Part shown: one piece after another, positions 1 through 64,000 of the stretch
How the letters are laid out: every line of letters begins with the position of its first letter
How positions within the stretch are numbered: the first letter of the stretch is position 1
NCBI GenBank assembly: GCA_028287235.1
Contig: JAQBQB010000002.1
Span: 372,001-436,000, forward strand
Source: Gemmatimonadota bacterium
GTDB taxonomy: Bacteria > Gemmatimonadota > Gemmatimonadetes > Gemmatimonadales > Gemmatimonadaceae
Direction of reading: 5' to 3'
DNA length: 64,000 nucleotides
Notes under the pieces: generated by a model
What the model saw: only the letters and a program-made list of their open reading frames with translations
Database searches by the model: none
What the model was told of the DNA's origin: nothing
Made by a program: the position numbers and the translations under genes

Positions 1-60
1 TTGAACCCGCAACCCCCGGTGCCACAGACCGGTGCTCTAACCGATTGAGCTACAGCCACC
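1..60 (-). tRNA. tRNA-His (GTG anticodon), 3' part cut by window edge
   Basis: Read on the minus strand from position 60, the sequence folds as a tRNA. It has an acceptor 5' strand with an extra leading G (the G-1 typical of tRNA-His), T8/A9, a GCTC...GAGC D-stem, and a perfect 5-bp anticodon stem CCGGT/ACCGG. The 7-nt loop CTGTGGC puts GTG in the anticodon position. A 5-nt variable region and the start of the T arm (GCGGG TTCAA) follow. The rest of the T arm and the 3' acceptor strand lie outside the window. Confidence 0.93.
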
Positions 61-64
61 ATTG

Positions 65-84
65 TCTGCACCCTGCGGTGCAGA
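65..84 (-). terminator. Hairpin between efp and tRNA-His
   Basis: Perfect 8-bp stem TCTGCACC/GGTGCAGA with a 4-nt loop, lying between the efp stop codon and the tRNA-His gene on the same strand. There is no T-tract, so it could be a weak terminator or a processing hairpin separating the efp message from the tRNA. Confidence 0.35.
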
Positions 85-125
85 GACTTGCATTTTAACC
101 GGACCGCGCCGTCGTATCAACCCGA

Positions 126-689
126 TTATTTCGCGCGCTCCTGATATTCACCCGTGCTCGGATTCACCTTCACCTTGTCGCCCGTGCCAACGAACTCAGG
201 CACGTTGATCGTCACGCCGTTCTCCAGCTTCGCCGGCTTCGTGCTCGACGTCTTCGTCGCCGTCTTCATCACCGGCGCCGTGTCGATCACCTCGAGAATC
301 ATCGAGTTCGGCAGCTTGATGGCCACCGGACGGCCGTCGTAATACTCCGCCTGGATCTTCATCCCCGGCTGCATCCACTCGGCGTTGTCGCCCAGCATCT
401 CCTCGTCCATCTCGAGCTGGTCGTAGCTCTCCGTGTTCATGAAGTGGTACGTGTCACCACCCTGGTACATGAACTCGAGATCGTGCGTTTCCATGAACGC
501 CGGATCGATCGAATCGGCGGCGCGGAAGCGATGGTCGAAGCTCGAGCCGGTGCGCAGATTCTTGAGCTTCGCCTGAACCATTGCGCGCAGATTGCCAGGC
601 GTATGGTGACGGAACTCGACGATGCGGCACGGCTCGCCCTCGAACACGATCACCATTCCGCGGCGAATCTGGGTTGCCGGAATAGCCAT
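126..689 (-). CDS. efp: Elongation factor P
   Basis: 187-residue translation elongation factor that binds ribosomes stalled on consecutive prolines. Size and the order of the KOW-like N-terminal domain and two OB-type domains match the EF-P family; the C-terminus ends in the usual VNPSTGEYQER signature. The start MAIPATQ at 689 gives the family length; an open frame continues upstream but has no EF-P homology. At the loop where E. coli EF-P carries its modified Lys34 (PGKGQA), this protein reads PGNLRA. The tip residue is therefore Asn33, with Arg35 two positions later, so lysine beta-lysylation or Arg rhamnosylation at the canonical position is not possible. A sigma70-like promoter lies about 80-108 bp upstream of the start. 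Confidence 0.95.
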   Translation of the reverse strand: MAIPATQIRRGMVIVFEGEPCRIVEFRHHTPGNLRAMVQAKLKNLRTGSSFDHRFRAADSIDPAFMETHDLEFMYQGGDTYHFMNTESYDQLEMDEEMLGDNAEWMQPGMKIQAEYYDGRPVAIKLPNSMILEVIDTAPVMKTATKTSSTKPAKLENGVTINVPEFVGTGDKVKVNPSTGEYQERAK

Positions 690-768
690 ATGGATCAGCT
701 CGACGATGTAGAAGACGCGGGAAAAACGCGGGAGACGAGAATTTCGCGGTAAACACAAACAGCCTTTG

Positions 769-797
769 AACTTAGATCTATTGCCGGCCGCGGTCAA
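769..797 (-). promoter_or_regulatory. Probable sigma70-type promoter of efp
   Basis: On the minus strand, TTGACC (797-792) is separated by exactly 17 bp from TAAGTT (774-769). This would place transcription start near 762 with a 5' leader of about 70 nt before efp. The -35 match is 5/6; the -10 is weaker. Confidence 0.45.
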
Positions 798-804
798 GCG
801 GGGC

Positions 805-1515
805 TCAGCTCCCCGTCTGCCGCGCCGCCTTCTCCAGCACCGGCCGCAATCCCCTCCAGACGTTCGCCGCGACCATCCGCTCGCCAATGATGTTGGGATG
901 CACGCCGTCCCCCTGGTTGAGCTCGCGATGACCCGCGACGTCGGTGAGCAAAAAGGGCAGCAGCGTCACGCCCTTCTCCTTCGCGACGTCGCCGTACACC
1001 GCGTGAAAGTCCGCCGCGTACCTGGCGCCGAGGTTGGGCAGTGCCTCTATCTGGACCAGTACCACCTTCGCATCGGGACGCTTCGCCTGGATGCGATCGA
1101 GCGCCGTCTCGATGTTCGCCTTGAGCGTCGCCGGCGGAATGCCGCGCAATCCGTCGTTCGCGCCGGTCTCCAGGACCAACACGTCGAAGTTCGCTCGCGT
1201 CAGCCAATCCAGCCGGTCGAGCAATCCCGCCGACGTTTCCCCGCTCACGCCCGCATTCACGACCTCGAACGGCAAACCCGCCGAGTCGATCTTGCGTTGT
1301 ATGAGCATGGGGTAGGCGCTGTCGGGCTCGAGCCCCAAGCCCGCGGTGAGGCTGGTGCCGACGAACAGGAGCGTGGGCCGCGGGGCGCGGGGCGTGGGGC
1401 GTGCCTGCGCACCGCTAGATTCCACAGCTGAGCGCGACGCGCCGGAATCGGCGGGCGGTCGCTGATCGTTTGTTCGTCCGCATGCGGTTATGACGGCGAG
1501 AATCAGGCTGGCCAT
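805..1515 (-). CDS. GDSL/SGNH esterase, TesA-like lipoprotein
   Basis: 236-residue SGNH-hydrolase of the TesA (acyl-CoA thioesterase I / lysophospholipase L1 / arylesterase) family. The start at 1515 gives a short signal peptide ending in the lipobox ITAC (Cys12), so it is probably an outer-envelope lipoprotein. Catalytic blocks are intact: GTSLTAG with nucleophile Ser55, the oxyanion Gly in GVSGETSAG, the GAND block III, and DGVHPN with the Asp-His pair near the C-terminus. A Pro/Arg-rich linker of about 30 residues separates the lipobox from the domain. It is divergent from an ABC ATPase/FtsX-type permease pair 52 bp away, the same arrangement as E. coli tesA beside ybbA-ybbP. This suggests a shared role in envelope lipid handling; substrate unknown. 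Confidence 0.88.
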   Translation of the reverse strand: MASLILAVITACGRTNDQRPPADSGASRSAVESSGAQARPTPRAPRPTLLFVGTSLTAGLGLEPDSAYPMLIQRKIDSAGLPFEVVNAGVSGETSAGLLDRLDWLTRANFDVLVLETGANDGLRGIPPATLKANIETALDRIQAKRPDAKVVLVQIEALPNLGARYAADFHAVYGDVAKEKGVTLLPFLLTDVAGHRELNQGDGVHPNIIGERMVAANVWRGLRPVLEKAARQTGS

Positions 1516-1567
1516 CCAGCGCCGCCGTTCATCGCCCCACGTCCCACGCCTCACGCCCCACGCATCC

Positions 1568-2250
<683 letters not shown>

Positions 2251-2251
<1 letters not shown>

Positions 2252-4845
2252 TGGCGGGCACCCGACAGCTCTTCGGCCTCGCGTGGCGCGAAAGCCGCAC
2301 CGCGCGCCGCCGGCTCCTGCTCTACATGTCGTCGATCTCACTCGGCGTCGCGGCGCTCGTGGCGATCGACTCGTTCTCCGAAAACGTGATCCGTTCGGTG
2401 CACGAGCAGTCGCGCGCGCTGTTGGGCGGCGACGTCATGGTGCACCGGAACGCCCCGTCGACCAAGACCGTCGATTCGCTGCGCGACTCGCTCGCGGCGC
2501 GCGGCATGCCGAGCACCACGGCGATCAACTTCACGTCGATGGCGCTCGTGCCGCGGACGGGCGGAACGCGGCTGGTACAGGTGCACGCGATCGCCCGAGG
2601 CTACCCGTTCTACGGGAACATCACCACCGAGCCGGCGCCGGCGTGGAGCGAGCTCCAGAACGGGCACAACATCGCCGTCGACCCGTCGCTGCTCGTGTCG
2701 CTCGACGCGCAGATCGGCGACAGCGTGGCACTGGGCAACGCGAAGTTCCTCATCGTGGGCTCGCTCAAGAGCGTGCCGGGCGACGTGGGCATCAGCGCGG
2801 CGATCGGCCCCCGCGTCTACATACCGGAGAAGTACGTCGGCGAAACGGGCCTCGTCGTTTTCGGCAGCCGCGCCGAGTACGAGGTGCTCTTCCGGCTGCC
2901 GACCACGGTGGCGCCGGACTTCTTCATCGCGCGCTTTCAGAAACGCTTATTACAGAACACTACCGGTAACGTCCGCGCGGCGGGGTACAACGAGTCGCGG
3001 CTCGCCAGCGCGATCGATCAGCTCCACGACTATCTCGCCGTGGTGGGGCTGGTCGCGCTGCTCCTCGGCGGCATTGGCGTCGCGAGCGGCGTCCACGCGT
3101 TCGCCATGCGCAAGATCGACCCGGTGGCCATTCTCCGCTGCTTGGGCGCGTCGAGCTGGCAGGTGCTCGCCATCTATACCGTGCAGGCGGCGGTGATGGG
3201 CCTCATCGGCGCCGCGGCGGGCGTCGCGCTCGGTATCGGCATTCAGTTCCTCATGCCGCGCGCGCTGCAGGACTTCCTGCCGGTGGACGTCGAGGTGCGG
3301 CTCGCGCCGTCGGCGATCCTGCTCGGGCTGGGCGTGGGCGTGTGGGTCGCGCTGCTCTTCTCCATGCGCCCGCTCGTCGCGTTGCGCCGCGTGTCGCCCC
3401 TCCAGGCATTGCGCCGCCAGCCCGACTCCGAGGCGTTGCGGCGCGCGCGCTGGGATCCGCTGCGGCTCACGCTCGACTTCGCGATCGCGGTGAGCGTGCT
3501 CGAGCTCGGCTTGAGCCGCGCCAACACCGTGCAGCGCGGAATCGGCTTCACCGCCGCCATCGCGGGCGCGATCGGCATTCTCTGGATGAGCGCCGCCGGC
3601 CTGTCGTGGCTCGCGCGCCGTGCGCTGCGGCCGTCCTGGTCGTTCCCGCTGCGCCAAGGCATCGCGAGTCTATACCGCCCCGGCAACCAAACGCGTGCCG
3701 TGGTGCTTGCCTTGGGCTTCGGCGTATTCCTCATGGGCACGTTGTACCAGGTGCAGCACAACATTCTGCGCGGCCTCGATCTGCGGCTCGGACAGGCGCG
3801 CGCGAACGTGGTGTTCTTCGACGTGCAACAGAGCCAACAGCCGGGCATCGACTCGATGATCCGCGCCGGCCACCACGAGCTGATCGAACAGACGCCCATC
3901 GTCCCGATGCGCCTCTCGGCGATCAACGGCCGGCTCGTCACCGACATTCTCGCCGAGGTGGACCGACAGCGCGCTGCTGCGCCGCAGGCGGGGCGCGGCG
4001 GGCCAAACGGCGGCCGACGCAACCGCGGCATGCTGCGCCGCGAATTTCGCTCGACCTACCGTGATTCACTCACCGAGTCGGAGCAGGTGGTGGCCGGAAA
4101 GTGGTTCTCCGCCACACGCGGCGACACGCTCGGCGAGGTGTCGCTCGACACCTCGGCCGCGGGCGAGATGGGCGTGAAGCTCGGCGACACGCTCACGTGG
4201 AACGTGCAGGGCGTGATGGTCCCGACCGTAGTCACGAGCCTGCGCGAGGTGAAGTGGCAGAGCTTCACGCCGAACTTCTTCGCCGTGTTCAACACGAAGT
4301 CGCTGGTGAAGGCGCCGAAGCAATTCGCCATTCTCGTGCGCGCGGCGGATCCCACGGCGATCGCGCATCTTCAGCGCGACGTCGTGGCGAAATACCCGAG
4401 CGTGTCGAGTCTCGATCTCACGCTCGTGCAGCAGACCGTCACGAACGTGCTGGGCAAGGTGACGATGGCCGTGCGCTTCCTGGCGCTGATCAGTCTCGCG
4501 TTGGGTGTGCCGGTGCTGTTCAGCGCCGTGGCCGCGACGCGACGCGAGCGGCTGCGCGAAGGCGTGCTCCTCAAGACGCTCGGCGCCACGCGCCGTCAGA
4601 TCACGCGCATCATGCTCGCGGAGTACGCGCTGCTCGGAACGTTGGGCGCGTTGACGGGCGTGGTGCTGTCGACCCTCGCCGGCTGGGCGTTGATGCACTG
4701 GATCTTCCGCTCGCCCTTCGTGCCGGCGTTCGGACCGGTGGGAATCGTGGCGCTGGCGATGATCTCGCTCGCCGTGGCGATCGGACTGCTCACCGGTCGC
4801 GATGTGTTCGCGGAAACGCCGATGGCGGCGCTGCGGGAGAGCTAG
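2251..4845 (+). CDS. FtsX/YbbP-like ABC transporter permease
   Basis: 864-residue inner-membrane permease with the YbbP-like duplicated FtsX layout. An N-terminal TM segment (about 20-40) is followed by a MacB-type periplasmic domain, three TM helices (about 260-380), two more TM segments in the middle (about 430-510), a second periplasmic domain (about 510-730), and three C-terminal TM helices (about 740-860). The cytoplasmic coupling motifs RKIDPVAILRCLGAS and REGVLLKTLGATRRQ are the FtsX-family contacts with the ATPase. It forms the transporter with the upstream ATPase, to which it is coupled by a 1-nt overlap. The neighbouring TesA-like esterase suggests lipid or lipoprotein-related work; the substrate cannot be read from sequence. 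Confidence 0.9.
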
Positions 4846-4975
4846 GAGCGCGTCTCAGCCCGCGGGCTCGAACGGGAGCGGCATCGGCCTCGGAAATACG
4901 CGCGGCGCAGGCGAGGAACAAACCGGTGGTAAACGCGAGCAGGGCGCGTTGGAAGAACTTCTTGTTCAGATGCAT
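4790..4975 (-). CDS. Possible small secreted peptide (speculative)
   Basis: A 61-codon frame starting MHLNKKFFQRALLAF has a convincing signal-peptide shape: two lysines, a hydrophobic core, then LACA-AR. It has AAG/TTC codons unlike the shadow frames around it. The 3' part runs 56 nt antisense into the end of the ABC permease gene, and I see no clear ribosome binding site. It may be a real small exported peptide or chance; no family is recognised. Confidence 0.2.
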   Translation of the reverse strand: MHLNKKFFQRALLAFTTGLFLACAARISEADAAPVRARGLRRAPSSPAAPPSAFPRTHRDR

Positions 4976-5047
4976 GCTGCACGGGGAAAAACGGAGGGAG
5001 CTACTCGTGGACAAGACGACTCAGACGATCGTTCGGTAAATCGGCGA

Positions 5048-6316
5048 TCAGGGCGTAGGCTTCGGCTCCGCGACCATGATCGGCGTCGAGATGGCGTAGT
5101 TCTCCGAGCCGTCGCCGCGCTGGCCTGACAGGCCGAGTCCCCAGCAGTAGAGATTTCCCTGGGTCGTTACGCCGCAGGAGTGGCTTCCGAATCCCGTGCT
5201 GATCTCCCGGAACTTCTGTCGTCCGAACACGGGCACCGGCGCGGTGGCGCAGGCGAGCTGCTGGTCGCCGCACTGGCCGGTGAGAGTCGTCGGCGGTACG
5301 CCGAGCTGGCCGAACGTGTCGTCGCCCCAGCAGTAGCCCGCACCGCTGGTCGCAACGCCGCAGCTCTGTACGATGCCGGCGCTCACCTGGATGAAACCGA
5401 GATCGCTCGCCAACACTTTGGGCGTCGTGCTGCCGGTCTGGTCGCCGGTGCCCATGCCGCCGCGCGGGTTGGCCTCCCAGCAGTAGCCGACGCCGGCGAG
5501 ATCGGAGCCGCAGGTGGTAAAGCTGCCCACGCTCACCGACGCCAGTGCGGGCGCCTGCGGTACGAGCTCCGGCAGCATCTGTGCGCGCGTGAGCTCGAGC
5601 CCGCTCTGACGCTCGGTCCAGACAGCGCCCCAACAGTACACCGCGCCGACGGTGGTCCGCGCGCAGGTACGCTGCTGTCCCGCGCTCACCGAGGCGACGG
5701 GCGCCGTGATCCGCACGCGCGAGTTGGCCGTGCTGTTCGCGATCGTGCCGTTGCCGAGTTGGCCGCGGTCGTTCGCCCCCCAGCAGAACAGCGCGCCGTC
5801 GGTGCGCACCGCGCAGGTGTGCGAATAGCCGGCGCTGATCTGCGTCCACCCCAACGTGCCGGAGACTTTGGCGAGCGACGGGCCGCCGTTGCCCGCTTCG
5901 CTCACCTGCCCCGCGTCGTTCACGCCCCAGCAGTACGCGTCGCGCGCCGTCGTGATGCCGCACGAGTGGCGCGCTCCGGCGCTGACCGAGGCGAACTTGA
6001 GTCCCGGCTGCACGGGCGTGGGACTCAAGTTACAGACGTACTGCGCTCGCGCGGTGCCGCACACCGTGTCTGAGCGCGCCACGCCGAGCTGTCCGTATTG
6101 ATTGCTGCCCCAGCAGTACGCGTTACCATTCGTCTTCAGGCCGCAGGAATGGTCGCCGCCCACGCTCACCGACTGCCAGTCGCTCTGGCCCAAGTCGTCG
6201 AGCACGCCGTACCGGCGCACCGGGTCGGTCGTGGCGGCGCAGGCGGCCAGGCTCAACGCGCCGATCGCGGCACAGCCGGCGCGAATCATTAGATGGCGGG
6301 GAGGAAAGGCGGTCAT
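5048..6316 (-). CDS. RCC1-repeat lipoprotein
   Basis: 422-residue secreted protein built of about seven RCC1-type beta-propeller repeats. Each carries a variant of HSCGxxxxGxxYCWGxNxxGQLG, with a regularly spaced Cys pair per blade suggesting disulfides outside the cytoplasm. The N-terminus has a hydrophobic segment and the lipobox LAAC, so it is probably a lipid-anchored envelope protein. Start taken at 6316 (MTAFPPRH); an in-frame Met at 6289 (MIRAGCAA) would give the same mature lipoprotein and remove the overlap with a small plus-strand frame. RCC1-family secreted proteins of bacteria have no common enzymatic role; a binding or surface function is the usual guess. It is convergent with the ABC permease. 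Confidence 0.85.
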   Translation of the reverse strand: MTAFPPRHLMIRAGCAAIGALSLAACAATTDPVRRYGVLDDLGQSDWQSVSVGGDHSCGLKTNGNAYCWGSNQYGQLGVARSDTVCGTARAQYVCNLSPTPVQPGLKFASVSAGARHSCGITTARDAYCWGVNDAGQVSEAGNGGPSLAKVSGTLGWTQISAGYSHTCAVRTDGALFCWGANDRGQLGNGTIANSTANSRVRITAPVASVSAGQQRTCARTTVGAVYCWGAVWTERQSGLELTRAQMLPELVPQAPALASVSVGSFTTCGSDLAGVGYCWEANPRGGMGTGDQTGSTTPKVLASDLGFIQVSAGIVQSCGVATSGAGYCWGDDTFGQLGVPPTTLTGQCGDQQLACATAPVPVFGRQKFREISTGFGSHSCGVTTQGNLYCWGLGLSGQRGDGSENYAISTPIMVAEPKPTP

Positions 6317-6416
6317 GACGGAAGGCAGGAACACGGGATTGCTTTGGGCGCTGGCGTTCGGGGTCGTTGCCGCCACGATCCAGATGGGAATCGTGCTGTG
6401 GATGATGTACTGCTGA
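6315..6416 (+). CDS. Possible 33-residue single-pass membrane peptide
   Basis: A short plus-strand frame, MTEGRNTGLLWALAFGVV through to LWMMYC, encodes a charged N-terminus and one continuous hydrophobic segment of about 22 residues. A purine-rich GAGGAAAGGCGG stretch (6301-6312) precedes the ATG and could act as a Shine-Dalgarno. It starts head-to-head with the RCC1 lipoprotein and overlaps its upstream start option by 2 nt. No family recognised; too short to be sure it is translated. Confidence 0.35.
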   Translation: MTEGRNTGLLWALAFGVVAATIQMGIVLWMMYC

Positions 6417-6570
6417 GTGGCGTAATAGAGACGCTCGGCCCCGAGAATCGATAGAGAGAGTCTCGGCTGCGACGGCAAGAACGAGCAGGCAGCGGCGGTC
6501 CGACTCGCGGATCGCGAGTTGTGCAGGACGGGTGTTTAGCGGCGGCCCATGCGTTCCGATAATGAACTGC

Positions 6571-7833
6571 ATGGAGATTCTCGTGTCACGCCAGCCGGTT
6601 TTCGACCGGAGCGAGCAGCTGTACGGCTACGACCTCGTTTTGCGACGGGCGGGCATCGGCAGCACCCCTGAAAATTCCCTCCCCGAGCAACTTGTCGCCG
6701 ACACGTTTCTCGGGATCGGCATCGACCAGGTCGCGGCCGGCCGACGGGCTTTCGTCACCGTCGACCGCGACATGCTGCTCGGCGGCGCCGTGCGCCTGCT
6801 GCCCGCCGACCGCGTGGTATTGCAGCTCAACGGCGGCATCGGCACCGACGCGGAATTGATCCAGTCGTGCGACCAGCTGGTGTGGAGCGGCTACCGGCTC
6901 TCCATCACCAGCGACCACCCGGAGCAACTTCCCGAAGAGCTGCTGCGTCTCGCCGAGATCGTGAAGGTCGACGTGGCCGCGACGGACACGACGATGCTGC
7001 CCGACCTCGCGGCGTGGCTGCGCAGCTTTCAGGTGCGGCTGCTGGCGATGCACGTTCGCCATCGGGTCGAGCGCGACGCGTGCACCAAGCTGGGCTTCGA
7101 GCTGTTCGAGGGCTACAAGTTCACCGCGCCGGAAACGCTGACGCGCCGCGACCTGCCGATCGAGCACGTGAACACGTTCCGTCTCCTCAAGATGGTGCGC
7201 GATCCGAAGACGGGCGACGCGGAGCTGGAGGACGTGCTGCGCCGCGACGTGGCGCTCTCGTACAAGCTGCTGCGCATGGTGAACTCCGCCGCCGTCGGCG
7301 GCCGCGACATCTGGTCGATCGGGCACGCGCTGCGCCTGCTCGGCCGCGACCAGGTTGCGCGCTGGCTCGGCTTGCTCCTCGTGACCGACGGGGCGCGCGA
7401 CGGCGTGCGCGCTGAGCTGATGCACTTGGCGCTCGTGCGCGCGCGCATGTGCGAGCTGCTCGCCGATGCGTCGGGTGTTCCGCGTGCCCGCGGCCCGCTC
7501 TTCCTCGTTGGAATGCTGTCGGTGCTCGATCAGTTGCTCGAGACGCCGATGCAGACGCTGGCCGATTCCATGGAGCTCGCGCCCGACGTCCGCGCCGCGC
7601 TGCTCACGCGCGAAGATTTCTACGGCGGCGTGCTCGGACTCGTCGAAGCGTACGAGCAGGGCTGGTGGGACCAGGTCGACGCGCTGGCCGATTCGGTGGG
7701 CGTGACGCCGCTCGCGCTCGCGCCGCTGTACCTCGACGCATTGGCCTGGGCGACGGAACATGCGCGCCCGCGCGACGAGCCGGCGTCGGTTCGTCAGGTA
7801 GCCTCCTCGGGCGGGCGCTCGCTGCGCCATTAG
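6571..7833 (+). CDS. EAL-like/HDOD domain signalling protein
   Basis: 420-residue cytoplasmic protein of the YuxH type. An N-terminal EAL-like phosphodiesterase fold (about 1-195) is followed by an HDOD domain (about 200-395). The EAL signature is degenerate: where an active enzyme has EALLR this has YDLVLR, and other catalytic acidic residues are not evident, so cyclic-di-GMP hydrolysis is unlikely and binding or scaffolding more probable. The HDOD half (LRRDVALSYKLLRMVNS, IGHALRLLGRDQVARWLGLL) lacks the catalytic HD pair, as is normal for HDOD. The start at 6571 (MEILVSRQPVFD) is the family N-terminus. These proteins usually link nucleotide signalling to motility or surface behaviour. Confidence 0.88.
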   Translation: MEILVSRQPVFDRSEQLYGYDLVLRRAGIGSTPENSLPEQLVADTFLGIGIDQVAAGRRAFVTVDRDMLLGGAVRLLPADRVVLQLNGGIGTDAELIQSCDQLVWSGYRLSITSDHPEQLPEELLRLAEIVKVDVAATDTTMLPDLAAWLRSFQVRLLAMHVRHRVERDACTKLGFELFEGYKFTAPETLTRRDLPIEHVNTFRLLKMVRDPKTGDAELEDVLRRDVALSYKLLRMVNSAAVGGRDIWSIGHALRLLGRDQVARWLGLLLVTDGARDGVRAELMHLALVRARMCELLADASGVPRARGPLFLVGMLSVLDQLLETPMQTLADSMELAPDVRAALLTREDFYGGVLGLVEAYEQGWWDQVDALADSVGVTPLALAPLYLDALAWATEHARPRDEPASVRQVASSGGRSLRH

Positions 7834-7856
7834 TTCGCGATAACGCCCAACCCTTA

Positions 7857-7885
7857 CGCCGTCCAGACTGTCTAACTGGGCGGCG
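7857..7885 (+). terminator. Hairpin after the HDOD gene
   Basis: Stem CGCCGTCCAG/CTGGGCGGCG (10 bp including one G-T pair) with a 9-nt loop, 24 nt after the HDOD stop codon. It is followed by a G-run, not a T-run, so terminator function is only possible. Confidence 0.3.
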
Positions 7886-7918
7886 GGGGGCTATCGTCGC
7901 TGACATCCCAATACGGTG

Positions 7919-8989
7919 ATGTCATCCATGCTACGCCCGCTCGCCGGTCTCCTCTGCCTCGCGCTGTCCATCGCGGCCCAGGCTCAGACGTTTCCCGGCA
8001 ACGACTACGTCATTAAGAATTTTAAATTCGAGAGCGGCGAGTCGCTCGCCGAGCTCCGGATTCACTACATCACCCTTGGCCGGCCGCAGCGCGACGCGGG
8101 CGGCGTGGTACGCAACGCGGTGATCGTGAACCACGGCACGACCGGCTCGGGGAGCGCGTTCACCAGCCGGACCTTCGCCGGTGAGCTGTTCGGGCCCGGC
8201 CAGCTGCTCGACACCGCGAAGTACTACGTGATCCTTCCCGACGGCATCGGCCACGGCCAGTCGAGCAAGCCGAGCGACGGGATGCACGCCCGCTTCCCGA
8301 AGTACACCTACAGCGACATGGTGGAGGCGCAGCACGAGCTGCTCACGAAGGGGCTGAACGTCAACCACCTTCGGCTCGTGATGGGCACCTCGATGGGGTG
8401 CATGCATGCCTGGGTATGGGGGGAGCGGTACCCGGCGTTCGCCGACGGGTTGGTGCCGCTGGCGTGCGCGCCGACACAGATCGCGGGCCGGAACCGTATG
8501 ATCCGCACGATGATCATGGACCTCATCCGCAACGATCCGGGCTACAACGGCGGCGACTACACGACGCAGCCGGCCGGCCTCCGCCCCGCCATGGGCATGC
8601 TCTTCCTCATGACGTCGGCGCCCAAGGTGCAGCAGAAGAGCTCACCCACGCGCGACCAGGCCGACGCGCAGATAAGAAATTATCTCGACCAGAACGTGAA
8701 GTCGCACGACGCCAACGACGTCGTGTATGCCTTCGACGCGTCGCGGACGTACGATCCGTCGCCCGACCTCGAGAAGATCACCGCGCCGGTGCTGGCCATC
8801 AACTCGGCCGACGATTTCGTGAACCCGCCCGAGCTCGGCCTCATGGAGCAGTTGATGCCGCGCGTGAGCCGCGGCAAGTACATCCTGCTGCCGATCACGG
8901 ACCAGACGCGCGGCCATGGCACGCACTCGCTGCCCGCCGTATGGAAGGGCTACCTCGCCGACTTCCTGCAGCAGCTTCCCCAGCGGTAA
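7919..8989 (+). CDS. Secreted alpha/beta-hydrolase, MetX-like fold
   Basis: 356-residue alpha/beta-hydrolase resembling the homoserine O-acetyltransferase (MetX) superfamily, but exported. The signal peptide ends near AAQAQ, which argues against a role in methionine synthesis. The triad is visible: nucleophile Ser in GTSMGCMHAW (about residue 160), Asp in NSADDF (about 300) and His in GHGTHS (about 338). The oxyanion region VNHGTTGSG and the characteristic LPDGIGHGQS segment fit the family. Start chosen at ATG 7919; ATG 7928 is equally possible. It is followed 21 bp later on the same strand by a PorV-like gene. Likely a periplasmic esterase or acyltransferase of unknown substrate. Confidence 0.83.
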   Translation: MSSMLRPLAGLLCLALSIAAQAQTFPGNDYVIKNFKFESGESLAELRIHYITLGRPQRDAGGVVRNAVIVNHGTTGSGSAFTSRTFAGELFGPGQLLDTAKYYVILPDGIGHGQSSKPSDGMHARFPKYTYSDMVEAQHELLTKGLNVNHLRLVMGTSMGCMHAWVWGERYPAFADGLVPLACAPTQIAGRNRMIRTMIMDLIRNDPGYNGGDYTTQPAGLRPAMGMLFLMTSAPKVQQKSSPTRDQADAQIRNYLDQNVKSHDANDVVYAFDASRTYDPSPDLEKITAPVLAINSADDFVNPPELGLMEQLMPRVSRGKYILLPITDQTRGHGTHSLPAVWKGYLADFLQQLPQR

Positions 8990-9010
8990 TTCCTGTTCTC
9001 TCATTACGAA

Positions 9011-9982
9011 ATGATAACTTTTCTTCGCCGCGCCGCCCTCGCACTCACGGCCCTCGCTCTCACGGCCCTCGCGCCCGGCGCCCTGCTGGCCCAGAGCGAG
9101 GCGTACGCGCCGCTCATCCTGCGTCTGCCGGCGAGCGCGCGCGCCCTGTCCATGGGCAACGTCGGCATCGCGAGTCGCGACGACGACGTGCTGTTCTACA
9201 ATCCGGCGCAGCTCGTCGCGGCGCGCGGCACGAGTCTGTCGGTGGAGCAGTTCTCGCCGAGCGCTCGGGCTGGAGCGCTGTCGTCGGTGAGCCGGTTGAA
9301 CACGGGCGGCATCGCCGTGGGCGCGACGATCGCCGAGTTCGAGAGTCCAGGCTTCGTGTATCCGGTGAGCCGCGGCGACATGCTCGGGCGCGGATCCAAC
9401 ATCGGAACGAGCGCGAGCCTCGTCCTCGGCATCGCCCAGGCGGCGAAGGGCACGCGGATCGGCGGCTCGGTGAAATACGTCGAGGAGCGGATCGCCAACA
9501 CGCGGAACAACCGCGGGCTGCTCGACCTCGGCGTGGCGCGCGACGTCTTCGGGTACGCTGTGGGGCTGAGCGTGCAGAACATCGGCAAGTCGTTCGCGCC
9601 GACTCCGCTCATCCACCCCAGCCTGGGTCCGGCGGACGAACCAATACCCGGAAGCACCTTCGCTCCGAGCACCATGCCACTGCGAACCACGCTGGGCGCC
9701 GGCCGCGCGATCCCGGCTGGCCCGTTCGACGTTTTCGCGACGGGCGCCGTCTCCGTGCTGCGCGACGGATTCGTCACGCCGGCGGGCGGCGCCGAGATCG
9801 GCTATAGCTGGCTCGATGGCTACAACATCATCCTGCGCGGCGGCGCGCGTCGTCCGGAGCGCGGCGAAGGACCGATGACCGCGGGCGCGGGATTCATCAT
9901 GGACCGGCTATCGATCGACTACGCGCTGGAGATGCTGAGCGGCTCGCGCGTGGGACATCGCGTCGGGCTGCGGGTCCGGTGA
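9011..9982 (+). CDS. PorV/PorQ-like outer-membrane beta-barrel protein
   Basis: 323-residue exported protein with a long alanine/leucine signal peptide cleaved near LLAQS. The opening LPASARALSMGNVGIASRDD and the DVLFYNPAQL block are hallmarks of the PorV/PorQ (FadL-related) barrel family of Bacteroidota and relatives. The rest alternates hydrophobic and polar residues as in beta strands and ends in an aromatic-free but strand-like VGHRVGLRVR. In Bacteroidota PorV carries type IX secretion cargo to the surface. No type IX components or C-terminal sorting domains are seen in this window, so only the fold is claimed. Confidence 0.75.
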   Translation: MITFLRRAALALTALALTALAPGALLAQSEAYAPLILRLPASARALSMGNVGIASRDDDVLFYNPAQLVAARGTSLSVEQFSPSARAGALSSVSRLNTGGIAVGATIAEFESPGFVYPVSRGDMLGRGSNIGTSASLVLGIAQAAKGTRIGGSVKYVEERIANTRNNRGLLDLGVARDVFGYAVGLSVQNIGKSFAPTPLIHPSLGPADEPIPGSTFAPSTMPLRTTLGAGRAIPAGPFDVFATGAVSVLRDGFVTPAGGAEIGYSWLDGYNIILRGGARRPERGEGPMTAGAGFIMDRLSIDYALEMLSGSRVGHRVGLRVR

Positions 9983-10052
9983 CGGCGCGCCGCGTGACGT
10001 GTACATGAACAAGAACGACACCATCTCTCGGCTTTCTCTTTTCCCACTCGAC

Positions 10053-11975
10053 ATGCGCCGCTCCCTCCTCGCGTCGATCGTCCTCGTGGCCGGCTGCACG
10101 CAAGCCATTCAGCTGTCGAAGGACGACTCGCCGACCGTGCTCTCGCACCAGCTCATCTCCGCGCCGAACCCCGGCGAAAAGGGCAGCTTCGCCGTCAAGA
10201 CGATGTACTACGGCAGCGGCACCGACAAACGGCGAAAGGAGTTCCGCGACTCGGTCACGATCAAGACCAAGCCGGTCGACGCCTCGCCCTTCGTCTCGAT
10301 GGCGCCCGAAGTGGCCAAGGCGCGCGAGAAAGATTGGGGCTTCGGCGTCGCCAAGTCGCCGATCAACGGGCGGGTGTGGTACCCCGTGGGCGACGGGCCC
10401 TTCCCGCTCGTGCTCGTCGTCCACGGCAACCACGACCCGCTCGACTACTCCGACCCGGGCTACGGCTACCTCGGCGAGCTGCTGGCGTCGAGGGGATTCA
10501 TATTAGTGTCCGTTGATGAGAATTTCATCAACGGCGGCCTGCGGGGCGAGAGCGACGGGCGTGCCTGGCTGCTGCTCAAGCACATCGAGGACTGGAAGCG
10601 GTGGAACGACAGCGCGGGCAACCCGTTCTACCACAAGGTGGACATGAACAACATCGGGATCATGGGCCACTCGCGCGGCGGCGAGGCGGTCGGGATCGCG
10701 GCGGCGTTCAACCGGCTGAGCCACTACCCCGACGACGCCAACGTGAAGTTCAACTTCAACTTCAACATCAAGGCCGTGTTCGCGATCGCGCCGGTGGACG
10801 GACAGTACCGCCCGGCCGGCGTGCCGACGCCGATCGAGAACGTGAACTACATGGTGATCCACGGCTCGCACGACGGCGACGTGTCGTCGTTCAACGGGCT
10901 GCGCGCCTTCCAGCGGATCAAGTTCACCGACGGCAAACCCTGGTTCAAGACGGCGTGGTACGTCTATCGCGCCAACCACGGCCAGTGGAACACCGTGTGG
11001 GGAAACAAGGACAACGGCCCGCGCAGCGGACGGTATCTCGAGCTCGGCAGCCTCATCTCGCCCGAGGAGCAGCGGCAGTTCAGCAAGGTCGTGATCGGCG
11101 GCTTCATGGAGGCCACGCTGCACGGCAAGTCGGAATACTTGCCGATGTTCCGCGACCACCGCGTGATCGGCGCGTGGCTGCCGAAGACCATGTACGTCAC
11201 GCGCTTTCAGGAGAGCGGATTCAAGCCACTCGCGACGTTCGATGAAGACGTCGACGTGACCACCGGATCGGTGCCCGGTGTGACGATCAGCGGCGACAGC
11301 CTCGCCACCTGGAAGGAGAATGCGCTCAACCTGCGCGGCAACGCCACGGACTATCTCAACACGAACGCCGTAACGCTCGGCTGGAACAACCACATCCGCG
11401 GCGACGACACCACGAAGCTCGGGCGGCCGGCGTCGTACACGATCGCCCTGAGCGATTCGCTCGCGACGTCGCTCGCCACCGGGCGCGAGTCATCGATCTA
11501 CCTGTCGCTCGCGCCGACCGATGCGAAGCCCGGTCCGCGCGCGCCCGCGCGCGACACCACGAAGAAGGCCGACAGCACGAAGAAGGACGACAAGGCCAAG
11601 CCGCCCGCCAAGAAGCCCGACAAGCCCGCCAAGGACAGCACGCCCGTCGACCTCACGATCGAAGTCACCGACGCGGCGGGACATGTGGCTCGCACGCCGC
11701 TGAGCGCCTGGGGCGTTCCGCGCCGGCCGCTGGAGATTCACCTGCTCCGGCGAAAGGACGAAGAGCAGCAGCGCTTCCCCACTCAATACGAGCTGGTGCT
11801 GCAGACCTACGTCATTCCCTTCACGGAGCTGATGAAGTCGTCGCCGTCGTTCGATCCGGCGCACCTGCGGTCGATCCGCTTCGTGTTCGACCGGCTCGTG
11901 GCGGGCACGGTAGTGGTCGACGACATCGGGGTGTCGTCGAGCGCCGCGCCCTTCGTGGCATTGGGCTCGCCGTAG
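10053..11975 (+). CDS. Large secreted alpha/beta-hydrolase lipoprotein
   Basis: 640-residue lipoprotein (lipobox LVAGC) with a PAF-acetylhydrolase/dienelactone-type alpha/beta-hydrolase domain in its first 380 residues. The beta strand LVLVVHGN, nucleophile elbow GHSRGGEAV, HGSHDGDV loop with the likely acid, and a His in NHGQWN are all visible. After a beta-rich middle region comes a Lys/Pro/Asp/Thr-rich low-complexity linker (residues about 505-540, DTTKKADSTKKDDK and onward), then a beta-sandwich-like C-terminal domain that may bind carbohydrate or surface ligands. Start at 10053 (MRRSLLAS) is chosen because it gives a proper lipoprotein leader; earlier in-frame ATGs do not. Convergent with the sensor kinase 7 bp downstream. 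Substrate unknown. Confidence 0.8.
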   Translation: MRRSLLASIVLVAGCTQAIQLSKDDSPTVLSHQLISAPNPGEKGSFAVKTMYYGSGTDKRRKEFRDSVTIKTKPVDASPFVSMAPEVAKAREKDWGFGVAKSPINGRVWYPVGDGPFPLVLVVHGNHDPLDYSDPGYGYLGELLASRGFILVSVDENFINGGLRGESDGRAWLLLKHIEDWKRWNDSAGNPFYHKVDMNNIGIMGHSRGGEAVGIAAAFNRLSHYPDDANVKFNFNFNIKAVFAIAPVDGQYRPAGVPTPIENVNYMVIHGSHDGDVSSFNGLRAFQRIKFTDGKPWFKTAWYVYRANHGQWNTVWGNKDNGPRSGRYLELGSLISPEEQRQFSKVVIGGFMEATLHGKSEYLPMFRDHRVIGAWLPKTMYVTRFQESGFKPLATFDEDVDVTTGSVPGVTISGDSLATWKENALNLRGNATDYLNTNAVTLGWNNHIRGDDTTKLGRPASYTIALSDSLATSLATGRESSIYLSLAPTDAKPGPRAPARDTTKKADSTKKDDKAKPPAKKPDKPAKDSTPVDLTIEVTDAAGHVARTPLSAWGVPRRPLEIHLLRRKDEEQQRFPTQYELVLQTYVIPFTELMKSSPSFDPAHLRSIRFVFDRLVAGTVVVDDIGVSSSAAPFVALGSP

Positions 11976-11982
11976 ATCGCGG

Positions 11983-14382
11983 CTAGCGACCGGCGCCGAT
12001 CAAGTCCTTCACGCGCGAGAGCAGCGCCTCGGCCGTGAAGGGCTTGGATAGAATCGCGTCCGGCCGGTTGAACGAACGGCGGACCGATTCCTCGTCCATG
12101 TAACCGGACATGAGCAGGATCGGCGTGCCCGGCTGGATGCCCTGAAAGTGCGCGGCCAGCTCGCCGCCGTTCATGCGCGGCATCATGACGTCGCTGATCA
12201 GCATGTCGACGGGTTCCGGGAGTCCGCGCAACGTGTCGAGGGCGTCGACGCCGTCGCAGCCCTCGAACACCTTGTAGCCGGCGTCGAGCAGCAGCCGCAC
12301 CGTGAGAGCGCGAACACCTTCGTTGTCTTCCGCGATGAGAATCGTGTTGCCGGTCGACGAGCGCGGGGTCGAACCCGAGCCGCGCGCGGCGGCGTCGGAC
12401 GCATCCTTCGCGACGGGCAGGTGGATCGTGAACGTGGTGCCTTCGCCGAGGTTGCTGGCCACGGCAATGTGGCCGCCCGTCTGGGTGATGATGCCGTAGA
12501 CGGTAGCGAGACCGAGTCCCGAGCGGCCGTTGGGATCCTTCGTCGTGAAGAACGGCTCGAAGACGCGCGCCCGCGTCTCGTCGGTCATGCCGCCGCCCGT
12601 GTCGCTCACCTCGAGTACGACGTACTTGCCCGGCGGAATGACGGTGTCGGGGCCGCTCGTCGGCGCGACTTCGGCGTTTCGCGTGACGATGCGCAGCGTG
12701 CCCCGCCCCGACATCGCGTCGCGCGCGTTGAGCGCGAGATTGAGCAGCACTTGCTCGAGCTGGCCGGGATCGGCTCGGACGGTGCCGATGCGCGGGTCGA
12801 GGATCGTCTCCACCGCGACGTTCTCGCCGAGCAGCCGGCGGACGATCTTCGACATGTCGTCGACGACGCCGTTCAGACTGAGCGGCTCGAGGCGCAGCAC
12901 CTGCCGCTTGCTGAAGGCGAGCAGCTGGCGCGTGAGCGCGGCGGCGCGTTCCGTGGCCTTGAGGATCTCGCCGATGTCCTTCCGGCGCGGGTCGTCGGCT
13001 TCCACGCTGCGCGCCAGGATGTCGCTGAAGCCGCGAATCGCCGTGAGCAGATTGTTGAAGTCGTGCGCCACGCCGCCGGCGAGCTGTCCCACGGCGTCCA
13101 TCTTCTGCGCTTGCCGAAGATCCTCTTCCAGGCGGCGCCGCTCGGTGACGTCGCGCGAGACGCACAGCACTTCGTCGACGAGGCCCGTGGTGGGATCGGG
13201 CACCGCCTGGCTCGTCGTCTCGAACCAGATGTAGTGCCCGTCGCTGCGGCGAATGCGGTAGGTGAGCGTCTCGATGCCCTTGTGCCCCAACAGTCGCGCG
13301 CTCGCGGCGCGCACCGGCTCGAGGTCGTCGGGATGACAGGACTCGAATACCGACGTGCCGACCAACTCCTGCGCCGTGTAGCCGAGCAGCGTGAGACAGA
13401 CCGGCGAGGCGTAGAGAATCGTTCCGTCGGGCGACTGCCGCGACAGCATGTCCGTCGAATGCTCGGCGAGAAAGCGATGGCGCTCCTCGCTGTCGCGCAG
13501 GGCCAGCTCGGTGTTCTTGCGCTCGGTGATGTCGCGCGCCACGGCGAACAACGACGTCACCTGCCCGTTGCGCTGCTCGATGTGCACGTTCTGGCCGATC
13601 CAGAGATCGCGTCCGTCGAGCGTGATCGCCGGAAACTCCCAATAGGTGACCGGAATGCGCTCGACGACCTGCTTCTTGTACAGCGCGATGCCCTGGTCGT
13701 GGTAGTCGCGGCGGACGAACTGGAGATAGATCCGCCCCACGATGCCGTCGCCCTCGGGCGGAAAGCCCAGCAGGCGCGACGCGATCGGATTGGCGTAGGT
13801 GAAGACGCCGCGCGAATCGATGCGATAGATGCCGTCGCTCGCGCTCTCCACGAGGTGGCGGAAGCGCGACTCGCTCTCGAGCAGCGACGCTTCGACCTGT
13901 TTGCGCTTCGTGATGTCGCGCGACGTGATCGCGATGCCGTCGTCGACGCGCACGACCTGATGGCGGACCCACCGCGTGTGCCCCGCGTCGTCCTCGAACG
14001 CGAGCTCGTCCTCGAACGACTCGCCGGCTTCGACGACCTGGACGAGCTGGTCGAGCAAGCCGGTTTCGCGGATCGACGGCAGAATGTCGCACACGAGTCG
14101 CCCCGCGAGATCGACGCGGTCGCGCCCGAGGAACGCCTCTCCGCGCTCATTGAGCTCGACGATCCGGAAGTCGGTGATCCGTCCCGTGGAGTCGCGGACG
14201 CTCTCGCACAGGAAGAACGCGTCCAAGCTCGCGGCGATGGCGCCACGGAACCGGCTTTCGACGAGGCTGAGCGTCGCGGAGGAGGCGCGCGCGGCGGGCG
14301 AGGTGGGGGTCACGACTGAAAGACGAGAACGACGCGATGAAGTTACGGCCTTGGAGCACTTCAGGGTGCCCTCCCATTTCAA
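11983..14382 (-). CDS. Hybrid PAS sensor histidine kinase with receiver domain
   Basis: 799-residue soluble hybrid kinase. About three PAS domains (roughly 40-160, 170-295, 300-415) with PAC-type ends (ITSRDITKRK, ARDITERKN, VSRDVTERRR) precede a HisKA segment with the phospho-acceptor in GGVAHDFNNLLTAIRG. An HATPase domain follows (N box LNLALNARDAM, G1 VSDTGGGM, F box EPFFTTK, G2 GSGLGLATVYG-like). The C-terminal receiver domain has AEDNEGVRAL, phospho-accepting Asp in LISDVMMP and Lys in LSKPF. No membrane segment is seen, so it senses a cytoplasmic signal. The DFNNL-type kinase plus receiver often feeds a phosphorelay or a diguanylate output. No cognate partner lies beside it. Start uncertain: a GTG at the VTPTSP position is an alternative. 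Confidence 0.9.
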   Translation of the reverse strand: MKWEGTLKCSKAVTSSRRSRLSVVTPTSPAARASSATLSLVESRFRGAIAASLDAFFLCESVRDSTGRITDFRIVELNERGEAFLGRDRVDLAGRLVCDILPSIRETGLLDQLVQVVEAGESFEDELAFEDDAGHTRWVRHQVVRVDDGIAITSRDITKRKQVEASLLESESRFRHLVESASDGIYRIDSRGVFTYANPIASRLLGFPPEGDGIVGRIYLQFVRRDYHDQGIALYKKQVVERIPVTYWEFPAITLDGRDLWIGQNVHIEQRNGQVTSLFAVARDITERKNTELALRDSEERHRFLAEHSTDMLSRQSPDGTILYASPVCLTLLGYTAQELVGTSVFESCHPDDLEPVRAASARLLGHKGIETLTYRIRRSDGHYIWFETTSQAVPDPTTGLVDEVLCVSRDVTERRRLEEDLRQAQKMDAVGQLAGGVAHDFNNLLTAIRGFSDILARSVEADDPRRKDIGEILKATERAAALTRQLLAFSKRQVLRLEPLSLNGVVDDMSKIVRRLLGENVAVETILDPRIGTVRADPGQLEQVLLNLALNARDAMSGRGTLRIVTRNAEVAPTSGPDTVIPPGKYVVLEVSDTGGGMTDETRARVFEPFFTTKDPNGRSGLGLATVYGIITQTGGHIAVASNLGEGTTFTIHLPVAKDASDAAARGSGSTPRSSTGNTILIAEDNEGVRALTVRLLLDAGYKVFEGCDGVDALDTLRGLPEPVDMLISDVMMPRMNGGELAAHFQGIQPGTPILLMSGYMDEESVRRSFNRPDAILSKPFTAEALLSRVKDLIGAGR

Positions 14383-14486
14383 ATGTCGGAAGAGTTCGGC
14401 GCGGGCGCAACGCCCTGGCGAATGCGCGACGCGGCATTAGGTTCGCGATTGGGACAGGCGGGCGACCCATCGCGTTGCCCGCGTCC

Positions 14487-14493
14487 AAGGAGG
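14487..14493 (+). promoter_or_regulatory. Strong Shine-Dalgarno deciding a GTG start
   Basis: AAGGAGG, a full anti-16S match, lies 5 nt before GTG at 14499. It selects this codon as the start of the following gene over in-frame ATGs upstream that would give a non-signal-like N-terminus. Confidence 0.75.
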
Positions 14494-14498
14494 ATGAG

Positions 14499-16181
14499 GT
14501 GATCGTTCTCATCGCACGTGCCGCGCTGGCACTCTCGCTGCTGCAGGGCGCCCCGGATTCCGCTCGGCTGGTGCGCGGCGCGCGCGCCGCGCAGATGGCG
14601 TTCGAGGCGTTCCGCCGAAACCGGCTGCCGACGGGACCCGGAATGGGCGGCGCGTGCGAAGTGCGCATCGGCCGCTATTGCTACTGGCGCGGCGACAACG
14701 AGGACGACGACACGCCGCCTCCGGAGCACCCTGCGGTTCGTCAACGGCGCGACGAGCTGCTCCGGACGCTCGACAGCGCATCGAGGCTGATTCCGGGCGA
14801 CGGTTGGATCGCGGGCCAGCGCGTTCGCTATCTCGTCGAGGCCGACCGTACCGACGACGCGATCCGCTTCGCACTGTCCGACTGTCGCGCGTCACCCGCC
14901 TGGTGCAACGCGCTGGCCGGCTACGCCGCGCATGTCGGCGCTCGGTACGCTACGGCCGACTCCGCGTACGAAGCGGCGCTGTCGGCCATGGACCCGGCGG
15001 AGCGGTGCCGCTGGCTCGACGTGTCGGACCTCGTCGCCGACGATCTCGAGCATCGCTTCAAGTCGCTCGACTGCGCGCGGCGCGAGGGGTTCGTGCGGCG
15101 CCTGTTCTGGCTCGGCGCGCCTCTCTATTCGATCAGTGAGACCGACCTGCTGACGGAGCATCTGTCGCGCCTCACTCGGGCGCGCTTGGCCGAGCGATCG
15201 GCATCGATCGACGGCGCCGCGTGGGCCGACGACGTGCGATCGCTCGTGATTCGCTACGGCTGGTCGCGCTGGTACACCCGGACGCTGCCCGTCATGGGAT
15301 CGCTGCGCGACGCGTCGTACACGGGCCACGACGCCGGCGTGCCGTACGATTTTCTGCCGAACGCGCACGCCGTGGAGCATCTGGGCAGCATCGTGTCGGA
15401 CGACTGGCACCTCGAGAACGATCGCGCGCTGACCGGCTACGCGCCGGCGTATGCGCGATCGGTGCACGAGGTGCCGCATCAGATCGCGCTCTTCCGCCGC
15501 GGCGACTCGACGCTCGTGATCGCGGCGTGGGACGCGCGGCGCGACACGACTCTCCTGGGCCGGTCGCTCGACGCGGCGCTCGTGCTGAGCGCCGATGGCG
15601 CGCGCCGCGCGATCGAGACGCAGACCGGTGCGAAGGTCGTGGGCCGCATCGCGGCGACGGGCCTCGTGGACTCGGGGGTCGTGAGTCTCGAACTGCTCGC
15701 GGCGAAGGACCGTCGCGCGTCACGCACGCGCGTGGGCGTCGCGGCGCGCGACACGACCCATCGCGTGACGCTGTCCGATTTGCTGCTCTACGCGCCGACC
15801 GGATCGGCCAGCAACGAGCTGAGCGCGGTGCGCGACAGTGCGTTGGCGAGCGCCATCATCCCGGCCACGCGCGGCGTGGGGGTCTACTGGGAGACCTATG
15901 GTCTCCGCGCCGAGGGCGAGCCGGTGCAGTTCGCGCTGACGGTCGAGCGGATCGGGGTGGACTGGATGCATCGAGCCGCCGAGAAGCTGCATCTCGCCGA
16001 TCCCACGACGAGCTTGCGTATTCAGTGGGACGACGTGCCGCAGCGAGTGAACGGCATCGCGGGTCGCGGGGTGCGAGTGGATCTGTCGCGGCTCGTGAGT
16101 GGAACGTATCGGATGCAGTTGACGGTGACGCCTGTTGGCGAGGGGGCGGTGTCGGCGGTGAGGGAGATCGAGGTGAGATGA
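14499..16181 (+). CDS. Secreted protein of unknown function, 560 residues
   Basis: Not recognised. The GTG start behind a perfect Shine-Dalgarno gives a plausible signal peptide (VIVLIARAALALSLLQG). The N-terminal third is helical with paired-helix spacing (SASRLIPGDGWIAGQRVRYL, then DDAIRFALSDC and TADSAYEAALSA), looking like TPR-type repeats. Conserved-looking Cys residues (VRIGRYCYWRGD, LSDCRASPAWCN) suggest disulfides. The middle has a Trp/Tyr-rich stretch (RYGWSRWYTRTLPVMG) and the C-terminal third is beta-rich. Architecture resembles hypothetical secreted TPR proteins of Gemmatimonadota. It is divergent from the hybrid kinase, sharing a 116-bp intergenic region, so co-regulation is possible. 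Confidence 0.78.
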   Translation: MIVLIARAALALSLLQGAPDSARLVRGARAAQMAFEAFRRNRLPTGPGMGGACEVRIGRYCYWRGDNEDDDTPPPEHPAVRQRRDELLRTLDSASRLIPGDGWIAGQRVRYLVEADRTDDAIRFALSDCRASPAWCNALAGYAAHVGARYATADSAYEAALSAMDPAERCRWLDVSDLVADDLEHRFKSLDCARREGFVRRLFWLGAPLYSISETDLLTEHLSRLTRARLAERSASIDGAAWADDVRSLVIRYGWSRWYTRTLPVMGSLRDASYTGHDAGVPYDFLPNAHAVEHLGSIVSDDWHLENDRALTGYAPAYARSVHEVPHQIALFRRGDSTLVIAAWDARRDTTLLGRSLDAALVLSADGARRAIETQTGAKVVGRIAATGLVDSGVVSLELLAAKDRRASRTRVGVAARDTTHRVTLSDLLLYAPTGSASNELSAVRDSALASAIIPATRGVGVYWETYGLRAEGEPVQFALTVERIGVDWMHRAAEKLHLADPTTSLRIQWDDVPQRVNGIAGRGVRVDLSRLVSGTYRMQLTVTPVGEGAVSAVREIEVR

Positions 16182-16183
16182 CC

Positions 16184-16233
16184 GCAGCTAACGCGAAAAT
16201 GCAGCTAACGCGGACAACTGCGGACAAGCGCTG
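16184..16233. repeat. Repeat block, left side of the GxxExxY cassette
   Basis: GCAGCTAACGCG occurs at 16184-16195 and again at 16201-16212. The second copy continues into tandem CGGACAACTG/CGGACAAGCG decamers (16211-16230). The 33-nt stretch 16201-16233 reappears inverted at 16768-16800: the first 17 nt match at 16 positions, and the rest matches with one indel and a few changes. Confidence 0.7.
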
Positions 16234-16241
16234 ACCCTACG

Positions 16242-16694
16242 TTAGCGCTCTCCGCGACGCAGTACCGGCGAAGGCTTGTTCTTGTTCTCGAAACACAGCC
16301 GATAGAAGAACGGCTTTGGGCCGAAATGGAATAACAAGCCAACTTCGACGCGCGTTGCTCGAAGGTAATTCAGGAGCTGTTTCTTGCTCGCGGGTGTCAC
16401 GTATTCCGATGACTTCACTTCGATGAGGATCTTGTCTTCGACAAGAATGTCGGCGCGGAAGCGTCCCACTTTGACTTCGCCGTACCATACGGTGATCGGT
16501 ACTTCGCATCGCACATTGAGCCCGCGCGCGCGGAGCTCTTCGACAAAGGCCAGGATGTACACGCTCTCCAGATACCCATACCCAAGGGTGTCGTAGGTCG
16601 CGTAGAACGCGTTGATGATCTGCCCTGTTAGCTCGCCGTGGAGGAGCCTGACGGTGTCGGGCCGTCGCTCGGCGTCAAATCGCTCGATGTCCAT
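16242..16694 (-). CDS. GxxExxY protein, PD-(D/E)XK nuclease-like
   Basis: 150-residue protein of the GxxExxY family, named for the motif seen here as GYGYLESVY. The family is a compact PD-(D/E)XK nuclease-like fold; the active-site pattern is present as RADILVEDKILIEVKS (Asp, then Glu-x-Lys). Proteins of this family are common in Gemmatimonadota, Planctomycetota and Verrucomicrobiota, often in several copies, and have no demonstrated function. Start at 16694 (MDIERFD) leaves the core complete. Base composition is distinctive: 61 of 120 bases in 16261-16380 are G/C, against 45 of 60 in 15541-15600 of the neighbouring gene. It is flanked by inverted 33-nt repeats, so it looks transferred. Confidence 0.85.
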   Translation of the reverse strand: MDIERFDAERRPDTVRLLHGELTGQIINAFYATYDTLGYGYLESVYILAFVEELRARGLNVRCEVPITVWYGEVKVGRFRADILVEDKILIEVKSSEYVTPASKKQLLNYLRATRVEVGLLFHFGPKPFFYRLCFENKNKPSPVLRRGER

Positions 16695-16767
16695 ACGGCA
16701 AACGTCTCGTTGGGCGCCGCGCGCCGCAGCACCAAAATGCTCGCGGTGAGACCATAATCTTGCCGTA

Positions 16768-16800
16768 GCAGCGTTGGTCCGTTTTGTCCGCGTTCGCTGC
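16768..16800. repeat. Inverted partner repeat, right side of the GxxExxY cassette
   Basis: Reverse complement of this stretch begins GCAGCGAACGCGGACAA, differing at one position from 16201-16217 on the other side of the GxxExxY gene. The following CGGACCAACGCTG matches CGGACAAGCGCTG. The two repeats point towards each other across about 535 bp containing the gene. Confidence 0.7.
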
Positions 16801-17005
16801 GGTTGAAACAACGAGCTACTCGATCGTAAGGGTACAACTCGATACATCTGTCTAACCGCATGGGCCCGAGGTTGGCGGCCCATCTTTCGCGGAATCCATT
16901 AGCTCCCTAGCGAGTTCATGGATGCACCAACACATTCGGTGGAAATCGCCGCCGGTGAGCTCCTCCTTGTCGAGGACGGCCGGGTCCCTTACCTTGCGTG
17001 ATAGT
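16801..17005. other. Low-GC intergenic stretch before the MarR gene
   Basis: Together with 16695-16800 this is a gene-free gap of 311 bp. Line-scale GC is low (28 of 60 in 16801-16860). It contains the dyad ATGGGCC-N10-GGCCCAT (16860-16883), which could be a terminator stem or a regulator site. No convincing gene is seen on either strand; short frames here lack a ribosome binding site and coding-like codon use. Confidence 0.5.
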
Positions 17006-17533
17006 ATGGGTGCCAATTCAATGCAAACATCGTCAGGGACTACCACCGAAACGCATCCCGTTTCGCGGTCCATGAACGCCGTGCGGAGCATCGTTCGCGC
17101 GCTGCGCATCAACACGCGCGCGATCGAGCTGAAAATGGGCATCAGCCTCGCGCAGCTGTTCGTGCTGCAGCAACTCGCGGAACGGCCCGCGGAGTCGCTC
17201 AACGAGCTCGCCGAGCGGACGGCGACCCATCAAAGCTCGGTGTCCGTCGTCGTGCGACGCCTCGTGGAGCGCGGCTATGTGTCGCGCACCGCCTCGGCGG
17301 CAGACAAGCGGCGCATCGAGATCGACGTCACCCCGACCGGACGAGCGCTGCTCGCCGGCGCGCCGGTGACCATTCAAATGCAGTTGGTGTCGGCGCTTCG
17401 CCACATGAACATCGGCGATCAGAATACCCTCGCCGAGCTACTCGACCGCTGGCTGCACGACGCCAAGATCGACATCGCGACGCCGCCGATGCTGGGCGAA
17501 GAAGACGTCGAGGTACGACAACGTAGTGTCTAG
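17006..17533 (+). CDS. MarR-family transcriptional regulator
   Basis: 175-residue winged-helix regulator. The N-terminal helix (RSMNAVRSIVRALRIN) and DNA-binding core are typical: LAQLFVLQQLAE, the recognition region LAERTATHQSSVSVVVRRLVERGYVSR, and a wing with ASAADKRRIEIDVTPTGRALL (the DxRxxxxxLT-type motif). A C-terminal dimerisation helix follows. Start uncertain between ATG 17006 and ATG 17021. The stop overlaps the start of the CLC gene by 8 nt, so the two are translationally coupled, and the regulator may control the transporter and itself. MarR proteins usually respond to small aromatic or oxidising ligands; none can be read here. Confidence 0.88.
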   Translation: MGANSMQTSSGTTTETHPVSRSMNAVRSIVRALRINTRAIELKMGISLAQLFVLQQLAERPAESLNELAERTATHQSSVSVVVRRLVERGYVSRTASAADKRRIEIDVTPTGRALLAGAPVTIQMQLVSALRHMNIGDQNTLAELLDRWLHDAKIDIATPPMLGEEDVEVRQRSV

Positions 17534-19403
17534 TCACGCACACCCGCCGCACGACAGCGGCGCGACGGGCGGATTGCCGGTCGCCCCGTCGCTCGAGCCC
17601 ACGCTCGCGACGGTTCATGCACCACCGGCGTACACGCCGGTCGACGGACGGGTGATGGTCATCGCGCTGGTCGCGATCGGAGTCGGAACAGCCGCGGCGC
17701 TGATCGCGAACCTCCTGACCCACCTCATCGGCTTCATCACGAATCTCGCATACTACGGCCGGCTCTCCGGAAGCTTCTCCGCGCCGAGCACCGACCGGCT
17801 CGGCGCATGGTCGGTGCTCGTGCCGATCGCCGGCGCGCTGATCGTGGGACTCATGGCTCGGTATGGCGCCGCGGCGATTCGCGGCCACGGCATTCCCGAA
17901 GTCATGGAACGCGTGTTGTACAACCGCAGCCAGATCTCGCCGAAGATCATGCTGCTCAAGCCGCTCTCGGCGGCGATCGCGATCGGCACCGGCGGACCGT
18001 TCGGCGCCGAGGGGCCAATCATCGCCACCGGCGGCGCGATGGGCTCGCTCGTCGGACAGTTGATCCACGTCACCGCGGACGAACGCAAAACGCTGCTCGC
18101 GTCGGGCGCCGCGGCGGGAATGGCCGCGACATTCGGCAGCCCGGTGGCGGCCGTGCTCCTCGCCGTCGAGCTGCTGTTGTTCGAGTACCGGCCGCGCTCC
18201 GTCATTCCGGTGGCGCTCGCGTCCGCCGTCGCGACCGGCGTGCGCGCGCTGCTCGTCGGATCTGGTCCGGTCTTCACGATCCCGGCGCTGCAACAGCCGT
18301 CGCTGCCCGCGCTCGTTGCGTACGTCGTGCTCGGCGGCATCGTCGGCGTGTTCGCGGTGTTCGCGACGCGCATCGTCTACTGGATCGAGGACCTGTACGA
18401 GGAGCTGCCGATCCACTGGATGTGGTGGCCGATGCTCGGCGCAGTCGTGGTGGGCGTGATTGGCCTGCTCGACCAGCGCACGCTCGGCGTGGGCTACTCG
18501 AACATCGAGAGCATCATCGGCGGACAGTTCGTGGGACGCACGCTGTTGATGTTGATCGTGCTCAAGTTCATCTCCTGGTCGGTGTACCTCGGCAGCGGAA
18601 CGTCGGGCGGTACGCTCGCACCGCTGTTCACCGTGGGCGGCGGCATCGGTGCCCTGCTCGGCGAGCTGGCCACGTCGATCGCGCCGGGGCTCGGCGTGGA
18701 CGTGCACGTCGCCGCGCTGGTCGGCATGGCGTCGATCTTCGCCGGCGCGTCGCACGCGCTGCTCGCATCGGTGGTGTTCGCGTTCGAGACGACGCGGCAG
18801 CCAATGGGACTGCTCCCGCTCCTCGCCGGTTGCAGCACGGCGTATTTGCTCGCGCTCTTCCTCATGCGCAACTCGATCATGACCGAGAAGCTGGCGCGCC
18901 GCGGAACGCCGATTCGCACCGAGTACACGGCGGACTTTCTCGATCGCGTGCTCGTGCGCGACGCGGCGTCGCGCGACGTCGTCACGCTCTCGGGCACGCA
19001 GACGCTCCGCGAGCTGCGGGCGTGGATGGACACCCGCAACACCGACACGACACACCAGGGCTTTCCCGTGCTCGATGCGGACGGCGCACTGCTCGGCGTC
19101 GTGACGCGCCGCGACCTGCTCGACCCGCGACATTCCGACGACACCGCCGTGCGCGCGATTCTCTCGCGCCGGCCCGCCGTGGTCTACGAAGAGAATACGC
19201 TGCGCGAAGCCGCGGACCACATGGTGGGCGCGGGCGTGGGACGATTGCCGGTCGTTACGCGCGAGGCGCCGAGCGTCGTTGTTGGAATTCTCTCACGAAG
19301 CGATCTGCTCTCGGCGCACCGGCATCGGCTGGATGCGGCGATGGTGACGGAACAGCCGCCGATCGCGCGCGCGTGGCGGAAGCGGATGGCGCGGAGGGGA
19401 TAG
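17526..19403 (+). CDS. CLC-type chloride channel/exchanger with CBS pair
   Basis: 625-residue CLC membrane protein followed by two CBS domains (about 480-610). The anion-pathway motifs are present as GHGIPEV, GGPFGAEGP and GGTLAPLFTVGG. The gating glutamate (Glu148 of E. coli ClcA) is retained in GAEGP. A Glu before Tyr-Arg-Pro (FEYRPR) sits where ClcA has Glu203, the internal proton site, so an H+/anion exchanger is predicted rather than a pure channel. About 10-11 membrane helices span residues 40-450. GTG start at 17526 lies inside the end of the MarR gene. The CBS pair suggests nucleotide gating. Fluoride-type CLCs have different filter motifs. Confidence 0.92.
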   Translation: MSSHAHPPHDSGATGGLPVAPSLEPTLATVHAPPAYTPVDGRVMVIALVAIGVGTAAALIANLLTHLIGFITNLAYYGRLSGSFSAPSTDRLGAWSVLVPIAGALIVGLMARYGAAAIRGHGIPEVMERVLYNRSQISPKIMLLKPLSAAIAIGTGGPFGAEGPIIATGGAMGSLVGQLIHVTADERKTLLASGAAAGMAATFGSPVAAVLLAVELLLFEYRPRSVIPVALASAVATGVRALLVGSGPVFTIPALQQPSLPALVAYVVLGGIVGVFAVFATRIVYWIEDLYEELPIHWMWWPMLGAVVVGVIGLLDQRTLGVGYSNIESIIGGQFVGRTLLMLIVLKFISWSVYLGSGTSGGTLAPLFTVGGGIGALLGELATSIAPGLGVDVHVAALVGMASIFAGASHALLASVVFAFETTRQPMGLLPLLAGCSTAYLLALFLMRNSIMTEKLARRGTPIRTEYTADFLDRVLVRDAASRDVVTLSGTQTLRELRAWMDTRNTDTTHQGFPVLDADGALLGVVTRRDLLDPRHSDDTAVRAILSRRPAVVYEENTLREAADHMVGAGVGRLPVVTREAPSVVVGILSRSDLLSAHRHRLDAAMVTEQPPIARAWRKRMARRG

Positions 19404-19424
19404 ACCTTCGGATGACAGAACGCG

Positions 19425-20786
19425 CTACCGGTTCCAGTGCCGCTGCCGCGCGATCTCGATACCGGAGATGCACGTCGTCAGCCAGAGCAGTCCCGCCGCC
19501 AAGCCTGCCGTCGCGTCGCTGATGTAGTGCTGGCCGAGATACAGGCGGCTGATCGTGATCGCCACGACGAGCCCGATGGCGACGACGATCACGAGCATCC
19601 GCGCGGCCGCGCTCTTGAGGAAGGAGCAGACGAGATACGCCAGCATCCCACATCCCACGAGCACCCCGAGCGCGTGGCCGCTCGCGAGACCCGTTCCCCA
19701 GTCGAGGAGCACGACGTCGGCGAACGGCAGCTCCGAGCGGCGCACCACGAAGCGCAGCGCGGCGTCGAGCAACGATCCGCCGATGAACGCGGCGCACCAT
19801 CCCGCGAGCTCGAGCCCTTGGCGCCGCACGGCGTAGACGAACCCGCCGGCGAAGAGAAGGACCGTCATCGCGCCGCGGCTGCCCACGCCGCTGAGTAGCT
19901 CGAAGACGCGGAGCGCCTCGGGCGCGAGGGACTCGCGAAGGCGCGCCGCGACGATGACGTCGAAGCGCGTGAGCGGCGAGCTGTCGACGAGACCCTCCGT
20001 GATCGACGCAAAGATGCCGATCACCGCGAGGCTCACGGCGAACCCGACCACGAGGTGCAGCGCGAGATATTGTCCCTGGGCGAACCGGCCGGACATGAAT
20101 CGCCACGCCACCGGATGATGCTCGCGCATGTCGCTCATCCGCGGCGACGTGCCGGCGCGCTCGAAGGTCTGGTCGAGCGACGCCACCACCGTCGAACGAT
20201 TCTTCGCGAACCAGCGCCAGAGGAACACGACCCCGGCAACCACGGCGATGAAGATCGCCACCAGCAGGCTGACGCGGCCAATGTAGTGGACCAGCCGCGG
20301 CAGGTTGCGGCCGAAGACGTAGCCAAGGGCGCTGAACGTCAGCACCCACACGGTGCCGCCGAGCGCGTTGTAGAGCGTGAAGATGCGGAGCGGCATCTCC
20401 GACAGGCCGGCGAAGATGCCGACGAAGCTGCGGACGAAGGCGACGAACCGGCCGAGGAGCACCGTCTTGGCGCCGTGCTGATCGAAGAATTTGTGCGTCT
20501 TGGCGAGGCGGGTTTCGGTGAGGCCAATCCACTTGCCGTGGCGTGCCACGAACGCGTGTCCGCCGCGCGCGCCGATCCAGTAGCCCGCCTGTCCGCCCGC
20601 GATCGTCCCGATGCATCCGGCGACGATCACGCCGACGACGGAGAGCGTGCCCCGTCCGGCGAGCGCCGCCGCGGTCACGAGCGCCGTCTCGCCTGGAACG
20701 GGAACCCCGGCGCCTTCGATGAAGAGGAAGAGCGCAACCAACACATAGCCATAGTGGGCGACCCACTGGCTTACGACATCGAGCAT
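19425..20786 (-). CDS. DedA - PAP2 phosphatase fusion protein
   Basis: 453-residue inner-membrane protein joining two lipid-related domains. Residues 1-200 are a DedA/SNARE-associated family protein: EGAGVPVPGE, the YWIGARGG loop, and GRFVAFVRSFVGIFAGLS with the conserved arginines needed for polyprenyl-phosphate or phospholipid flipping. Residues about 240-450 are a PAP2-type phosphatase: ASGHA (motif 2) and SRLYLGQHYISD (motif 3) are intact, but motif 1 is weak, reading LRFVVRRSELP rather than KX6RP. The fusion could couple recycling of undecaprenyl carriers with dephosphorylation of the pyrophosphate. It is convergent with the CLC gene. Confidence 0.9.
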   Translation of the reverse strand: MLDVVSQWVAHYGYVLVALFLFIEGAGVPVPGETALVTAAALAGRGTLSVVGVIVAGCIGTIAGGQAGYWIGARGGHAFVARHGKWIGLTETRLAKTHKFFDQHGAKTVLLGRFVAFVRSFVGIFAGLSEMPLRIFTLYNALGGTVWVLTFSALGYVFGRNLPRLVHYIGRVSLLVAIFIAVVAGVVFLWRWFAKNRSTVVASLDQTFERAGTSPRMSDMREHHPVAWRFMSGRFAQGQYLALHLVVGFAVSLAVIGIFASITEGLVDSSPLTRFDVIVAARLRESLAPEALRVFELLSGVGSRGAMTVLLFAGGFVYAVRRQGLELAGWCAAFIGGSLLDAALRFVVRRSELPFADVVLLDWGTGLASGHALGVLVGCGMLAYLVCSFLKSAAARMLVIVVAIGLVVAITISRLYLGQHYISDATAGLAAGLLWLTTCISGIEIARQRHWNR

Positions 20787-20896
20787 CCGTGTGTCACTGA
20801 TCCGGGTGGGTGGACGCGACGCGGGAAGGTCGAAAGCTCGAAGGAAGGCGCCCGAGCCACAAGCTCTAGTCTTCCACGCAGCGCGTTGGTATACGA

Positions 20897-22021
20897 ATGT
20901 TAGACAACCAATTCCCTTTCCCCGATTCGATGCTCGACATTCTGAACCTGGACAGCCTGGAGACGTTGGCGCGCGAGCGTCTCGACCCCATGCTGTACGA
21001 CTACATCGCCGGCGGCTCGGCGGACGAATGGACGCTGGGCGAGAACCGCGCGGCGTGGTCGCGCCTCCAGCTCGTGCCGCGCATGCTGCGCGGCGTCGCC
21101 ACCCGCTCGCTCGAGACCACGGTGCTCGGCACGCCGGTCTCCTTTCCCGTGCTCGTGCCGCCGATGGCCTTTCATGGGCTCTGCCACGTCGACGCCGAAG
21201 CCGCTACGGCGAAGGGGACCGTCGCGGAGGGCACCATCTTCTGCGCGAGCACGGTCTCGAACTGCAGCCTCGAGACGATCGCCGAGGCGTCGGGGGATGG
21301 ACCGCGCTGGTTCCAGCTCTACGTCTATCGCGACCGGGCGATCACGCGCGATCTGGTCGAGCGCGCGGCGGCGGCGGGCTACTCGGCCCTCTGCCTGACG
21401 GTCGACACGCCCTACGGCGGGCACCGCGAGCGCGACAAGCGCAACACCCTCCGCATGCCGGCTCACCTGGAGCTGGGAAATTTTCCGCGGTCGCACACGG
21501 ATGCGCATCACCACGGCGGCGGCAGCGGATCGTCCCTCGGCGCGTACATCCACGCGATGTGGGATCCAGGTCTGACCTGGAACGACGTCGAGTGGCTGCA
21601 GTCGATCTCCTCGATGCCCGTGGTCGTGAAAGGCGTGCTCGCCCCCGACGATGCGGTGTTGGCGCTCGACCACGGCGCCACGGCGGTGATCGTTTCGAAC
21701 CACGGCGGACGGCAGCTCGACTCCGCCCCCGCACCGATCACGATGCTGAAGGCGGTGGTCGACGCCGTCGACGGGCGCGGCGAAGTCTATCTCGACGGCG
21801 GCGTCCGGCGTGGAACCGACGTGATGAAAGCGCTCGCGCTCGGGGCACGCGCCGTGCTGGTTGGACGGCCGGTGCTCTGGGGCCTGACGCTCGACGGAGC
21901 CGACGGCGTGCGAGCGGTGCTCGCGCACCTGCGTGGCGAGCTCGATCTGGCGATGGCGCTCAGCGGCTGCGCCACCGTCGCCGACGTCACACGCGACCTG
22001 ATTCTCGAGGGCAGGCCATGA
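20897..22021 (+). CDS. FMN-dependent alpha-hydroxy-acid oxidase family protein
   Basis: 374-residue TIM-barrel flavoenzyme of the glycolate oxidase / L-lactate dehydrogenase / lactate oxidase family, which oxidises 2-hydroxyacids to 2-oxoacids. The DYIAGGSADEWTLGENR opening, FMN-contacting PPMAFHGL and WFQLYVYRDR, the Lys of VVVKGVL and the catalytic His with Arg in SNHGGRQLD are all present, as are the phosphate-binding DGGVRRGTDV and GRPVLWGL. Compared with relatives the lid after strand 4 holds a short His/Gly-rich segment (DAHHHGGGSGSS). Start could also be the Met at 20930. It overlaps the next gene by 4 nt (ATGA), so they form an operon. Exact hydroxyacid not predictable. Confidence 0.9.
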   Translation: MLDNQFPFPDSMLDILNLDSLETLARERLDPMLYDYIAGGSADEWTLGENRAAWSRLQLVPRMLRGVATRSLETTVLGTPVSFPVLVPPMAFHGLCHVDAEAATAKGTVAEGTIFCASTVSNCSLETIAEASGDGPRWFQLYVYRDRAITRDLVERAAAAGYSALCLTVDTPYGGHRERDKRNTLRMPAHLELGNFPRSHTDAHHHGGGSGSSLGAYIHAMWDPGLTWNDVEWLQSISSMPVVVKGVLAPDDAVLALDHGATAVIVSNHGGRQLDSAPAPITMLKAVVDAVDGRGEVYLDGGVRRGTDVMKALALGARAVLVGRPVLWGLTLDGADGVRAVLAHLRGELDLAMALSGCATVADVTRDLILEGRP

Positions 22022-22590
22022 CGCAATTGACGCTCGATCCCAAGACCACGGCGCTCGTGGTGATCGATCTCCAGAAAGGCATCGTCGGTACGCCGACGGT
22101 GCCGCATGCGGCGGCGGACGTCGTGTCGCGTTCGGCGCGGCTCGCCAAGCGCTTTCGCGAGCGGCAAGCACTCGTCGTGCTCGTACACGTCGACACCGGT
22201 CCGGCGGGCGAGCTGTTTCCGCGCCCCATCACCGACGTTGAGCGTCCGCGCATGACGCCGCCTGCGGACTGGTCGGCGATCGTTCCCGAGCTGGGCCCCG
22301 AGTCGGGCGACGTCGTCGTCACGAAGCACCAGCCCGGCGCGTTCTACGCGACCGACCTCGAGGTCCAGCTTCGGCGGCGGAACATTCAGACGATCGTGCT
22401 GTGCGGCATTGCGACGAACGTCGGCGTCGAGGCAACGGCGCGCGTGGGATTCGAGCACGGATACAATCTCGTGTTCGCATCCGATGCGATGACGGCGCGC
22501 GACGCCGAGCTGCACACGGGCGCCGTCACCAAGTTCTTTCCGACGATCGGACGGGTGCGGACGACGGAGGAGATCGTCGAAGCGTTATAG
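22018..22590 (+). CDS. Isochorismatase-like hydrolase
   Basis: 190-residue isochorismatase-fold protein, translationally coupled to the upstream flavoenzyme by an ATGA overlap. The acidic catalytic residue Asp17 (VVIDLQKG) and Lys103 (VVTKHQPGAF) are present. At the cis-peptide loop, where cysteine hydrolases such as nicotinamidase carry the nucleophile (TDxC), this reads ATNVGVEAT: the Cys is replaced by Gly, as in true isochorismatases. Amidase chemistry is therefore doubtful. The pairing with a hydroxyacid oxidase suggests a small catabolic pathway; the substrate is unknown. Confidence 0.87.
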   Translation: MTQLTLDPKTTALVVIDLQKGIVGTPTVPHAAADVVSRSARLAKRFRERQALVVLVHVDTGPAGELFPRPITDVERPRMTPPADWSAIVPELGPESGDVVVTKHQPGAFYATDLEVQLRRRNIQTIVLCGIATNVGVEATARVGFEHGYNLVFASDAMTARDAELHTGAVTKFFPTIGRVRTTEEIVEAL

Positions 22591-22623
22591 AAGTTGCGAG
22601 CGCACCAGAGCCGGCGGCGGATC

Positions 22624-25600
22624 CTACACCGGCACCACCACCGGCAGCGTCCGATCCTGTTCCGGCTGCTCGGGCGGCGGGAGACGATAATCCCGTCCCC
22701 GAATCGCCACGAGCAGCGTCGGCACCACGAACAGCGTGATCGGCGTCGACAGCGCCAGGCCGCCGATCACCGCCAGCGCGAGCGGCTTCTGCATGTCGCT
22801 GCCCGCGCCGATTCCCAACGCCAACGGCAGCAGGCCGAACAGCGTGCACAGCGTCGTCATGAGAATGGGGCGCAGACGAATGCGCGCCGCGCCGAGCAGC
22901 GCCGGCTCGAGGGTGAGGCCTTCGTTCTTCATCAGATGCCGCGTGAAGTCGAGCAGGATGATGCCGTTCTTCACGATCAGGCCCACGAGCAGGATCAGTC
23001 CCATGAACGACGACACGTTGAGCGGCGTGCCCGTGACGAGCAGCAGGCCGATCGCGCCGACGAACGAGAGCGGCGCCGCGAGGAGCACCACCAACGGTTC
23101 GATGAACGACTGGAACTGGATCACCATCACCGCGATGACGCTGGCCCCGGCGAGCCCCAGCACGAGCAGCAGCGCATGGAACGCCGCCTGCTGGCTCGCG
23201 GACTGTCCGCCGATCTCGACGCGGATGCCGGACGGCGGCGGGTTCGCGTCGAGGACGGCCTTGACGTCGGCCGCTACGGCGCCGAGCGATCCGCCCGCGA
23301 GGTCGGCGGTCATCGCGATCATCTGTTGCTGATTCTCGCGCCGGAGCTCCGAGCGCACGTCCACCGGCGAAAATGTCGCCAACGCTCCCAGGGGCACCGG
23401 AGCTTTCGTCGCCGGCGACAGAATGGGAATCGAACCGAGGAGCTGCGGGCTGAAGCGCACCGAATCGGGCGCGCGCACGCGCACGGCGATCGAGCGATCG
23501 TCGAGACGGACCTCGCCGGCCAGCGTGCCCAACAAAGCGCCGCTCGCCGCGTCGGAGACCTGCGTGGGCGTGAGCCCCACGCGGTTCGCCTCGGCCTGGT
23601 TGATCGCCATGTCCATCTCGGCGCTCGGCTCGGCGACCCCGTTGAAGAGGTCCGCAATGCCGTTCACCTTGGAGAGCTTCGGCTCGAGCGCTTTGGCGTA
23701 CGCCTCGAGCGCGTTGAGGTCCGTGCCGAACAACTTGATCTCCACCGGCCGCGCGGCACCCGCGAGATCGTTGATGACGTCCGACAGGATCTGCACGAAC
23801 TCCACGCGCATGCGCGGCACCGCCACGGCGATCTTTCCACGGAAGTCGTCGATGATCTCGGCCGATGACCGCGACCGCGCGCTCTGCGGCTTCAGTCGCA
23901 CCGAGATGTCGCCGCGATTCTGCTCCGTGGCAAACAGCCCCAACTCCGCGCCGGTGCGCCGCGACGTGCCGCTCACTTCGGCGGTGTCGGACATGAGGAT
24001 ATTCTCGATGATGTGCACCTGCCGGTCGGTCTCGGCGAGCGCGGTGCCGCCGGGACTCCAGTAGTCGAGCACGAACGCGCCCTCGTCGATCTCCGGAAGG
24101 AAGCCGGTGGGGGCCATTCGTTGCACGATGACTCCGGCCACCACGAGCACGATGGCGATCGGGATGATCCATCGCGCGTGCCGCAGTGCGCCGCCGAGGG
24201 CGCGCTGATACCGGTCCGCGAGCGAATCGATTGCGTGGCCCACGCGCGCGAGCACGCCGCGCGGATGTTCCTTGTCTTTCTCCTCGTCCTCGACGTCCTC
24301 GACTTTGAGGAACTGCTCGCTCAACAGCGGAATGATCGTGAGCGCGACGACGAGCGACACGAGCACGGCGATCGTGAGGGTGATCGACAGCGCCTTGAAG
24401 AACTGTCCTTCGACGCCGGTGAGGAGCCCGAGCGGCAGGAACACCACCACGGTCGTGATGGTGGACGTCGTCACCGGCAGGATGAGCTCCTGCACGGCGT
24501 CGCGAATCGCGATCAGCTTGTCGTGCTGGAGATGTGCGTGGCGAACGATGTTCTCGGTGATCACCACCGCGTCGTCGATCACGATGCCGATGGCGATGGC
24601 CATGGCGCCGAGCGTCATCAGGTTGAAGGTCTGGCCGACCATCGACATGATGAACACGGTGATCGCCATCGTGATCGGAATCGACGACGCGCTGATCGCC
24701 GTTACGCGGCCGTGCCGCAAGAACAACAGCAGGATGATCACGGCGAGGACGGCGCCGATGATCATGGCGTCGCGCACCGACTTGGTCGCGTCGCGCACGA
24801 GCGAGGCCTGATCGTAGACAGGCTTGAGCACCATCCCGCGCGGGAGGGTTTTCTGCAGGCTTGCGGCGATCGCGGCAATGCTGTCGGCGATGTTCGTCGT
24901 GTTGCCGCCGATCTGCCGCGTGATGTTGAGCAGCGCCGCGGGTTTGCCGTCGCCGGCCACGATGCGCACGTGATCCTCTGTGCCGGCGTGGACCGTCGCC
25001 AGGTCGCCGACGCGCAATCCGTGGCTGACCACGACGTTGGCGATGTCGTCCGCCGAATGCGCCTCCGTCGCCGTCACGATCAGATATTGCTTGTAGTCCT
25101 CCGGCATGCGGCCGACGGCGGCCACCGTGGTCGCCGCCTGGATGGCGTTCGCGAGATCGGTGAACGTCAACTGTTGTGCGGCCAACTTGGCGGGATCGGC
25201 CACCACTTCGATCTCGCGGATGTCGCTCGCCTGGACGTCGACGCGTCCCACACCCGGCACGCGCGAGATCAGCGGCTTGATCTGATACCGCGCCAGGTCG
25301 TACATCGTGGCCGGGTCGCCACCCTGCAGGTTATACGAGAGAATTGGAAAAAGCGACGGCGTGAGACGCTCGACGTCGATGGTCAGGTCGTTGCCCCCGG
25401 GCAGCGTGCTGCGCACCTGGTTCACGCGCGCCTGCACCTGCTGGAGCGAGAAGATCATGTCCGTGGTGGGCGAGAACGTGACGTTCGTCTCGCTGCCGCC
25501 GCGGATGGAGCGCGATTGAACGCGCGTTACGCCGGGAACGACGCTGATCGCCTCCTCGATCGGGCGGGTGATCGCGAACAGCACCTGCCGCGCGCCGAGC

Positions 25601-25767
25601 GAGCTCCCTTCCACGACGATCGTGATGCGGGAGAACGTGAGCTCGGGATAGATCGCGGACGGGAGCTGCGTCGCGGCCCAGATGCCCGCGGCGCTGAGGA
25701 CGCCGATCGCCAGGTAGACGAAACGCCGTTGCTCGGCGAGGATGCTAAAGAGAGAGCGTTTCGCCAT
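22624..25767 (-). CDS. RND efflux pump, inner-membrane permease
   Basis: 1047-residue resistance-nodulation-division transporter with 12 TM helices in two repeats and large periplasmic loops. The proton-relay Asp pair in TM4 is seen as GIVIDDAVVITEN. Family landmarks are FLPEIDEGAFVLDYWSPGG (start of the second half), GLIVKNGIILLDFTRH and GAARIRLRPILMTTLCTLFGLLP. An acidic insertion VEDVEDEEKDKEH lies in the cytoplasmic mid-loop. It is CzcA/AcrB-intermediate in character, so metal or organic substrate cannot be decided. Last gene of the tolC-like/adaptor/pump unit; its ATG shares one base with the adaptor's stop. Expected to act as a trimer driven by the proton gradient. Confidence 0.93.
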   Translation of the reverse strand: MAKRSLFSILAEQRRFVYLAIGVLSAAGIWAATQLPSAIYPELTFSRITIVVEGSSLGARQVLFAITRPIEEAISVVPGVTRVQSRSIRGGSETNVTFSPTTDMIFSLQQVQARVNQVRSTLPGGNDLTIDVERLTPSLFPILSYNLQGGDPATMYDLARYQIKPLISRVPGVGRVDVQASDIREIEVVADPAKLAAQQLTFTDLANAIQAATTVAAVGRMPEDYKQYLIVTATEAHSADDIANVVVSHGLRVGDLATVHAGTEDHVRIVAGDGKPAALLNITRQIGGNTTNIADSIAAIAASLQKTLPRGMVLKPVYDQASLVRDATKSVRDAMIIGAVLAVIILLLFLRHGRVTAISASSIPITMAITVFIMSMVGQTFNLMTLGAMAIAIGIVIDDAVVITENIVRHAHLQHDKLIAIRDAVQELILPVTTSTITTVVVFLPLGLLTGVEGQFFKALSITLTIAVLVSLVVALTIIPLLSEQFLKVEDVEDEEKDKEHPRGVLARVGHAIDSLADRYQRALGGALRHARWIIPIAIVLVVAGVIVQRMAPTGFLPEIDEGAFVLDYWSPGGTALAETDRQVHIIENILMSDTAEVSGTSRRTGAELGLFATEQNRGDISVRLKPQSARSRSSAEIIDDFRGKIAVAVPRMRVEFVQILSDVINDLAGAARPVEIKLFGTDLNALEAYAKALEPKLSKVNGIADLFNGVAEPSAEMDMAINQAEANRVGLTPTQVSDAASGALLGTLAGEVRLDDRSIAVRVRAPDSVRFSPQLLGSIPILSPATKAPVPLGALATFSPVDVRSELRRENQQQMIAMTADLAGGSLGAVAADVKAVLDANPPPSGIRVEIGGQSASQQAAFHALLLVLGLAGASVIAVMVIQFQSFIEPLVVLLAAPLSFVGAIGLLLVTGTPLNVSSFMGLILLVGLIVKNGIILLDFTRHLMKNEGLTLEPALLGAARIRLRPILMTTLCTLFGLLPLALGIGAGSDMQKPLALAVIGGLALSTPITLFVVPTLLVAIRGRDYRLPPPEQPEQDRTLPVVVPV

Positions 25768-26891
25768 CAGGGTTTCACCGGAGTAACGGGCTTCGCGGCG
25801 CTGTCACCCTGCGCGGGAACCACGGTCGGCGGCACCACCTTGGCGCTGTCCTGCACGCCGTACGCGCCGTACGTCACGATCCGCTCGCCGGCCTTCAACC
25901 CTTCGGTGATCTCCACCGACGTATCGGTCTTTCCACCGACCTTCACGTCGCGCGCATGGGCGATGTTGTTGGCGTCGACGACGAACACCTGGAAGGCGTC
26001 GCCTTGGGGAACGAGCGCTTCGATCGGAATGACGATCGCGCTCGGCTTGGTCTCGATCACGATCTGCCCGAAAACCGTTTCGCCGATGCGAAGCGGACGG
26101 CGCGTCGTGGGCGCCTGCACGCGGACGGCGACGCTTCGATTGGTCGAGTCCACCGTTCCGCCGACGTCGGTAACGGTGCCCACACCGAGCGGCTCGCCCG
26201 ATGCCGACTGGCCCGCGCTCAACGTGGCCTTCGCGCCCGGATGGACGCGGCTCGCGTCGGTCGGGGTCACGCTCATGAGCACGTCGAGCGCGCTCGGATC
26301 GGCCACCTCGACGAGCGGCTGCGCCGGATCCGCCGACGCGCCGAGCGTTGCGGTCAACCGAACCACGACGCCGGCGATTGGTGATTTCAGAATCGAGAGT
26401 GCGGCCATCCGGTGCGCGGCTTCGGCGTCGGCTCGCGACTTGGCGAGATCGGCCGCGGCCAGCTCGGCGTCCTTCCGCGCCACGATCCCTTCGTTCGCCA
26501 ACCGCTGCTGGCGCTCATACGCACGCTCCGCTGCTTGAAGCGCGGCGTCGGCACTCCGCACTGTCGCCTGGAAGGGTGCCTGATCGAGCTCGATCAGCAC
26601 CTGCCCGACCTGCACGCTTTGGCCCGTCATCACGAGCACGCGCTCCACTCTGGCAGCTGACGGTGCAGCCAGCGTTGCGGTGTGATTGGGCCGGCCCACC
26701 ACGTTACCGATGGCGCCGAGTGTCTCGGTGAAGGCCTGTGGCGTGACGACCATCGTTTTGGCGCCAACGGTCGGCCGCGGCTGCGCGCTGTCGGCCGGCG
26801 CTCCGCCCTTTTTGCAGGCGACGGCCAGCAGCGCGATGCCGACGGCGCTGAGCCGCGTGAGAACATTCATGGTGAGGACTCGTCGACTCAT
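25767..26891 (-). CDS. RND efflux periplasmic adaptor lipoprotein
   Basis: 374-residue membrane-fusion protein linking the RND pump and TolC-like channel. Lipoprotein leader with the box LLAVAC. Lipoyl halves flank an alpha-hairpin (about 90-150, QVLIELDQAPFQATVRSADAALQ onward); the beta-barrel domain and membrane-proximal domain follow (VTPTDASRVHPGAKATL, then VFQVFVV-like strand). The start at 26891 overlaps the TolC-like stop (ATGA); Met at 26870 is an alternative that keeps the lipobox. Confidence 0.92.
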   Translation of the reverse strand: MSRRVLTMNVLTRLSAVGIALLAVACKKGGAPADSAQPRPTVGAKTMVVTPQAFTETLGAIGNVVGRPNHTATLAAPSAARVERVLVMTGQSVQVGQVLIELDQAPFQATVRSADAALQAAERAYERQQRLANEGIVARKDAELAAADLAKSRADAEAAHRMAALSILKSPIAGVVVRLTATLGASADPAQPLVEVADPSALDVLMSVTPTDASRVHPGAKATLSAGQSASGEPLGVGTVTDVGGTVDSTNRSVAVRVQAPTTRRPLRIGETVFGQIVIETKPSAIVIPIEALVPQGDAFQVFVVDANNIAHARDVKVGGKTDTSVEITEGLKAGERIVTYGAYGVQDSAKVVPPTVVPAQGDSAAKPVTPVKP

Positions 26892-28087
26892 GGTAGGGTG
26901 CTCGGCGATGGTGGGGTGGCGAGCACTCGCAATTCAGCGGTGGCGATCCACGCGAGCGCGAGATCGTCGATGTATTGGGCGAGGACGTCGCGAGCGGTGC
27001 GCTGGGCCTGGAGCACGTTCGGAAGCGACGAGGCGCCTTCGCGGTACGCGGTGAGCGACATCGCGACGACGCGTTCGGCGCTCGCGACCACGATGCGGTC
27101 GCGGGCCACGCGTGCGAGCGCGTTCTCGCGCTCGCGGCTGGCATGGGCGATCTGATTGCGCGCCTCCACCTGCGCCAGCAACAGGTCCGCCGCCGCGCGC
27201 GCGCGTTCCGCGTCGGCCTGGGCGATCGGGCCCCGATTGCGATTGAAGATCGGTAGTCCCACGCCGATTCCGACCGTGGGGAGCAAACCGGGCTGGCCGG
27301 GATCACCTTGCTCGAACCCGGCAATGACGGTGAACGACGACCACACCGATCGCCGCTGCAACTGCGACGTGAGGCCGGCCGACTCGAGCGAGACGCCCGC
27401 GGCGGCTTCGCTCAACGTCGCCTGTGTCGGCATCACGGCCTCGGGTGGCGCCGTCAGCGAATCGACGGCGCGAATCTCGAGCTGCCGGCCGGCCAACCCC
27501 AACACCGCTTGCAGATCGAGGAGGGCAGACAACCAGGTCAACGAATCGCTGGTGGCGATGTTCGCTTGCTGGCCGGCGTTCACGCGGGCCAGCTCGACGT
27601 CCATGTCGCTCGCGTCGCCCGCGTCGCGGCGGCGTTCCACCATGTGCAACAGGCTGTCGGCGTCGAGCGCGTTTCGGCGCGAGAGCGCAACGCGTTCCCG
27701 CGACGCGATCGCACGCGTGTACGTCGTGTCCGCGTCGAGCGCGATCATGGCCCGCGCAAATTGATACCGGTATTGCGCGGCTTGCACGCCGAGTTGCGCC
27801 GATCGGACCCGCAGCTGCCGAAGCCACGGAAAGTCGATCGGAACGTCGACGGTGAGATGATGGTTCGGCACCGCGGCGCTGTACGCCGCGTTGAGCGTTG
27901 GATTCGGAAGTGCGCGCGCGGTGAGCAGCGCGGCGGTCGCGACGGCCGTGTCGGCGCGCGCCACCGCGAGACGCGGGCCGCGCTCGATGGCCGTGTTCAC
28001 GGCGTCGGCGCGGGTGATTGGCGCTTGTGCGATCATAGGCGCGGCGCGAACCGCGCATGCCGCGATCAGGGCAATGCGAAAGCGCAT
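26888..28087 (-). CDS. TolC-like outer-membrane efflux protein
   Basis: 399-residue outer-membrane channel of the OEP/TolC family (CzcC-like). Signal peptide MRFRIALIAACAV...MIAQ, then two repeats of long amphipathic helices (ITRADAVNTAIERGPRLAVARAD; RDAGDASDMDVELARVNAGQQ; ALARVARDRIVVASAERVVAMS; YREGASSLPNVLQAQRTARD) separated by beta-barrel strands. First gene of the three-gene pump unit. The start 28087 is preceded by GAGG only 2 nt away, so translation initiation may be weak. A CTGTCA-N6-TGACAG dyad lies 46 bp upstream. Confidence 0.9.
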   Translation of the reverse strand: MRFRIALIAACAVRAAPMIAQAPITRADAVNTAIERGPRLAVARADTAVATAALLTARALPNPTLNAAYSAAVPNHHLTVDVPIDFPWLRQLRVRSAQLGVQAAQYRYQFARAMIALDADTTYTRAIASRERVALSRRNALDADSLLHMVERRRDAGDASDMDVELARVNAGQQANIATSDSLTWLSALLDLQAVLGLAGRQLEIRAVDSLTAPPEAVMPTQATLSEAAAGVSLESAGLTSQLQRRSVWSSFTVIAGFEQGDPGQPGLLPTVGIGVGLPIFNRNRGPIAQADAERARAAADLLLAQVEARNQIAHASRERENALARVARDRIVVASAERVVAMSLTAYREGASSLPNVLQAQRTARDVLAQYIDDLALAWIATAELRVLATPPSPSTLP

Positions 28088-28115
28088 GACCTCAACGGAT
28101 TTACGTGAGTTGAAA

Positions 28116-28150
28116 AGGCTAGCGCAGCCCACCTGTCACGACGATGACAG
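28116..28150 (-). promoter_or_regulatory. Dyad operator and -10-like box ahead of tolC-like gene
   Basis: Reading the minus strand: CTGTCA (28150-28145), 6 nt, TGACAG (28138-28133), 11 nt, TAGCCT (28121-28116). The dyad extends one or two bases each side (ACCTGTCA/TGACAGGT). The same arrangement heads the two other units of this locus. The gap between TGACAG and the TAGNNT box is too short for an ordinary -35/-10 pair, so this looks like an activator site overlapping the -35 region. It overlaps the 3' end of the kinase gene. Confidence 0.6.
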
Positions 28151-29479
28151 GTTTTCGGCCGCTCCGGCCGCAGGAAACTGAACCACGACGGTGGTGCCCT
28201 GTCCAGGCTGCGAGTCGAGACGGATCGTGGCACCGTGCTCCTCGGCGATCCATTGGGCAATCGAGAGGCCCAAGCCGGCCCCCTCGGAGGTGCCGCCGTC
28301 TGGCACTACCCCTCGGGTGCGCGAAGGATCGCCTCGGTAGAAGCGCTCGAACACGTGCGGTAGTTGATCCGAGGCGATCCCTACGCCGGTGTCGGTCACC
28401 GTCAACGACGCCGTGGGGCCGGTCGACTGGACGCCGACTCGAACCAGCCCATTCGCAGCGGTGAACTTCACCGCGTTGTCGAGCAGGATCATGACGAGCT
28501 GTCGCAGTAGATCCGGGTCGCCCGCGATCGGCGCCTCCTCGAACGAATCGACCTCGAGGCGAACCGCTTTCCGATCGGCGATCGCGCGGGCGGCTTCGGC
28601 CGCGTCCAGCGTGACGTCGTCGAGAAACACTCGCCGGCGCTCGAGCGGCCGCTCGCCGGTATCGGCGCGCGCGAGCATCAGCAGATCTTCGACGATTCGC
28701 CCGAGGTGAGTCGACTCGCGCTCGATGCCGCGAAGCGCCTGCACGTAGTCGGCAGGCTGGCGCGTGCGCTGGAGCGCGATCTCGGCGCGGCTGCGCACCA
28801 CGGTGAGCGGGGTGCGCAGCTCGTGGGCGGCGTCGGCCATGAAGCGGCGCATGTGCACGATGGCGCGCTCCACGGGCGCGGTCGACTGTCGCGCCAGGAA
28901 CCATCCGCCGGCCGCGACGAGGACGAGCGACGCGAGCGCCGCCGCGCCAAACGCGGCGATGAGGGAGGCATAGCGGTCTTCGAGCTCGATCTCGTCGGCC
29001 GCGGCAATGGCGACGAGGTGCTGGCCACCGGTCAGCGGGAAGCGCTCCGCGTGGACGCGCAGCGTTCGTTCCTTCCCCGACTTGAGCGTGGTGTCGGCGA
29101 TTCCGCGCGCCGCGGCCTCGCGCGCGAGCTGCTGCATCCAGGGCTCGACCGGCGTGGCGGAGATGGAACGCCCCACCGTGTCGGTGAGGAACAGGGAGCG
29201 GTCGGGAATTCGCAGATCCTCGACCGCGTCCGCGATGCCGTCGCGGCTACGCCGTTCGGGCGGCTCTCGCATGTGCACCGCCCGCATCAGCTCGTGCGTG
29301 GCCACGACGAGCGACGCGTCGAGATCCCGATCGAACCGAATCGTGATCGCGTTGAACATGCCGATGCCGAGCAGCGCGAGGATGGTGAAGAACGTTCCGA
29401 CGTACCAGGCGGTGAGCCGAAGCCGCAGCCGATCGAGCGTGTGCGGAAGCGCTGCCGGCCGGATACGGTTGGTCGTCAT
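28136..29479 (-). CDS. Two-component sensor histidine kinase
   Basis: 447-residue membrane kinase: TM1 (about 24-46), a periplasmic sensor loop of about 135 residues, TM2 (about 180-200), then directly a dimerisation domain with phospho-His in MADAAHELRTPLTVVRS. The HAMP linker is reduced to about 20 residues (STAPVERAIVHMRRF). The ATPase domain shows LLDNAVKFT (N box), VTDTGVGI (G1), FERFYRG (F) and GAGLGLSIAQWI (G2). The start ATG overlaps the response-regulator stop (ATGA), so the pair is coupled. QseC/heavy-metal-sensor-like layout. Its gene sits between the PepSY-permease genes and the RND pump genes, the likely targets. Confidence 0.93.
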   Translation of the reverse strand: MTTNRIRPAALPHTLDRLRLRLTAWYVGTFFTILALLGIGMFNAITIRFDRDLDASLVVATHELMRAVHMREPPERRSRDGIADAVEDLRIPDRSLFLTDTVGRSISATPVEPWMQQLAREAAARGIADTTLKSGKERTLRVHAERFPLTGGQHLVAIAAADEIELEDRYASLIAAFGAAALASLVLVAAGGWFLARQSTAPVERAIVHMRRFMADAAHELRTPLTVVRSRAEIALQRTRQPADYVQALRGIERESTHLGRIVEDLLMLARADTGERPLERRRVFLDDVTLDAAEAARAIADRKAVRLEVDSFEEAPIAGDPDLLRQLVMILLDNAVKFTAANGLVRVGVQSTGPTASLTVTDTGVGIASDQLPHVFERFYRGDPSRTRGVVPDGGTSEGAGLGLSIAQWIAEEHGATIRLDSQPGQGTTVVVQFPAAGAAENLSSS

Positions 29480-30144
29480 GCGCCTAATCGATAGCCGGCA
29501 CCGCGCAGGGTGTGAATCAACTTGGTTTCGAAGCCGTCGTCGATCTTTCGGCGCAACCGGCGAACGAGCACCTCGAGCACGTTGGTGAACGGATCGTGGT
29601 TCTCGTCCCAGACGTGCGCCGTGATCGCGGCACGGTCCACGACCTGCTCCCGGTGGCGCACGAGAAACTCGAGCAGCGCGAACTCCTTGGCGGTGAGCTC
29701 GATGTCGCGACCAGCGCGGCGCACGCGGCGCCCGCGCAGCTCCACCTCGAGATCGGCGATCTCGACCACCTCGGGCAGGGGCGTGGGCCGGCGGCGGGCG
29801 AGCGCGTGGAGGCGCGCCACGAGCTCGCGAAAGGCGAAGGGCTTCGTGAGATAGTCGTCGGCGCCCGAGTCCAACCCCTGCACCCGATCGTCGACGGTGT
29901 CGCGCGCGGTGAGCATCAGCACGGGCGTGCCGATGCCCCGCTCCCGCAATGAGCGGCACAGCTCGAACCCGCTGCCGCCGGGGAGCATGACGTCGAGGAT
30001 CATGACGTCGAACGCCCCGAGCACCGCACGCGACGTTCCCGCGGCGTACGTCGCCTCGGCCACGACGTGAAACCCGAGCTCGGAGAGGCCGTTCTCGAGC
30101 ACTGCCGCCAGCTCAGGGTCGTCTTCGACGAGCAGGACGCGCAT
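29476..30144 (-). CDS. OmpR-family response regulator
   Basis: 222-residue response regulator. The receiver domain (1-120) has the acidic pair in VEDDPEL, phospho-Asp51 in MILDVMLPGGSG, the Thr of LTARD and Lys in TKPFAFREL. The winged-helix output (about 128-220) has ELTAKEFALLEFLVRHREQVVDRAAI, VLEVLVRRLRRKID and TLRGAGYRL. It is coupled to the kinase. Predicted to act on the CTGTCA-N6-TGACAG dyads heading three units of this locus. The chosen start MRVLLVEDD is the family N-terminus, although the frame is open upstream. Confidence 0.94.
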   Translation of the reverse strand: MRVLLVEDDPELAAVLENGLSELGFHVVAEATYAAGTSRAVLGAFDVMILDVMLPGGSGFELCRSLRERGIGTPVLMLTARDTVDDRVQGLDSGADDYLTKPFAFRELVARLHALARRRPTPLPEVVEIADLEVELRGRRVRRAGRDIELTAKEFALLEFLVRHREQVVDRAAITAHVWDENHDPFTNVLEVLVRRLRRKIDDGFETKLIHTLRGAGYRLGA

Positions 30145-30194
30145 GTCGCCTGGAAGAAGAGAAATGGTCGCAGCCGGCACCGCCGGCGCCGGCA

Positions 30195-31409
30195 TCATTC
30201 GTAACGCAACGCTTCGATGGGATCGAGCGACGACGCGCGACGCGCCGGCCACACCCCGAATAGAATACCGACTCCGGCCGCGAAGACAAACGCCATGACG
30301 ATCGAGGACGCGCCGATCGCCGTGCTCCAGCCAAAGGAGTTGCGGAGCAGCACGGCGCCGCCCACGCCCGCGGCGATGCCGATCGCGCCGCCGAGCAGAC
30401 AGAGGGTGACGGCCTCGATCAGGAACTGAAAGAGAATGTTTCGCTTCGTCGCGCCGAGCGCCTTGCGAATGCCGATCTCGCGAGTGCGCTCGGTGACGGA
30501 GACGAGCATGATGTTCATGATCCCGATGCCGCCGACGAGCAGGCTCACTGCCGCGATGCCGGCCAGGAGCGTGGTGAACACGGCCGTGGTCTCGCCGAGC
30601 GTTTGGAGAAAGTCGGCCTGATTGCGGACGCGGAAATCGTCCTGGTCGCCCTGGCGAAGCCGGTGCGCGCGACGCATGGCGACGCCGATCTCGGCCATCG
30701 CGTCGGGGAGATCGGCCTCGGTTGCCGCGAGCGCGTAGATGTCGTCGACCTTGTCGGTCTTGAAGACGCGATAGCGGCTGGTCTCAAACGGAATGATGAC
30801 CTGGTCGTCGGGGCTGCCGAAGCCCGACCCCGCGCCTTTGGCCTTGAGCGTGCCGATCACGACGAACTGGATGCCGCCGATGCGGACCTTTTCGCCGATG
30901 ATGTCGTCCGGGCTCTGCACCCCGAGGAGCGTGAGCGCACCGGCGCCCAACACCGCCACGCGCTGGCGTCCGATGTTGTCGGCCGACGTGAACATCGTGC
31001 CGCGGTCGATCTCGAACTTTCGGACGACGAGAAAGTTCGGCGAGACGCCGTTGATGGTGATGTTCGTGTTCTTGCTGCCCCACACGAGCTGCAGGTTCTT
31101 GTCCTGCTGCGCCTGGACCGCCGCCACGTGCGGCGCGCGCTCCTCGATCGCCTGCACGTCGGCGATCGTCATCTTCTTGGTGACCTGAGTTTGCACGCCC
31201 CCGCTCACCACCCGCTGCGCGTCGATCTGCAACAACGTCGTTCCCAGATTCGCGATACGATCGCGTACCGACTGCTGCGCTCCGTCCCCGAGGGCGATCA
31301 TCGCGATCACCGCCGCGACCCCGATCACGATGCCGAGCATCGTGAGCAGGGACCGCAGCAGGTTGGCCCGCAGCGCCGACAGGGCGATCTGCAAGACCTC
31401 GAATTGCAC
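30195..31409 (-). CDS. MacB-type ABC permease without adjacent ATPase
   Basis: 404-residue permease: TM1 (about 18-40), a MacB periplasmic core domain (about 45-240) and an FtsX domain with three TM helices (about 280-395). Landmarks are LLTMLGIVIGVAAVIAMIALGDGAQ near the N-terminus, GGIGIMNIMLVSVTERTREIGIRKALGA (ATPase-coupling helix) and WPARRASSLDPIEALRYE at the C-terminus. Unlike MacB it lacks its own ATPase, and no LolD/MacB-type ATPase or adaptor gene lies beside it. It may use an ATPase encoded elsewhere. Follows PepSY by 5 bp and precedes the response regulator. Confidence 0.92.
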   Translation of the reverse strand: MQFEVLQIALSALRANLLRSLLTMLGIVIGVAAVIAMIALGDGAQQSVRDRIANLGTTLLQIDAQRVVSGGVQTQVTKKMTIADVQAIEERAPHVAAVQAQQDKNLQLVWGSKNTNITINGVSPNFLVVRKFEIDRGTMFTSADNIGRQRVAVLGAGALTLLGVQSPDDIIGEKVRIGGIQFVVIGTLKAKGAGSGFGSPDDQVIIPFETSRYRVFKTDKVDDIYALAATEADLPDAMAEIGVAMRRAHRLRQGDQDDFRVRNQADFLQTLGETTAVFTTLLAGIAAVSLLVGGIGIMNIMLVSVTERTREIGIRKALGATKRNILFQFLIEAVTLCLLGGAIGIAAGVGGAVLLRNSFGWSTAIGASSIVMAFVFAAGVGILFGVWPARRASSLDPIEALRYE

Positions 31410-31414
31410 GAGCG

Positions 31415-31795
31415 TTACGGCTTCTTGGGCTTGGCCTTGGCGGCGGCCTTCGCGTCGGCGGCGGCCTCCTTCTTCTCGGCGGCCGGCGACTCGTGCACGA
31501 CCTTACCGACCTTGCCGGTCACCGCGTTCACCTGCACTTCGTCGATGCCCGTCTTGCCTGGCACCTTGAAGTCGAACGACCAGAGCAGCTTGCCATTCTC
31601 GTGCTCGAGCTCGAGCGCGTCGATGGAGCCCTTGGGCACCGCGGCCTGAGCCTTGGCGACGGCCGCGGCTTCCGTGACCTTCGCCTTCTTGACGAGCGAA
31701 TCGGGAACGTCGCGCTTGTAGGTCGCTTGCGCATGCGCTGCCGGCACGGCGAGAACGACTGCGGCCAGAGCGGCGACAATTGATGCGTACTTCAT
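31415..31795 (-). CDS. Secreted PepSY-domain protein
   Basis: 126-residue exported protein: signal peptide ending PAAHAQ, one PepSY domain (AAVAKAQAAVPKGSIDALELE, then LLWSFDFKVPGKTGIDEVQVNAVTGKV), and a Lys/Ala-rich tail. The domain lacks membrane anchors and is probably periplasmic. PepSY domains are usually inhibitors or redox/metal-linked ligands and are often regulated by a neighbouring two-component system, as here. SD GGGGG is 5 nt before the ATG. Confidence 0.85.
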   Translation of the reverse strand: MKYASIVAALAAVVLAVPAAHAQATYKRDVPDSLVKKAKVTEAAAVAKAQAAVPKGSIDALELEHENGKLLWSFDFKVPGKTGIDEVQVNAVTGKVGKVVHESPAAEKKEAAADAKAAAKAKPKKP

Positions 31796-31828
31796 GAATG
31801 CCCCCTTGATGAAAGAAACGTACGGTAG

Positions 31829-31862
31829 AAGCTATTGCTCTGACCTGTCATGGCGATTACAC
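31829..31862 (-). promoter_or_regulatory. Dyad operator (one half degenerate) ahead of PepSY gene
   Basis: Minus strand: GTGTAA (31862-31857, matching CTGTCA at 4 of 6), 6 nt, TGACAG (31850-31845), 10 nt, TAGCTT (31834-31829), then 33 nt to the PepSY ATG. The proximal half-site and the hexamer spacing match the other two sites; only the distal half is weak. The unit it heads encodes PepSY, the permease and the two-component pair, so this would be the autoregulatory site. Confidence 0.5.
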
Positions 31863-32606
31863 CGGCGGGCCCTGCAGGTGCAGCGCGTAGGCGGCGGCAC
31901 TCACGCAGACCGCAACCCACGCAGCCCCGCCCGCCCAACCGCCGAGCACGTCACTCGGATAGTGGACGCCCAGGTAGATTCGGCTCACACCCACGAGCAC
32001 GACGACGGCGATGGCGCCGAGAATCGACAGCACGCGCCAGATACGCCGCGGATGCCAGTAGAGGCCCAGCACGTACAGCAGCATGGCCATGCCGACCATC
32101 GACATCATGGCGTGCCCCGACGGAAAGCTGAAGGAATGGGCGCTCACGTACGCCGCGCCGTAGGTCGGACGGTGGCGATGCACGATGAGCTTCAGCACGT
32201 ATTCCAGGATCCCGCCGCCGGCGAACGCCGCGATCCACGCGACGAGCATGATGCGGCGCCCTTCACGCCACAGGATCACGGCACCGATGACGGCGATCAC
32301 CGTCATCGACACCGGCGACCCGATGCGAGAAATCCAATTGAATATGTTTAATCCACCAGGCGTGACGTGCGCGTGAATCCAGGCATCGGCGGCGATGTCG
32401 AACCGCACGAGGACCTGGTTGTCCAGCACGGCGTCGAGCAGCGCGCCGAACGCCCAGATGCCGAGCGCGCCCACGACGAGGCCCACGGTGAGCTGCAGCC
32501 CGAGCGAGGCCTTTGGATCGAGACGGTCGGACAGAAACTGCCGAAACCGGCCGACCGGCCCGGCGGGCGGCGGCGGCGCCCCGATGGTGCGCTGCGGCTC
32601 GCTCAA
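31857..32606 (-). CDS. PAP2-family membrane phosphatase
   Basis: 249-residue inner-membrane protein with about six TM helices. All three PAP2 motifs are intact: KLIVHRHRP (KX6RP), SFPSGHA (PSGH) and SRIYLGVHYPSD (SRX5HX3D). This predicts an active lipid or undecaprenyl-pyrophosphate phosphatase acting on the outer face of the membrane. An Arg/Pro-rich cytoplasmic N-terminus precedes TM1. It overlaps the stop of the beta-propeller gene (ATGA) and ends at the edge of the operator ahead of PepSY. Confidence 0.93.
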   Translation of the reverse strand: MSEPQRTIGAPPPPAGPVGRFRQFLSDRLDPKASLGLQLTVGLVVGALGIWAFGALLDAVLDNQVLVRFDIAADAWIHAHVTPGGLNIFNWISRIGSPVSMTVIAVIGAVILWREGRRIMLVAWIAAFAGGGILEYVLKLIVHRHRPTYGAAYVSAHSFSFPSGHAMMSMVGMAMLLYVLGLYWHPRRIWRVLSILGAIAVVVLVGVSRIYLGVHYPSDVLGGWAGGAAWVAVCVSAAAYALHLQGPPV

Positions 32607-33640
32607 CGGTCGACCACCAGCAGCGTGAACGTGCCGGGAAGCACGCGCGGACGGCGCCGCGGGTTCGCCGCGGTCGAGTCCTTGGGCACCGGCCCGAACT
32701 TGGCTGACACGAGATAGAGCTTATGCGTCTGCGGATCGAAGCCCATCGTCTTCGCGCTCGGCACGGTCGCCAGCGTCTGCACCACGCGGTACGCGTCCGG
32801 TGAATCCTCGTGGATCACGGTCAGCGTGCCGTCGCCGTTCGAGCTGAAGACGTTCTGCGTCGCCGGGTCGAAGGCGTTGCCGTCGACCGTACCGCCGATG
32901 GGCAGCGTGGTGACGAGCTTGCGATTCGTCAGATCGGAGACCGCCAGCGTCTTGTTCCGGCACCCGCTGAACAGCCGGTGATGCGCCAGGTCGATGGCGA
33001 TCCCCGTGGGCTCGGTGCAGGGTTTCACCGACCAGCGGTGCGTGACTTTGCCCTGCGCCGCATCGATCTCGGCGATCTCACCCTTGTCGGCGATGTTGGC
33101 GTAGAGCTTCCCCGCTCCATCGGTCGCGCCGTACTCCGGCTTGCCGCCGAGCGGAATCGTGCCGACGCGTTTGCCGGTGACGGGGTCGATGATCGACGCC
33201 GAGTTGGCGTCGCCGTTGAACGTGTAGACGCGCTTCGACGCCGGATCGTAGATGATCGCGTCGGCATCGTCGGCCGCGGTGGTCCGGCCGAGAGGCTTGA
33301 GAGTTTTCAAATCGAACATCACGACGGTGCTGTCGGCGCCCGACGTCGCGAAGCCGTGGCCGGTCGCGTAGTCGAGCGCCACGCCGTGCGCCGCGTTCAA
33401 CCCGCCGATCTCGCCCAGCACCTTTCCGCTGCTCATGTCCACGACCATGATGCGGTTCTGCCGCCCGATGAACAGCCGATGGCCGACCGTGTCGGGGATG
33501 ACGTAGTCCCACGCGCCGTCGCCGCCCACGGTGATGGTCTTCGCGACCTTGTACGCCGGCGTCTGCGCCTGCGCGATCGCCGGAGCCAAGAGGGTTGCGG
33601 CGGCGAACGCGAGCGGGAGCGATACGAGCTTGATGGTCAT
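32603..33640 (-). CDS. Secreted YVTN-type beta-propeller (YncE-like)
   Basis: 345-residue exported protein with a signal peptide ending AQAQ and about seven beta-propeller blades of the YVTN/YncE type (VVDMSSGKVLGEIGG, FDLKTLKPLGRT, IDPVTGKRVGTIPLGGKPE, VSDLTNRKLVTTLPIGG). The start ATG at 33640 is preferred over the GTG at 33646 because GGAGG (33652-33648) is 7 nt before the ATG and only 1 nt before the GTG. First gene of the minus-strand locus; a CTGTCA-N6-TGACAG dyad lies about 55 bp upstream. Function unknown; such proteins bind DNA, quinones or peptidoglycan in different species. Confidence 0.88.
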   Translation of the reverse strand: MTIKLVSLPLAFAAATLLAPAIAQAQTPAYKVAKTITVGGDGAWDYVIPDTVGHRLFIGRQNRIMVVDMSSGKVLGEIGGLNAAHGVALDYATGHGFATSGADSTVVMFDLKTLKPLGRTTAADDADAIIYDPASKRVYTFNGDANSASIIDPVTGKRVGTIPLGGKPEYGATDGAGKLYANIADKGEIAEIDAAQGKVTHRWSVKPCTEPTGIAIDLAHHRLFSGCRNKTLAVSDLTNRKLVTTLPIGGTVDGNAFDPATQNVFSSNGDGTLTVIHEDSPDAYRVVQTLATVPSAKTMGFDPQTHKLYLVSAKFGPVPKDSTAANPRRRPRVLPGTFTLLVVDR

Positions 33641-33678
33641 GTCCACACCTCCATGAAAAACGTCCCGATGTTCGGTCG

Positions 33679-33712
33679 AGTCTAGCGAAGAAAGCTGTCA
33701 GGGCGCTGACAG
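33679..33712 (-). promoter_or_regulatory. Perfect dyad operator ahead of the beta-propeller gene
   Basis: Minus strand: CTGTCA (33712-33707), GCGCCC, TGACAG (33700-33695), 10 nt, TAGACT (33684-33679). The dyad lies between the divergent beta-propeller and DJ-1/PfpI genes, so being symmetric it could serve both; it is 67 nt upstream of the DJ-1/PfpI start. Confidence 0.6.
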
Positions 33713-33778
33713 GCGCGGCAGCGCGCACGCGGAACGCAGCTTGCGCCCATACTGCATGTCTCTGACCGGAGCTCATCC

Positions 33779-34393
33779 ATGGCAACACCAAGCAACCTTA
33801 GCGGACTGCACGTCGCGATCCTGGCGACGGATGGCGTAGAGCAAGTCGAGTTGATGGAGCCGATGCAGGCACTCAAGGACGCGGGCGCGCATCCCATCGT
33901 CGTGTCGCCGAAAGACGGCTCGATCAAGGCGTGGCAGCATGACCACTGGGGCGACCAGATTCCCGTCGACATGAAGTTGAGCGAAGCACGTGCCGACGAC
34001 TTCGAGGCGCTCATGCTCCCGGGCGGGGTAATGAATCCCGACCAGCTGCGCATGGACAAGACGGCCGTGCAGTTCGTGAAGGACTTCTTCACGGCTGGCA
34101 AGCCGATCGCGGCCATTTGCCACGCCCCTTGGATGCTCGTCGAGGCCGGTGTGGTAAAGGGGCGAACGCTGACGTCGTGGCCGTCGCTGCAGACGGACAT
34201 TCGCAACGCCGGCGGCGATTGGGTCGATCGCGAAGTCGTGACCGATCAGGGGCTCGTGACGAGTCGCAAACCCGATGACATTCCGGCCTTCAACCGAAAG
34301 ATGATCGAAGAATTCGCCGAAGGGGTGCACAACCGCTCGCGGCCGCGGGCGAACATCGCCAGCCAGATCGGCGAGACGGACGCGCGGGCCTGA
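33779..34393 (+). CDS. DJ-1/PfpI family protein (YhbO-like)
   Basis: 204-residue class I glutamine amidotransferase-like protein of the PfpI/YhbO group, linked in other bacteria to glyoxal/methylglyoxal detoxification or stress protection. The nucleophile elbow AAICHAPW has Cys114-His115; the early Glu is visible in EQVELMEP (about residue 24), and LMLPGGV is the usual oxyanion strand. Length is about 30 residues more than YhbO, with a C-terminal Arg-rich tail. SD GGAG is 8 nt before the ATG. Divergent from the beta-propeller operon and sharing its operator region. Confidence 0.93.
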   Translation: MATPSNLSGLHVAILATDGVEQVELMEPMQALKDAGAHPIVVSPKDGSIKAWQHDHWGDQIPVDMKLSEARADDFEALMLPGGVMNPDQLRMDKTAVQFVKDFFTAGKPIAAICHAPWMLVEAGVVKGRTLTSWPSLQTDIRNAGGDWVDREVVTDQGLVTSRKPDDIPAFNRKMIEEFAEGVHNRSRPRANIASQIGETDARA

Positions 34394-34406
34394 TGCGGCC
34401 TGGCGC

Positions 34407-35138
34407 TCAGGAACGTAGCTGCCGAACGAGAGCCGCCGTCTCCGGCGACGGTTCTGCGTTGAAATCGGCCTTGAGCCGCTCGGCGAACTCGTCGTAGAGC
34501 TGGAGCGCGCCGGAGCGGTCGCCGGCGCGCTCCAGCAGCGAGAGCGCGCGCCGCAGCGTGCGCTCGTCGTCCCACGAGAAGCGTGCGGCGCGGCGTGCCC
34601 ACCGCGTGGCGATCGTGAGCGAGGAGTCGTCCTCGAACATCTGCGCGAGCGCGAGCGACGCGGCCCCTGCCCGCTCGCGTAGCTCCGTGCGCTCGCTCTC
34701 CAGCCAGCGCTCGAAGTCCGCGCAGTCGGTGAGATGGAAGCCGGGCATGAGGTCGCCGCGATACCGCTCCATGGCGCGCGCCAACCGGCCGGCGTCGACG
34801 TCGTCGCGAAATCCGGTCGCGTCGCACGCCACGGCGCTCGCGGCAAGGGCGAGCTCCTCGTCGCCGCGGGAGACCAATACCTCGGCACCGAGCGACGCGC
34901 GGATGGCGTGCGCTGCCTTGCGAAGCGCGGTTCGCGCGTGCGTCTGATCGAGCTCCGGCCAGAGGAGCGCGACGAGCTGGTCGCGCCGCTGGAAGCGGCC
35001 GTCGGTGCCGGCGATCGCCAGGTAGGCGAGGAGCGCGACCAGCTTGGGCTGCACGAGCACCCGGCCCGCCGCGTCGGCGTCCACGCCGCGAAGCTCCACC
35101 CCTCCGAGCAGCTCCAGCGTGATCGCCAGGTCAGTCAC
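34407..35138 (-). CDS. BTAD/SARP-type transcriptional regulator, stand-alone
   Basis: 243-residue regulator with an N-terminal winged-helix-like domain (LELLGGVELRG, then QPKLVALLAYLAI and RRDQLVALLWPELDQTHARTALRKAAHAIRASLG) and a C-terminal bacterial transcriptional activator domain of TPR-like helices. The usual relatives in this phylum are larger, with kinase, WD40 or TPR extensions; this one has only the minimal pair. A GTG at 35138 gives the standard N-terminus VTDLAITLELLGG; the upstream open frame lacks domain similarity. Convergent with the DJ-1/PfpI gene and divergent from the small lipoprotein, which it may control. Confidence 0.72.
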   Translation of the reverse strand: MTDLAITLELLGGVELRGVDADAAGRVLVQPKLVALLAYLAIAGTDGRFQRRDQLVALLWPELDQTHARTALRKAAHAIRASLGAEVLVSRGDEELALAASAVACDATGFRDDVDAGRLARAMERYRGDLMPGFHLTDCADFERWLESERTELRERAGAASLALAQMFEDDSSLTIATRWARRAARFSWDDERTLRRALSLLERAGDRSGALQLYDEFAERLKADFNAEPSPETAALVRQLRS

Positions 35139-35299
35139 ACGGGCACCGGGACGAGACAGGGACGGCGAGGAACGACTAGGGAACGCGAAACGAACGCAAC
35201 AAGATCGCTCCGGTATCGGGTGCGGAACAGAGGGAGAACAGTCGCTTCGTAGACTTGTTCCCGGAATCACGACACACCCGCACACCAGAGGAGGTTGCC

Positions 35300-35728
35300 A
35301 TGCTTCGCCACGCCGCTGCCGCCATCGCGCTCGTTCTCGCCGCCGGCTGCACCAAGGACCTGCCGACCGGCTCGGGCTTTGGCGACTACCAAACGGTGCG
35401 ACCCCTGCCGCAGGTCGCCGACACGCTGCGGGGCGTCGTTCAGGCCCCGGCCGACAGCTCGGCGGCGGACATCATCCTGATCACCGATGGCGGTCTCGCG
35501 GTGAAGCTCGTGGGACCAATGGCCGCCGCGGCCGTGCAGACGGCCGGGCTCGAGATCTGGGTCGCGGGCCAGTTCACGTCCGCGGGCGAGCTGATGGTGG
35601 AGGCGTACGACGTCCAGGTGGCCCCGAGCGGATGCACGATCGATCGAATGATCATCCCGGTGTTGCCGTGCGGAGCGCAGGTGAGCGGGCTTCATCCGCG
35701 CGGTGCCGCGACGTTCTCCCGGAGGTAG
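35300..35728 (+). CDS. Small secreted lipoprotein of unknown function
   Basis: 142-residue lipoprotein (lipobox LAAGC). The mature part is beta-rich (LRGVVQAPADSSAADIILITDGGLAVKL), resembling an OB-fold-like exported protein, with two Cys (SGCTID, LPCGAQ) probably disulfide-bonded. GAGGAGG (35288-35294) is a strong SD 5 nt from the ATG, which fixes the start. No family recognised. A GACGCT/AGCGTC hairpin (35743-35770) and a long hairpin follow. Confidence 0.75.
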   Translation: MLRHAAAAIALVLAAGCTKDLPTGSGFGDYQTVRPLPQVADTLRGVVQAPADSSAADIILITDGGLAVKLVGPMAAAAVQTAGLEIWVAGQFTSAGELMVEAYDVQVAPSGCTIDRMIIPVLPCGAQVSGLHPRGAATFSRR

Positions 35729-35811
35729 GAAGACCCTCGGAGGACGCTAGGAAGGCGCAAGGCCAGCGTCTAGTTGGTGAGCGAAGCGCGCAGTACCGCA
35801 GTACCGCAGGA

Positions 35812-35848
35812 CGACGGCCCGGTATCAGGGGGAGATACCGGGCCGTCG
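35812..35848. terminator. 15-bp perfect hairpin between convergent genes
   Basis: Perfect 15-bp stem (CGACGGCCCGGTATC and its complement) with a 7-nt loop, between the small lipoprotein (+) and the RND pump (-). There is no T-tract on either side, but the position suggests bidirectional transcription termination. Confidence 0.7.
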
Positions 35849-35887
35849 CGCGTTCCGTTCGTCGAGCCGTGAGCGATCAGCGAACCA

Positions 35888-38800
35888 TCACGTCGGCGCG
35901 TGCTCGGGCCGGTGCGTTCCCGGAAGCTGCGCATCGGACGGCGGCGCAACGCGAGTCGACTGCGCATCCGTGGCGCGGCGCCTCGAGAAGCGCTGTTGCC
36001 ATTCGTCGAGATAGGTATAGAAGACCGGCGTCACGTAGAGCGTGACGAGCTGCGAGAAGGCGAGACCGCCGACCACCGCGACACCGAGCGGGCGGCGGGT
36101 AGAGGCGCCCGCGCCCCAGCCCACGGCAATCGGAATCGCGCCCATGAGCGCAGCCATCGTCGTCATCATGATCGGACGGAACCGCACGCTCGCTGCTTCG
36201 AGAATGGCCTCGGTGGGCGTTCGATTGCCGTCGCGTTGCGCCTCGATCGCGAAGTCGATCATCATGATCGCGTTCTTCTCCACGATGCCGATGAGCATGA
36301 TGATGCCGACGAACCCGTAGATGTCGAGGTCGAGGCCGAAGATGATCAGCGTGACGAGCGCGCCGAACGCCGCGAACGGTAGTCCGGTGAGAATCGTGAT
36401 CGGATGGATGAAGCTCTCGTACAACACGCCGAGGATCACGTAGATCACGAACACCGCCAACAGCATGAGCAACAGCAGACCCGCCTGGGTGCTCACGAAC
36501 GCCTCGGCGATGCCGGAGAAGCTCGCCGAGACCGTGCTGGGCAGCACTTCCGTCGAGATCTGTTTCACTTCCTTGAGCGCTGTGCCGAGCGATACACCGG
36601 GCGCCAAGTTGAACGACACGGTGACCGAGGGGAGCTGACCGGAGTGATTCACCGTCACCGGACCCACGGAGTACCGGAACTTGGCGACGGTGCTGAGCGG
36701 CACCAGCGGCCCGCGCGTCGACCGAACCCAGAGCTTGCCGAGGGCGGTCACGTCGGACTGGAACTCGGGGAGCAGCTCCATCACCACCCAATATTCGTTC
36801 GTCGACGTGTAGATCGTCGACACCTGCCGCTGACCGAAGGCGTCGTAGAGCGTGTTCTCGATCTCGCTCGCCGACACGCCGAGTTGGCCCGCCTGCTCGC
36901 GGTCGATGTCGACCGTGACCTGCGGATTCTCGATGAGGAGATCGCTCGTCACGTCGGCGAGCGCGGGGAGCGCTCGCAAGCGCGTCTCGAGCTCGCGCGC
37001 CGCCGTGTTGAGCGCGGTGATGTCGCCGCTCTGCAGCGTGTACTGGTACAAGCTCTTCGACGCGAGACCGCCGATCGAGATCGCCGGGGGGTTCTGGACG
37101 TACGTCGTGATGTCCTGGATGCCCGCGACGGCGTGCGAGAGGTCGCGCGAGATCTGGTCGGCGCTGCGCTTCCGCTCGCCGATCGGCTTGAGGTCGATCG
37201 TGAGCTGACCCTGGTTCGCCGCCGCCGTGGTGCCCACCGACGACGTGACCGACCGAACGTCGGGATCGCGCTTCACCACTTCCGCCACTTCCTGCTGGTG
37301 CTTCACGAGGGCGTCGAACGACACGCCTTCGGCGGCTTCGGTAGTCGCGAGCAGCTGGCCGGTGTCGTCGGTCGGGAACAGCCCTTTGGGCGTGGACCAG
37401 AACAGATACGCCGTCGCGAGGAGAATGACGGCCGAGAAGATCAGCGTGAGCGGCCGGCGCACCATCACCCAGGCGAGCGAGCGCTCGTACACGCCGAGCC
37501 ACGCGTCGTAGAAACGCTCGGTGGCGTTGTACAGGCGGCCGTGCTGCTTGCCATGGTCCGACTTGAGGAACCGGCTCGACAGCATGGGCGTCAACGTGAG
37601 CGACACGAAGCCGGACACGAGGATCGCGACCCCGATCGTCACGGCGAATTCATGGAACAGCTTGCCGATGATGCCGCCCATGAACAGAAATGGGATGAAC
37701 ACGGCGGCGAGGGAGAACGTCATCGAGAGAATCGTAAAGCCGACCTCCGACGCGCCGTCGATCGCGGCCTGCATCTTCGGCTTTCCCATCTCCATGTGGC
37801 GCACGATGTTCTCGAGCATCACGATGGCGTCGTCGACCACGAAGCCCACGGCGAGCGTGAGCGCCATCAGCGACAGGTTGTCCAGGCTGTAGTGCAGGAG
37901 GTACATCACCGAGAAGGTGCCGATGATCGACATCGGCAGCGCCAGGCTCGGAATGATCGTCGCCGAGAAGTTGCGGAGGAACAGGAAGATGACGAGCACC
38001 ACGAGCAGGAGCGTGAGCTCGAGCGTGAACGTCACGTCGTCGACCGAGGCCTTGATCGTCGTGGAGCGATCGTACAGCGTCGACACCTTGATCGACGGCG
38101 GAATCTCGGCCGTCAGCTTCTCGAGTGCCGCCTTCACGCGGTTCGCGACGTCCACCGTGTTGGTGCCCGGCTGGCGCTGGATGGCGAGCACGATCGACCG
38201 CGAGCCGTTGAACCAGCTCGCCGTTTTGTTGTTCTGGACGTCGTCGGTGATCTTGCCGATCTCGTCGAGGTGGACCGGCGCGCCGTTGCGGTACGCGACG
38301 ATCATGTCGCTGAACTGGCTCGCGTCGTTGAGCTGCCCCGTCGCCTGGATGGTGAGCGCCGTCCGCTGTCCGTAGAGCACGCCCGTGGGCATGTTCACGT
38401 TCTGCGACGTCACCGATTGCACGATGTCCTCGAGCGCGATGTTGCGCGTTGCGAGCTGGCCGGGATCGAGCTGGAGACGCACGGCGTACTTCTGCGCGCC
38501 GAACACCTGCACCTGCGCCACGCCGCTCACCATCGAGAGCCGTTGCGCCAGCGTGGTCTCGCCGAACTCGTCGAGCGTGGAGAGCGGCACCTCGTTCGAG
38601 GTGAGCGCGAGCGTCAGGATTGGGGCGTCGGCCGGATTCGTCTTCTGGTACGACGGCGGAATGATCCCCTGCGGCAGGCTGCGGCTGGTCTGCGCGATCG
38701 ACGCCTGCACGTCCTGCGACGCCGCGTCGATGTTCCGGTCGAGCGCGAACTGGATGACGATCTGCGTGAGGCCGAGGCTCGACGTCGACGTCATGTTGTC

Positions 38801-39031
38801 GATGCCGGCGATGGTCGAGAACGACTTCTCGAGCGGCGTCGCCACGGTGGCGGCCATCGTCTGCGGGCTGGTGCCGGGGAGCGTCGCGCTCACCGTGATC
38901 GTCGGGAAATCGACGTTCGGCAGATCGCTCACGGGCAACTGCCGGTACGCGACGATGCCGAAGACGAGAATGGCGATCATGACGAGCGTCGTCATGACGG
39001 GCCGTTTGATGAACAGCGTAGTGAAATTCAC
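35888..39031 (-). CDS. RND efflux pump, MdtC-like
   Basis: 1047-residue RND drug-type (HAE1) transporter. The proton-relay Asp pair is in LAVGFVVDDAIVMLENIVRH, and the family signatures SDLPNVDFPTITVSATLPG and KGLFPTDDTGQL start the two halves. Periplasmic residues for drug binding follow the AcrB layout. It is a paralogue of the next RND gene upstream; two pumps behind one adaptor is the MdtABC arrangement, where both subunits are needed for bile-salt and novobiocin export. It ends in a short Arg/Pro/His-rich cytoplasmic tail. It is separated from the first pump by 209 bp. Confidence 0.93.
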   Translation of the reverse strand: MNFTTLFIKRPVMTTLVMIAILVFGIVAYRQLPVSDLPNVDFPTITVSATLPGTSPQTMAATVATPLEKSFSTIAGIDNMTSTSSLGLTQIVIQFALDRNIDAASQDVQASIAQTSRSLPQGIIPPSYQKTNPADAPILTLALTSNEVPLSTLDEFGETTLAQRLSMVSGVAQVQVFGAQKYAVRLQLDPGQLATRNIALEDIVQSVTSQNVNMPTGVLYGQRTALTIQATGQLNDASQFSDMIVAYRNGAPVHLDEIGKITDDVQNNKTASWFNGSRSIVLAIQRQPGTNTVDVANRVKAALEKLTAEIPPSIKVSTLYDRSTTIKASVDDVTFTLELTLLLVVLVIFLFLRNFSATIIPSLALPMSIIGTFSVMYLLHYSLDNLSLMALTLAVGFVVDDAIVMLENIVRHMEMGKPKMQAAIDGASEVGFTILSMTFSLAAVFIPFLFMGGIIGKLFHEFAVTIGVAILVSGFVSLTLTPMLSSRFLKSDHGKQHGRLYNATERFYDAWLGVYERSLAWVMVRRPLTLIFSAVILLATAYLFWSTPKGLFPTDDTGQLLATTEAAEGVSFDALVKHQQEVAEVVKRDPDVRSVTSSVGTTAAANQGQLTIDLKPIGERKRSADQISRDLSHAVAGIQDITTYVQNPPAISIGGLASKSLYQYTLQSGDITALNTAARELETRLRALPALADVTSDLLIENPQVTVDIDREQAGQLGVSASEIENTLYDAFGQRQVSTIYTSTNEYWVVMELLPEFQSDVTALGKLWVRSTRGPLVPLSTVAKFRYSVGPVTVNHSGQLPSVTVSFNLAPGVSLGTALKEVKQISTEVLPSTVSASFSGIAEAFVSTQAGLLLLMLLAVFVIYVILGVLYESFIHPITILTGLPFAAFGALVTLIIFGLDLDIYGFVGIIMLIGIVEKNAIMMIDFAIEAQRDGNRTPTEAILEAASVRFRPIMMTTMAALMGAIPIAVGWGAGASTRRPLGVAVVGGLAFSQLVTLYVTPVFYTYLDEWQQRFSRRRATDAQSTRVAPPSDAQLPGTHRPEHAPT

Positions 39032-39240
39032 TCTGGGCGACGGGCTACTGGTTACCGACTACGCGTGGACTGGACAGTTGGAACAATCGTGAAAAACAAG
39101 AACAGCACATTGACTGCACGTTGACTCCGTGGGTGCTCGATACGCCGACCTCCACGCAACCATTTTTCTTTCTTATTTGCTCTCGCGCGATGAAGTCTCA
39201 CTGCCGGTGGGAACCAATTGCTCGGCATCCCACCGCCAGA
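39032..39240. other. Spacer between the two RND genes
   Basis: 209 bp with AT-rich tracts (GAAAAACAAGAACAGC near 39088). No gene or clear terminator seen; may hold an internal promoter for the second pump. Confidence 0.4.
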
Positions 39241-42200
39241 TCAATCTCCCGCGACGGGCGTCGGCGCCGGCTGGCCGACCGGCGCGGCGCGATGGGCGCG
39301 GCGACCGAGCCACGCTTGCAGCTCGTCGAAGTACGTGTAGAACACCGGCGTCACGTAGAGCGTGACGACCTGCGAGAACGCGAGCCCGCCCACCACCGCG
39401 ATACCCAACGGCCGGCGCGAGGCCGCGCTGGCGCCGATCCCGATGGCAATCGGCAGCGTGCCGACGATGGCCGACACCGTGGTCATCATGATCGGACGGA
39501 AGCGCACGCTCGCCGCTTCGACGATCGCCACCGCGGGCGACACGTTCTCCTTCCGCTGCCGCTCGAGCGCGAAGTCGATCATCATGATCGCGTTCTTCTC
39601 GACGATGCCGATCAACATGATGATCCCGACGTAGCCGTACACGCCCAGCTCGAGGTGCGTCAGGTAGAGCGCGAGCAGCGCGCCGAAGGCGGCGAACGGC
39701 AGCCCGGTCAGGATCGTGACCGGATGGATGAAGCTCTCGTACAAAATCCCGAGAATGATGTAGATGATGAAGATCGTGATCAGCAGCAGGATCCCCATCC
39801 CCGCCTGCGAATCCTGGAACGCCTGCGCCGTGCCCGAGAACTGCCCGGTGATCGTGGCCGGCAGCACCTGATGCGCAACGGTCTGGACCTGCTGCGTCGC
39901 GGCGCCGAGCGAGACGTTCGCCGCGAGATTGAACGAGATCGTCACCGACGCCAGCTGGCCGGAGTGCGCGATGCTCAACGGACCGATCGTCTTCTCGAAG
40001 GTCGCAACGTCGGACAGCGGAACCTGCCGGCCGCCCGACGCCGGCACGTAGAAGTGCTCCAGCGCCGACGCGTCGGCCTGCGCGCTCGGCACCGTCTCCA
40101 TGACGACGAGATACTCGTTCGTCGGCGTGAAGATGGTCGAGACCTGCTGCTGGTTGAACGCGTTCGCCAGCGCCTGCTCGATGCCGGACGGCGTCGTGCC
40201 CATCGACAGCGCGCGCTGGCGATCGATGTTCACCTTGATGATCGGGCTCGTGTTCAACAGGTCCGACGTCACGCCGGAGAGCATCGGCTCGTCCTGAAGC
40301 CTGGTCACCAGCCGGTTGGCCTGGGCGTACAGCTGCTGAATGTCGGGCCCGCGCAACGTGTACTGATACTGCGTCTTCGACCCACGACCGCCGATGCGAA
40401 TGCTCGGCGGATTCGAGACGAAGATCTGCAGTGACGGAATGCCCGACATCACGCGCGTGAGCTCGCGAACCATCACGTCGGCCGGCGGACGCGTGCCGGC
40501 GGGCTTGAGCGTGATGTTGAACTGTGCCTGGTTCGAGCTGCCGCCGCCGCTGCCCACGTTGTTCGTGAACGACGCCACGTTCGTGTCCGTCGCGAGCTTG
40601 GCGGCCGCGAGCCGCGCGAGCCGCAACATCTCAGGGAACGACGTCCCTTGCGGCGCCTCGGCCGTCGCGTTCAGCGAGCCCGTATCATCGGGCGGGAACA
40701 GCCCCTTGGGGATCACCGTCCAGAGGGCGCCCGTCGCCACGAGAATCAGCGCCGAGAAGACGAGTGTCAGCGGACGATGGCGCATCACCCAACCGAGGCT
40801 GCGCTCGTAACCGTTCAACGCCGTCTGAAAGATGGACTCGGTGAAATTGAAGAAGCGGCCGTGCGGCTTCTCTTCCCCGCGCGCCTTGAGCAAGCGGCTG
40901 CAGAGCATCGGCGTGAGCGTGAGCGCCACGATGCCCGACACGAGAATCGCCACGCTGATCGTGATCGCGAACTCGCGGAAGAGCCGTCCGATGATGCCGC
41001 CCATGAACATGAGCGGAATGAACACCGCCGACAGCGAGAGCATCATCGAGAGCACGGTGAACCCGACCTCTTCCGCGCCGTCGAGCGACGCCTGCAACGG
41101 CGTCTTTCCCATCTCGATGTGGCGGATGATGTTCTCGAGCATCACGATGGCGTCGTCGACCACGAAGCCCACGGCGAGCGTGAGCGCCATGAGCGAGAGG
41201 TTGTCGATGCTGAAGTTCAGGATGTACATCACCGAGAACGTGCCGATGATCGCCATCGGCAACGTGAGGCTCGGGATGAGCGTGGCAATCGGGTTGCGCA
41301 GGAAGAAGAAGATCACGAGCACGACCAGCACCAGCGCGACGATGAGCGAGAACTTCACGTCGGCCACGGCGTTGTTGATCGTCACCGACCGGTCGTACTG
41401 AATGCGCACCTTGAGCGTGGGCGGCAGCCCCTTCTCGATCTCCGTCAGCGCCGCCTTCACGCGGCGCGCCACTTCCACCGTGTTGGTGCCGGGCTGGCGC
41501 ATCACCATCAGGTTGATCGACCGCTCGTCGTCGTACCAGCTGGCGCTCTTGTTGTTCTGGATGTCGTCCATCACGTTCGCCACGTCGCCGAGGCGGACCG
41601 CCGCGCCGTTCTTGTAGGCGATGATCAGCCGGCGAAATTCCGCCGCGTTGCTCATCTGCCCCGACGCCTGCACCGTGAGCGTCTTGTCCTTGCCATAGAG
41701 GACGCCCGTGGGCAGCATCACGTTGTTGTTGCGGATCGCCGCCGCCACCTGCGAGACGCCCACGTTGCGGCTCGCCAGCTGGCCGGGGTCGAGCTGCACG
41801 CGCACTGCGTACTTCGCCGAGCCCCACACGCCGACCTGCGAGACGCCTTCGACGGTCGACAGCTTTTGCGCGATCGTCGTCTCGGCGTACTCGTCGACGG
41901 CGATCATCGGCAGAATGTTCGACGTCAGCGCGATGTTGAGAATCGGCGACGCCGCCGGGTTCTGCTTGTGATAGTTGGGCGGCAGGATCGTGGACGGAAG
42001 GAACGCCAGCGTCTTGCCGATCGCGGCGTTGACGTCCTGCGCCGCCGCTTCCACGTCGCGGTCGAGCGAGAACTGGAGCGTGATGTTGCTGCTGCCCAAC
42101 CGGCTGCTCGACGTGATCTCGTCGATGCCCGCGATGGCCGAGAAGGCCTTCTCGAGCGGCGTGGCAACCGTTGCCGCCATCGTTTCCGGGCTCGCGCCCG

Positions 42201-42354
42201 GCAGATTCGCGTCGACGCTGATCGTGGGATAGTCGACCGTGGGCAGGTCGCTCACCGCGAGCTTTTGGTAGGACGCGATCCCGAACACGAGAATGCCGAT
42301 CATGACCAGGCAGGTCATGACCGGCCGCCGAATGAACAGCGCGGTGAGGCTCAT
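39241..42354 (-). CDS. RND efflux pump, MdtB-like
   Basis: 1037-residue RND transporter close to its neighbour (SDLPTVDYPTISVDANLPG, FPPDDTGSLNATAEAPQG, LAVGFVVDDAIVMLENIIRHIEMG, GIVEKNAIMMIDFALERQR). The relay Asp pair and the C-terminal KRFRPIMMTT-like segment (SVRFRPIMMTT) are intact, so it is expected to be active. It overlaps the adaptor stop by 4 nt (ATGA). Together with the downstream pump and the adaptor it forms an MdtABC-like set; no TolC homologue is in this cluster, so an outer channel must come from elsewhere, for example the tolC-like gene at 27-28 kb. Confidence 0.93.
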   Translation of the reverse strand: MSLTALFIRRPVMTCLVMIGILVFGIASYQKLAVSDLPTVDYPTISVDANLPGASPETMAATVATPLEKAFSAIAGIDEITSSSRLGSSNITLQFSLDRDVEAAAQDVNAAIGKTLAFLPSTILPPNYHKQNPAASPILNIALTSNILPMIAVDEYAETTIAQKLSTVEGVSQVGVWGSAKYAVRVQLDPGQLASRNVGVSQVAAAIRNNNVMLPTGVLYGKDKTLTVQASGQMSNAAEFRRLIIAYKNGAAVRLGDVANVMDDIQNNKSASWYDDERSINLMVMRQPGTNTVEVARRVKAALTEIEKGLPPTLKVRIQYDRSVTINNAVADVKFSLIVALVLVVLVIFFFLRNPIATLIPSLTLPMAIIGTFSVMYILNFSIDNLSLMALTLAVGFVVDDAIVMLENIIRHIEMGKTPLQASLDGAEEVGFTVLSMMLSLSAVFIPLMFMGGIIGRLFREFAITISVAILVSGIVALTLTPMLCSRLLKARGEEKPHGRFFNFTESIFQTALNGYERSLGWVMRHRPLTLVFSALILVATGALWTVIPKGLFPPDDTGSLNATAEAPQGTSFPEMLRLARLAAAKLATDTNVASFTNNVGSGGGSSNQAQFNITLKPAGTRPPADVMVRELTRVMSGIPSLQIFVSNPPSIRIGGRGSKTQYQYTLRGPDIQQLYAQANRLVTRLQDEPMLSGVTSDLLNTSPIIKVNIDRQRALSMGTTPSGIEQALANAFNQQQVSTIFTPTNEYLVVMETVPSAQADASALEHFYVPASGGRQVPLSDVATFEKTIGPLSIAHSGQLASVTISFNLAANVSLGAATQQVQTVAHQVLPATITGQFSGTAQAFQDSQAGMGILLLITIFIIYIILGILYESFIHPVTILTGLPFAAFGALLALYLTHLELGVYGYVGIIMLIGIVEKNAIMMIDFALERQRKENVSPAVAIVEAASVRFRPIMMTTVSAIVGTLPIAIGIGASAASRRPLGIAVVGGLAFSQVVTLYVTPVFYTYFDELQAWLGRRAHRAAPVGQPAPTPVAGD

Positions 42355-43706
42355 GTGCCTCGGCCGGCTCCAGCAGTCGCCCCAGCGGCACCCGCCGCTC
42401 CGGGCTGGCCGCCCCGTCCTGCTCCTCGCCCGCCACGGCCGCGTCGGCCGGCACCACCGCCGCCGCCGCCCGCGTCGGTGGCGCTTCTGAGCTTCACCGG
42501 TGCGTCGGGCACGAGACGCGACTGCCCGTCGAGCACCACGCGATCGCCCTCGTGAATGCCCGTCGCGATGATCGACAAATTGCCGGCCGTGCGCTCGACC
42601 GTCACCGGACGCTGGCGCGCCGTGTCGGCCTTGTCGACGATATAGACGTAGGCGCCGCGCTGGCCGGTGACCACCGCCTGCGTGGGCACCACGAGCGCGC
42701 TGTCTTCGTCATAGAGGTGCAGTGACGTCGTGGCGAACTGGCCCGCCCAAAGGCGACCGTTCGCGTTGTCGAACGTCGCCTTGAGCTGCACCGTGCCCGT
42801 CGCCGTATCGACCGCGTTGTCGATGAACGACAGCTTGCCGGTCATGCGGTCGCCGAACAGGCCGCCCTGCTGCTGCACGCCGCGCATGGCGGATTGGCCG
42901 GCGGGATCGGACACCGACGCCGACGCCGCGGCCGCCATGGAGTCGATCGACGGCGACGCGGGTGCGACGCCGCCCGGAACCGCGGACACCGGCAAGCCGC
43001 CCTGCGCGCCGTACTGCAGAATGAGGCCGAGCTGCGACGACGGAATGGAGAAGCGCACGAGGATCGGGCGCACCTGATTGATGATCACGAGCGGCGCTAC
43101 GCCGCCCGACCGCACGAGGTTGCCCCGCCGCACGAGCAGGCCGCCGGTCTTTCCGGCGATCGGCGCGCGAATGATCGTGTTCTCGAGATTGAATCGCGCT
43201 TGCGCAACATTCGCGCGGTCGGCGCGCACCGTCGCCTCGGTGGTGCCGGCGGTGGTCATCTGCGCCGCACCTTCCTGCGGCGTGATCACCTTGGCCGCCA
43301 GCAGCTTTTGATAGCGATCGTATTCGCCTTTCGCGTTCGCGGCGTTGACGCTGTCGCGCTGGAGCACGGCGAGCGCCTGCTCGTACGCGTTCTGGTAGGG
43401 GCGCGGATCGATGTGGAAGAGCGCCTGGCCCTGCCGAACTTCCTGGCCTTCCTGGAAGTCGACGGACGTGATGATACCGTCGACCTGCGGCGAAACGAGG
43501 ACGCTCTGTAGCGGCGTCACGACACCGTTCGCTTCAATGACGTAGGGAACGCTCGCGCGGCGGGCTTGCACCACCGAAACGGTGGCTACCGGGCGGGGAG
43601 GCTTGTCCTGCGTCTTGGCGCACCCACTCAGGAACATCGGAACGAGGAGCGCGGCGGGCAAAAACAACAACGATGCGCGACGATCGTCGAGTCGCAATCC
43701 GGTCAT
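42351..43706 (-). CDS. RND efflux adaptor (MdtA-like) lipoprotein
   Basis: 451-residue membrane-fusion protein. Start at 43706 (MTGLRLDDRR) gives a leader with the lipobox FLSGC; an upstream in-frame extension is Pro-rich and unlike a leader. Lipoyl domain (VVTPLQSVLVSPQVDGIITSV and GEVRQGQALFHIDPRPYQ) and alpha hairpin follow. An insertion of about 40 residues (GGLPVSAVPGGVAPASPSIDS onward), not seen in MdtA, lies in the beta-barrel region. The C-terminus ends in a long Gly/Arg-rich tail (GGGGGAGRRGRGGRG). First gene of the pump operon. Confidence 0.92.
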   Translation of the reverse strand: MTGLRLDDRRASLLFLPAALLVPMFLSGCAKTQDKPPRPVATVSVVQARRASVPYVIEANGVVTPLQSVLVSPQVDGIITSVDFQEGQEVRQGQALFHIDPRPYQNAYEQALAVLQRDSVNAANAKGEYDRYQKLLAAKVITPQEGAAQMTTAGTTEATVRADRANVAQARFNLENTIIRAPIAGKTGGLLVRRGNLVRSGGVAPLVIINQVRPILVRFSIPSSQLGLILQYGAQGGLPVSAVPGGVAPASPSIDSMAAAASASVSDPAGQSAMRGVQQQGGLFGDRMTGKLSFIDNAVDTATGTVQLKATFDNANGRLWAGQFATTSLHLYDEDSALVVPTQAVVTGQRGAYVYIVDKADTARQRPVTVERTAGNLSIIATGIHEGDRVVLDGQSRLVPDAPVKLRSATDAGGGGGGAGRRGRGGRGAGRGGQPGAAGAAGATAGAGRGT

Positions 43707-43925
43707 CGGTAGGAAATCGGCGTTTGAGTACGAAGCGGCGCGGGTGGACGCGCATGGCGGCGGGCTCGGCGGGTTGAACAACGGCCGAGCGAGTCACTCA
43801 CGAACTTACTACGTCCAACTAGGGCAATGCGTTTGAACTTTTTGACCGCCCGGGGCGGGTTGGCGGCTTCCAGGCCGAGAAGGTAATCTCTAGGATCGAC
43901 TCAACCCATTGGAGCACGCCCAACC

Positions 43926-44390
43926 ATGGCTCGTCTCGTCTGCTCGATTCTGCTCGTGGGGATCGTCGCCACGTCGGCCGGCGCCCAGGCGACCGGCGGA
44001 AAGCCCGGCGCGGTGTCGGCCTCGGCCGCCCGCACTCTATTGAAGCTGGAAGACTCCTGGGCCACGGCGCTCGTCAAGCGCGACGGCGCAACCTTTCAGC
44101 GGCTGCTTGCACCCGGATTCGTATACACTGAGGACGACCGCGTCATGTCGCGCGACGCCGTGCTCGAGGACGTCGTCTCCGGCACCGACACCGTGACGGC
44201 CGCACATAACGAAGGCATGGACGTCCACCTGTTCCCCCCGGCCGGCGTGGTCACGGGGTGGCTGATCGTCAAAGGTCGCGGCAAAGGTGGTCCGTTCGAG
44301 CACAGATATCGGTTCACCGATACCTGGCTCGAAAGAAAGGGAGCTTGGCAGATCGTGGCCGCACAAGATTATCTAAAAGCTCCGCGCTGA
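43926..44390 (+). CDS. Secreted DUF4440/SnoaL-like protein
   Basis: 154-residue exported protein with a signal peptide ending SAGAQA and a SnoaL/NTF2-like DUF4440 domain (LKLEDSWATALVKRDGATFQRLLAPGFVYTED, then RYRFTDTWLERKGAWQIVAAQD). This fold binds small hydrophobic ligands or acts as a ketosteroid-isomerase-like enzyme; no catalytic assignment is possible. Divergent from the MdtABC-like operon, separated from it by 219 bp. A 58-bp palindrome follows it. Confidence 0.87.
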   Translation: MARLVCSILLVGIVATSAGAQATGGKPGAVSASAARTLLKLEDSWATALVKRDGATFQRLLAPGFVYTEDDRVMSRDAVLEDVVSGTDTVTAAHNEGMDVHLFPPAGVVTGWLIVKGRGKGGPFEHRYRFTDTWLERKGAWQIVAAQDYLKAPR

Positions 44391-44441
44391 GCGGCTCGAA
44401 CGGCCTCCTCTCTGCTAATACCGATCGCTGGCGAGCCAGGT

Positions 44442-44499
44442 ACTCTAGGATACTGCTCCCTGTTTTGAGCGCTCAGAACAGGGAGCAGTATCCTAGAGT
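44442..44499. repeat. 58-bp near-perfect palindrome
   Basis: Two 23-nt arms beginning ACTCTAGGATACTGCTCC are exact reverse complements and enclose T-TGAGC-GCTCA-G, so the dyad runs 29 bp to its centre with a single T-G pair. It has essentially no loop, able to form a long hairpin or cruciform. It sits between convergent genes, so termination is one explanation. Confidence 0.9.
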
Positions 44500-44530
44500 G
44501 ATCGTGCCGCGACCCATGGTATTCGGCAAA

Positions 44531-47407
44531 TCACCCGCGCGGATCCACCTTCACACTAAAGCTTTGCGTATAGCTTTTTCCATTCGCCGTCAGCTTCGCG
44601 GTGAAGGTCCCGGTGAGCGGAATGCCGCCGCCGCCCCGCCCTCCCCCACCACCGCCGCCGCGGCCTCGACCTCCGCCCGCTCCCGGCGCCACCGGCGTCC
44701 AGACGACGCGATGCATGCCCGCCGACGCCGAAAACGGCTCGGGCGTCGGCTGCCAGAGCGCCGACACGTTCGGAATGCCGCCCGCTCGGCCGCCGCGACC
44801 CGCCGGCACCGTGGGCTGCGCGCCGGCCTCGGTCGAGAAGGTCCGGAGGCTTGCACCGCTCGCGTCGAGAATCTCGAGCGTCACCGGGCCGGTGGCGGCG
44901 GACTTCAGGTAGTAGTCGATGTAGGCGCCGTTCACCGGATTCGGCGCCTGCGGCTCGTCCTTCTGCAGCGGCGTGCCGTTGTCGCCGCCCTGATGCACGT
45001 TGGTCGCGTCCGACGGCTTGAACAGATACGCATCCGACTGCAGCACCGCGGGGCTGATCTGGCGCAGCGGACTGATGTCGTCGATGACCCAGAAGCCGCG
45101 GCCGTGCGTCGCCACGATGAGATCGTTGTTATAGATCTCGAAATCGCGCACCGACGTGACCGGCAGGTTGAGCTGCAGTGGCTGCCAGTTGTCGCCGTCG
45201 TCGAGCGAGACGAACGCGCCGCGCTCCGTGCCGGCCACGAGCAGCCCGCGCCGCATGGGATCTTCCTTCACCACGTGGACGTAGACACCGGCGGGCAGGC
45301 CCGTCGTGATTTTCTGCCAGGACTTGCCTGCATCGCGCGTGCGGTAGATGTACGGCTCGAAGTCTTGTAGCTGGTGCCGGCTCACGCTGGCGTACGCGGC
45401 GTTCGGATCGAAGTGCGACGCCTCGACGGTCGTCACGCGGCTCCATGACGTGAGCGCCGGCGGTGTCACGTTCTGCCATGACTTGCCGTCGTCGGTCGTG
45501 ACCTGAATGAAGCCGTCGTCCGTGCCGATCCAGACCATCGGCGCGCGCAGCGGAGAGGGCGAGATGGTGTAGACCACGCCGCGCTTCGCCCGGTCGGGCG
45601 CCACGTCGGCCGCGGCGTCGGCGTCGAGCGTCGACGGCACACCCGGATCGGGGCGCGTGAGATCGGGACTGATCTGCGTCCACGTCTGCGCGCCGTCGGT
45701 GGTCTTGTAGACGTACTGATTCGAATAGTAGAGCGCGCGCGGATCGGCCTTGGAGAAGACGAGCGGCTGCGTCCAATCGGTGCGCGCATCGGCCGCGCGC
45801 GGCGCCGGGTTGGTCGGCAGGTCGCGATTCGCCTCGAGGTCGAAGCGCGCACCCATGCCGCCGAAGACGATCCCGGGGTGCATCGGATCGCCCGCCGTGC
45901 ATCCGCTCTCGCCGCCCGCACCGATCGGCTCCCAGTCGCGCATCGAGATTTCGGCGAACTTGCCGCGCGAGCGTACGGCCACCGCGCCGCTGTCCTGCTG
46001 CGCGCCCGTCACCCAATACGGGAAGCGGTAGTCCACCGAGAGGTGATAGATCTGCGCCGTGGGCTGATTGAGCCACGAGCTCCAGGTGACGTCGCGCGCG
46101 TCGTCGGTCTTCGCGTTGTGCGTCACGATCGCGCCCTGGTCGCTGGCCACGATCATGACGTTCGTATCGTCTGGCGACACCCATGCCTGATGGTAGTCGT
46201 CGCCGCCCGGCGAGCCGCGCAGCGCGATCCACGTCTTGCCGCCGTCCATCGAGCGGTTCACCGCGACGTTCGGCACGTACACCACGTCCGGATTCTTCGG
46301 ATCGACGGTTACCTTCTCGAAATACCAACCGCGTCCCCAGAGCGCTTGATCGGACGACAACCGCGTCCACGTCGCGCCGGCGTCGTCGGAGCGGAAAAAG
46401 CCGCCCTGCCCCGGCGGTCCCTGCGCGCCTCCGCGTCCGCCGCCCGCTGGTGGTGCCGGCGCCGTCGGATCGGGAAGCTGACAGTCCACGACGGCGTACA
46501 CGCGCCGCGAGTTGCTCGGAGCAACGGCAATGCCGGTGCGGCCGATGCCCGACGCCGGCAGTCCGGTCGTGAGCTGCTTCCACGTGTCGCCACCGTCGAT
46601 CGACTTGTAGATGCCACCGCCCGGACCGGTGGACGGTCCGTAGGTGTACCAGGGCGGCCGGCGGGTATTCCACAGCCCGGCGTAGACGATCTTGGAGTTG
46701 CTCGGATCGATCACGACCTCGATCGCACCGACATCATCATTCTTGAATAAGACTTTCTGCCACGTCTTGCCGCCGTCCTTCGTACGGAAGACGCCGCGCT
46801 CCGCGCTGGGCGCGTAAAGCTTTCCGATGGCCGCGACGAACACGATGTTCGCGTTCTTCGGATCGACGGCGATCTTGCCGATGTGGTGCGTTTCGTCGAG
46901 CCCCAAATGCGACCAGGTCTTTCCGGCGTCGGTCGACTTGTACATGCCATTGCCGAAGCCCATGGAGTCGCGCAGTGTCGACTCGCCGCTGCCGACGTAC
47001 ACCGTATCGGGCGCCGAGGGCGCAACGGCGATCGCGCCCACCGAGGCCACGGGCTGCGAGTCGAAGATCGGCGTCCACACGCGGCCGGCGTCGATCGACT
47101 TCCACACGCCGCCGTTGACGGCGCCGAAGTAGAACTCCGCCGGTCGGCCGGGCACGCCGCTCACCGCGGCAACGCGCCCGCCGCGAAACGGCCCGAGCAT
47201 CCTCCAGTGGAGTCCCGAGGAAAGCGGATCGCTCGCCTCGCCCCCGGCCGACGCGAGTGGCGTGACCGGCGCGAAACGCTCGGTGGGCCCCGACGCCGCT
47301 CGGAGAAAGCGGCTCAGCCCCGGCGCAACGATCGACAGCGCTCCGCCCACCTGCCCCGCGCGAACGAGAAACGCCCTGCGTGAGAAATCCGACCCTTGGT
47401 GCGCCAC
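44531..47407 (-). CDS. Tat-exported VPS10/BNR-repeat protein
   Basis: 958-residue exported protein. The N-terminus has a twin-arginine signal (SRRAFLV followed by a hydrophobic core), so it is folded before export. The mature part is a double beta-propeller with many BNR/sortilin Asp-boxes (SxDxGxTW: IDAGRVWTPI, TDAGKTWSHL, KDGGKTWQKV, IDGGDTWKQL, DDAGATWTRL, MDGGKTWIAL, TDGAQTWTQI, RDAGKSWQKI, DDGDNWQPL). A C-terminal beta-sandwich is preceded by a Gly/Arg linker. Relatives are annotated VPS10 domain or glycosyl hydrolase; no catalytic residues of a glycosidase are evident, so enzymatic activity is not claimed. Confidence 0.9.
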   Translation of the reverse strand: MAHQGSDFSRRAFLVRAGQVGGALSIVAPGLSRFLRAASGPTERFAPVTPLASAGGEASDPLSSGLHWRMLGPFRGGRVAAVSGVPGRPAEFYFGAVNGGVWKSIDAGRVWTPIFDSQPVASVGAIAVAPSAPDTVYVGSGESTLRDSMGFGNGMYKSTDAGKTWSHLGLDETHHIGKIAVDPKNANIVFVAAIGKLYAPSAERGVFRTKDGGKTWQKVLFKNDDVGAIEVVIDPSNSKIVYAGLWNTRRPPWYTYGPSTGPGGGIYKSIDGGDTWKQLTTGLPASGIGRTGIAVAPSNSRRVYAVVDCQLPDPTAPAPPAGGGRGGAQGPPGQGGFFRSDDAGATWTRLSSDQALWGRGWYFEKVTVDPKNPDVVYVPNVAVNRSMDGGKTWIALRGSPGGDDYHQAWVSPDDTNVMIVASDQGAIVTHNAKTDDARDVTWSSWLNQPTAQIYHLSVDYRFPYWVTGAQQDSGAVAVRSRGKFAEISMRDWEPIGAGGESGCTAGDPMHPGIVFGGMGARFDLEANRDLPTNPAPRAADARTDWTQPLVFSKADPRALYYSNQYVYKTTDGAQTWTQISPDLTRPDPGVPSTLDADAAADVAPDRAKRGVVYTISPSPLRAPMVWIGTDDGFIQVTTDDGKSWQNVTPPALTSWSRVTTVEASHFDPNAAYASVSRHQLQDFEPYIYRTRDAGKSWQKITTGLPAGVYVHVVKEDPMRRGLLVAGTERGAFVSLDDGDNWQPLQLNLPVTSVRDFEIYNNDLIVATHGRGFWVIDDISPLRQISPAVLQSDAYLFKPSDATNVHQGGDNGTPLQKDEPQAPNPVNGAYIDYYLKSAATGPVTLEILDASGASLRTFSTEAGAQPTVPAGRGGRAGGIPNVSALWQPTPEPFSASAGMHRVVWTPVAPGAGGGRGRGGGGGGGRGGGGIPLTGTFTAKLTANGKSYTQSFSVKVDPRG

Positions 47408-47431
47408 GATGTGCTCCGGTGTGATGGCCCG

Positions 47432-49102
47432 TCAAATATGGGCCACACGACCTGATGGCGCGACGGCGCCGATCTCCTCCAGCGCATTCGCCAACGTCCG
47501 CCCCACGCTCGTCCAGTCGTGCCGCGCCCGCGCCGCACCAACGAGGACGTCTTTGTACCGTACCCCCATCTGCAGCGCGCCGGCGACGTTCGTCACGATG
47601 TCCGTCACCGTATCGCGCGGATCGAGCTTCATCGCGTTCACCACGTAGTCGGGCAGCAGATCGGCGATGCCGTCGATGCTCGCGCGCATGCCGCCGAAGT
47701 AGGTGCCGAGCGGGAAGCATCCCGACGCGAGCGCTTCGAGAAAGACGAGCGGGCCCGCCTCCTTCACGAGCGACGGAAACAACCCCGCGTCGCAACAGGG
47801 AAAGAGATGCTGCAGCTCGGCGTGGGTCAGGTAGCCGGTGAAGATCACGCGATCGGGCCGCACGTGTTCGCACGCCAGCGCGTAATACGCGTCGAGCTCT
47901 CCGCGCGCGTCGAGGTCGTCGAGAAAGCGGCGCACCTCCTCGAGCTGTTCGCCACCCCCCGTGCCGTCGGGCGATCCCTCGAGCATGCGTCCATGATCGA
48001 CGACGCGATTCACGAGCGCGCGATCTCCACGCTGCAGCGCCCAGAGCAGCGCCTCCATGGGCTCGCGCAGCGGACCATGCCCCACGACGATCAACCGCAC
48101 ACCCGGATCACGCGCCAATAGCAGCGGCAGCGCCGCGAGTCCCGTCTGAATGCCCTTCGCCGCGATCAACCGCCCGACGAAGAGCAGCACCGCGTCGTGC
48201 TCCCAGTCGATATCGGAGAGCTTGTCCTCGAGATCGGCGTCGGGCGTCTTGTTGTCGTAGCGCACGCGTTGAAAGCATTCGCGCAGCGCGGCCGCACTGG
48301 CCGCGGTGTGAACCTCGCTCAACATCGTCTCGAGCTGTTCCGGGCGCCGGCCTCGCGGCTTGTCGTCGAGCGCGACGTACAGGCGGCCGAGCTTCTCCCG
48401 CCGCCGTTCGCGCGGCACCGGCTGGAACTGCGATGTGTGGACGCCAAGGGGCAGCGTCTCGAACGCGTCGCCGATCTGCACATCCTTGGAGAGCGCCGCC
48501 TGCACGCGCCTCCGCATCTCCTCGCCGTGTACGAACACGCGCGACGCGTCGGCGAGCACGGAGTCGGCCATCCGGCGAAAACGCACATCAGGCTTGAGTG
48601 CGTACTCGAGCTCGCTGCCGTGCGGCATCACAGTATATGGTATGCCCATCTCCTCCTTCACCCGCTGCGCAACGCGCGCGATGAGCGCGGCGTGGTTCGC
48701 GTGCAGCGCCGTCACACCGTATCGCTGCACCACCTCGAGCACGACGTCGACGTTCCGCTCGACGTACGCCTGCAGCGCGGCGTCGGGCAGATCCACCATC
48801 GGCACGACGGTGGAGAACTGCTCGTATTTGTCCCACACGAACACCGGGAGCACATCGCTCAGCTCCGGCTGATGCATCACGCACTTGCCCGGATATGGCG
48901 TCGCGCGCTCGAAGAGCGTGTCTACCGTTCCATCGAGCCGGTAGCGATGCGCCGAGGCGATGCAGTCGAACTTGTCGGCATGCGGTTCCTGGCAGACGAG
49001 CTGCACGTCGATTCCCTGCATGCACAGCGACTCGACGACGCACCGCGTCCAGAGATTGCTCCCCGATCCGTCGAGCAAATAGCCATGCAGAATGCCGATC
49101 AT
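47432..49102 (-). CDS. Glycosyltransferase, GT4-like
   Basis: 556-residue GT-B glycosyltransferase. An N-terminal Rossmann half has GILHGYLLDGSGSNLWTRCV (Gly-rich acceptor loop). The donor half has LLFVGRLIAAKGIQTGLAAL, RLIVVGHGPLREP, VIFTGYLTHAELQHLFPCCDAGLFPS and the E-x7-E motif EAGPLVFLE, all typical of GT4 enzymes using a nucleotide-sugar donor and retaining stereochemistry. An insertion of about 60 residues (GDRALVNRVVDHGRML onward) is unusual. Possible role in polysaccharide or glycolipid synthesis; no partner genes nearby. Its ribosome binding site is in a hairpin. Confidence 0.88.
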   Translation of the reverse strand: MIGILHGYLLDGSGSNLWTRCVVESLCMQGIDVQLVCQEPHADKFDCIASAHRYRLDGTVDTLFERATPYPGKCVMHQPELSDVLPVFVWDKYEQFSTVVPMVDLPDAALQAYVERNVDVVLEVVQRYGVTALHANHAALIARVAQRVKEEMGIPYTVMPHGSELEYALKPDVRFRRMADSVLADASRVFVHGEEMRRRVQAALSKDVQIGDAFETLPLGVHTSQFQPVPRERRREKLGRLYVALDDKPRGRRPEQLETMLSEVHTAASAAALRECFQRVRYDNKTPDADLEDKLSDIDWEHDAVLLFVGRLIAAKGIQTGLAALPLLLARDPGVRLIVVGHGPLREPMEALLWALQRGDRALVNRVVDHGRMLEGSPDGTGGGEQLEEVRRFLDDLDARGELDAYYALACEHVRPDRVIFTGYLTHAELQHLFPCCDAGLFPSLVKEAGPLVFLEALASGCFPLGTYFGGMRASIDGIADLLPDYVVNAMKLDPRDTVTDIVTNVAGALQMGVRYKDVLVGAARARHDWTSVGRTLANALEEIGAVAPSGRVAHI

Positions 49103-49108
49103 GCCGCT

Positions 49109-49133
49109 CTCCCCAGAGTCGCCATCTGGGGAG
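49109..49133 (-). promoter_or_regulatory. Hairpin sequestering the glycosyltransferase SD
   Basis: Minus strand: a perfect 9-bp stem CTCCCCAGA/TCTGGGGAG with a 7-nt loop. The 3' arm carries GGGGAG, 6 nt before the glycosyltransferase ATG (49102), so folding would hide the SD. Confidence 0.55.
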
Positions 49134-49159
49134 CAGAGAATGCAAGAATCCGGCTTCCG

Positions 49160-49882
49160 TTACAGCCCTTCCAGCCGCTCCTGTAGCATCCGGTGGCCGC
49201 GGCTCTTCCGGTCCGCATCCCGATGCGACCGCGCGATCTCCGCGACTCGGTCGTTGATCGCCTCGGCGGTCATCATCGGCGCGCTGCCGTACGCCGGGTG
49301 CGCCTCGCCGATGAACCGATCGACCGCCGCACGATCGCCGTCGGGAATGTCCCCGAGCCATTCCATGAGAAAGCGCGCGATGTCGCTCTCCTCTCGGGCT
49401 CGCTGTGCCACCGAGTTGGCGAACAGCTCCGACGACGCCGGCGAGAACGACACGTCTATGGAATCGCCGAGAACCTTCTGGAAGATCCACGACGTGCGCG
49501 GCACGTGGTAATCCGATGTCACTACGCGCACCGTGTTCCAGCCGTTCGGCTCGAGGTAGCGCCGCGACGTGAAGTACGCATTGCCGATCGTGTCGCGCGA
49601 CTGGTCTTCCAGCAGGATCGCGTCGGCCGGAACTCCAAGCTCCTGCGCGAACCGGCCCATCGCGGCGGCCTCGGTCACCACCGGCGGCTGGTCGGCCATG
49701 AGGCTGTTGCGCCCAGAGGCGATCAGTCGCGGAGCGATGCCGGCGTGATAGAGGGCGACCGCGCGCTCGACACGCGAGCGCGCGCCGAACGGCAGCGTGC
49801 CGTCGGCGTTGACGCCTCGTCCGAGCACGACGATCGCGTCGGCGCGAGGTGGGCGCGCGGAATCGGACTTGGAAAATGGCAT
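49160..49882 (-). CDS. YdcF/DUF218-like protein
   Basis: 240-residue DUF218 (YdcF/SanA-type) protein: ADAIVVLGRGVNADG, SRVERAVALYHAG, LIASGR, TEAAAMGRFAQELGVPADAILLEDQSRDTIGNAYF, and VVTSDYHVPRTSWIF are the family blocks. No membrane anchor is visible. DUF218 proteins are linked to envelope barrier functions or S-adenosylmethionine binding. It lies 57 bp upstream of the glycosyltransferase, on the same strand. Confidence 0.88.
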   Translation of the reverse strand: MPFSKSDSARPPRADAIVVLGRGVNADGTLPFGARSRVERAVALYHAGIAPRLIASGRNSLMADQPPVVTEAAAMGRFAQELGVPADAILLEDQSRDTIGNAYFTSRRYLEPNGWNTVRVVTSDYHVPRTSWIFQKVLGDSIDVSFSPASSELFANSVAQRAREESDIARFLMEWLGDIPDGDRAAVDRFIGEAHPAYGSAPMMTAEAINDRVAEIARSHRDADRKSRGHRMLQERLEGL

Positions 49883-49975
49883 TCGTCCCGTAGTCTACTC
49901 GCACGTTGACGTTTTTCGAATGGCGGCGGACATTGGCACCTGCAGTTCACGAACAAACCTCAGCATATTCTCGGC

Positions 49976-52414
49976 ATGCGCCTGTTCCGACTCTTCGTTT
50001 CGCTCTCGACCTCGATCGCCGCGTCCTCCTTCGCGCAAACACCGGACACGGTCCGCCTCTCCCCGCGCGCCGCCGGGCTCACCCGCCCCGTCGAGATCGT
50101 GCGCGACGGCTCCGGTATCTCCCACATCTACGCCCAGAACGAGCACGACCTGTTCTTCGCGCAGGGCTACGTGGCGGCGACCGACCGGCTCTTCCAGCTC
50201 GAGGTTTGGCGGCGTCAGGCCACGGGCACCGTGGCCGAGCTGCTCGGGCCGCGCGAAGTACAGCGCGACATCGGCGCGCGGCTCTTCAAGTTCCGCGGCG
50301 ACATGCAGACGGAGCTGCTCCGCTATCATCCGCACGGTCCGGCGATCGTCGGCGCCTTCGTTGACGGCGTCAATGCGTACGTCGCCGAGACGGAGCGCGA
50401 TCCGAGCAAGCTTCCGGTGGAGTTTCGGTTGTTGGGCACGAAACCGGGCCGCTGGACTCCCGAGGTCGTGATCTCCCGCCACGGCGGTTTGCTCGGCAAC
50501 CTGCCGGAGGAGCTGAATTTCACGCGCGCCGTCGCGGCGATCGGGCCCGAGAAAGTCAAAGCGATCGAGAATTTTCATCCCGGCAGCCCCGACATGCGGC
50601 TCGATCCCAAGATCGACAAGTCGCTGCTCGCCGCGCCGATCATCGCGCTCTACCAGGCCTACCGCGCCCCGCTCCGCTTTCAGCCGAGCGACATCGCGTC
50701 CGCGGCGCGCGGAACCAATGAGAGTTATCTAAAGCTGTCGCGCGTCGCCGACTCCGCGTATCAGGACCTGATCACCAACCAGCGGCGCGACATCGGCAGC
50801 AACAACTGGGTCGTGAGCCCGCGGTTGGCGTTCAACAGCAGCGCGATCTTGGCGAACGATCCGCATCGCGCGCAGTCGGCGCCGTCGCTTCGCTACTGGG
50901 TGCACTTGGTGGCGCCGGGGTGGAACGTCATCGGCGGCGGCGAGCCGGAGATTCCCGGCGTTTCCGTGGGCCACAACGAGTACGGCGCATGGGGGCTGAC
51001 GATCTTCGCCACCGACGGCGAAGACCTGTACGTCTACGAGACGAATCCCGCCAGGCCGCACGAGTACCGCTATCGCGGCGCGTGGGAACCGATGCGCACG
51101 GTGCGCGAGTCCATCCCCGTGAAGGGCGCCGCCCCGACGGACGCCGTCCTCCGCTACACCCGCCACGGTCCGGTGGTATACGAAGACACGGTCCATCACG
51201 TCGCGTACGCAGTGCGTGCCGCATGGCTCGAGCCGGGTTCCGCGCCCTACCTCGCCAGTCTGCGCATGGACCAGTCGAAGACCTGGGAAGAGTTCCGCGA
51301 CGCCTGCGCGTTCAGCTACATCCCCGGCGAGAACATGGTCTGGGCGGACAAGCTCGGGAACATCGGTTGGCAGTCGGTCGGCATCGCGCCGATCCGCACG
51401 AACTGGAGCGGTCTCGTCGCCGTGCCCGGCGACGGCCGCTACGAGTGGGCAGGCTTTCTGCCGATCAAGGAGAAGCCACATTCGTTCAATCCGCCGGAAG
51501 GTTTCATCGCCACCGCGAACAACGACCTCATTCCCATCGGCTACCCGCACATGAACGCGGTGGGATTCGTCTGGACCGATCCCTACCGCTGGGCGCGCAT
51601 CTCCGAGGTCCTCGGCTCGGGCCGCAAACAGTCCGTGCCCGACATGATGCGCCTCCAAACGGACTACTTCTCCGTCATGGCGCGGCAGTTGGTGCCGCTG
51701 CTGCGCGACGTGTCGGTCGCAACGCCCTCGGTCGAAACGGAGCGCGCACGCCAGACGCTGCTCGGGTGGGATTTCGTGCTCGACAAACAATCCATCGCCG
51801 CGGGCCTCTACGAGGCGTGGTACCGCCATCTCGCCGACGACGTCTCACGCGCCGTGATTCCCGCCGACGCCCGGCCCTACTTTCGCGCGCTCGGTGCGTC
51901 GCGCGTCGTGGAGCAAGTCGTCTCGCCGAGTGGTGCCTTGGGTAAGAACCCCGTGCTGGCGCGCGACTCGCTGCTCGTGCGCAGCTTGGGCGAAGCCGTC
52001 GCCGACCTCACGGAGCGCTACGGCGCGGAGGAATCGAAGTGGGTGTACGGACAGCCGGGTTATCACTACGCGCTGATCACGCACCCGCTCAGCACCGCTG
52101 TGAATGCCGAGATGCGCCGGAAGCTCGACGTGGGGCCGGCGCCGCGCGGCGGCGACGCGAACACCGTCGGCGCCACGGGCAACGGGGGCAACCAGACGTC
52201 GGGCGCGTCGTTCCGCATCGTCGTCGACGTCGGCGACTGGGAGCGGGCGGTCGGCACGAACGCGCCCGGACAGTCGGGCGATCCGGACAGCCCGCACTAT
52301 CGCGACTTGTTCGCGCTCTGGGCGAACGACCGCTATTTCCCCGTGCCGTATTCGCGCGCGCGCGTGGACGCGGCGGCGGAACGGCGGTGGGTGCTGGCGC
52401 CTGCCCAACCGTAG
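49976..52414 (+). CDS. Penicillin acylase family (Ntn) hydrolase
   Basis: 812-residue secreted Ntn-hydrolase precursor with a signal peptide ending SFAQT. Self-cleavage is expected between Gly274 and Ser275 of IGSNNWVVSP, making Ser275 the nucleophile of the beta chain. The Asn in the C-terminal oxyanion region (NGGNQTSGASFRIV) and landmarks NDPHRAQSAPSLRYW, ENMVWADKLGNIGWQ and FIATANNDL fit the family. Relatives hydrolyse penicillin side-chains or acyl-homoserine lactones, or have unknown amide substrates; which applies here cannot be told. Size is typical. Confidence 0.93.
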   Translation: MRLFRLFVSLSTSIAASSFAQTPDTVRLSPRAAGLTRPVEIVRDGSGISHIYAQNEHDLFFAQGYVAATDRLFQLEVWRRQATGTVAELLGPREVQRDIGARLFKFRGDMQTELLRYHPHGPAIVGAFVDGVNAYVAETERDPSKLPVEFRLLGTKPGRWTPEVVISRHGGLLGNLPEELNFTRAVAAIGPEKVKAIENFHPGSPDMRLDPKIDKSLLAAPIIALYQAYRAPLRFQPSDIASAARGTNESYLKLSRVADSAYQDLITNQRRDIGSNNWVVSPRLAFNSSAILANDPHRAQSAPSLRYWVHLVAPGWNVIGGGEPEIPGVSVGHNEYGAWGLTIFATDGEDLYVYETNPARPHEYRYRGAWEPMRTVRESIPVKGAAPTDAVLRYTRHGPVVYEDTVHHVAYAVRAAWLEPGSAPYLASLRMDQSKTWEEFRDACAFSYIPGENMVWADKLGNIGWQSVGIAPIRTNWSGLVAVPGDGRYEWAGFLPIKEKPHSFNPPEGFIATANNDLIPIGYPHMNAVGFVWTDPYRWARISEVLGSGRKQSVPDMMRLQTDYFSVMARQLVPLLRDVSVATPSVETERARQTLLGWDFVLDKQSIAAGLYEAWYRHLADDVSRAVIPADARPYFRALGASRVVEQVVSPSGALGKNPVLARDSLLVRSLGEAVADLTERYGAEESKWVYGQPGYHYALITHPLSTAVNAEMRRKLDVGPAPRGGDANTVGATGNGGNQTSGASFRIVVDVGDWERAVGTNAPGQSGDPDSPHYRDLFALWANDRYFPVPYSRARVDAAAERRWVLAPAQP

Positions 52415-52489
52415 CCGACAGTCGAAGCTCCGAGGACCCGTAGGCATGTGTGTTGCCCCGATTCGACATCACTCGACCGGTGGCGGCCC

Positions 52490-53011
52490 ATGCCTTACAA
52501 CTCGGAACCACTTCGCCCGCAGCTCGAGCAGGCGCAAAAGACCCTGATCGATGCTCTCACAGATGCGTGCAGCGCCAGCCTGAGCGACGCGGACACCGGT
52601 GAGTTGATCCGCATCGAGGAGGTGTTGGCGATCGCGAACGAAGCGGCGAAAGAAGTGATCTCCGTTCGCCGGCGTTTGGGTCAGCGCTCGGAATCCCAGG
52701 CGCCGGTGAAGGGCCGCGGAGCGCACGAGGTGGCCGATGTCGCCGCGCCATCCCCCGACGACCATCGAGAGATCGAGGACGCCAAAGGTGTTCGCTGGGT
52801 CGCGTTCGCGGTGTATCCGTCGCGCACGACGGGGGCGCGTTCACCGCTGCCGGCGTCCTTTCAACGTGGATGGCTGGCGTTCGACTCGGGGATGGAGACG
52901 CGCCGCCTTACACCAATTCCCGAAGGATGGCACCTGCTGTCGAACGACGAGCTGTGCCTGCTCTGCGAGAAAGGGGAGATCGCGCCGCGGCGCCCGGGAC
53001 TTCGGGACTAG
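52490..53011 (+). CDS. Small protein with uncharacterised W/P-rich domain (copy 1)
   Basis: 173-residue cytoplasmic protein, no signal or membrane segment. N-terminal half is helical and charged (QLEQAQKTLIDALTD). The C-terminal 70 residues form a domain shared with the next, convergent gene: GVxW near the start, then W-L-x-F-D-S-x-x-E-x-R-R-L-T-P-x-P-x-G-W-x-x-L and DEL. No family known to me. The N-terminal half is absent from copy 2. Start 52490 (MPYNSEPL) preferred over an earlier start with no leader. Confidence 0.7.
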   Translation: MPYNSEPLRPQLEQAQKTLIDALTDACSASLSDADTGELIRIEEVLAIANEAAKEVISVRRRLGQRSESQAPVKGRGAHEVADVAAPSPDDHREIEDAKGVRWVAFAVYPSRTTGARSPLPASFQRGWLAFDSGMETRRLTPIPEGWHLLSNDELCLLCEKGEIAPRRPGLRD

Positions 53012-53057
53012 AAGTGCGGCGAACGCCGCGCGAGCCGGCGAGCAATTGCAACTCGGG

Positions 53058-53366
53058 CTACAGCAGCTGCGAGTTTCCCATCAAATCCTCGAGCTCGTCC
53101 TCGGCGAGCTCTTCCCAGCCGCTCGGTGCGGGTGACACGCGGCGCCGCTCCGTGCGCGACTCGAAGCAGAGCCACGGCAGCTCGAGCGGCCGGGTGCCGA
53201 GGCGCTTGGCCTTGGGCGAATCGCGCACGGCGGACCGGGCGTTCGCGCGACGCTCGCGCGGCCCCGCGTCCGTTGCGTGCGTGTCGTGCACGACCGACAC
53301 GCGCCAGAGCACTCCGGCGCGGTCGGTGAATTCTCGCACCGCCGCCGTGGGACCTTCGCCGATCAT
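53058..53366 (-). CDS. Small protein with the same domain (copy 2)
   Basis: 102-residue basic protein containing almost only the shared domain: GVLW near residue 18, then WLCFESRTERRRVSP and PSGWEELAEDEL. It is convergent with copy 1. Its start overlaps the stop of the DUF2236 gene by 4 nt (on the minus strand DUF2236 is upstream), so it is probably translated with it. Confidence 0.7.
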   Translation of the reverse strand: MIGEGPTAAVREFTDRAGVLWRVSVVHDTHATDAGPRERRANARSAVRDSPKAKRLGTRPLELPWLCFESRTERRRVSPAPSGWEELAEDELEDLMGNSQLL

Positions 53367-54766
53367 GCGTGCTCTGTGATCGCGAGCGACCCGCGCGGGG
53401 TGGCCCCGTCATGCACCAGTGCCCTCAGGTCCTCGAGCGTCGAGGGCACCGTGAACACCACCCCGCGCTTGTAGCTCTCGTGCAACAGCGTTCGAAGGAA
53501 CCATGTGCTGATGCGCGTGTGAATGCCCCCGTCGACGCGGTTCCACGCTTTCGCCCACCAGCGCGGCAGGTGCGTGAGGAACCAACGCAGAATTTCATGT
53601 CCTTCGAGCCGCCGAATGCCCACGCGCGCACAGGCCGCCTCGCCGATCAGGATCTCGACGTACAGATGCATCACGGTCGGGAGGTGGAGGAACCACCACT
53701 TCTCCTGTGGAAGCACCGTCCCGAGCATTGCCAGGTGACGTTCGGCCAGCTTGCACCCGTCCGGATTTTCTTCCCACGATTTCTCGAACCAGTTGCCGCG
53801 CCACTTCGTTTCACCGGCATAGTGGCGGCGTGAATAAGCGGCGTAGAACTCCGACGCTTCGGCGAGGCTCTCCGGCAGGTGGCTCTCGTCCTTCGGGTCG
53901 CCGGGCGGATGAATGCCCATGAGGTGCGCAAACACCCGCCACACGTAGTAGAAATCCTCCGCTTCCGCGTTCGTGAGCGGGATGTGCAGCTGGCGTAATC
54001 CGCGCACGACGAGCAGCGAGAACGCCATGATCGTGGCGAGCAGATCTTCCTGGTTGATCGGCACGCCGTACTTCGCCCGATAAGCCGCGTAGCCCCCGTT
54101 CTTGTCGCGCTGGTCGAGGATCTTCGGCGCCACGTTCGAACGCACACCGGCGTGCAGCAAGCGCATCTGCTGTGCGTTGAGCAGCGCGACGCCCGACCGC
54201 TCGAAGCTCTGCGGGCTCGACACGTTCACGAGGAGCTGAAGCGTTCCCATGAGCCGGTGATAGGTGTGCGCCAGCAGCTCGCCCGAGATGTTGAGAATCT
54301 TGGTCGCTCCCGCCGCCGCGTATCCCTCGGGGAGACTCTTGCACAGGAGCGCGAGCACCGACGGAACCATCCGCTCGTTGAACACGATCTGGCCGCGGAT
54401 GACGCGATCGCGATCGACCCACTCCGGGAGTTGCGGTTGCCGACAGTGGTTGCACCACGCGTAGGTGTCGGCGAAGAACTGCTTCAACGCCTCGGGCGCA
54501 TCGTCGGCCAACCGCTGATCGTTCTGCGTCATGGGCGTGAACACCCGGCGAACGACGGCCGCACAGTTGTCGACCTTGGACAGCTCGACGGCGCAGCGGT
54601 CGGCTGCCTCGTCGCCGAACTGGCGAAGCCCGTCGAGGAACGCGTCGTCCGACCAGCGCGACTTGCCGAGGTGCGCGGCCATCGCGGTCGACTCGCGGCC
54701 CGCTACGGTCGTGGCGGTATTCGGAGTGAGCGGCGTCGTCGGCACTGTGCTCGCTGGCTGGGTCAT
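53363..54766 (-). CDS. DUF2236 oxygenase-like protein (MpaB/Lcp type)
   Basis: 467-residue mostly helical protein of the DUF2236 superfamily, which includes fungal MpaB and the b-type haem latex-clearing protein. Conserved blocks seen: FNERMVPSVLALLCKSLPEGYAA, NISGELLAHTYHRLMGTLQLL, NQEDLLATIMAFSLLVVRGLRQL and FYYVWRVFAHLMGI, the last two containing the His and Arg residues that contact haem in the relatives. Cytoplasmic by absence of a leader. The activity is not assigned. The small downstream gene is coupled by a 4-nt overlap. Confidence 0.85.
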   Translation of the reverse strand: MTQPASTVPTTPLTPNTATTVAGRESTAMAAHLGKSRWSDDAFLDGLRQFGDEAADRCAVELSKVDNCAAVVRRVFTPMTQNDQRLADDAPEALKQFFADTYAWCNHCRQPQLPEWVDRDRVIRGQIVFNERMVPSVLALLCKSLPEGYAAAGATKILNISGELLAHTYHRLMGTLQLLVNVSSPQSFERSGVALLNAQQMRLLHAGVRSNVAPKILDQRDKNGGYAAYRAKYGVPINQEDLLATIMAFSLLVVRGLRQLHIPLTNAEAEDFYYVWRVFAHLMGIHPPGDPKDESHLPESLAEASEFYAAYSRRHYAGETKWRGNWFEKSWEENPDGCKLAERHLAMLGTVLPQEKWWFLHLPTVMHLYVEILIGEAACARVGIRRLEGHEILRWFLTHLPRWWAKAWNRVDGGIHTRISTWFLRTLLHESYKRGVVFTVPSTLEDLRALVHDGATPRGSLAITEHA

Positions 54767-54853
54767 TGGCGTGTCCTCGAGGAACGATCACCGCCCGGCA
54801 TCGGGCGAAGCGAAGCTAGCATTGCGCGCGCGCGCCCGCCATTCTCCACTCTC

Positions 54854-55915
54854 ATGAGCTACCGCATACTCGGCGCCGGCCCCTCGGGGTTGGCCGCGGC
54901 AATTACGCTCGCCAAGGCCGGACACGCCGTCGACGTGTACGAACGGCGCGGCGACTGCGGTGCCCGGTTCGGCGGCGATCTACAGGGCATCGAGAATTGG
55001 TCGACGTCGCTCGACGCCCTCGAGGAGCTGCGCGCCGCGGGCATCGCAGTCGACTTTCACTGCGCGCCGATCTCACATGCCATCCAGACCAACGGCGTGC
55101 GCGACAGCTCGCTTTCCTTCGCCCGCCCTGGCCTCTATCTCGTCAAACGCGGCGCGGCGCACGACACGCTCGATCAATCGCTGAAGCGGCAGGCGCTCGC
55201 CGCGGGGGCTCGCCTGCACTTTCGCGAATCGATCGACCCCGAGCGCGCCGACATCGTCGCCACCGGCCCACGCGGACGGAAGATCTTCGCGATCGATCGC
55301 GGCGTCGTCTTCGACACGGACGCTCCCGACTGTGCCGTGGTGCTCATGGACGACCGGGCCGCGCCCAAGGGCTACGCGTATCTGCTCGTGAGCGGGGGCT
55401 ACGGCTGCCTCGCGACGATGTTGTTCGAAGACTTTCCGTCGATCCACGAGCGGCTCGCCTATACGCGCCGCCTGCTCGAATCGCGATACGGCGTCACGGT
55501 TCGCAATCCGCGTCCGGTCGGCGGGGTGGGCCATTTCACTCTGCGTGCGGAGTTCAAGAAGGGCAGCGCGCTCCACGTCGGCGAGGCGGCGGGGCTTCAG
55601 GATTTCCTCTGGGGCTTCGGCATTCGCAGCGCGATTCGCTCCGGCGTTGGCGCCGCCGGCTGCGTGCTCGAGGGCCGCGATTGGCAAGCGCACGCTGACG
55701 CGCAGTTCTCGAGCGCGTTGCGGGCGAGCGTCGTCAACCGGTTTCTCTTCGAGAATCTCCGGCATGGCCGGTACGCCGTGCTCATGACGCTCTTCAAGCT
55801 TGGCGGTCCGCACGCGCTGCTTCGCGCGATCTCCCGGCTCAATCCCCTGCACCGCGTGCTCTTTCCCGCGGCCCGGGCGTACACGCGCCGCCGCTACCCG
55901 CAGATCGAGATCTAG
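54854..55915 (+). CDS. FAD-dependent oxidoreductase (geranylgeranyl-reductase-like)
   Basis: 353-residue flavoprotein with the dinucleotide motif ILGAGPSGLAAAITLAKAG at the N-terminus, the second acidic end VYERRGDC, and a C-terminal G-D-like block LHVGEAAGLQDFLWGFGIRSAI typical of the geranylgeranyl reductase/lycopene cyclase group. The C-terminus continues for 70 residues with Arg/Phe-rich helices (RALRFLFENLRHGRY-like). Start 54854 gives the Rossmann N-terminus. Substrate unknown; divergent from DUF2236. Confidence 0.85.
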   Translation: MSYRILGAGPSGLAAAITLAKAGHAVDVYERRGDCGARFGGDLQGIENWSTSLDALEELRAAGIAVDFHCAPISHAIQTNGVRDSSLSFARPGLYLVKRGAAHDTLDQSLKRQALAAGARLHFRESIDPERADIVATGPRGRKIFAIDRGVVFDTDAPDCAVVLMDDRAAPKGYAYLLVSGGYGCLATMLFEDFPSIHERLAYTRRLLESRYGVTVRNPRPVGGVGHFTLRAEFKKGSALHVGEAAGLQDFLWGFGIRSAIRSGVGAAGCVLEGRDWQAHADAQFSSALRASVVNRFLFENLRHGRYAVLMTLFKLGGPHALLRAISRLNPLHRVLFPAARAYTRRRYPQIEI

Positions 55916-55989
55916 TAAACCGCACTGCCGCAGGATACCATAGACAGGCGCGATCTCTCTCACCGCAGCCCCTCTCCATTCCCGCGGCG

Positions 55990-58900
55990 ATGCAGCCTGG
56001 AACGTCGATCGGCCCCTTCCAAATCGTCGCGCCGCTCGGTGCGGGCGGCATGGGTGAAGTATTTCGAGCCCACGACACGCGTCTCGAGCGCGAGGTCGCG
56101 CTCAAGCTGCTGCCGTCGTCGTCCGTCGCCGACGAGCGCGCGGTAGAGCGTTTCGCGCGCGAGGCGCGCGCCGCGTCGGCGCTGAACCATCCGAACATCG
56201 TCACCATCTACGACATCGGTGAGTCGGCGTTCGGACGCTACATCGCGATGGAGCTCATCAAGGGACGCACGCTCGCCACGCTGATCAAGGCCGGCGGCGC
56301 GGAGGCGACCGCGGTCGACGTCATCGCGCAGGCCGCGGAAGCGCTGGCCGTGGCGCACGAGGCGGGCATCGTGCACCGCGACATCAAGCCCGAGAACGTG
56401 ATGGTGCGCGACGACGGCTACGTCAAAGTGCTCGACTTCGGGCTGGCGCGACTGCTCAACCCCGGCGCGCCCGACGGCGCAGCGACGCGCGAGGGCACCA
56501 ACATCACCGAAGCAGGCATGGTGCTCGGCACCGTTCGCTACCTCTCGCCCGAGCAGGGCTGTGGTGAGCTCGTCGGCAGCCCCACTGACGTCTTCGCGCT
56601 GGGCGTCGTGCTCTACGAGCTGCTCACCGGCGTCCACCCGTTCGCCGCCTCGAGCACCATGGGGATGCTCGGCGCGATCCTGTCCCGACCCGCCGCGGCG
56701 CCCTCGACGCATCGCGCCGGCCTCTCGCCGGCGCTCGACACGCTCGTGCTGCACATGTTGTCGAAAGAATCCGCGCCCCGCCCCACGGCCCGCGAGGTGT
56801 CGGACACCCTGCGCGCCTACGCCGGCATCGGCAACCGCGCCGGAGGACGAACCGGCGGGTCGGACCACGCGACCGCGCCCGCCGGTGGTGACACCGACCG
56901 CAGCCGCATCGCTGCCGCCCGCCCCCCCGACCGCCCCTGGATCGTGGGCCGCGAGCGCGACCGTGAGAGAATGCTCATCGCGTACGCGAACGCGGTGCTC
57001 GGCACGGGATCCGTGCTCTCGCTGTCCGGCGAGCCGGGCATCGGCAAGACGACGCTCGTCGAAGATTGCCTCGTGCGCATGACCGATTCCTATCCGTGCA
57101 GCCTGGCGCGCGGCCGGTGCTCGGAGCGCCTCGCGGGAACCGAAGCGTATCTGCCGATTCTCGAGGCGCTCGACGGCGTGCTTCATCACGACCGCGACGG
57201 TGCCGTGCGCGAGGTGATGGCGCGCGTCGCCCCCACCTGGTACGCCAACGTGCGCACCGAGTCGGCCGCACGCGTCGTCGAGGAGTCGACCGACCTGCGC
57301 GCGGTGTCGCAAGAGAAGATGAAGCGCGAGATCGCCGTGCTGCTCACCGAGGCGAGCCGCGTCATGCCGGTGGTGCTGTTCATCGACGACTTGCATTGGG
57401 CCGACGCGTCCACCATCGATCTGCTCGCCTACCTCGGGCCGCGCATCACCGAGCTGCGCGTACTGATCGTGCTGACGTACCGGCCGTCGGAGATGCGCCT
57501 CGCCAAGCATCCGTTCCTCTCGGTGCAGCTCGATCTGCAGGCGCGCGGCATCGCCAGCGAGATCGCGCTCGACTTCCTGTCGCGCGAGAACGTCGTCGAG
57601 TTCCTCGCGCTGCAGTATCCCGACAACCACTTCCCCGCCGACTTCGCGCGCGCCATCCACGACAAGACCGAGGGCAACCCGCTCTTCATGGTCGACGTCG
57701 TTCGCTACCTCGGCTCGCTCGGCGTCATCGCGCAGACAGATGGCAGTTGGGGGCTCGCGCGCTCGGTACCGGACATCGTGCGCGAGCTGCCGCAGTCGGT
57801 GCGCAGCATGATCGAGCGCAAGATCGAGCAGCTCGGCGAGAGCGACCGGCGGCTGTTGTCGGTAGCCAGCGTGCAAGGCTACGAGTTCGACTCGGCCGTC
57901 GTTGCCGCGGTGCTCGGCCTCGATGCCGCCGACGTCGAAGACCAGCTCGTCACGCTCGAGCGCGTGTACGTGTTCGTGCATCGCGTCGAGGAGATCGAGC
58001 TCCCCGACCGCACGCTCACGGTGCGCTACCGGTTCGTGCACGTGCTTTATCAGAATGCGTTGCACGGCGCCCTCACCGCGAGCCGTCGCGTGAGCTACAG
58101 CGCCAAGGTCGCCGCCGAGCTCGAACGGCATTACGGCGCGCGCGCCGGCGACGTGGCCTCGGAGATCGCGGTGCTGTGCGAGACGGCGCGCGAACCGGGC
58201 CGCGCGGCGCAGTACTATACCCTCGCCGCCGAGCGGGCCTCGCAGGTCTTCGCCTACGACGAAGCCGAGGCGCTCGGCCATCGCGGCCTGGCGCAGGTCG
58301 CGCTTCTGCCCGAAGGGCCGGAGCGCATCGGCCTGGAGCTCGGATTGAGTCTCTCGCTGGGCTTCACGAATCTCACACGCAAGGGCTTCGCGCACCCCGA
58401 GACGGCGGAGCACATGAACCGGGCGCGCCAGATCTGTCACATGCTCGGCGAGATTCCGCCGCTGGCGCCGGTGTTGTTCGGCCTCTGCCTCTTTCACATC
58501 GCCAGCGACCGCGTGCAGGAAGGGTACGACGACGCCGAGCGGTTGCTGCGATTGGCCGAAGGCACGGGTGAAGCGGCGCACCGCATGATCGCGCACTGCG
58601 CGGCGACGGGCTCGCTCGCGCACCTCGGCCGCCCCGAGGAGTCGCTCGACCATTTTCGACGCGCCACGGAATTCTTCGATCCCGCGCGCCGCATGACCGA
58701 CCGCGAGCGCTTCCATTCGGATCCGTACCTCATGGCGGCCTGTGAGGCCGTGCGCGATCTGTGGCCCATGGGGCGGTTCGACGAGGCGCGGCGGATGAGC
58801 GAGCGCACCATCGAGCTGGCGCGCATCACCCTCGATCCGCGCGATCGCGCATTCGCCGGTCTGTTCGCCGCCGAGTTGCAGCTCGAGATTGGCAACTTCG

Positions 58901-59541
58901 CGGAAGCGGAGCGCATCGCCGCCGAAGCCATCGCGTTGTGCGAGGAATACGGCATCGCGTCGGAGCGCCTCTGGAATCTCAGCTACCACGGCGCCGCGCT
59001 GCGCCATCTCGGACAGGCCGAACGCGGGCTCGCCGAGATCGAGGGAGCGCTCAACGTGCTGCTCGCCATCAGAGGACTGGTAACGGTGCCGGAATTCTGC
59101 GGTTATCGCGCCGAGTCGCTCGCCGCGCTCGGCAGGTTCGACGAGGCGTTGAGCGCCGTCGACCAGGGCTTGGCGATCGCAGCCGATACGAGCGAGCATC
59201 TCTGGGACGCGAACATCCTTCGCATTCGCGGCGACCTGTTGCTCATGCGCGTTGCCGAAGGAGCGTCGACGGAGAGCGACATCGACACGAGCGTCGCCCT
59301 CGCGGAACGCGCGTATCTCGACGCGATCGACGATGCGCGGACGCGCGGCACGCTCACGTTCGAGCTCCGCGCCGCGCTCGGCCTGGCGCGCCTGCGCGAG
59401 GCGCAGGGCCGCGCCGACGAGGGGCGAGACATGGTGGCGGACGTCTACGAGAAGTTCCCGCCCGCGAATGGCGTCGACGACTTGAACGCGGCTCGCGAAC
59501 TGTTGGGCCGGTCGGAGGGCTCCGTCACGCAGTCATCCTGA
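55990..59541 (+). CDS. Ser/Thr kinase - AAA ATPase - TPR regulator
   Basis: 1183-residue signalling protein. Residues 1-275 are a Hanks-type kinase: Gly-rich loop GAGGMGEVF, Lys39 in ALKLL, catalytic HRDIKPEN, DFGLA and SPEQ. An AAA_16/MalT-like ATPase follows (about 310-680) with Walker A GEPGIGKTT (about 347) and Walker B LFIDDLHWAD (about 460). The rest (about 690-1180) is helical repeats of TPR type (ALGHRGLAQVALLPEG, AEAERIAAEAIALCEEYG, FDEALSAVDQGLAIA). The layout is that of ATP-dependent STAND-like kinases common in Gemmatimonadota and Myxococcota. No C-terminal DNA-binding domain is seen, so output is by phosphorylation. Confidence 0.93.
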   Translation: MQPGTSIGPFQIVAPLGAGGMGEVFRAHDTRLEREVALKLLPSSSVADERAVERFAREARAASALNHPNIVTIYDIGESAFGRYIAMELIKGRTLATLIKAGGAEATAVDVIAQAAEALAVAHEAGIVHRDIKPENVMVRDDGYVKVLDFGLARLLNPGAPDGAATREGTNITEAGMVLGTVRYLSPEQGCGELVGSPTDVFALGVVLYELLTGVHPFAASSTMGMLGAILSRPAAAPSTHRAGLSPALDTLVLHMLSKESAPRPTAREVSDTLRAYAGIGNRAGGRTGGSDHATAPAGGDTDRSRIAAARPPDRPWIVGRERDRERMLIAYANAVLGTGSVLSLSGEPGIGKTTLVEDCLVRMTDSYPCSLARGRCSERLAGTEAYLPILEALDGVLHHDRDGAVREVMARVAPTWYANVRTESAARVVEESTDLRAVSQEKMKREIAVLLTEASRVMPVVLFIDDLHWADASTIDLLAYLGPRITELRVLIVLTYRPSEMRLAKHPFLSVQLDLQARGIASEIALDFLSRENVVEFLALQYPDNHFPADFARAIHDKTEGNPLFMVDVVRYLGSLGVIAQTDGSWGLARSVPDIVRELPQSVRSMIERKIEQLGESDRRLLSVASVQGYEFDSAVVAAVLGLDAADVEDQLVTLERVYVFVHRVEEIELPDRTLTVRYRFVHVLYQNALHGALTASRRVSYSAKVAAELERHYGARAGDVASEIAVLCETAREPGRAAQYYTLAAERASQVFAYDEAEALGHRGLAQVALLPEGPERIGLELGLSLSLGFTNLTRKGFAHPETAEHMNRARQICHMLGEIPPLAPVLFGLCLFHIASDRVQEGYDDAERLLRLAEGTGEAAHRMIAHCAATGSLAHLGRPEESLDHFRRATEFFDPARRMTDRERFHSDPYLMAACEAVRDLWPMGRFDEARRMSERTIELARITLDPRDRAFAGLFAAELQLEIGNFAEAERIAAEAIALCEEYGIASERLWNLSYHGAALRHLGQAERGLAEIEGALNVLLAIRGLVTVPEFCGYRAESLAALGRFDEALSAVDQGLAIAADTSEHLWDANILRIRGDLLLMRVAEGASTESDIDTSVALAERAYLDAIDDARTRGTLTFELRAALGLARLREAQGRADEGRDMVADVYEKFPPANGVDDLNAARELLGRSEGSVTQSS

Positions 59542-59634
59542 GCGGGCGTAGCGACCACCTTTCATCCCGCGTGAGCAAAGCAAAACTCGGGATCTGCCGT
59601 TTCGGTCGTGTAACCAGCGCTGGGCGAACCCGCG

Positions 59635-60744
59635 CTAGCGCCAGGCCACCAACGCCGGCATCGCCGCCACCTTCTCGGCCAGCGACAGCGGCTCGCCGCC
59701 GATCCGGTTCGTGAGCACGATGACCGTCAGTCCCTCGTCCGGGTATTTGACGACGGCGTTCGTGAACCCGCGCGTCTCGCCGGTGTGCCAGACGTGCAAC
59801 CCGCGCGCGCCGCGCTCGGTGTTCCATCCGAATCCGTAGTGCGACACCGCGCCCTTGCTCAGCGTGTACGGCGTCCATGCCTGCTGCTGGAGATCGGCGC
59901 CGAGCAGTGTGTGCTCGTCGAGCGCGCGGTTCCACGCCACGAGATCGTGCGTCGACGTGTAGATGCCGCCGTCGCCAAGGGTCGCGCTCGTGCTGCTCTG
60001 GTCGGCGCGCCGAATGCCGGACGCCGTCTTCGAGTAACCGAAGGCCCTCTGCGGAATCGCGGACACGCCCGCCTCGTACGCCACCGTCGAATCCATGTGG
60101 AGCGGCGCGAAAATGCGGTCGTGCAGAAACGACGCGAACGGCTGGTGCGACACCGCTTCGACGATCAGCGCCAACAAGACGTAGCCCGTGTTGCTGTATC
60201 GATACGCTGAACCGGGCGCGAAGTAGCTGCTGTCGGCGCGGCGAAGGAGCGCCGGGATCTCCCGGTCCTTCACCTGGACCTTCTGCGTGTCCGGCACGAA
60301 GTCCTCGTACGCCCATAGTCCCGCGGTGTGCGTCAACAGATGCCGTACGGTGATCGGCTGTCCGTGCGTCGGCAATCCGGGCAACAGGTCCGCGACGCGG
60401 TCGTCGAGATGCAGCTTGCCGTCCTTGACGAGCAGCAGGATCGCCGTCGCGGTGAACTGCTTCGTCACCGACGCCAGGCGATAATTCGTCCGCTCGGTCG
60501 CCGGCACGTGTGCCTCGAGGTCGGCCATGCCGTACGCGCGGCTCGCCACCACCGTGCCGTTCTTGATGACGATGACGCTCGCGCCCGGCACGACGGTCCT
60601 GTTGTACGCGGCGAAGATGGCATCGATGTCGTGCACCGCGGCGGGCGGCAGGTTGCGTTGCGCCTTCGCGCTCGCCGGCATGACGCCGGCGAGCCCGAGG
60701 CCGACGAGAAGGAGCGTGGCGGTACCAAACCGAATAGATCGCAT
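59635..60744 (-). CDS. Secreted serine hydrolase, class-C beta-lactamase fold
   Basis: 369-residue exported protein with signal peptide ending ASAKAQ. The penicillin-binding motifs are S92-V-T-K95, Y183-S-N185 and HTG (about 319), diagnostic of class-C beta-lactamase/DD-peptidase/EstB-type esterases. The segment LGDGGIYTSTHDLVAWNRAL is standard. Whether it is a peptidase, esterase or beta-lactamase cannot be read. Convergent with the kinase gene. Confidence 0.92.
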   Translation of the reverse strand: MRSIRFGTATLLLVGLGLAGVMPASAKAQRNLPPAAVHDIDAIFAAYNRTVVPGASVIVIKNGTVVASRAYGMADLEAHVPATERTNYRLASVTKQFTATAILLLVKDGKLHLDDRVADLLPGLPTHGQPITVRHLLTHTAGLWAYEDFVPDTQKVQVKDREIPALLRRADSSYFAPGSAYRYSNTGYVLLALIVEAVSHQPFASFLHDRIFAPLHMDSTVAYEAGVSAIPQRAFGYSKTASGIRRADQSSTSATLGDGGIYTSTHDLVAWNRALDEHTLLGADLQQQAWTPYTLSKGAVSHYGFGWNTERGARGLHVWHTGETRGFTNAVVKYPDEGLTVIVLTNRIGGEPLSLAEKVAAMPALVAWR

Positions 60745-60838
60745 CGTCGTTCCAGAACAGTGAACGACAATTATGGCGCCAACGGGCGCGCTGCGTCAGC
60801 GGTCGTCCGCGATTTCGCTCCTTCTCGCCTGCCCTTCC

Positions 60839-62827
60839 CTACGGTCGTTTGCCGTCCGTACCATCGCCGCTCGACACAGCTCGGCCGCCTGGCCGGCCGC
60901 GAATGGGCGGACCGAGCACCTTTGCGTCCATCGTGACGAACCCGAGCCTCAAGTCGGTTCCCTCGCGGAAGCGCGACATGCCTCCGAGCTGGAAGACCAG
61001 ATCCTTCGGCGCCGACAGGGCATCCGGGAGTATCATGCCGCCCGTGAGCTGCGGAGTGAAGTCCCATACCGCGCCCACACCGCGCAGCTGGTTGTCCGGG
61101 TTCGCGATCTCGATCGTCTTCGCGTTCTCAGACGTCAGCACCAGCACGCGCGTCTTGAGCGGGCCGCGCACCGTGTCCGTCTTCGACAGATTGCGCAACA
61201 CCGTCCGGAAGGTGACGCGATTGGCCTGGCGATCGTAGCTCGTCGAGATGGTCTCGAGCGCCACGCGCGACGACAGATTGCTCAATCCCGCGAGATCTCC
61301 GCCGCCGTTGACAGCCACGGCTCCGGTCACGCGGACCGTCGCCGTCCAGAGCTGGGCCATACCATTTCTGTAATCGATCCACGCCGGATGAAACGCGCCC
61401 GCGGCATCCGCCGTGAAGGCGCCGTTGTGCCCCGGCGCGAAGGTGAAGTTCGCGTAGCTCAGCCGGCCGGCAAGCGACACCACTGCCCCGCCGCTGCGCG
61501 CCGTATCCGCTCCTCCCCGCCCTCTCCCGCCGCCGCCACCGCCTCCGCCGGCCGCTGCCACCCACGTCTCGCTCATGCCACCGAACAGGCTCGGCTTGTC
61601 GGTGATCTTCACGCTCGGTGTCCACGTCTCGCCACCGTCGAGCGACGCGCGCATGCGGATGTTCCAGCTGATGTTGTCCTCGAAGTCGCGACGATCGTAC
61701 CACGCGACGGCCACGACGCCGTCCTTGTTCACGGCGACGACTGGCGTCACGTTGTCCGGTCCGTTCACGAGCGGATCGGCCGACGCACGATCGTCGTTGA
61801 TGATCTGCTCGCGCGACCACGTTTTCCCCTTGTCGCTGCTATACGAAAGCATGATCTCGAGCCGGCCGCTGCGGAAATCCGACCACACGACGTAGACGCG
61901 GTCCTTGAAGTGCACCGAGCCGGGATCCGAGGCGAGGTCCGGAATGACGGCCGCTTCCGAACGTGGACGATTCATCCAGTAATCGCCGATGCGGTTGGCT
62001 GTATTCCACGTCTCGCCGCCGTCGGTCGATGTGATGACGTCGAGCCAGTAGTTCGCCGCGGGCAACGGTGTGCGCGCCGCGAGCCCGCCGCGCGCTCCGC
62101 CGCCGACAGCGTTCGCCGCCGGCTTGCGGTGGCCATAGAGTGTCATCAGCGTGCCGTCGGACAGCACGACGCTGTTCGACATGCCGAGGATTCCCTCGGG
62201 GCGCGGCGCGAGGCGCACGATCGGATTGCCGTACGTCGAGCCGCCGTCGGTCGAGGTGAACAGCGCGACGGCATTCTCCTTTTGCGTTCCGCCGAATCCC
62301 GCGGGGCTGCTGTCGGACACCCACGGTACGCTCACCGTGGAATTCATGTACACACGGCCGTGATACTTTCCGGGCGAGAAGTCGGCGACCATGTACTCGC
62401 GATCCCACCCGTAGGCGGGCGGCGTCTTCGTCGGCGGATCCCAGGTGCGGCCGCCGTCGCGCGACCGGAACATGCCCCAGCGCGCCAGCGTGGCGAAGAA
62501 GGCCGATCCGTCGACGCCATACGCGACCGCGGCATCGGCGGTGATCGTCGAGTCGCGCCGCTCCAGCGACACGCTCCAGGTCTTGCCCGTATCGAACGAC
62601 ACGTAGGCGATCGACTTCGTGCCGACCGTGTCGTGATAGGCGATGTGCGCCGCGGCGAGCAGGCGGTCGGCGTGGTTCGGATCGGAGGCGATCACCGGCT
62701 CCGAGTGCGCGTCGCGCGCCCGTCCGGCGCTGATCTGCACGTTGGGACCAACGACGATCTGCTGCGCGCCCAGCGCCGGCGGGATCAACCCGCCGGCGAG
62801 GACAGCCATGAGTAATCTCTGATGCAT
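60839..62827 (-). CDS. Secreted BNR/sialidase-like beta-propeller protein
   Basis: 662-residue exported protein with a signal peptide ending LGAQ. Several Asp-box BNR repeats (FDTGKTWSVS, RDGGRTWDPP, TDGGSTYGNP, TDGGETWNTA, SDKGKTWSRE, LDGGETWTPS) form a sialidase-like propeller. A Gly-rich stretch of about 15 residues (near residue 435) interrupts it, followed by a beta-sandwich tail. Catalytic Arg triad and Tyr of sialidases are not clearly identifiable. Follows the SusD-like gene by 11 bp and is probably in one operon with it. Confidence 0.87.
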   Translation of the reverse strand: MHQRLLMAVLAGGLIPPALGAQQIVVGPNVQISAGRARDAHSEPVIASDPNHADRLLAAAHIAYHDTVGTKSIAYVSFDTGKTWSVSLERRDSTITADAAVAYGVDGSAFFATLARWGMFRSRDGGRTWDPPTKTPPAYGWDREYMVADFSPGKYHGRVYMNSTVSVPWVSDSSPAGFGGTQKENAVALFTSTDGGSTYGNPIVRLAPRPEGILGMSNSVVLSDGTLMTLYGHRKPAANAVGGGARGGLAARTPLPAANYWLDVITSTDGGETWNTANRIGDYWMNRPRSEAAVIPDLASDPGSVHFKDRVYVVWSDFRSGRLEIMLSYSSDKGKTWSREQIINDDRASADPLVNGPDNVTPVVAVNKDGVVAVAWYDRRDFEDNISWNIRMRASLDGGETWTPSVKITDKPSLFGGMSETWVAAAGGGGGGGGRGRGGADTARSGGAVVSLAGRLSYANFTFAPGHNGAFTADAAGAFHPAWIDYRNGMAQLWTATVRVTGAVAVNGGGDLAGLSNLSSRVALETISTSYDRQANRVTFRTVLRNLSKTDTVRGPLKTRVLVLTSENAKTIEIANPDNQLRGVGAVWDFTPQLTGGMILPDALSAPKDLVFQLGGMSRFREGTDLRLGFVTMDAKVLGPPIRGRPGGRAVSSGDGTDGKRP

Positions 62828-62838
62828 TGTACGTGTCC

Positions 62839-64000
62839 TCACGCGTTGCGGTCGATACAGCCGTGAAAGTTCGGATTGGTGTATTCGTTGTCCGTCACCG
62901 GCAGGTTCACGTCGGTGCCGTACGTGCCACTCTTGTAGTAGCTGCCCACCGGAAAGACCTGGTCCTGGGTCCGTGCATACTGGCGAATCAGCCGGCGGAG
63001 ACTGCCGAGCCGGATGCCGCGGCCGAACTGCCAGAACCCCGCCTCGCGGAACAGCAGTGACACGGCGGCGTCCGTCGTCGCCGGCGTCGCGAGCGTGGAC
63101 ATCGCCGCCACCTTCAGATTGCCGATCTGCTGCGGCGCCGTGCGCAGCGCGTTGAGCGTCGTCATCATGCCCGCGATGTCGCCCGCGTTGAGCTTCGCCT
63201 CCGCTTCGATGAGCCGAGCGTCGATGCCGCTCACCACCGGAACCGGGTCGCTGCGGCCGGCCCAGATCAACTGGCCCACCCACGGCGTGTAGGCGTCGAT
63301 CGCCCGAATCGTCCCCGTGGTCGCGCCGGTCGTCGGCACCCGCGGATCCTTCGCCGAACCGAACGGCAGCGCGTTCTTGACGACGTTCAACTGTCCGTTG
63401 AAGAAATCGAAGCTGTCGCTCACGACGTACCGCGACGACGCCGCGATGCCGTTCATCGACCAGGGCCCGTTGTCGGCCGACGACGTGGAATACGTCAGGT
63501 TCCACGCGAAGGTCGTTGGCACCGCCGTCACCAGCGCGGCCGCCTGCGTCAGGTTGGCGCGATCGAGATCCACCAACGCGCGCGCCTTGGTCACGAGCAG
63601 GCCGTTCTTCACCTGCGTACCGAAGACGTTGCTCGCCGCCACACTCGGCAGCAGCGCCAACCCGGAATCCAGCCGCGCGAGCGCGAGCGTGAACCCCTGC
63701 TTGTTCGTGGACGAAGCCACGTACACCGGCGCGCCGTCGACCGTGGATCCATACGGAATGCCGTTACAGAAATTCTCGCTCAGGTTCATCTCGAGGAAGC
63801 CGAGGGTCAGATACATCTCGGCCATGTTCTCGGCCTTCTCGGGGGAATACTGGCGAATCGCCGCGATCGCGGCCGAGATGAATCCGCGCGCCTGCTGGGC
63901 GGCAGTGTACTGGCTCTGCACCTGCGAGTTAGTCGTCGTGATGGTACGCCGGTCGGTCTCGTCGGTCTGGAAGAAGGTGTCGCCGGACTTCCATTCGTCG
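62839..64000 (-). CDS. SusD/RagB-like outer-membrane protein (5' part cut)
   Basis: At least 386 residues of the C-terminal part of a SusD/RagB nutrient-binding lipoprotein, open to the window edge. The frame continues beyond the first in-frame start (DEWKSGDTFFQTDETDRRT precedes it), so no start is in the window. Diagnostic features: a TPR-like helical core (YTAAQQARGFISAAIAAIRQ, AENMAEMYL), the signature IDARLIEAEAKL, the ending WQFGRGIRLGSLRRLIRQYAR and VTDNEYTNPNF. SusD partners a SusC TonB-dependent channel, expected upstream outside the window. First gene of the unit ending with the BNR protein. Confidence 0.9.
   Translation of the reverse strand, partial: DEWKSGDTFFQTDETDRRTITTTNSQVQSQYTAAQQARGFISAAIAAIRQYSPEKAENMAEMYLTLGFLEMNLSENFCNGIPYGSTVDGAPVYVASSTNKQGFTLALARLDSGLALLPSVAASNVFGTQVKNGLLVTKARALVDLDRANLTQAAALVTAVPTTFAWNLTYSTSSADNGPWSMNGIAASSRYVVSDSFDFFNGQLNVVKNALPFGSAKDPRVPTTGATTGTIRAIDAYTPWVGQLIWAGRSDPVPVVSGIDARLIEAEAKLNAGDIAGMMTTLNALRTAPQQIGNLKVAAMSTLATPATTDAAVSLLFREAGFWQFGRGIRLGSLRRLIRQYARTQDQVFPVGSYYKSGTYGTDVNLPVTDNEYTNPNFHGCIDRNA

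Follow-up and report, generated by a model that had tools for sequence, protein, structure and literature searches.

RAYT genes and REP sequences have been described as sharing a set of features, i.e., inverted repeats flanking the gene, co-evolution of gene and repeat, abundance of the cognate repeat, inward-pointing doublets, and singlets that arise as decay products (PMC2817692, PMC8049555). The enzyme, RAYT, is an HUH tyrosine transposase with long-term vertical inheritance, and REP is a palindrome with a GTAG-type head. At the locus described here, a gene for a GxxExxY protein is likewise bracketed by a short repeat and its inverted copy. As in the REPIN-RAYT system, repeat and protein co-vary, cognate repeats are abundant where the gene occurs (in a small genome sample), inward doublets able to form hairpins are found as well as singles resembling decayed remnants, and one gene per repeat class stands against many repeats (in the genomes G063 and G070). 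However, the enzyme is a Cas4-like nuclease of the PD-(D/E)XK type, the repeat is a triad of direct units (e.g., CACGAAT x3), and the presence of the gene varies among relatives. Because enzyme and repeat form are unrelated in the two cases, REPIN-RAYT is best regarded, by analogy, as a functional parallel of which the GxxExxY system is not a member.

Other described systems resemble parts of the arrangement. MITEs of IS families are also short, gene-less intergenic elements that share terminal repeats with a gene-bearing element, but the ends of the GxxExxY elements are triads of direct units, matching arms in G063 and G070 were not found to enclose a DDE transposase gene, and a target duplication was not observed. 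Nucleases of the Cas4/RecB type have the D, ExK and QxxxY residues in common with GxxExxY proteins and include the best fold match, 4ic1, whereas GxxExxY is much shorter and has no CRISPR context at the locus studied, where the immediate neighbors encode a 614-aa protein and a MarR-family regulator. Short direct intergenic repeats of sporadic distribution have been reported as TAACTGA heptamers in Beggiatoaceae (PMC4679880) and as heptanucleotide arrays in Geobacter (PMC2700814). In contrast to the GxxExxY triads, these repeats are not known to be linked to a bracketed nuclease gene, and they appear closer to the arrays at PF05635 loci discussed below.

The GxxExxY locus and its protein

The window, i.e., the whole stretch of 64,000 nucleotides analyzed, contains the following features at this locus:

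14337..16181, + strand: adjoining gene, 614 aa, no Pfam match (ORF, Pfam profiles)
16181..16200, + strand: outer partial repeat copy, ACCGCAGCTAACGCGAAAAT (repeat search, stop position, sequence)
16201..16241, + strand: arm flanking the gene's 3' end, GCAGCTAAC plus units (repeat search, alignment)
16242..16694, - strand: GxxExxY protein gene, 150 aa, intact (PF13366, TIGR04256)
16764..16800, - strand: inverted arm flanking the gene's 5' end, GCAGCGAACGCGGACAAAACGGACCAACGCTGCTACG (repeat search, alignment)
16801..16803, - strand: ACC, outer extension of the 5'-side arm, equal to ACC at 16181-16183 (sequence)
16922..17533, + strand: MarR-family regulator gene on the other flank, true start uncertain (ORF, Pfam profiles)

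The bracketing of the gene by inverted repeats, reported in an earlier note on this DNA, was confirmed. Positions 16201-16217 equal the inverted 16784-16800 at 16 of 17 places, and a gapped match, with changes and gaps after these first 17 positions, extends over 16201-16241 and 16764-16800. When 20,000 pairs of segments were drawn at random from the window, 6 gave an equally good match at fixed place and distance. The 3'-side arm consists of units with a period of 10, i.e., GCGGACAA at 16210 and again at 16220, followed by a degenerate third unit at 16230. The third partial copy claimed at 16184-16195 was recovered in the repeat search as a direct repeat of the arm, and its core begins 2 bp past the upstream gene's stop codon. 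The GC content of the GxxExxY gene is indeed low (0.565 vs. 0.670 for the window), and the count given before, 61 G/C among the 120 bases of 16261-16380, was reproduced exactly. No Rfam match was found. An integron attC-type site was considered early and set aside on inspection, since the arms carry direct triads.

The assignment of the protein to the GxxExxY family holds as well, with matches to PF13366 (E 2e-31, 109 bits vs. a curated cut-off of 22) and TIGR04256 (E 4e-31, 107.8 bits vs. a curated cut-off of 35). Its PD-(D/E)XK site is complete (D82, E92 and K94, plus Q106xxxY110), and D82, E92, K94 and Q106/Y110 vary little or not at all in an alignment of 63 relatives. An AlphaFold2 model (mean pLDDT 90.9) gave 4ic1 (SSO0001), a Cas4 nuclease, as the best solved match in Foldseek (E 3e-4), followed by lambda-type exonucleases, and weak matches to Cas4 profiles were obtained in about one third of the GxxExxY members. 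A PDB search by sequence returned nothing credible. An HUH/Y1 tyrosine transposase domain is absent, PF13366 being the only match of the window protein in that profile search, and GxxExxY proteins show no strand-transfer domain. No biochemical work on GxxExxY was found in the open-access literature searched. At two loci, two GxxExxY domains are present within a single open frame of ~260-270 aa (L061:1551-1910 and L067:3001-3360). In G037, G062, G064, and G069, many copies of GxxExxY are fragmentary or interrupted by stops, which suggests that the gene decays rapidly in these genomes.

Both flanking genes, including the 614-aa gene, whose stop abuts the element, and the MarR-family regulator gene, are kept in congeners without the element. 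The comparison of relatives proposed in the earlier note, aimed at an empty site with a target duplication, showed the flanking genes to be carried by all five congeners and no GxxExxY gene in the flanking DNA retrieved from them, which spans the interval completely or almost so (n = 5). Of 59 genomes sampled from the taxonomic family of the window, 42 have PF13366; a search gave eight distant matches in plasmids and none in phages.

Inverted triads and their relation to the protein

The arrangement was analyzed in 138 GxxExxY loci, 93 from the same taxonomic family and 45 from genomes of many phyla. An inverted repeat with a score of at least 16 was present around 57% of them vs. 2.8% of 527 shifted controls, whereas 97 predicted genes of like size, taken from 456 kb of the window's own genome, had none; ~40% of the GxxExxY loci are without a detectable inverted repeat at this score. 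DUF559, considered as a second control family, was too rare to serve. The arms in this sample match themselves in excess at lags of 9-11 bp and again near 18-20, and thus contain about three units each, with a period of 8 to 10 depending on the class. Despite sequences that differ between classes, the layout is shared: approximately three direct units of 7-8 nt, with an 8-10 bp period and pointing inward (examples are CCACGAATNNACACGAATNNACACGAAT, CACGGAGACACGGAGAACACGGAG, and GACAGGATAACAGGATTGACAAGAT). At 79 loci analyzed against a permuted-pair control, a slight excess of short flanking matches was seen, but no clear target-site duplication.

Since copies of the GxxExxY gene within one genome are at most 69% identical (107 pairs), the gene itself seldom multiplies; it is the repeat that multiplies. 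The earlier view of a small mobile or passenger cassette is supported in part, as far as it concerns a bracketed gene that some relatives carry and others lack.

The repeat class follows the protein. Over all loci, protein identity correlated with arm similarity (r 0.28 vs. 0.11 for control segments; 0 of 500 permutations), as it did in the cross-phylum set (r 0.33 vs. 0.00; 0 of 500 permutations); within the taxonomic family of the window alone, the correlation is weak (r 0.10; 31 of 500 permutations). Mean arm similarity was 17.8 at protein identities of at least 60% and 6-9 under 50%, with control segments at ~6-7. Among 12 loci of the CACGAAT class from several phyla, unit columns are 75% identical vs. 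37% for the spacers, with the arms located by their units, a bias that favors the units; the gap in these alignments suggests constraint rather than merely recent sharing.

The distribution of two classes over genomes agrees with this relation. In the eight genomes with CACGAAT-type GxxExxY arms, 1-97 copies of the CACGAAT triad were found (97 in G063 and 1-27 in the other seven), and none in the CACGGAG genomes G070 and G071 or in the window's own genome, with at most one match for the reversed-pattern control. Conversely, CACGGAG triads number 125 in G070 and 20 in G071, and are missing from seven of the eight CACGAAT genomes, with three weak matches in the eighth. These ten genomes, representing two classes, were picked for matching arms, and all carry the gene by selection. 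The association between gene and repeat is well supported, and inheritance or transfer of the whole element as a unit could explain part of the co-variation.

A comparable layout was seen at loci of another family. Genes for four-helix-bundle proteins of the 23S rRNA IVP family (PF05635; loci L191-L220), present in 47 of the 59 genomes of the same taxonomic family, lie between inverted arrays of short tandem repeats that differ from locus to locus (79% of 29 loci vs. 2.8% of controls), often with a period of 7 nt (GGTATCA, GAGTTGG, GAGCGTC). Such genes bracketed by heptamer arrays would point to a wider class of genes with cognate arrays.

Dispersed copies, miniature elements and turnover

In the window's own genome, where counts were obtained from pattern searches and fetched stretches, the 16-mer GCAGCTAACGCGGACA is present in ten copies with at most one mismatch, two inside the window and eight elsewhere; none was found in the five congeners at this stringency. 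No inverted partners above control were detected near the solo copies, and high-copy k-mers in 456 kb of this genome revealed no repeat family, so the class of the window does not form a large population. It is sparse and decayed, with about ten copies and single arms outside this locus. The genome contains four GxxExxY genes, whose products are merely 44-55% identical; the other three have flanking repeats of their own, of different sequence and with internal direct units, although the inverted match at one of them (L021) is weak (score 13.5). A triad scan of one contig of this genome gave mostly hits in coding or low-complexity DNA and one real solo array at C4:77595 (L174:17596), TGTCCGTgcg x3, whose class is that of the arms around L018, another of the four GxxExxY genes.

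The earlier note had held that a repeat found all over intergenic DNA unrelated to GxxExxY genes would speak against a cassette, and the approximately eight further copies away from such genes correspond in part to that pattern. It is, however, the pattern predicted when each GxxExxY class has its own repeat, the dispersed copies belonging to the same system.

Six of the eight solo copies are located 2-5 bases behind the stop codon of a long frame, against a background of 5.6%, and 24-29% of gene-bearing elements lie at gene 3' ends vs. 4-5%. These positions, together with a unit spacing of about one helical turn, would suit a regulatory system, in which GxxExxY is a DNA-binding regulator with a nuclease fold, the dispersed repeats act as its operators or terminators at the ends of genes, the arms of the gene itself are autoregulatory, and copies spread by recombination or slippage rather than by transposition. 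The invariance, or near-invariance, of the catalytic residues in 63 relatives argues against it, as do the geometry of the inward pairs, which is that of a mobile unit, and the turnover of sites among relatives, with different classes at the same intergenic spot; we consider such a system distinctly unlikely.

Inward pairs of 60-220 bp without a gene are numerous where a class is abundant, with 38 in G063 and 36 in G070 (the latter from 99 of 125 triad matches listed). Among the listed matches, each of the two genomes has one longer inward pair, enclosing a GxxExxY gene, and adjacent inward pairs of up to 3 kb were not found to hold any other gene. The larger elements of G063 hold a nested pair of the CGCAGAT type. 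No clear target duplication was seen around the miniature elements. Terminal inverted repeats with gene-less derivatives are typical of transposons, and GxxExxY has no strand-transfer domain, as would be expected if the repeats were the ends of an ordinary transposon and its miniature derivatives, moved by a transposase in trans with GxxExxY as passenger or helper. Yet, GxxExxY was the only gene in adjacent inward pairs up to 3 kb (listed matches, G063 and G070), across phyla the sequence of the repeat changes along with that of the GxxExxY protein, and no target duplication was detected. This explanation is therefore rather unlikely, and the proposal in the earlier note of a passenger perhaps moved by a transposase in trans was not borne out, as no other gene was detected between such arms in G063 and G070 and the repeat class follows the GxxExxY class.

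Elements differ between relatives. Over a 15-kb stretch in which it is mostly 71-88% identical to G063, G073 is without both CACGAAT elements of G063 and carries a hairpin of a different type in the place of one of them. Also missing from G073 is the G063 element that bears the GxxExxY gene; G075 has this element at the orthologous place. The spot of a 64-bp CACGAAT element in G063 is occupied in G075 by a CACGGAG-type hairpin. No exact empty site or target duplication was obtained among relatives that are 70-88% identical, as these are too diverged for exact junctions to be read, and presence and absence alone do not separate gain from loss. Further families of hairpin-like inverted intergenic repeats, one of them with AAGTGCA-type units, were seen at L285:526-629, 3033-3183, and 13035-13134, and are missing from the collinear G073.

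The presence or absence of the gene at one locus, both among congeners of the window's genome and in G073 vs. G063 and G075, and its sparse distribution recall a homing-like selfish gene, whose nuclease cuts empty intergenic sites so that the cassette is copied by repair, the repeats marking cut or recombination ends. As the gene copies of one genome share 69% identity at most and gene-less pairs are the abundant form, we regard this as very improbable.

A putative repeat-spreading nuclease

The reading we prefer, with a probability of roughly 60%, is that the feature in the window is a member of a widespread two-part system, consisting of a GxxExxY nuclease gene and its cognate triad repeat, in which the nuclease spreads the repeats. 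Such a system would correspond to REPIN-RAYT, with the tyrosine transposase replaced by a Cas4-like nuclease. Its gene is bracketed by two inward copies of the repeat, each with approximately three short direct units at an 8-10 bp period, and, where it looks active, many gene-less inward pairs of 60-220 bp are dispersed over the genome; elements with the gene favor the 3' ends of neighboring genes. The Cas4-like PD-(D/E)XK nuclease may recognize the repeat of its own class and cleave or nick there, and host repair or replication after the cut may then spread the miniature elements, as RAYT transposases are thought to do with REPINs. We infer binding and cleavage, as well as the identity of the mover as this nuclease and not another enzyme. 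A nuclease of 150 residues without known strand-transfer activity would need host factors.

No description of a GxxExxY-repeat system was found in the open-access literature searched, and an earlier description elsewhere is possible; searches with the literal repeat strings gave no relevant paper, and the name GxxExxY turned up in two papers, in one of them incidentally, and PF13366 in another. The data suggest an undescribed repeat-spreading system in many unrelated bacteria. More tentatively, and at somewhat less than even odds, the small GxxExxY PD-(D/E)XK nucleases might be the enzymes that disperse a separate class of miniature mobile DNA in bacteria, with triads spaced by a helical turn as recognition repeats.

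GxxExxY proteins form a widely annotated family without a known role, and their pairing with a repeat gives each member a testable substrate. The pairing would also explain some of the simple-looking intergenic repeats of environmental genomes. As a second, enzymatically unrelated arrangement of the REPIN-RAYT kind, it may allow the question of why bacteria keep repeat populations to be compared across two systems.
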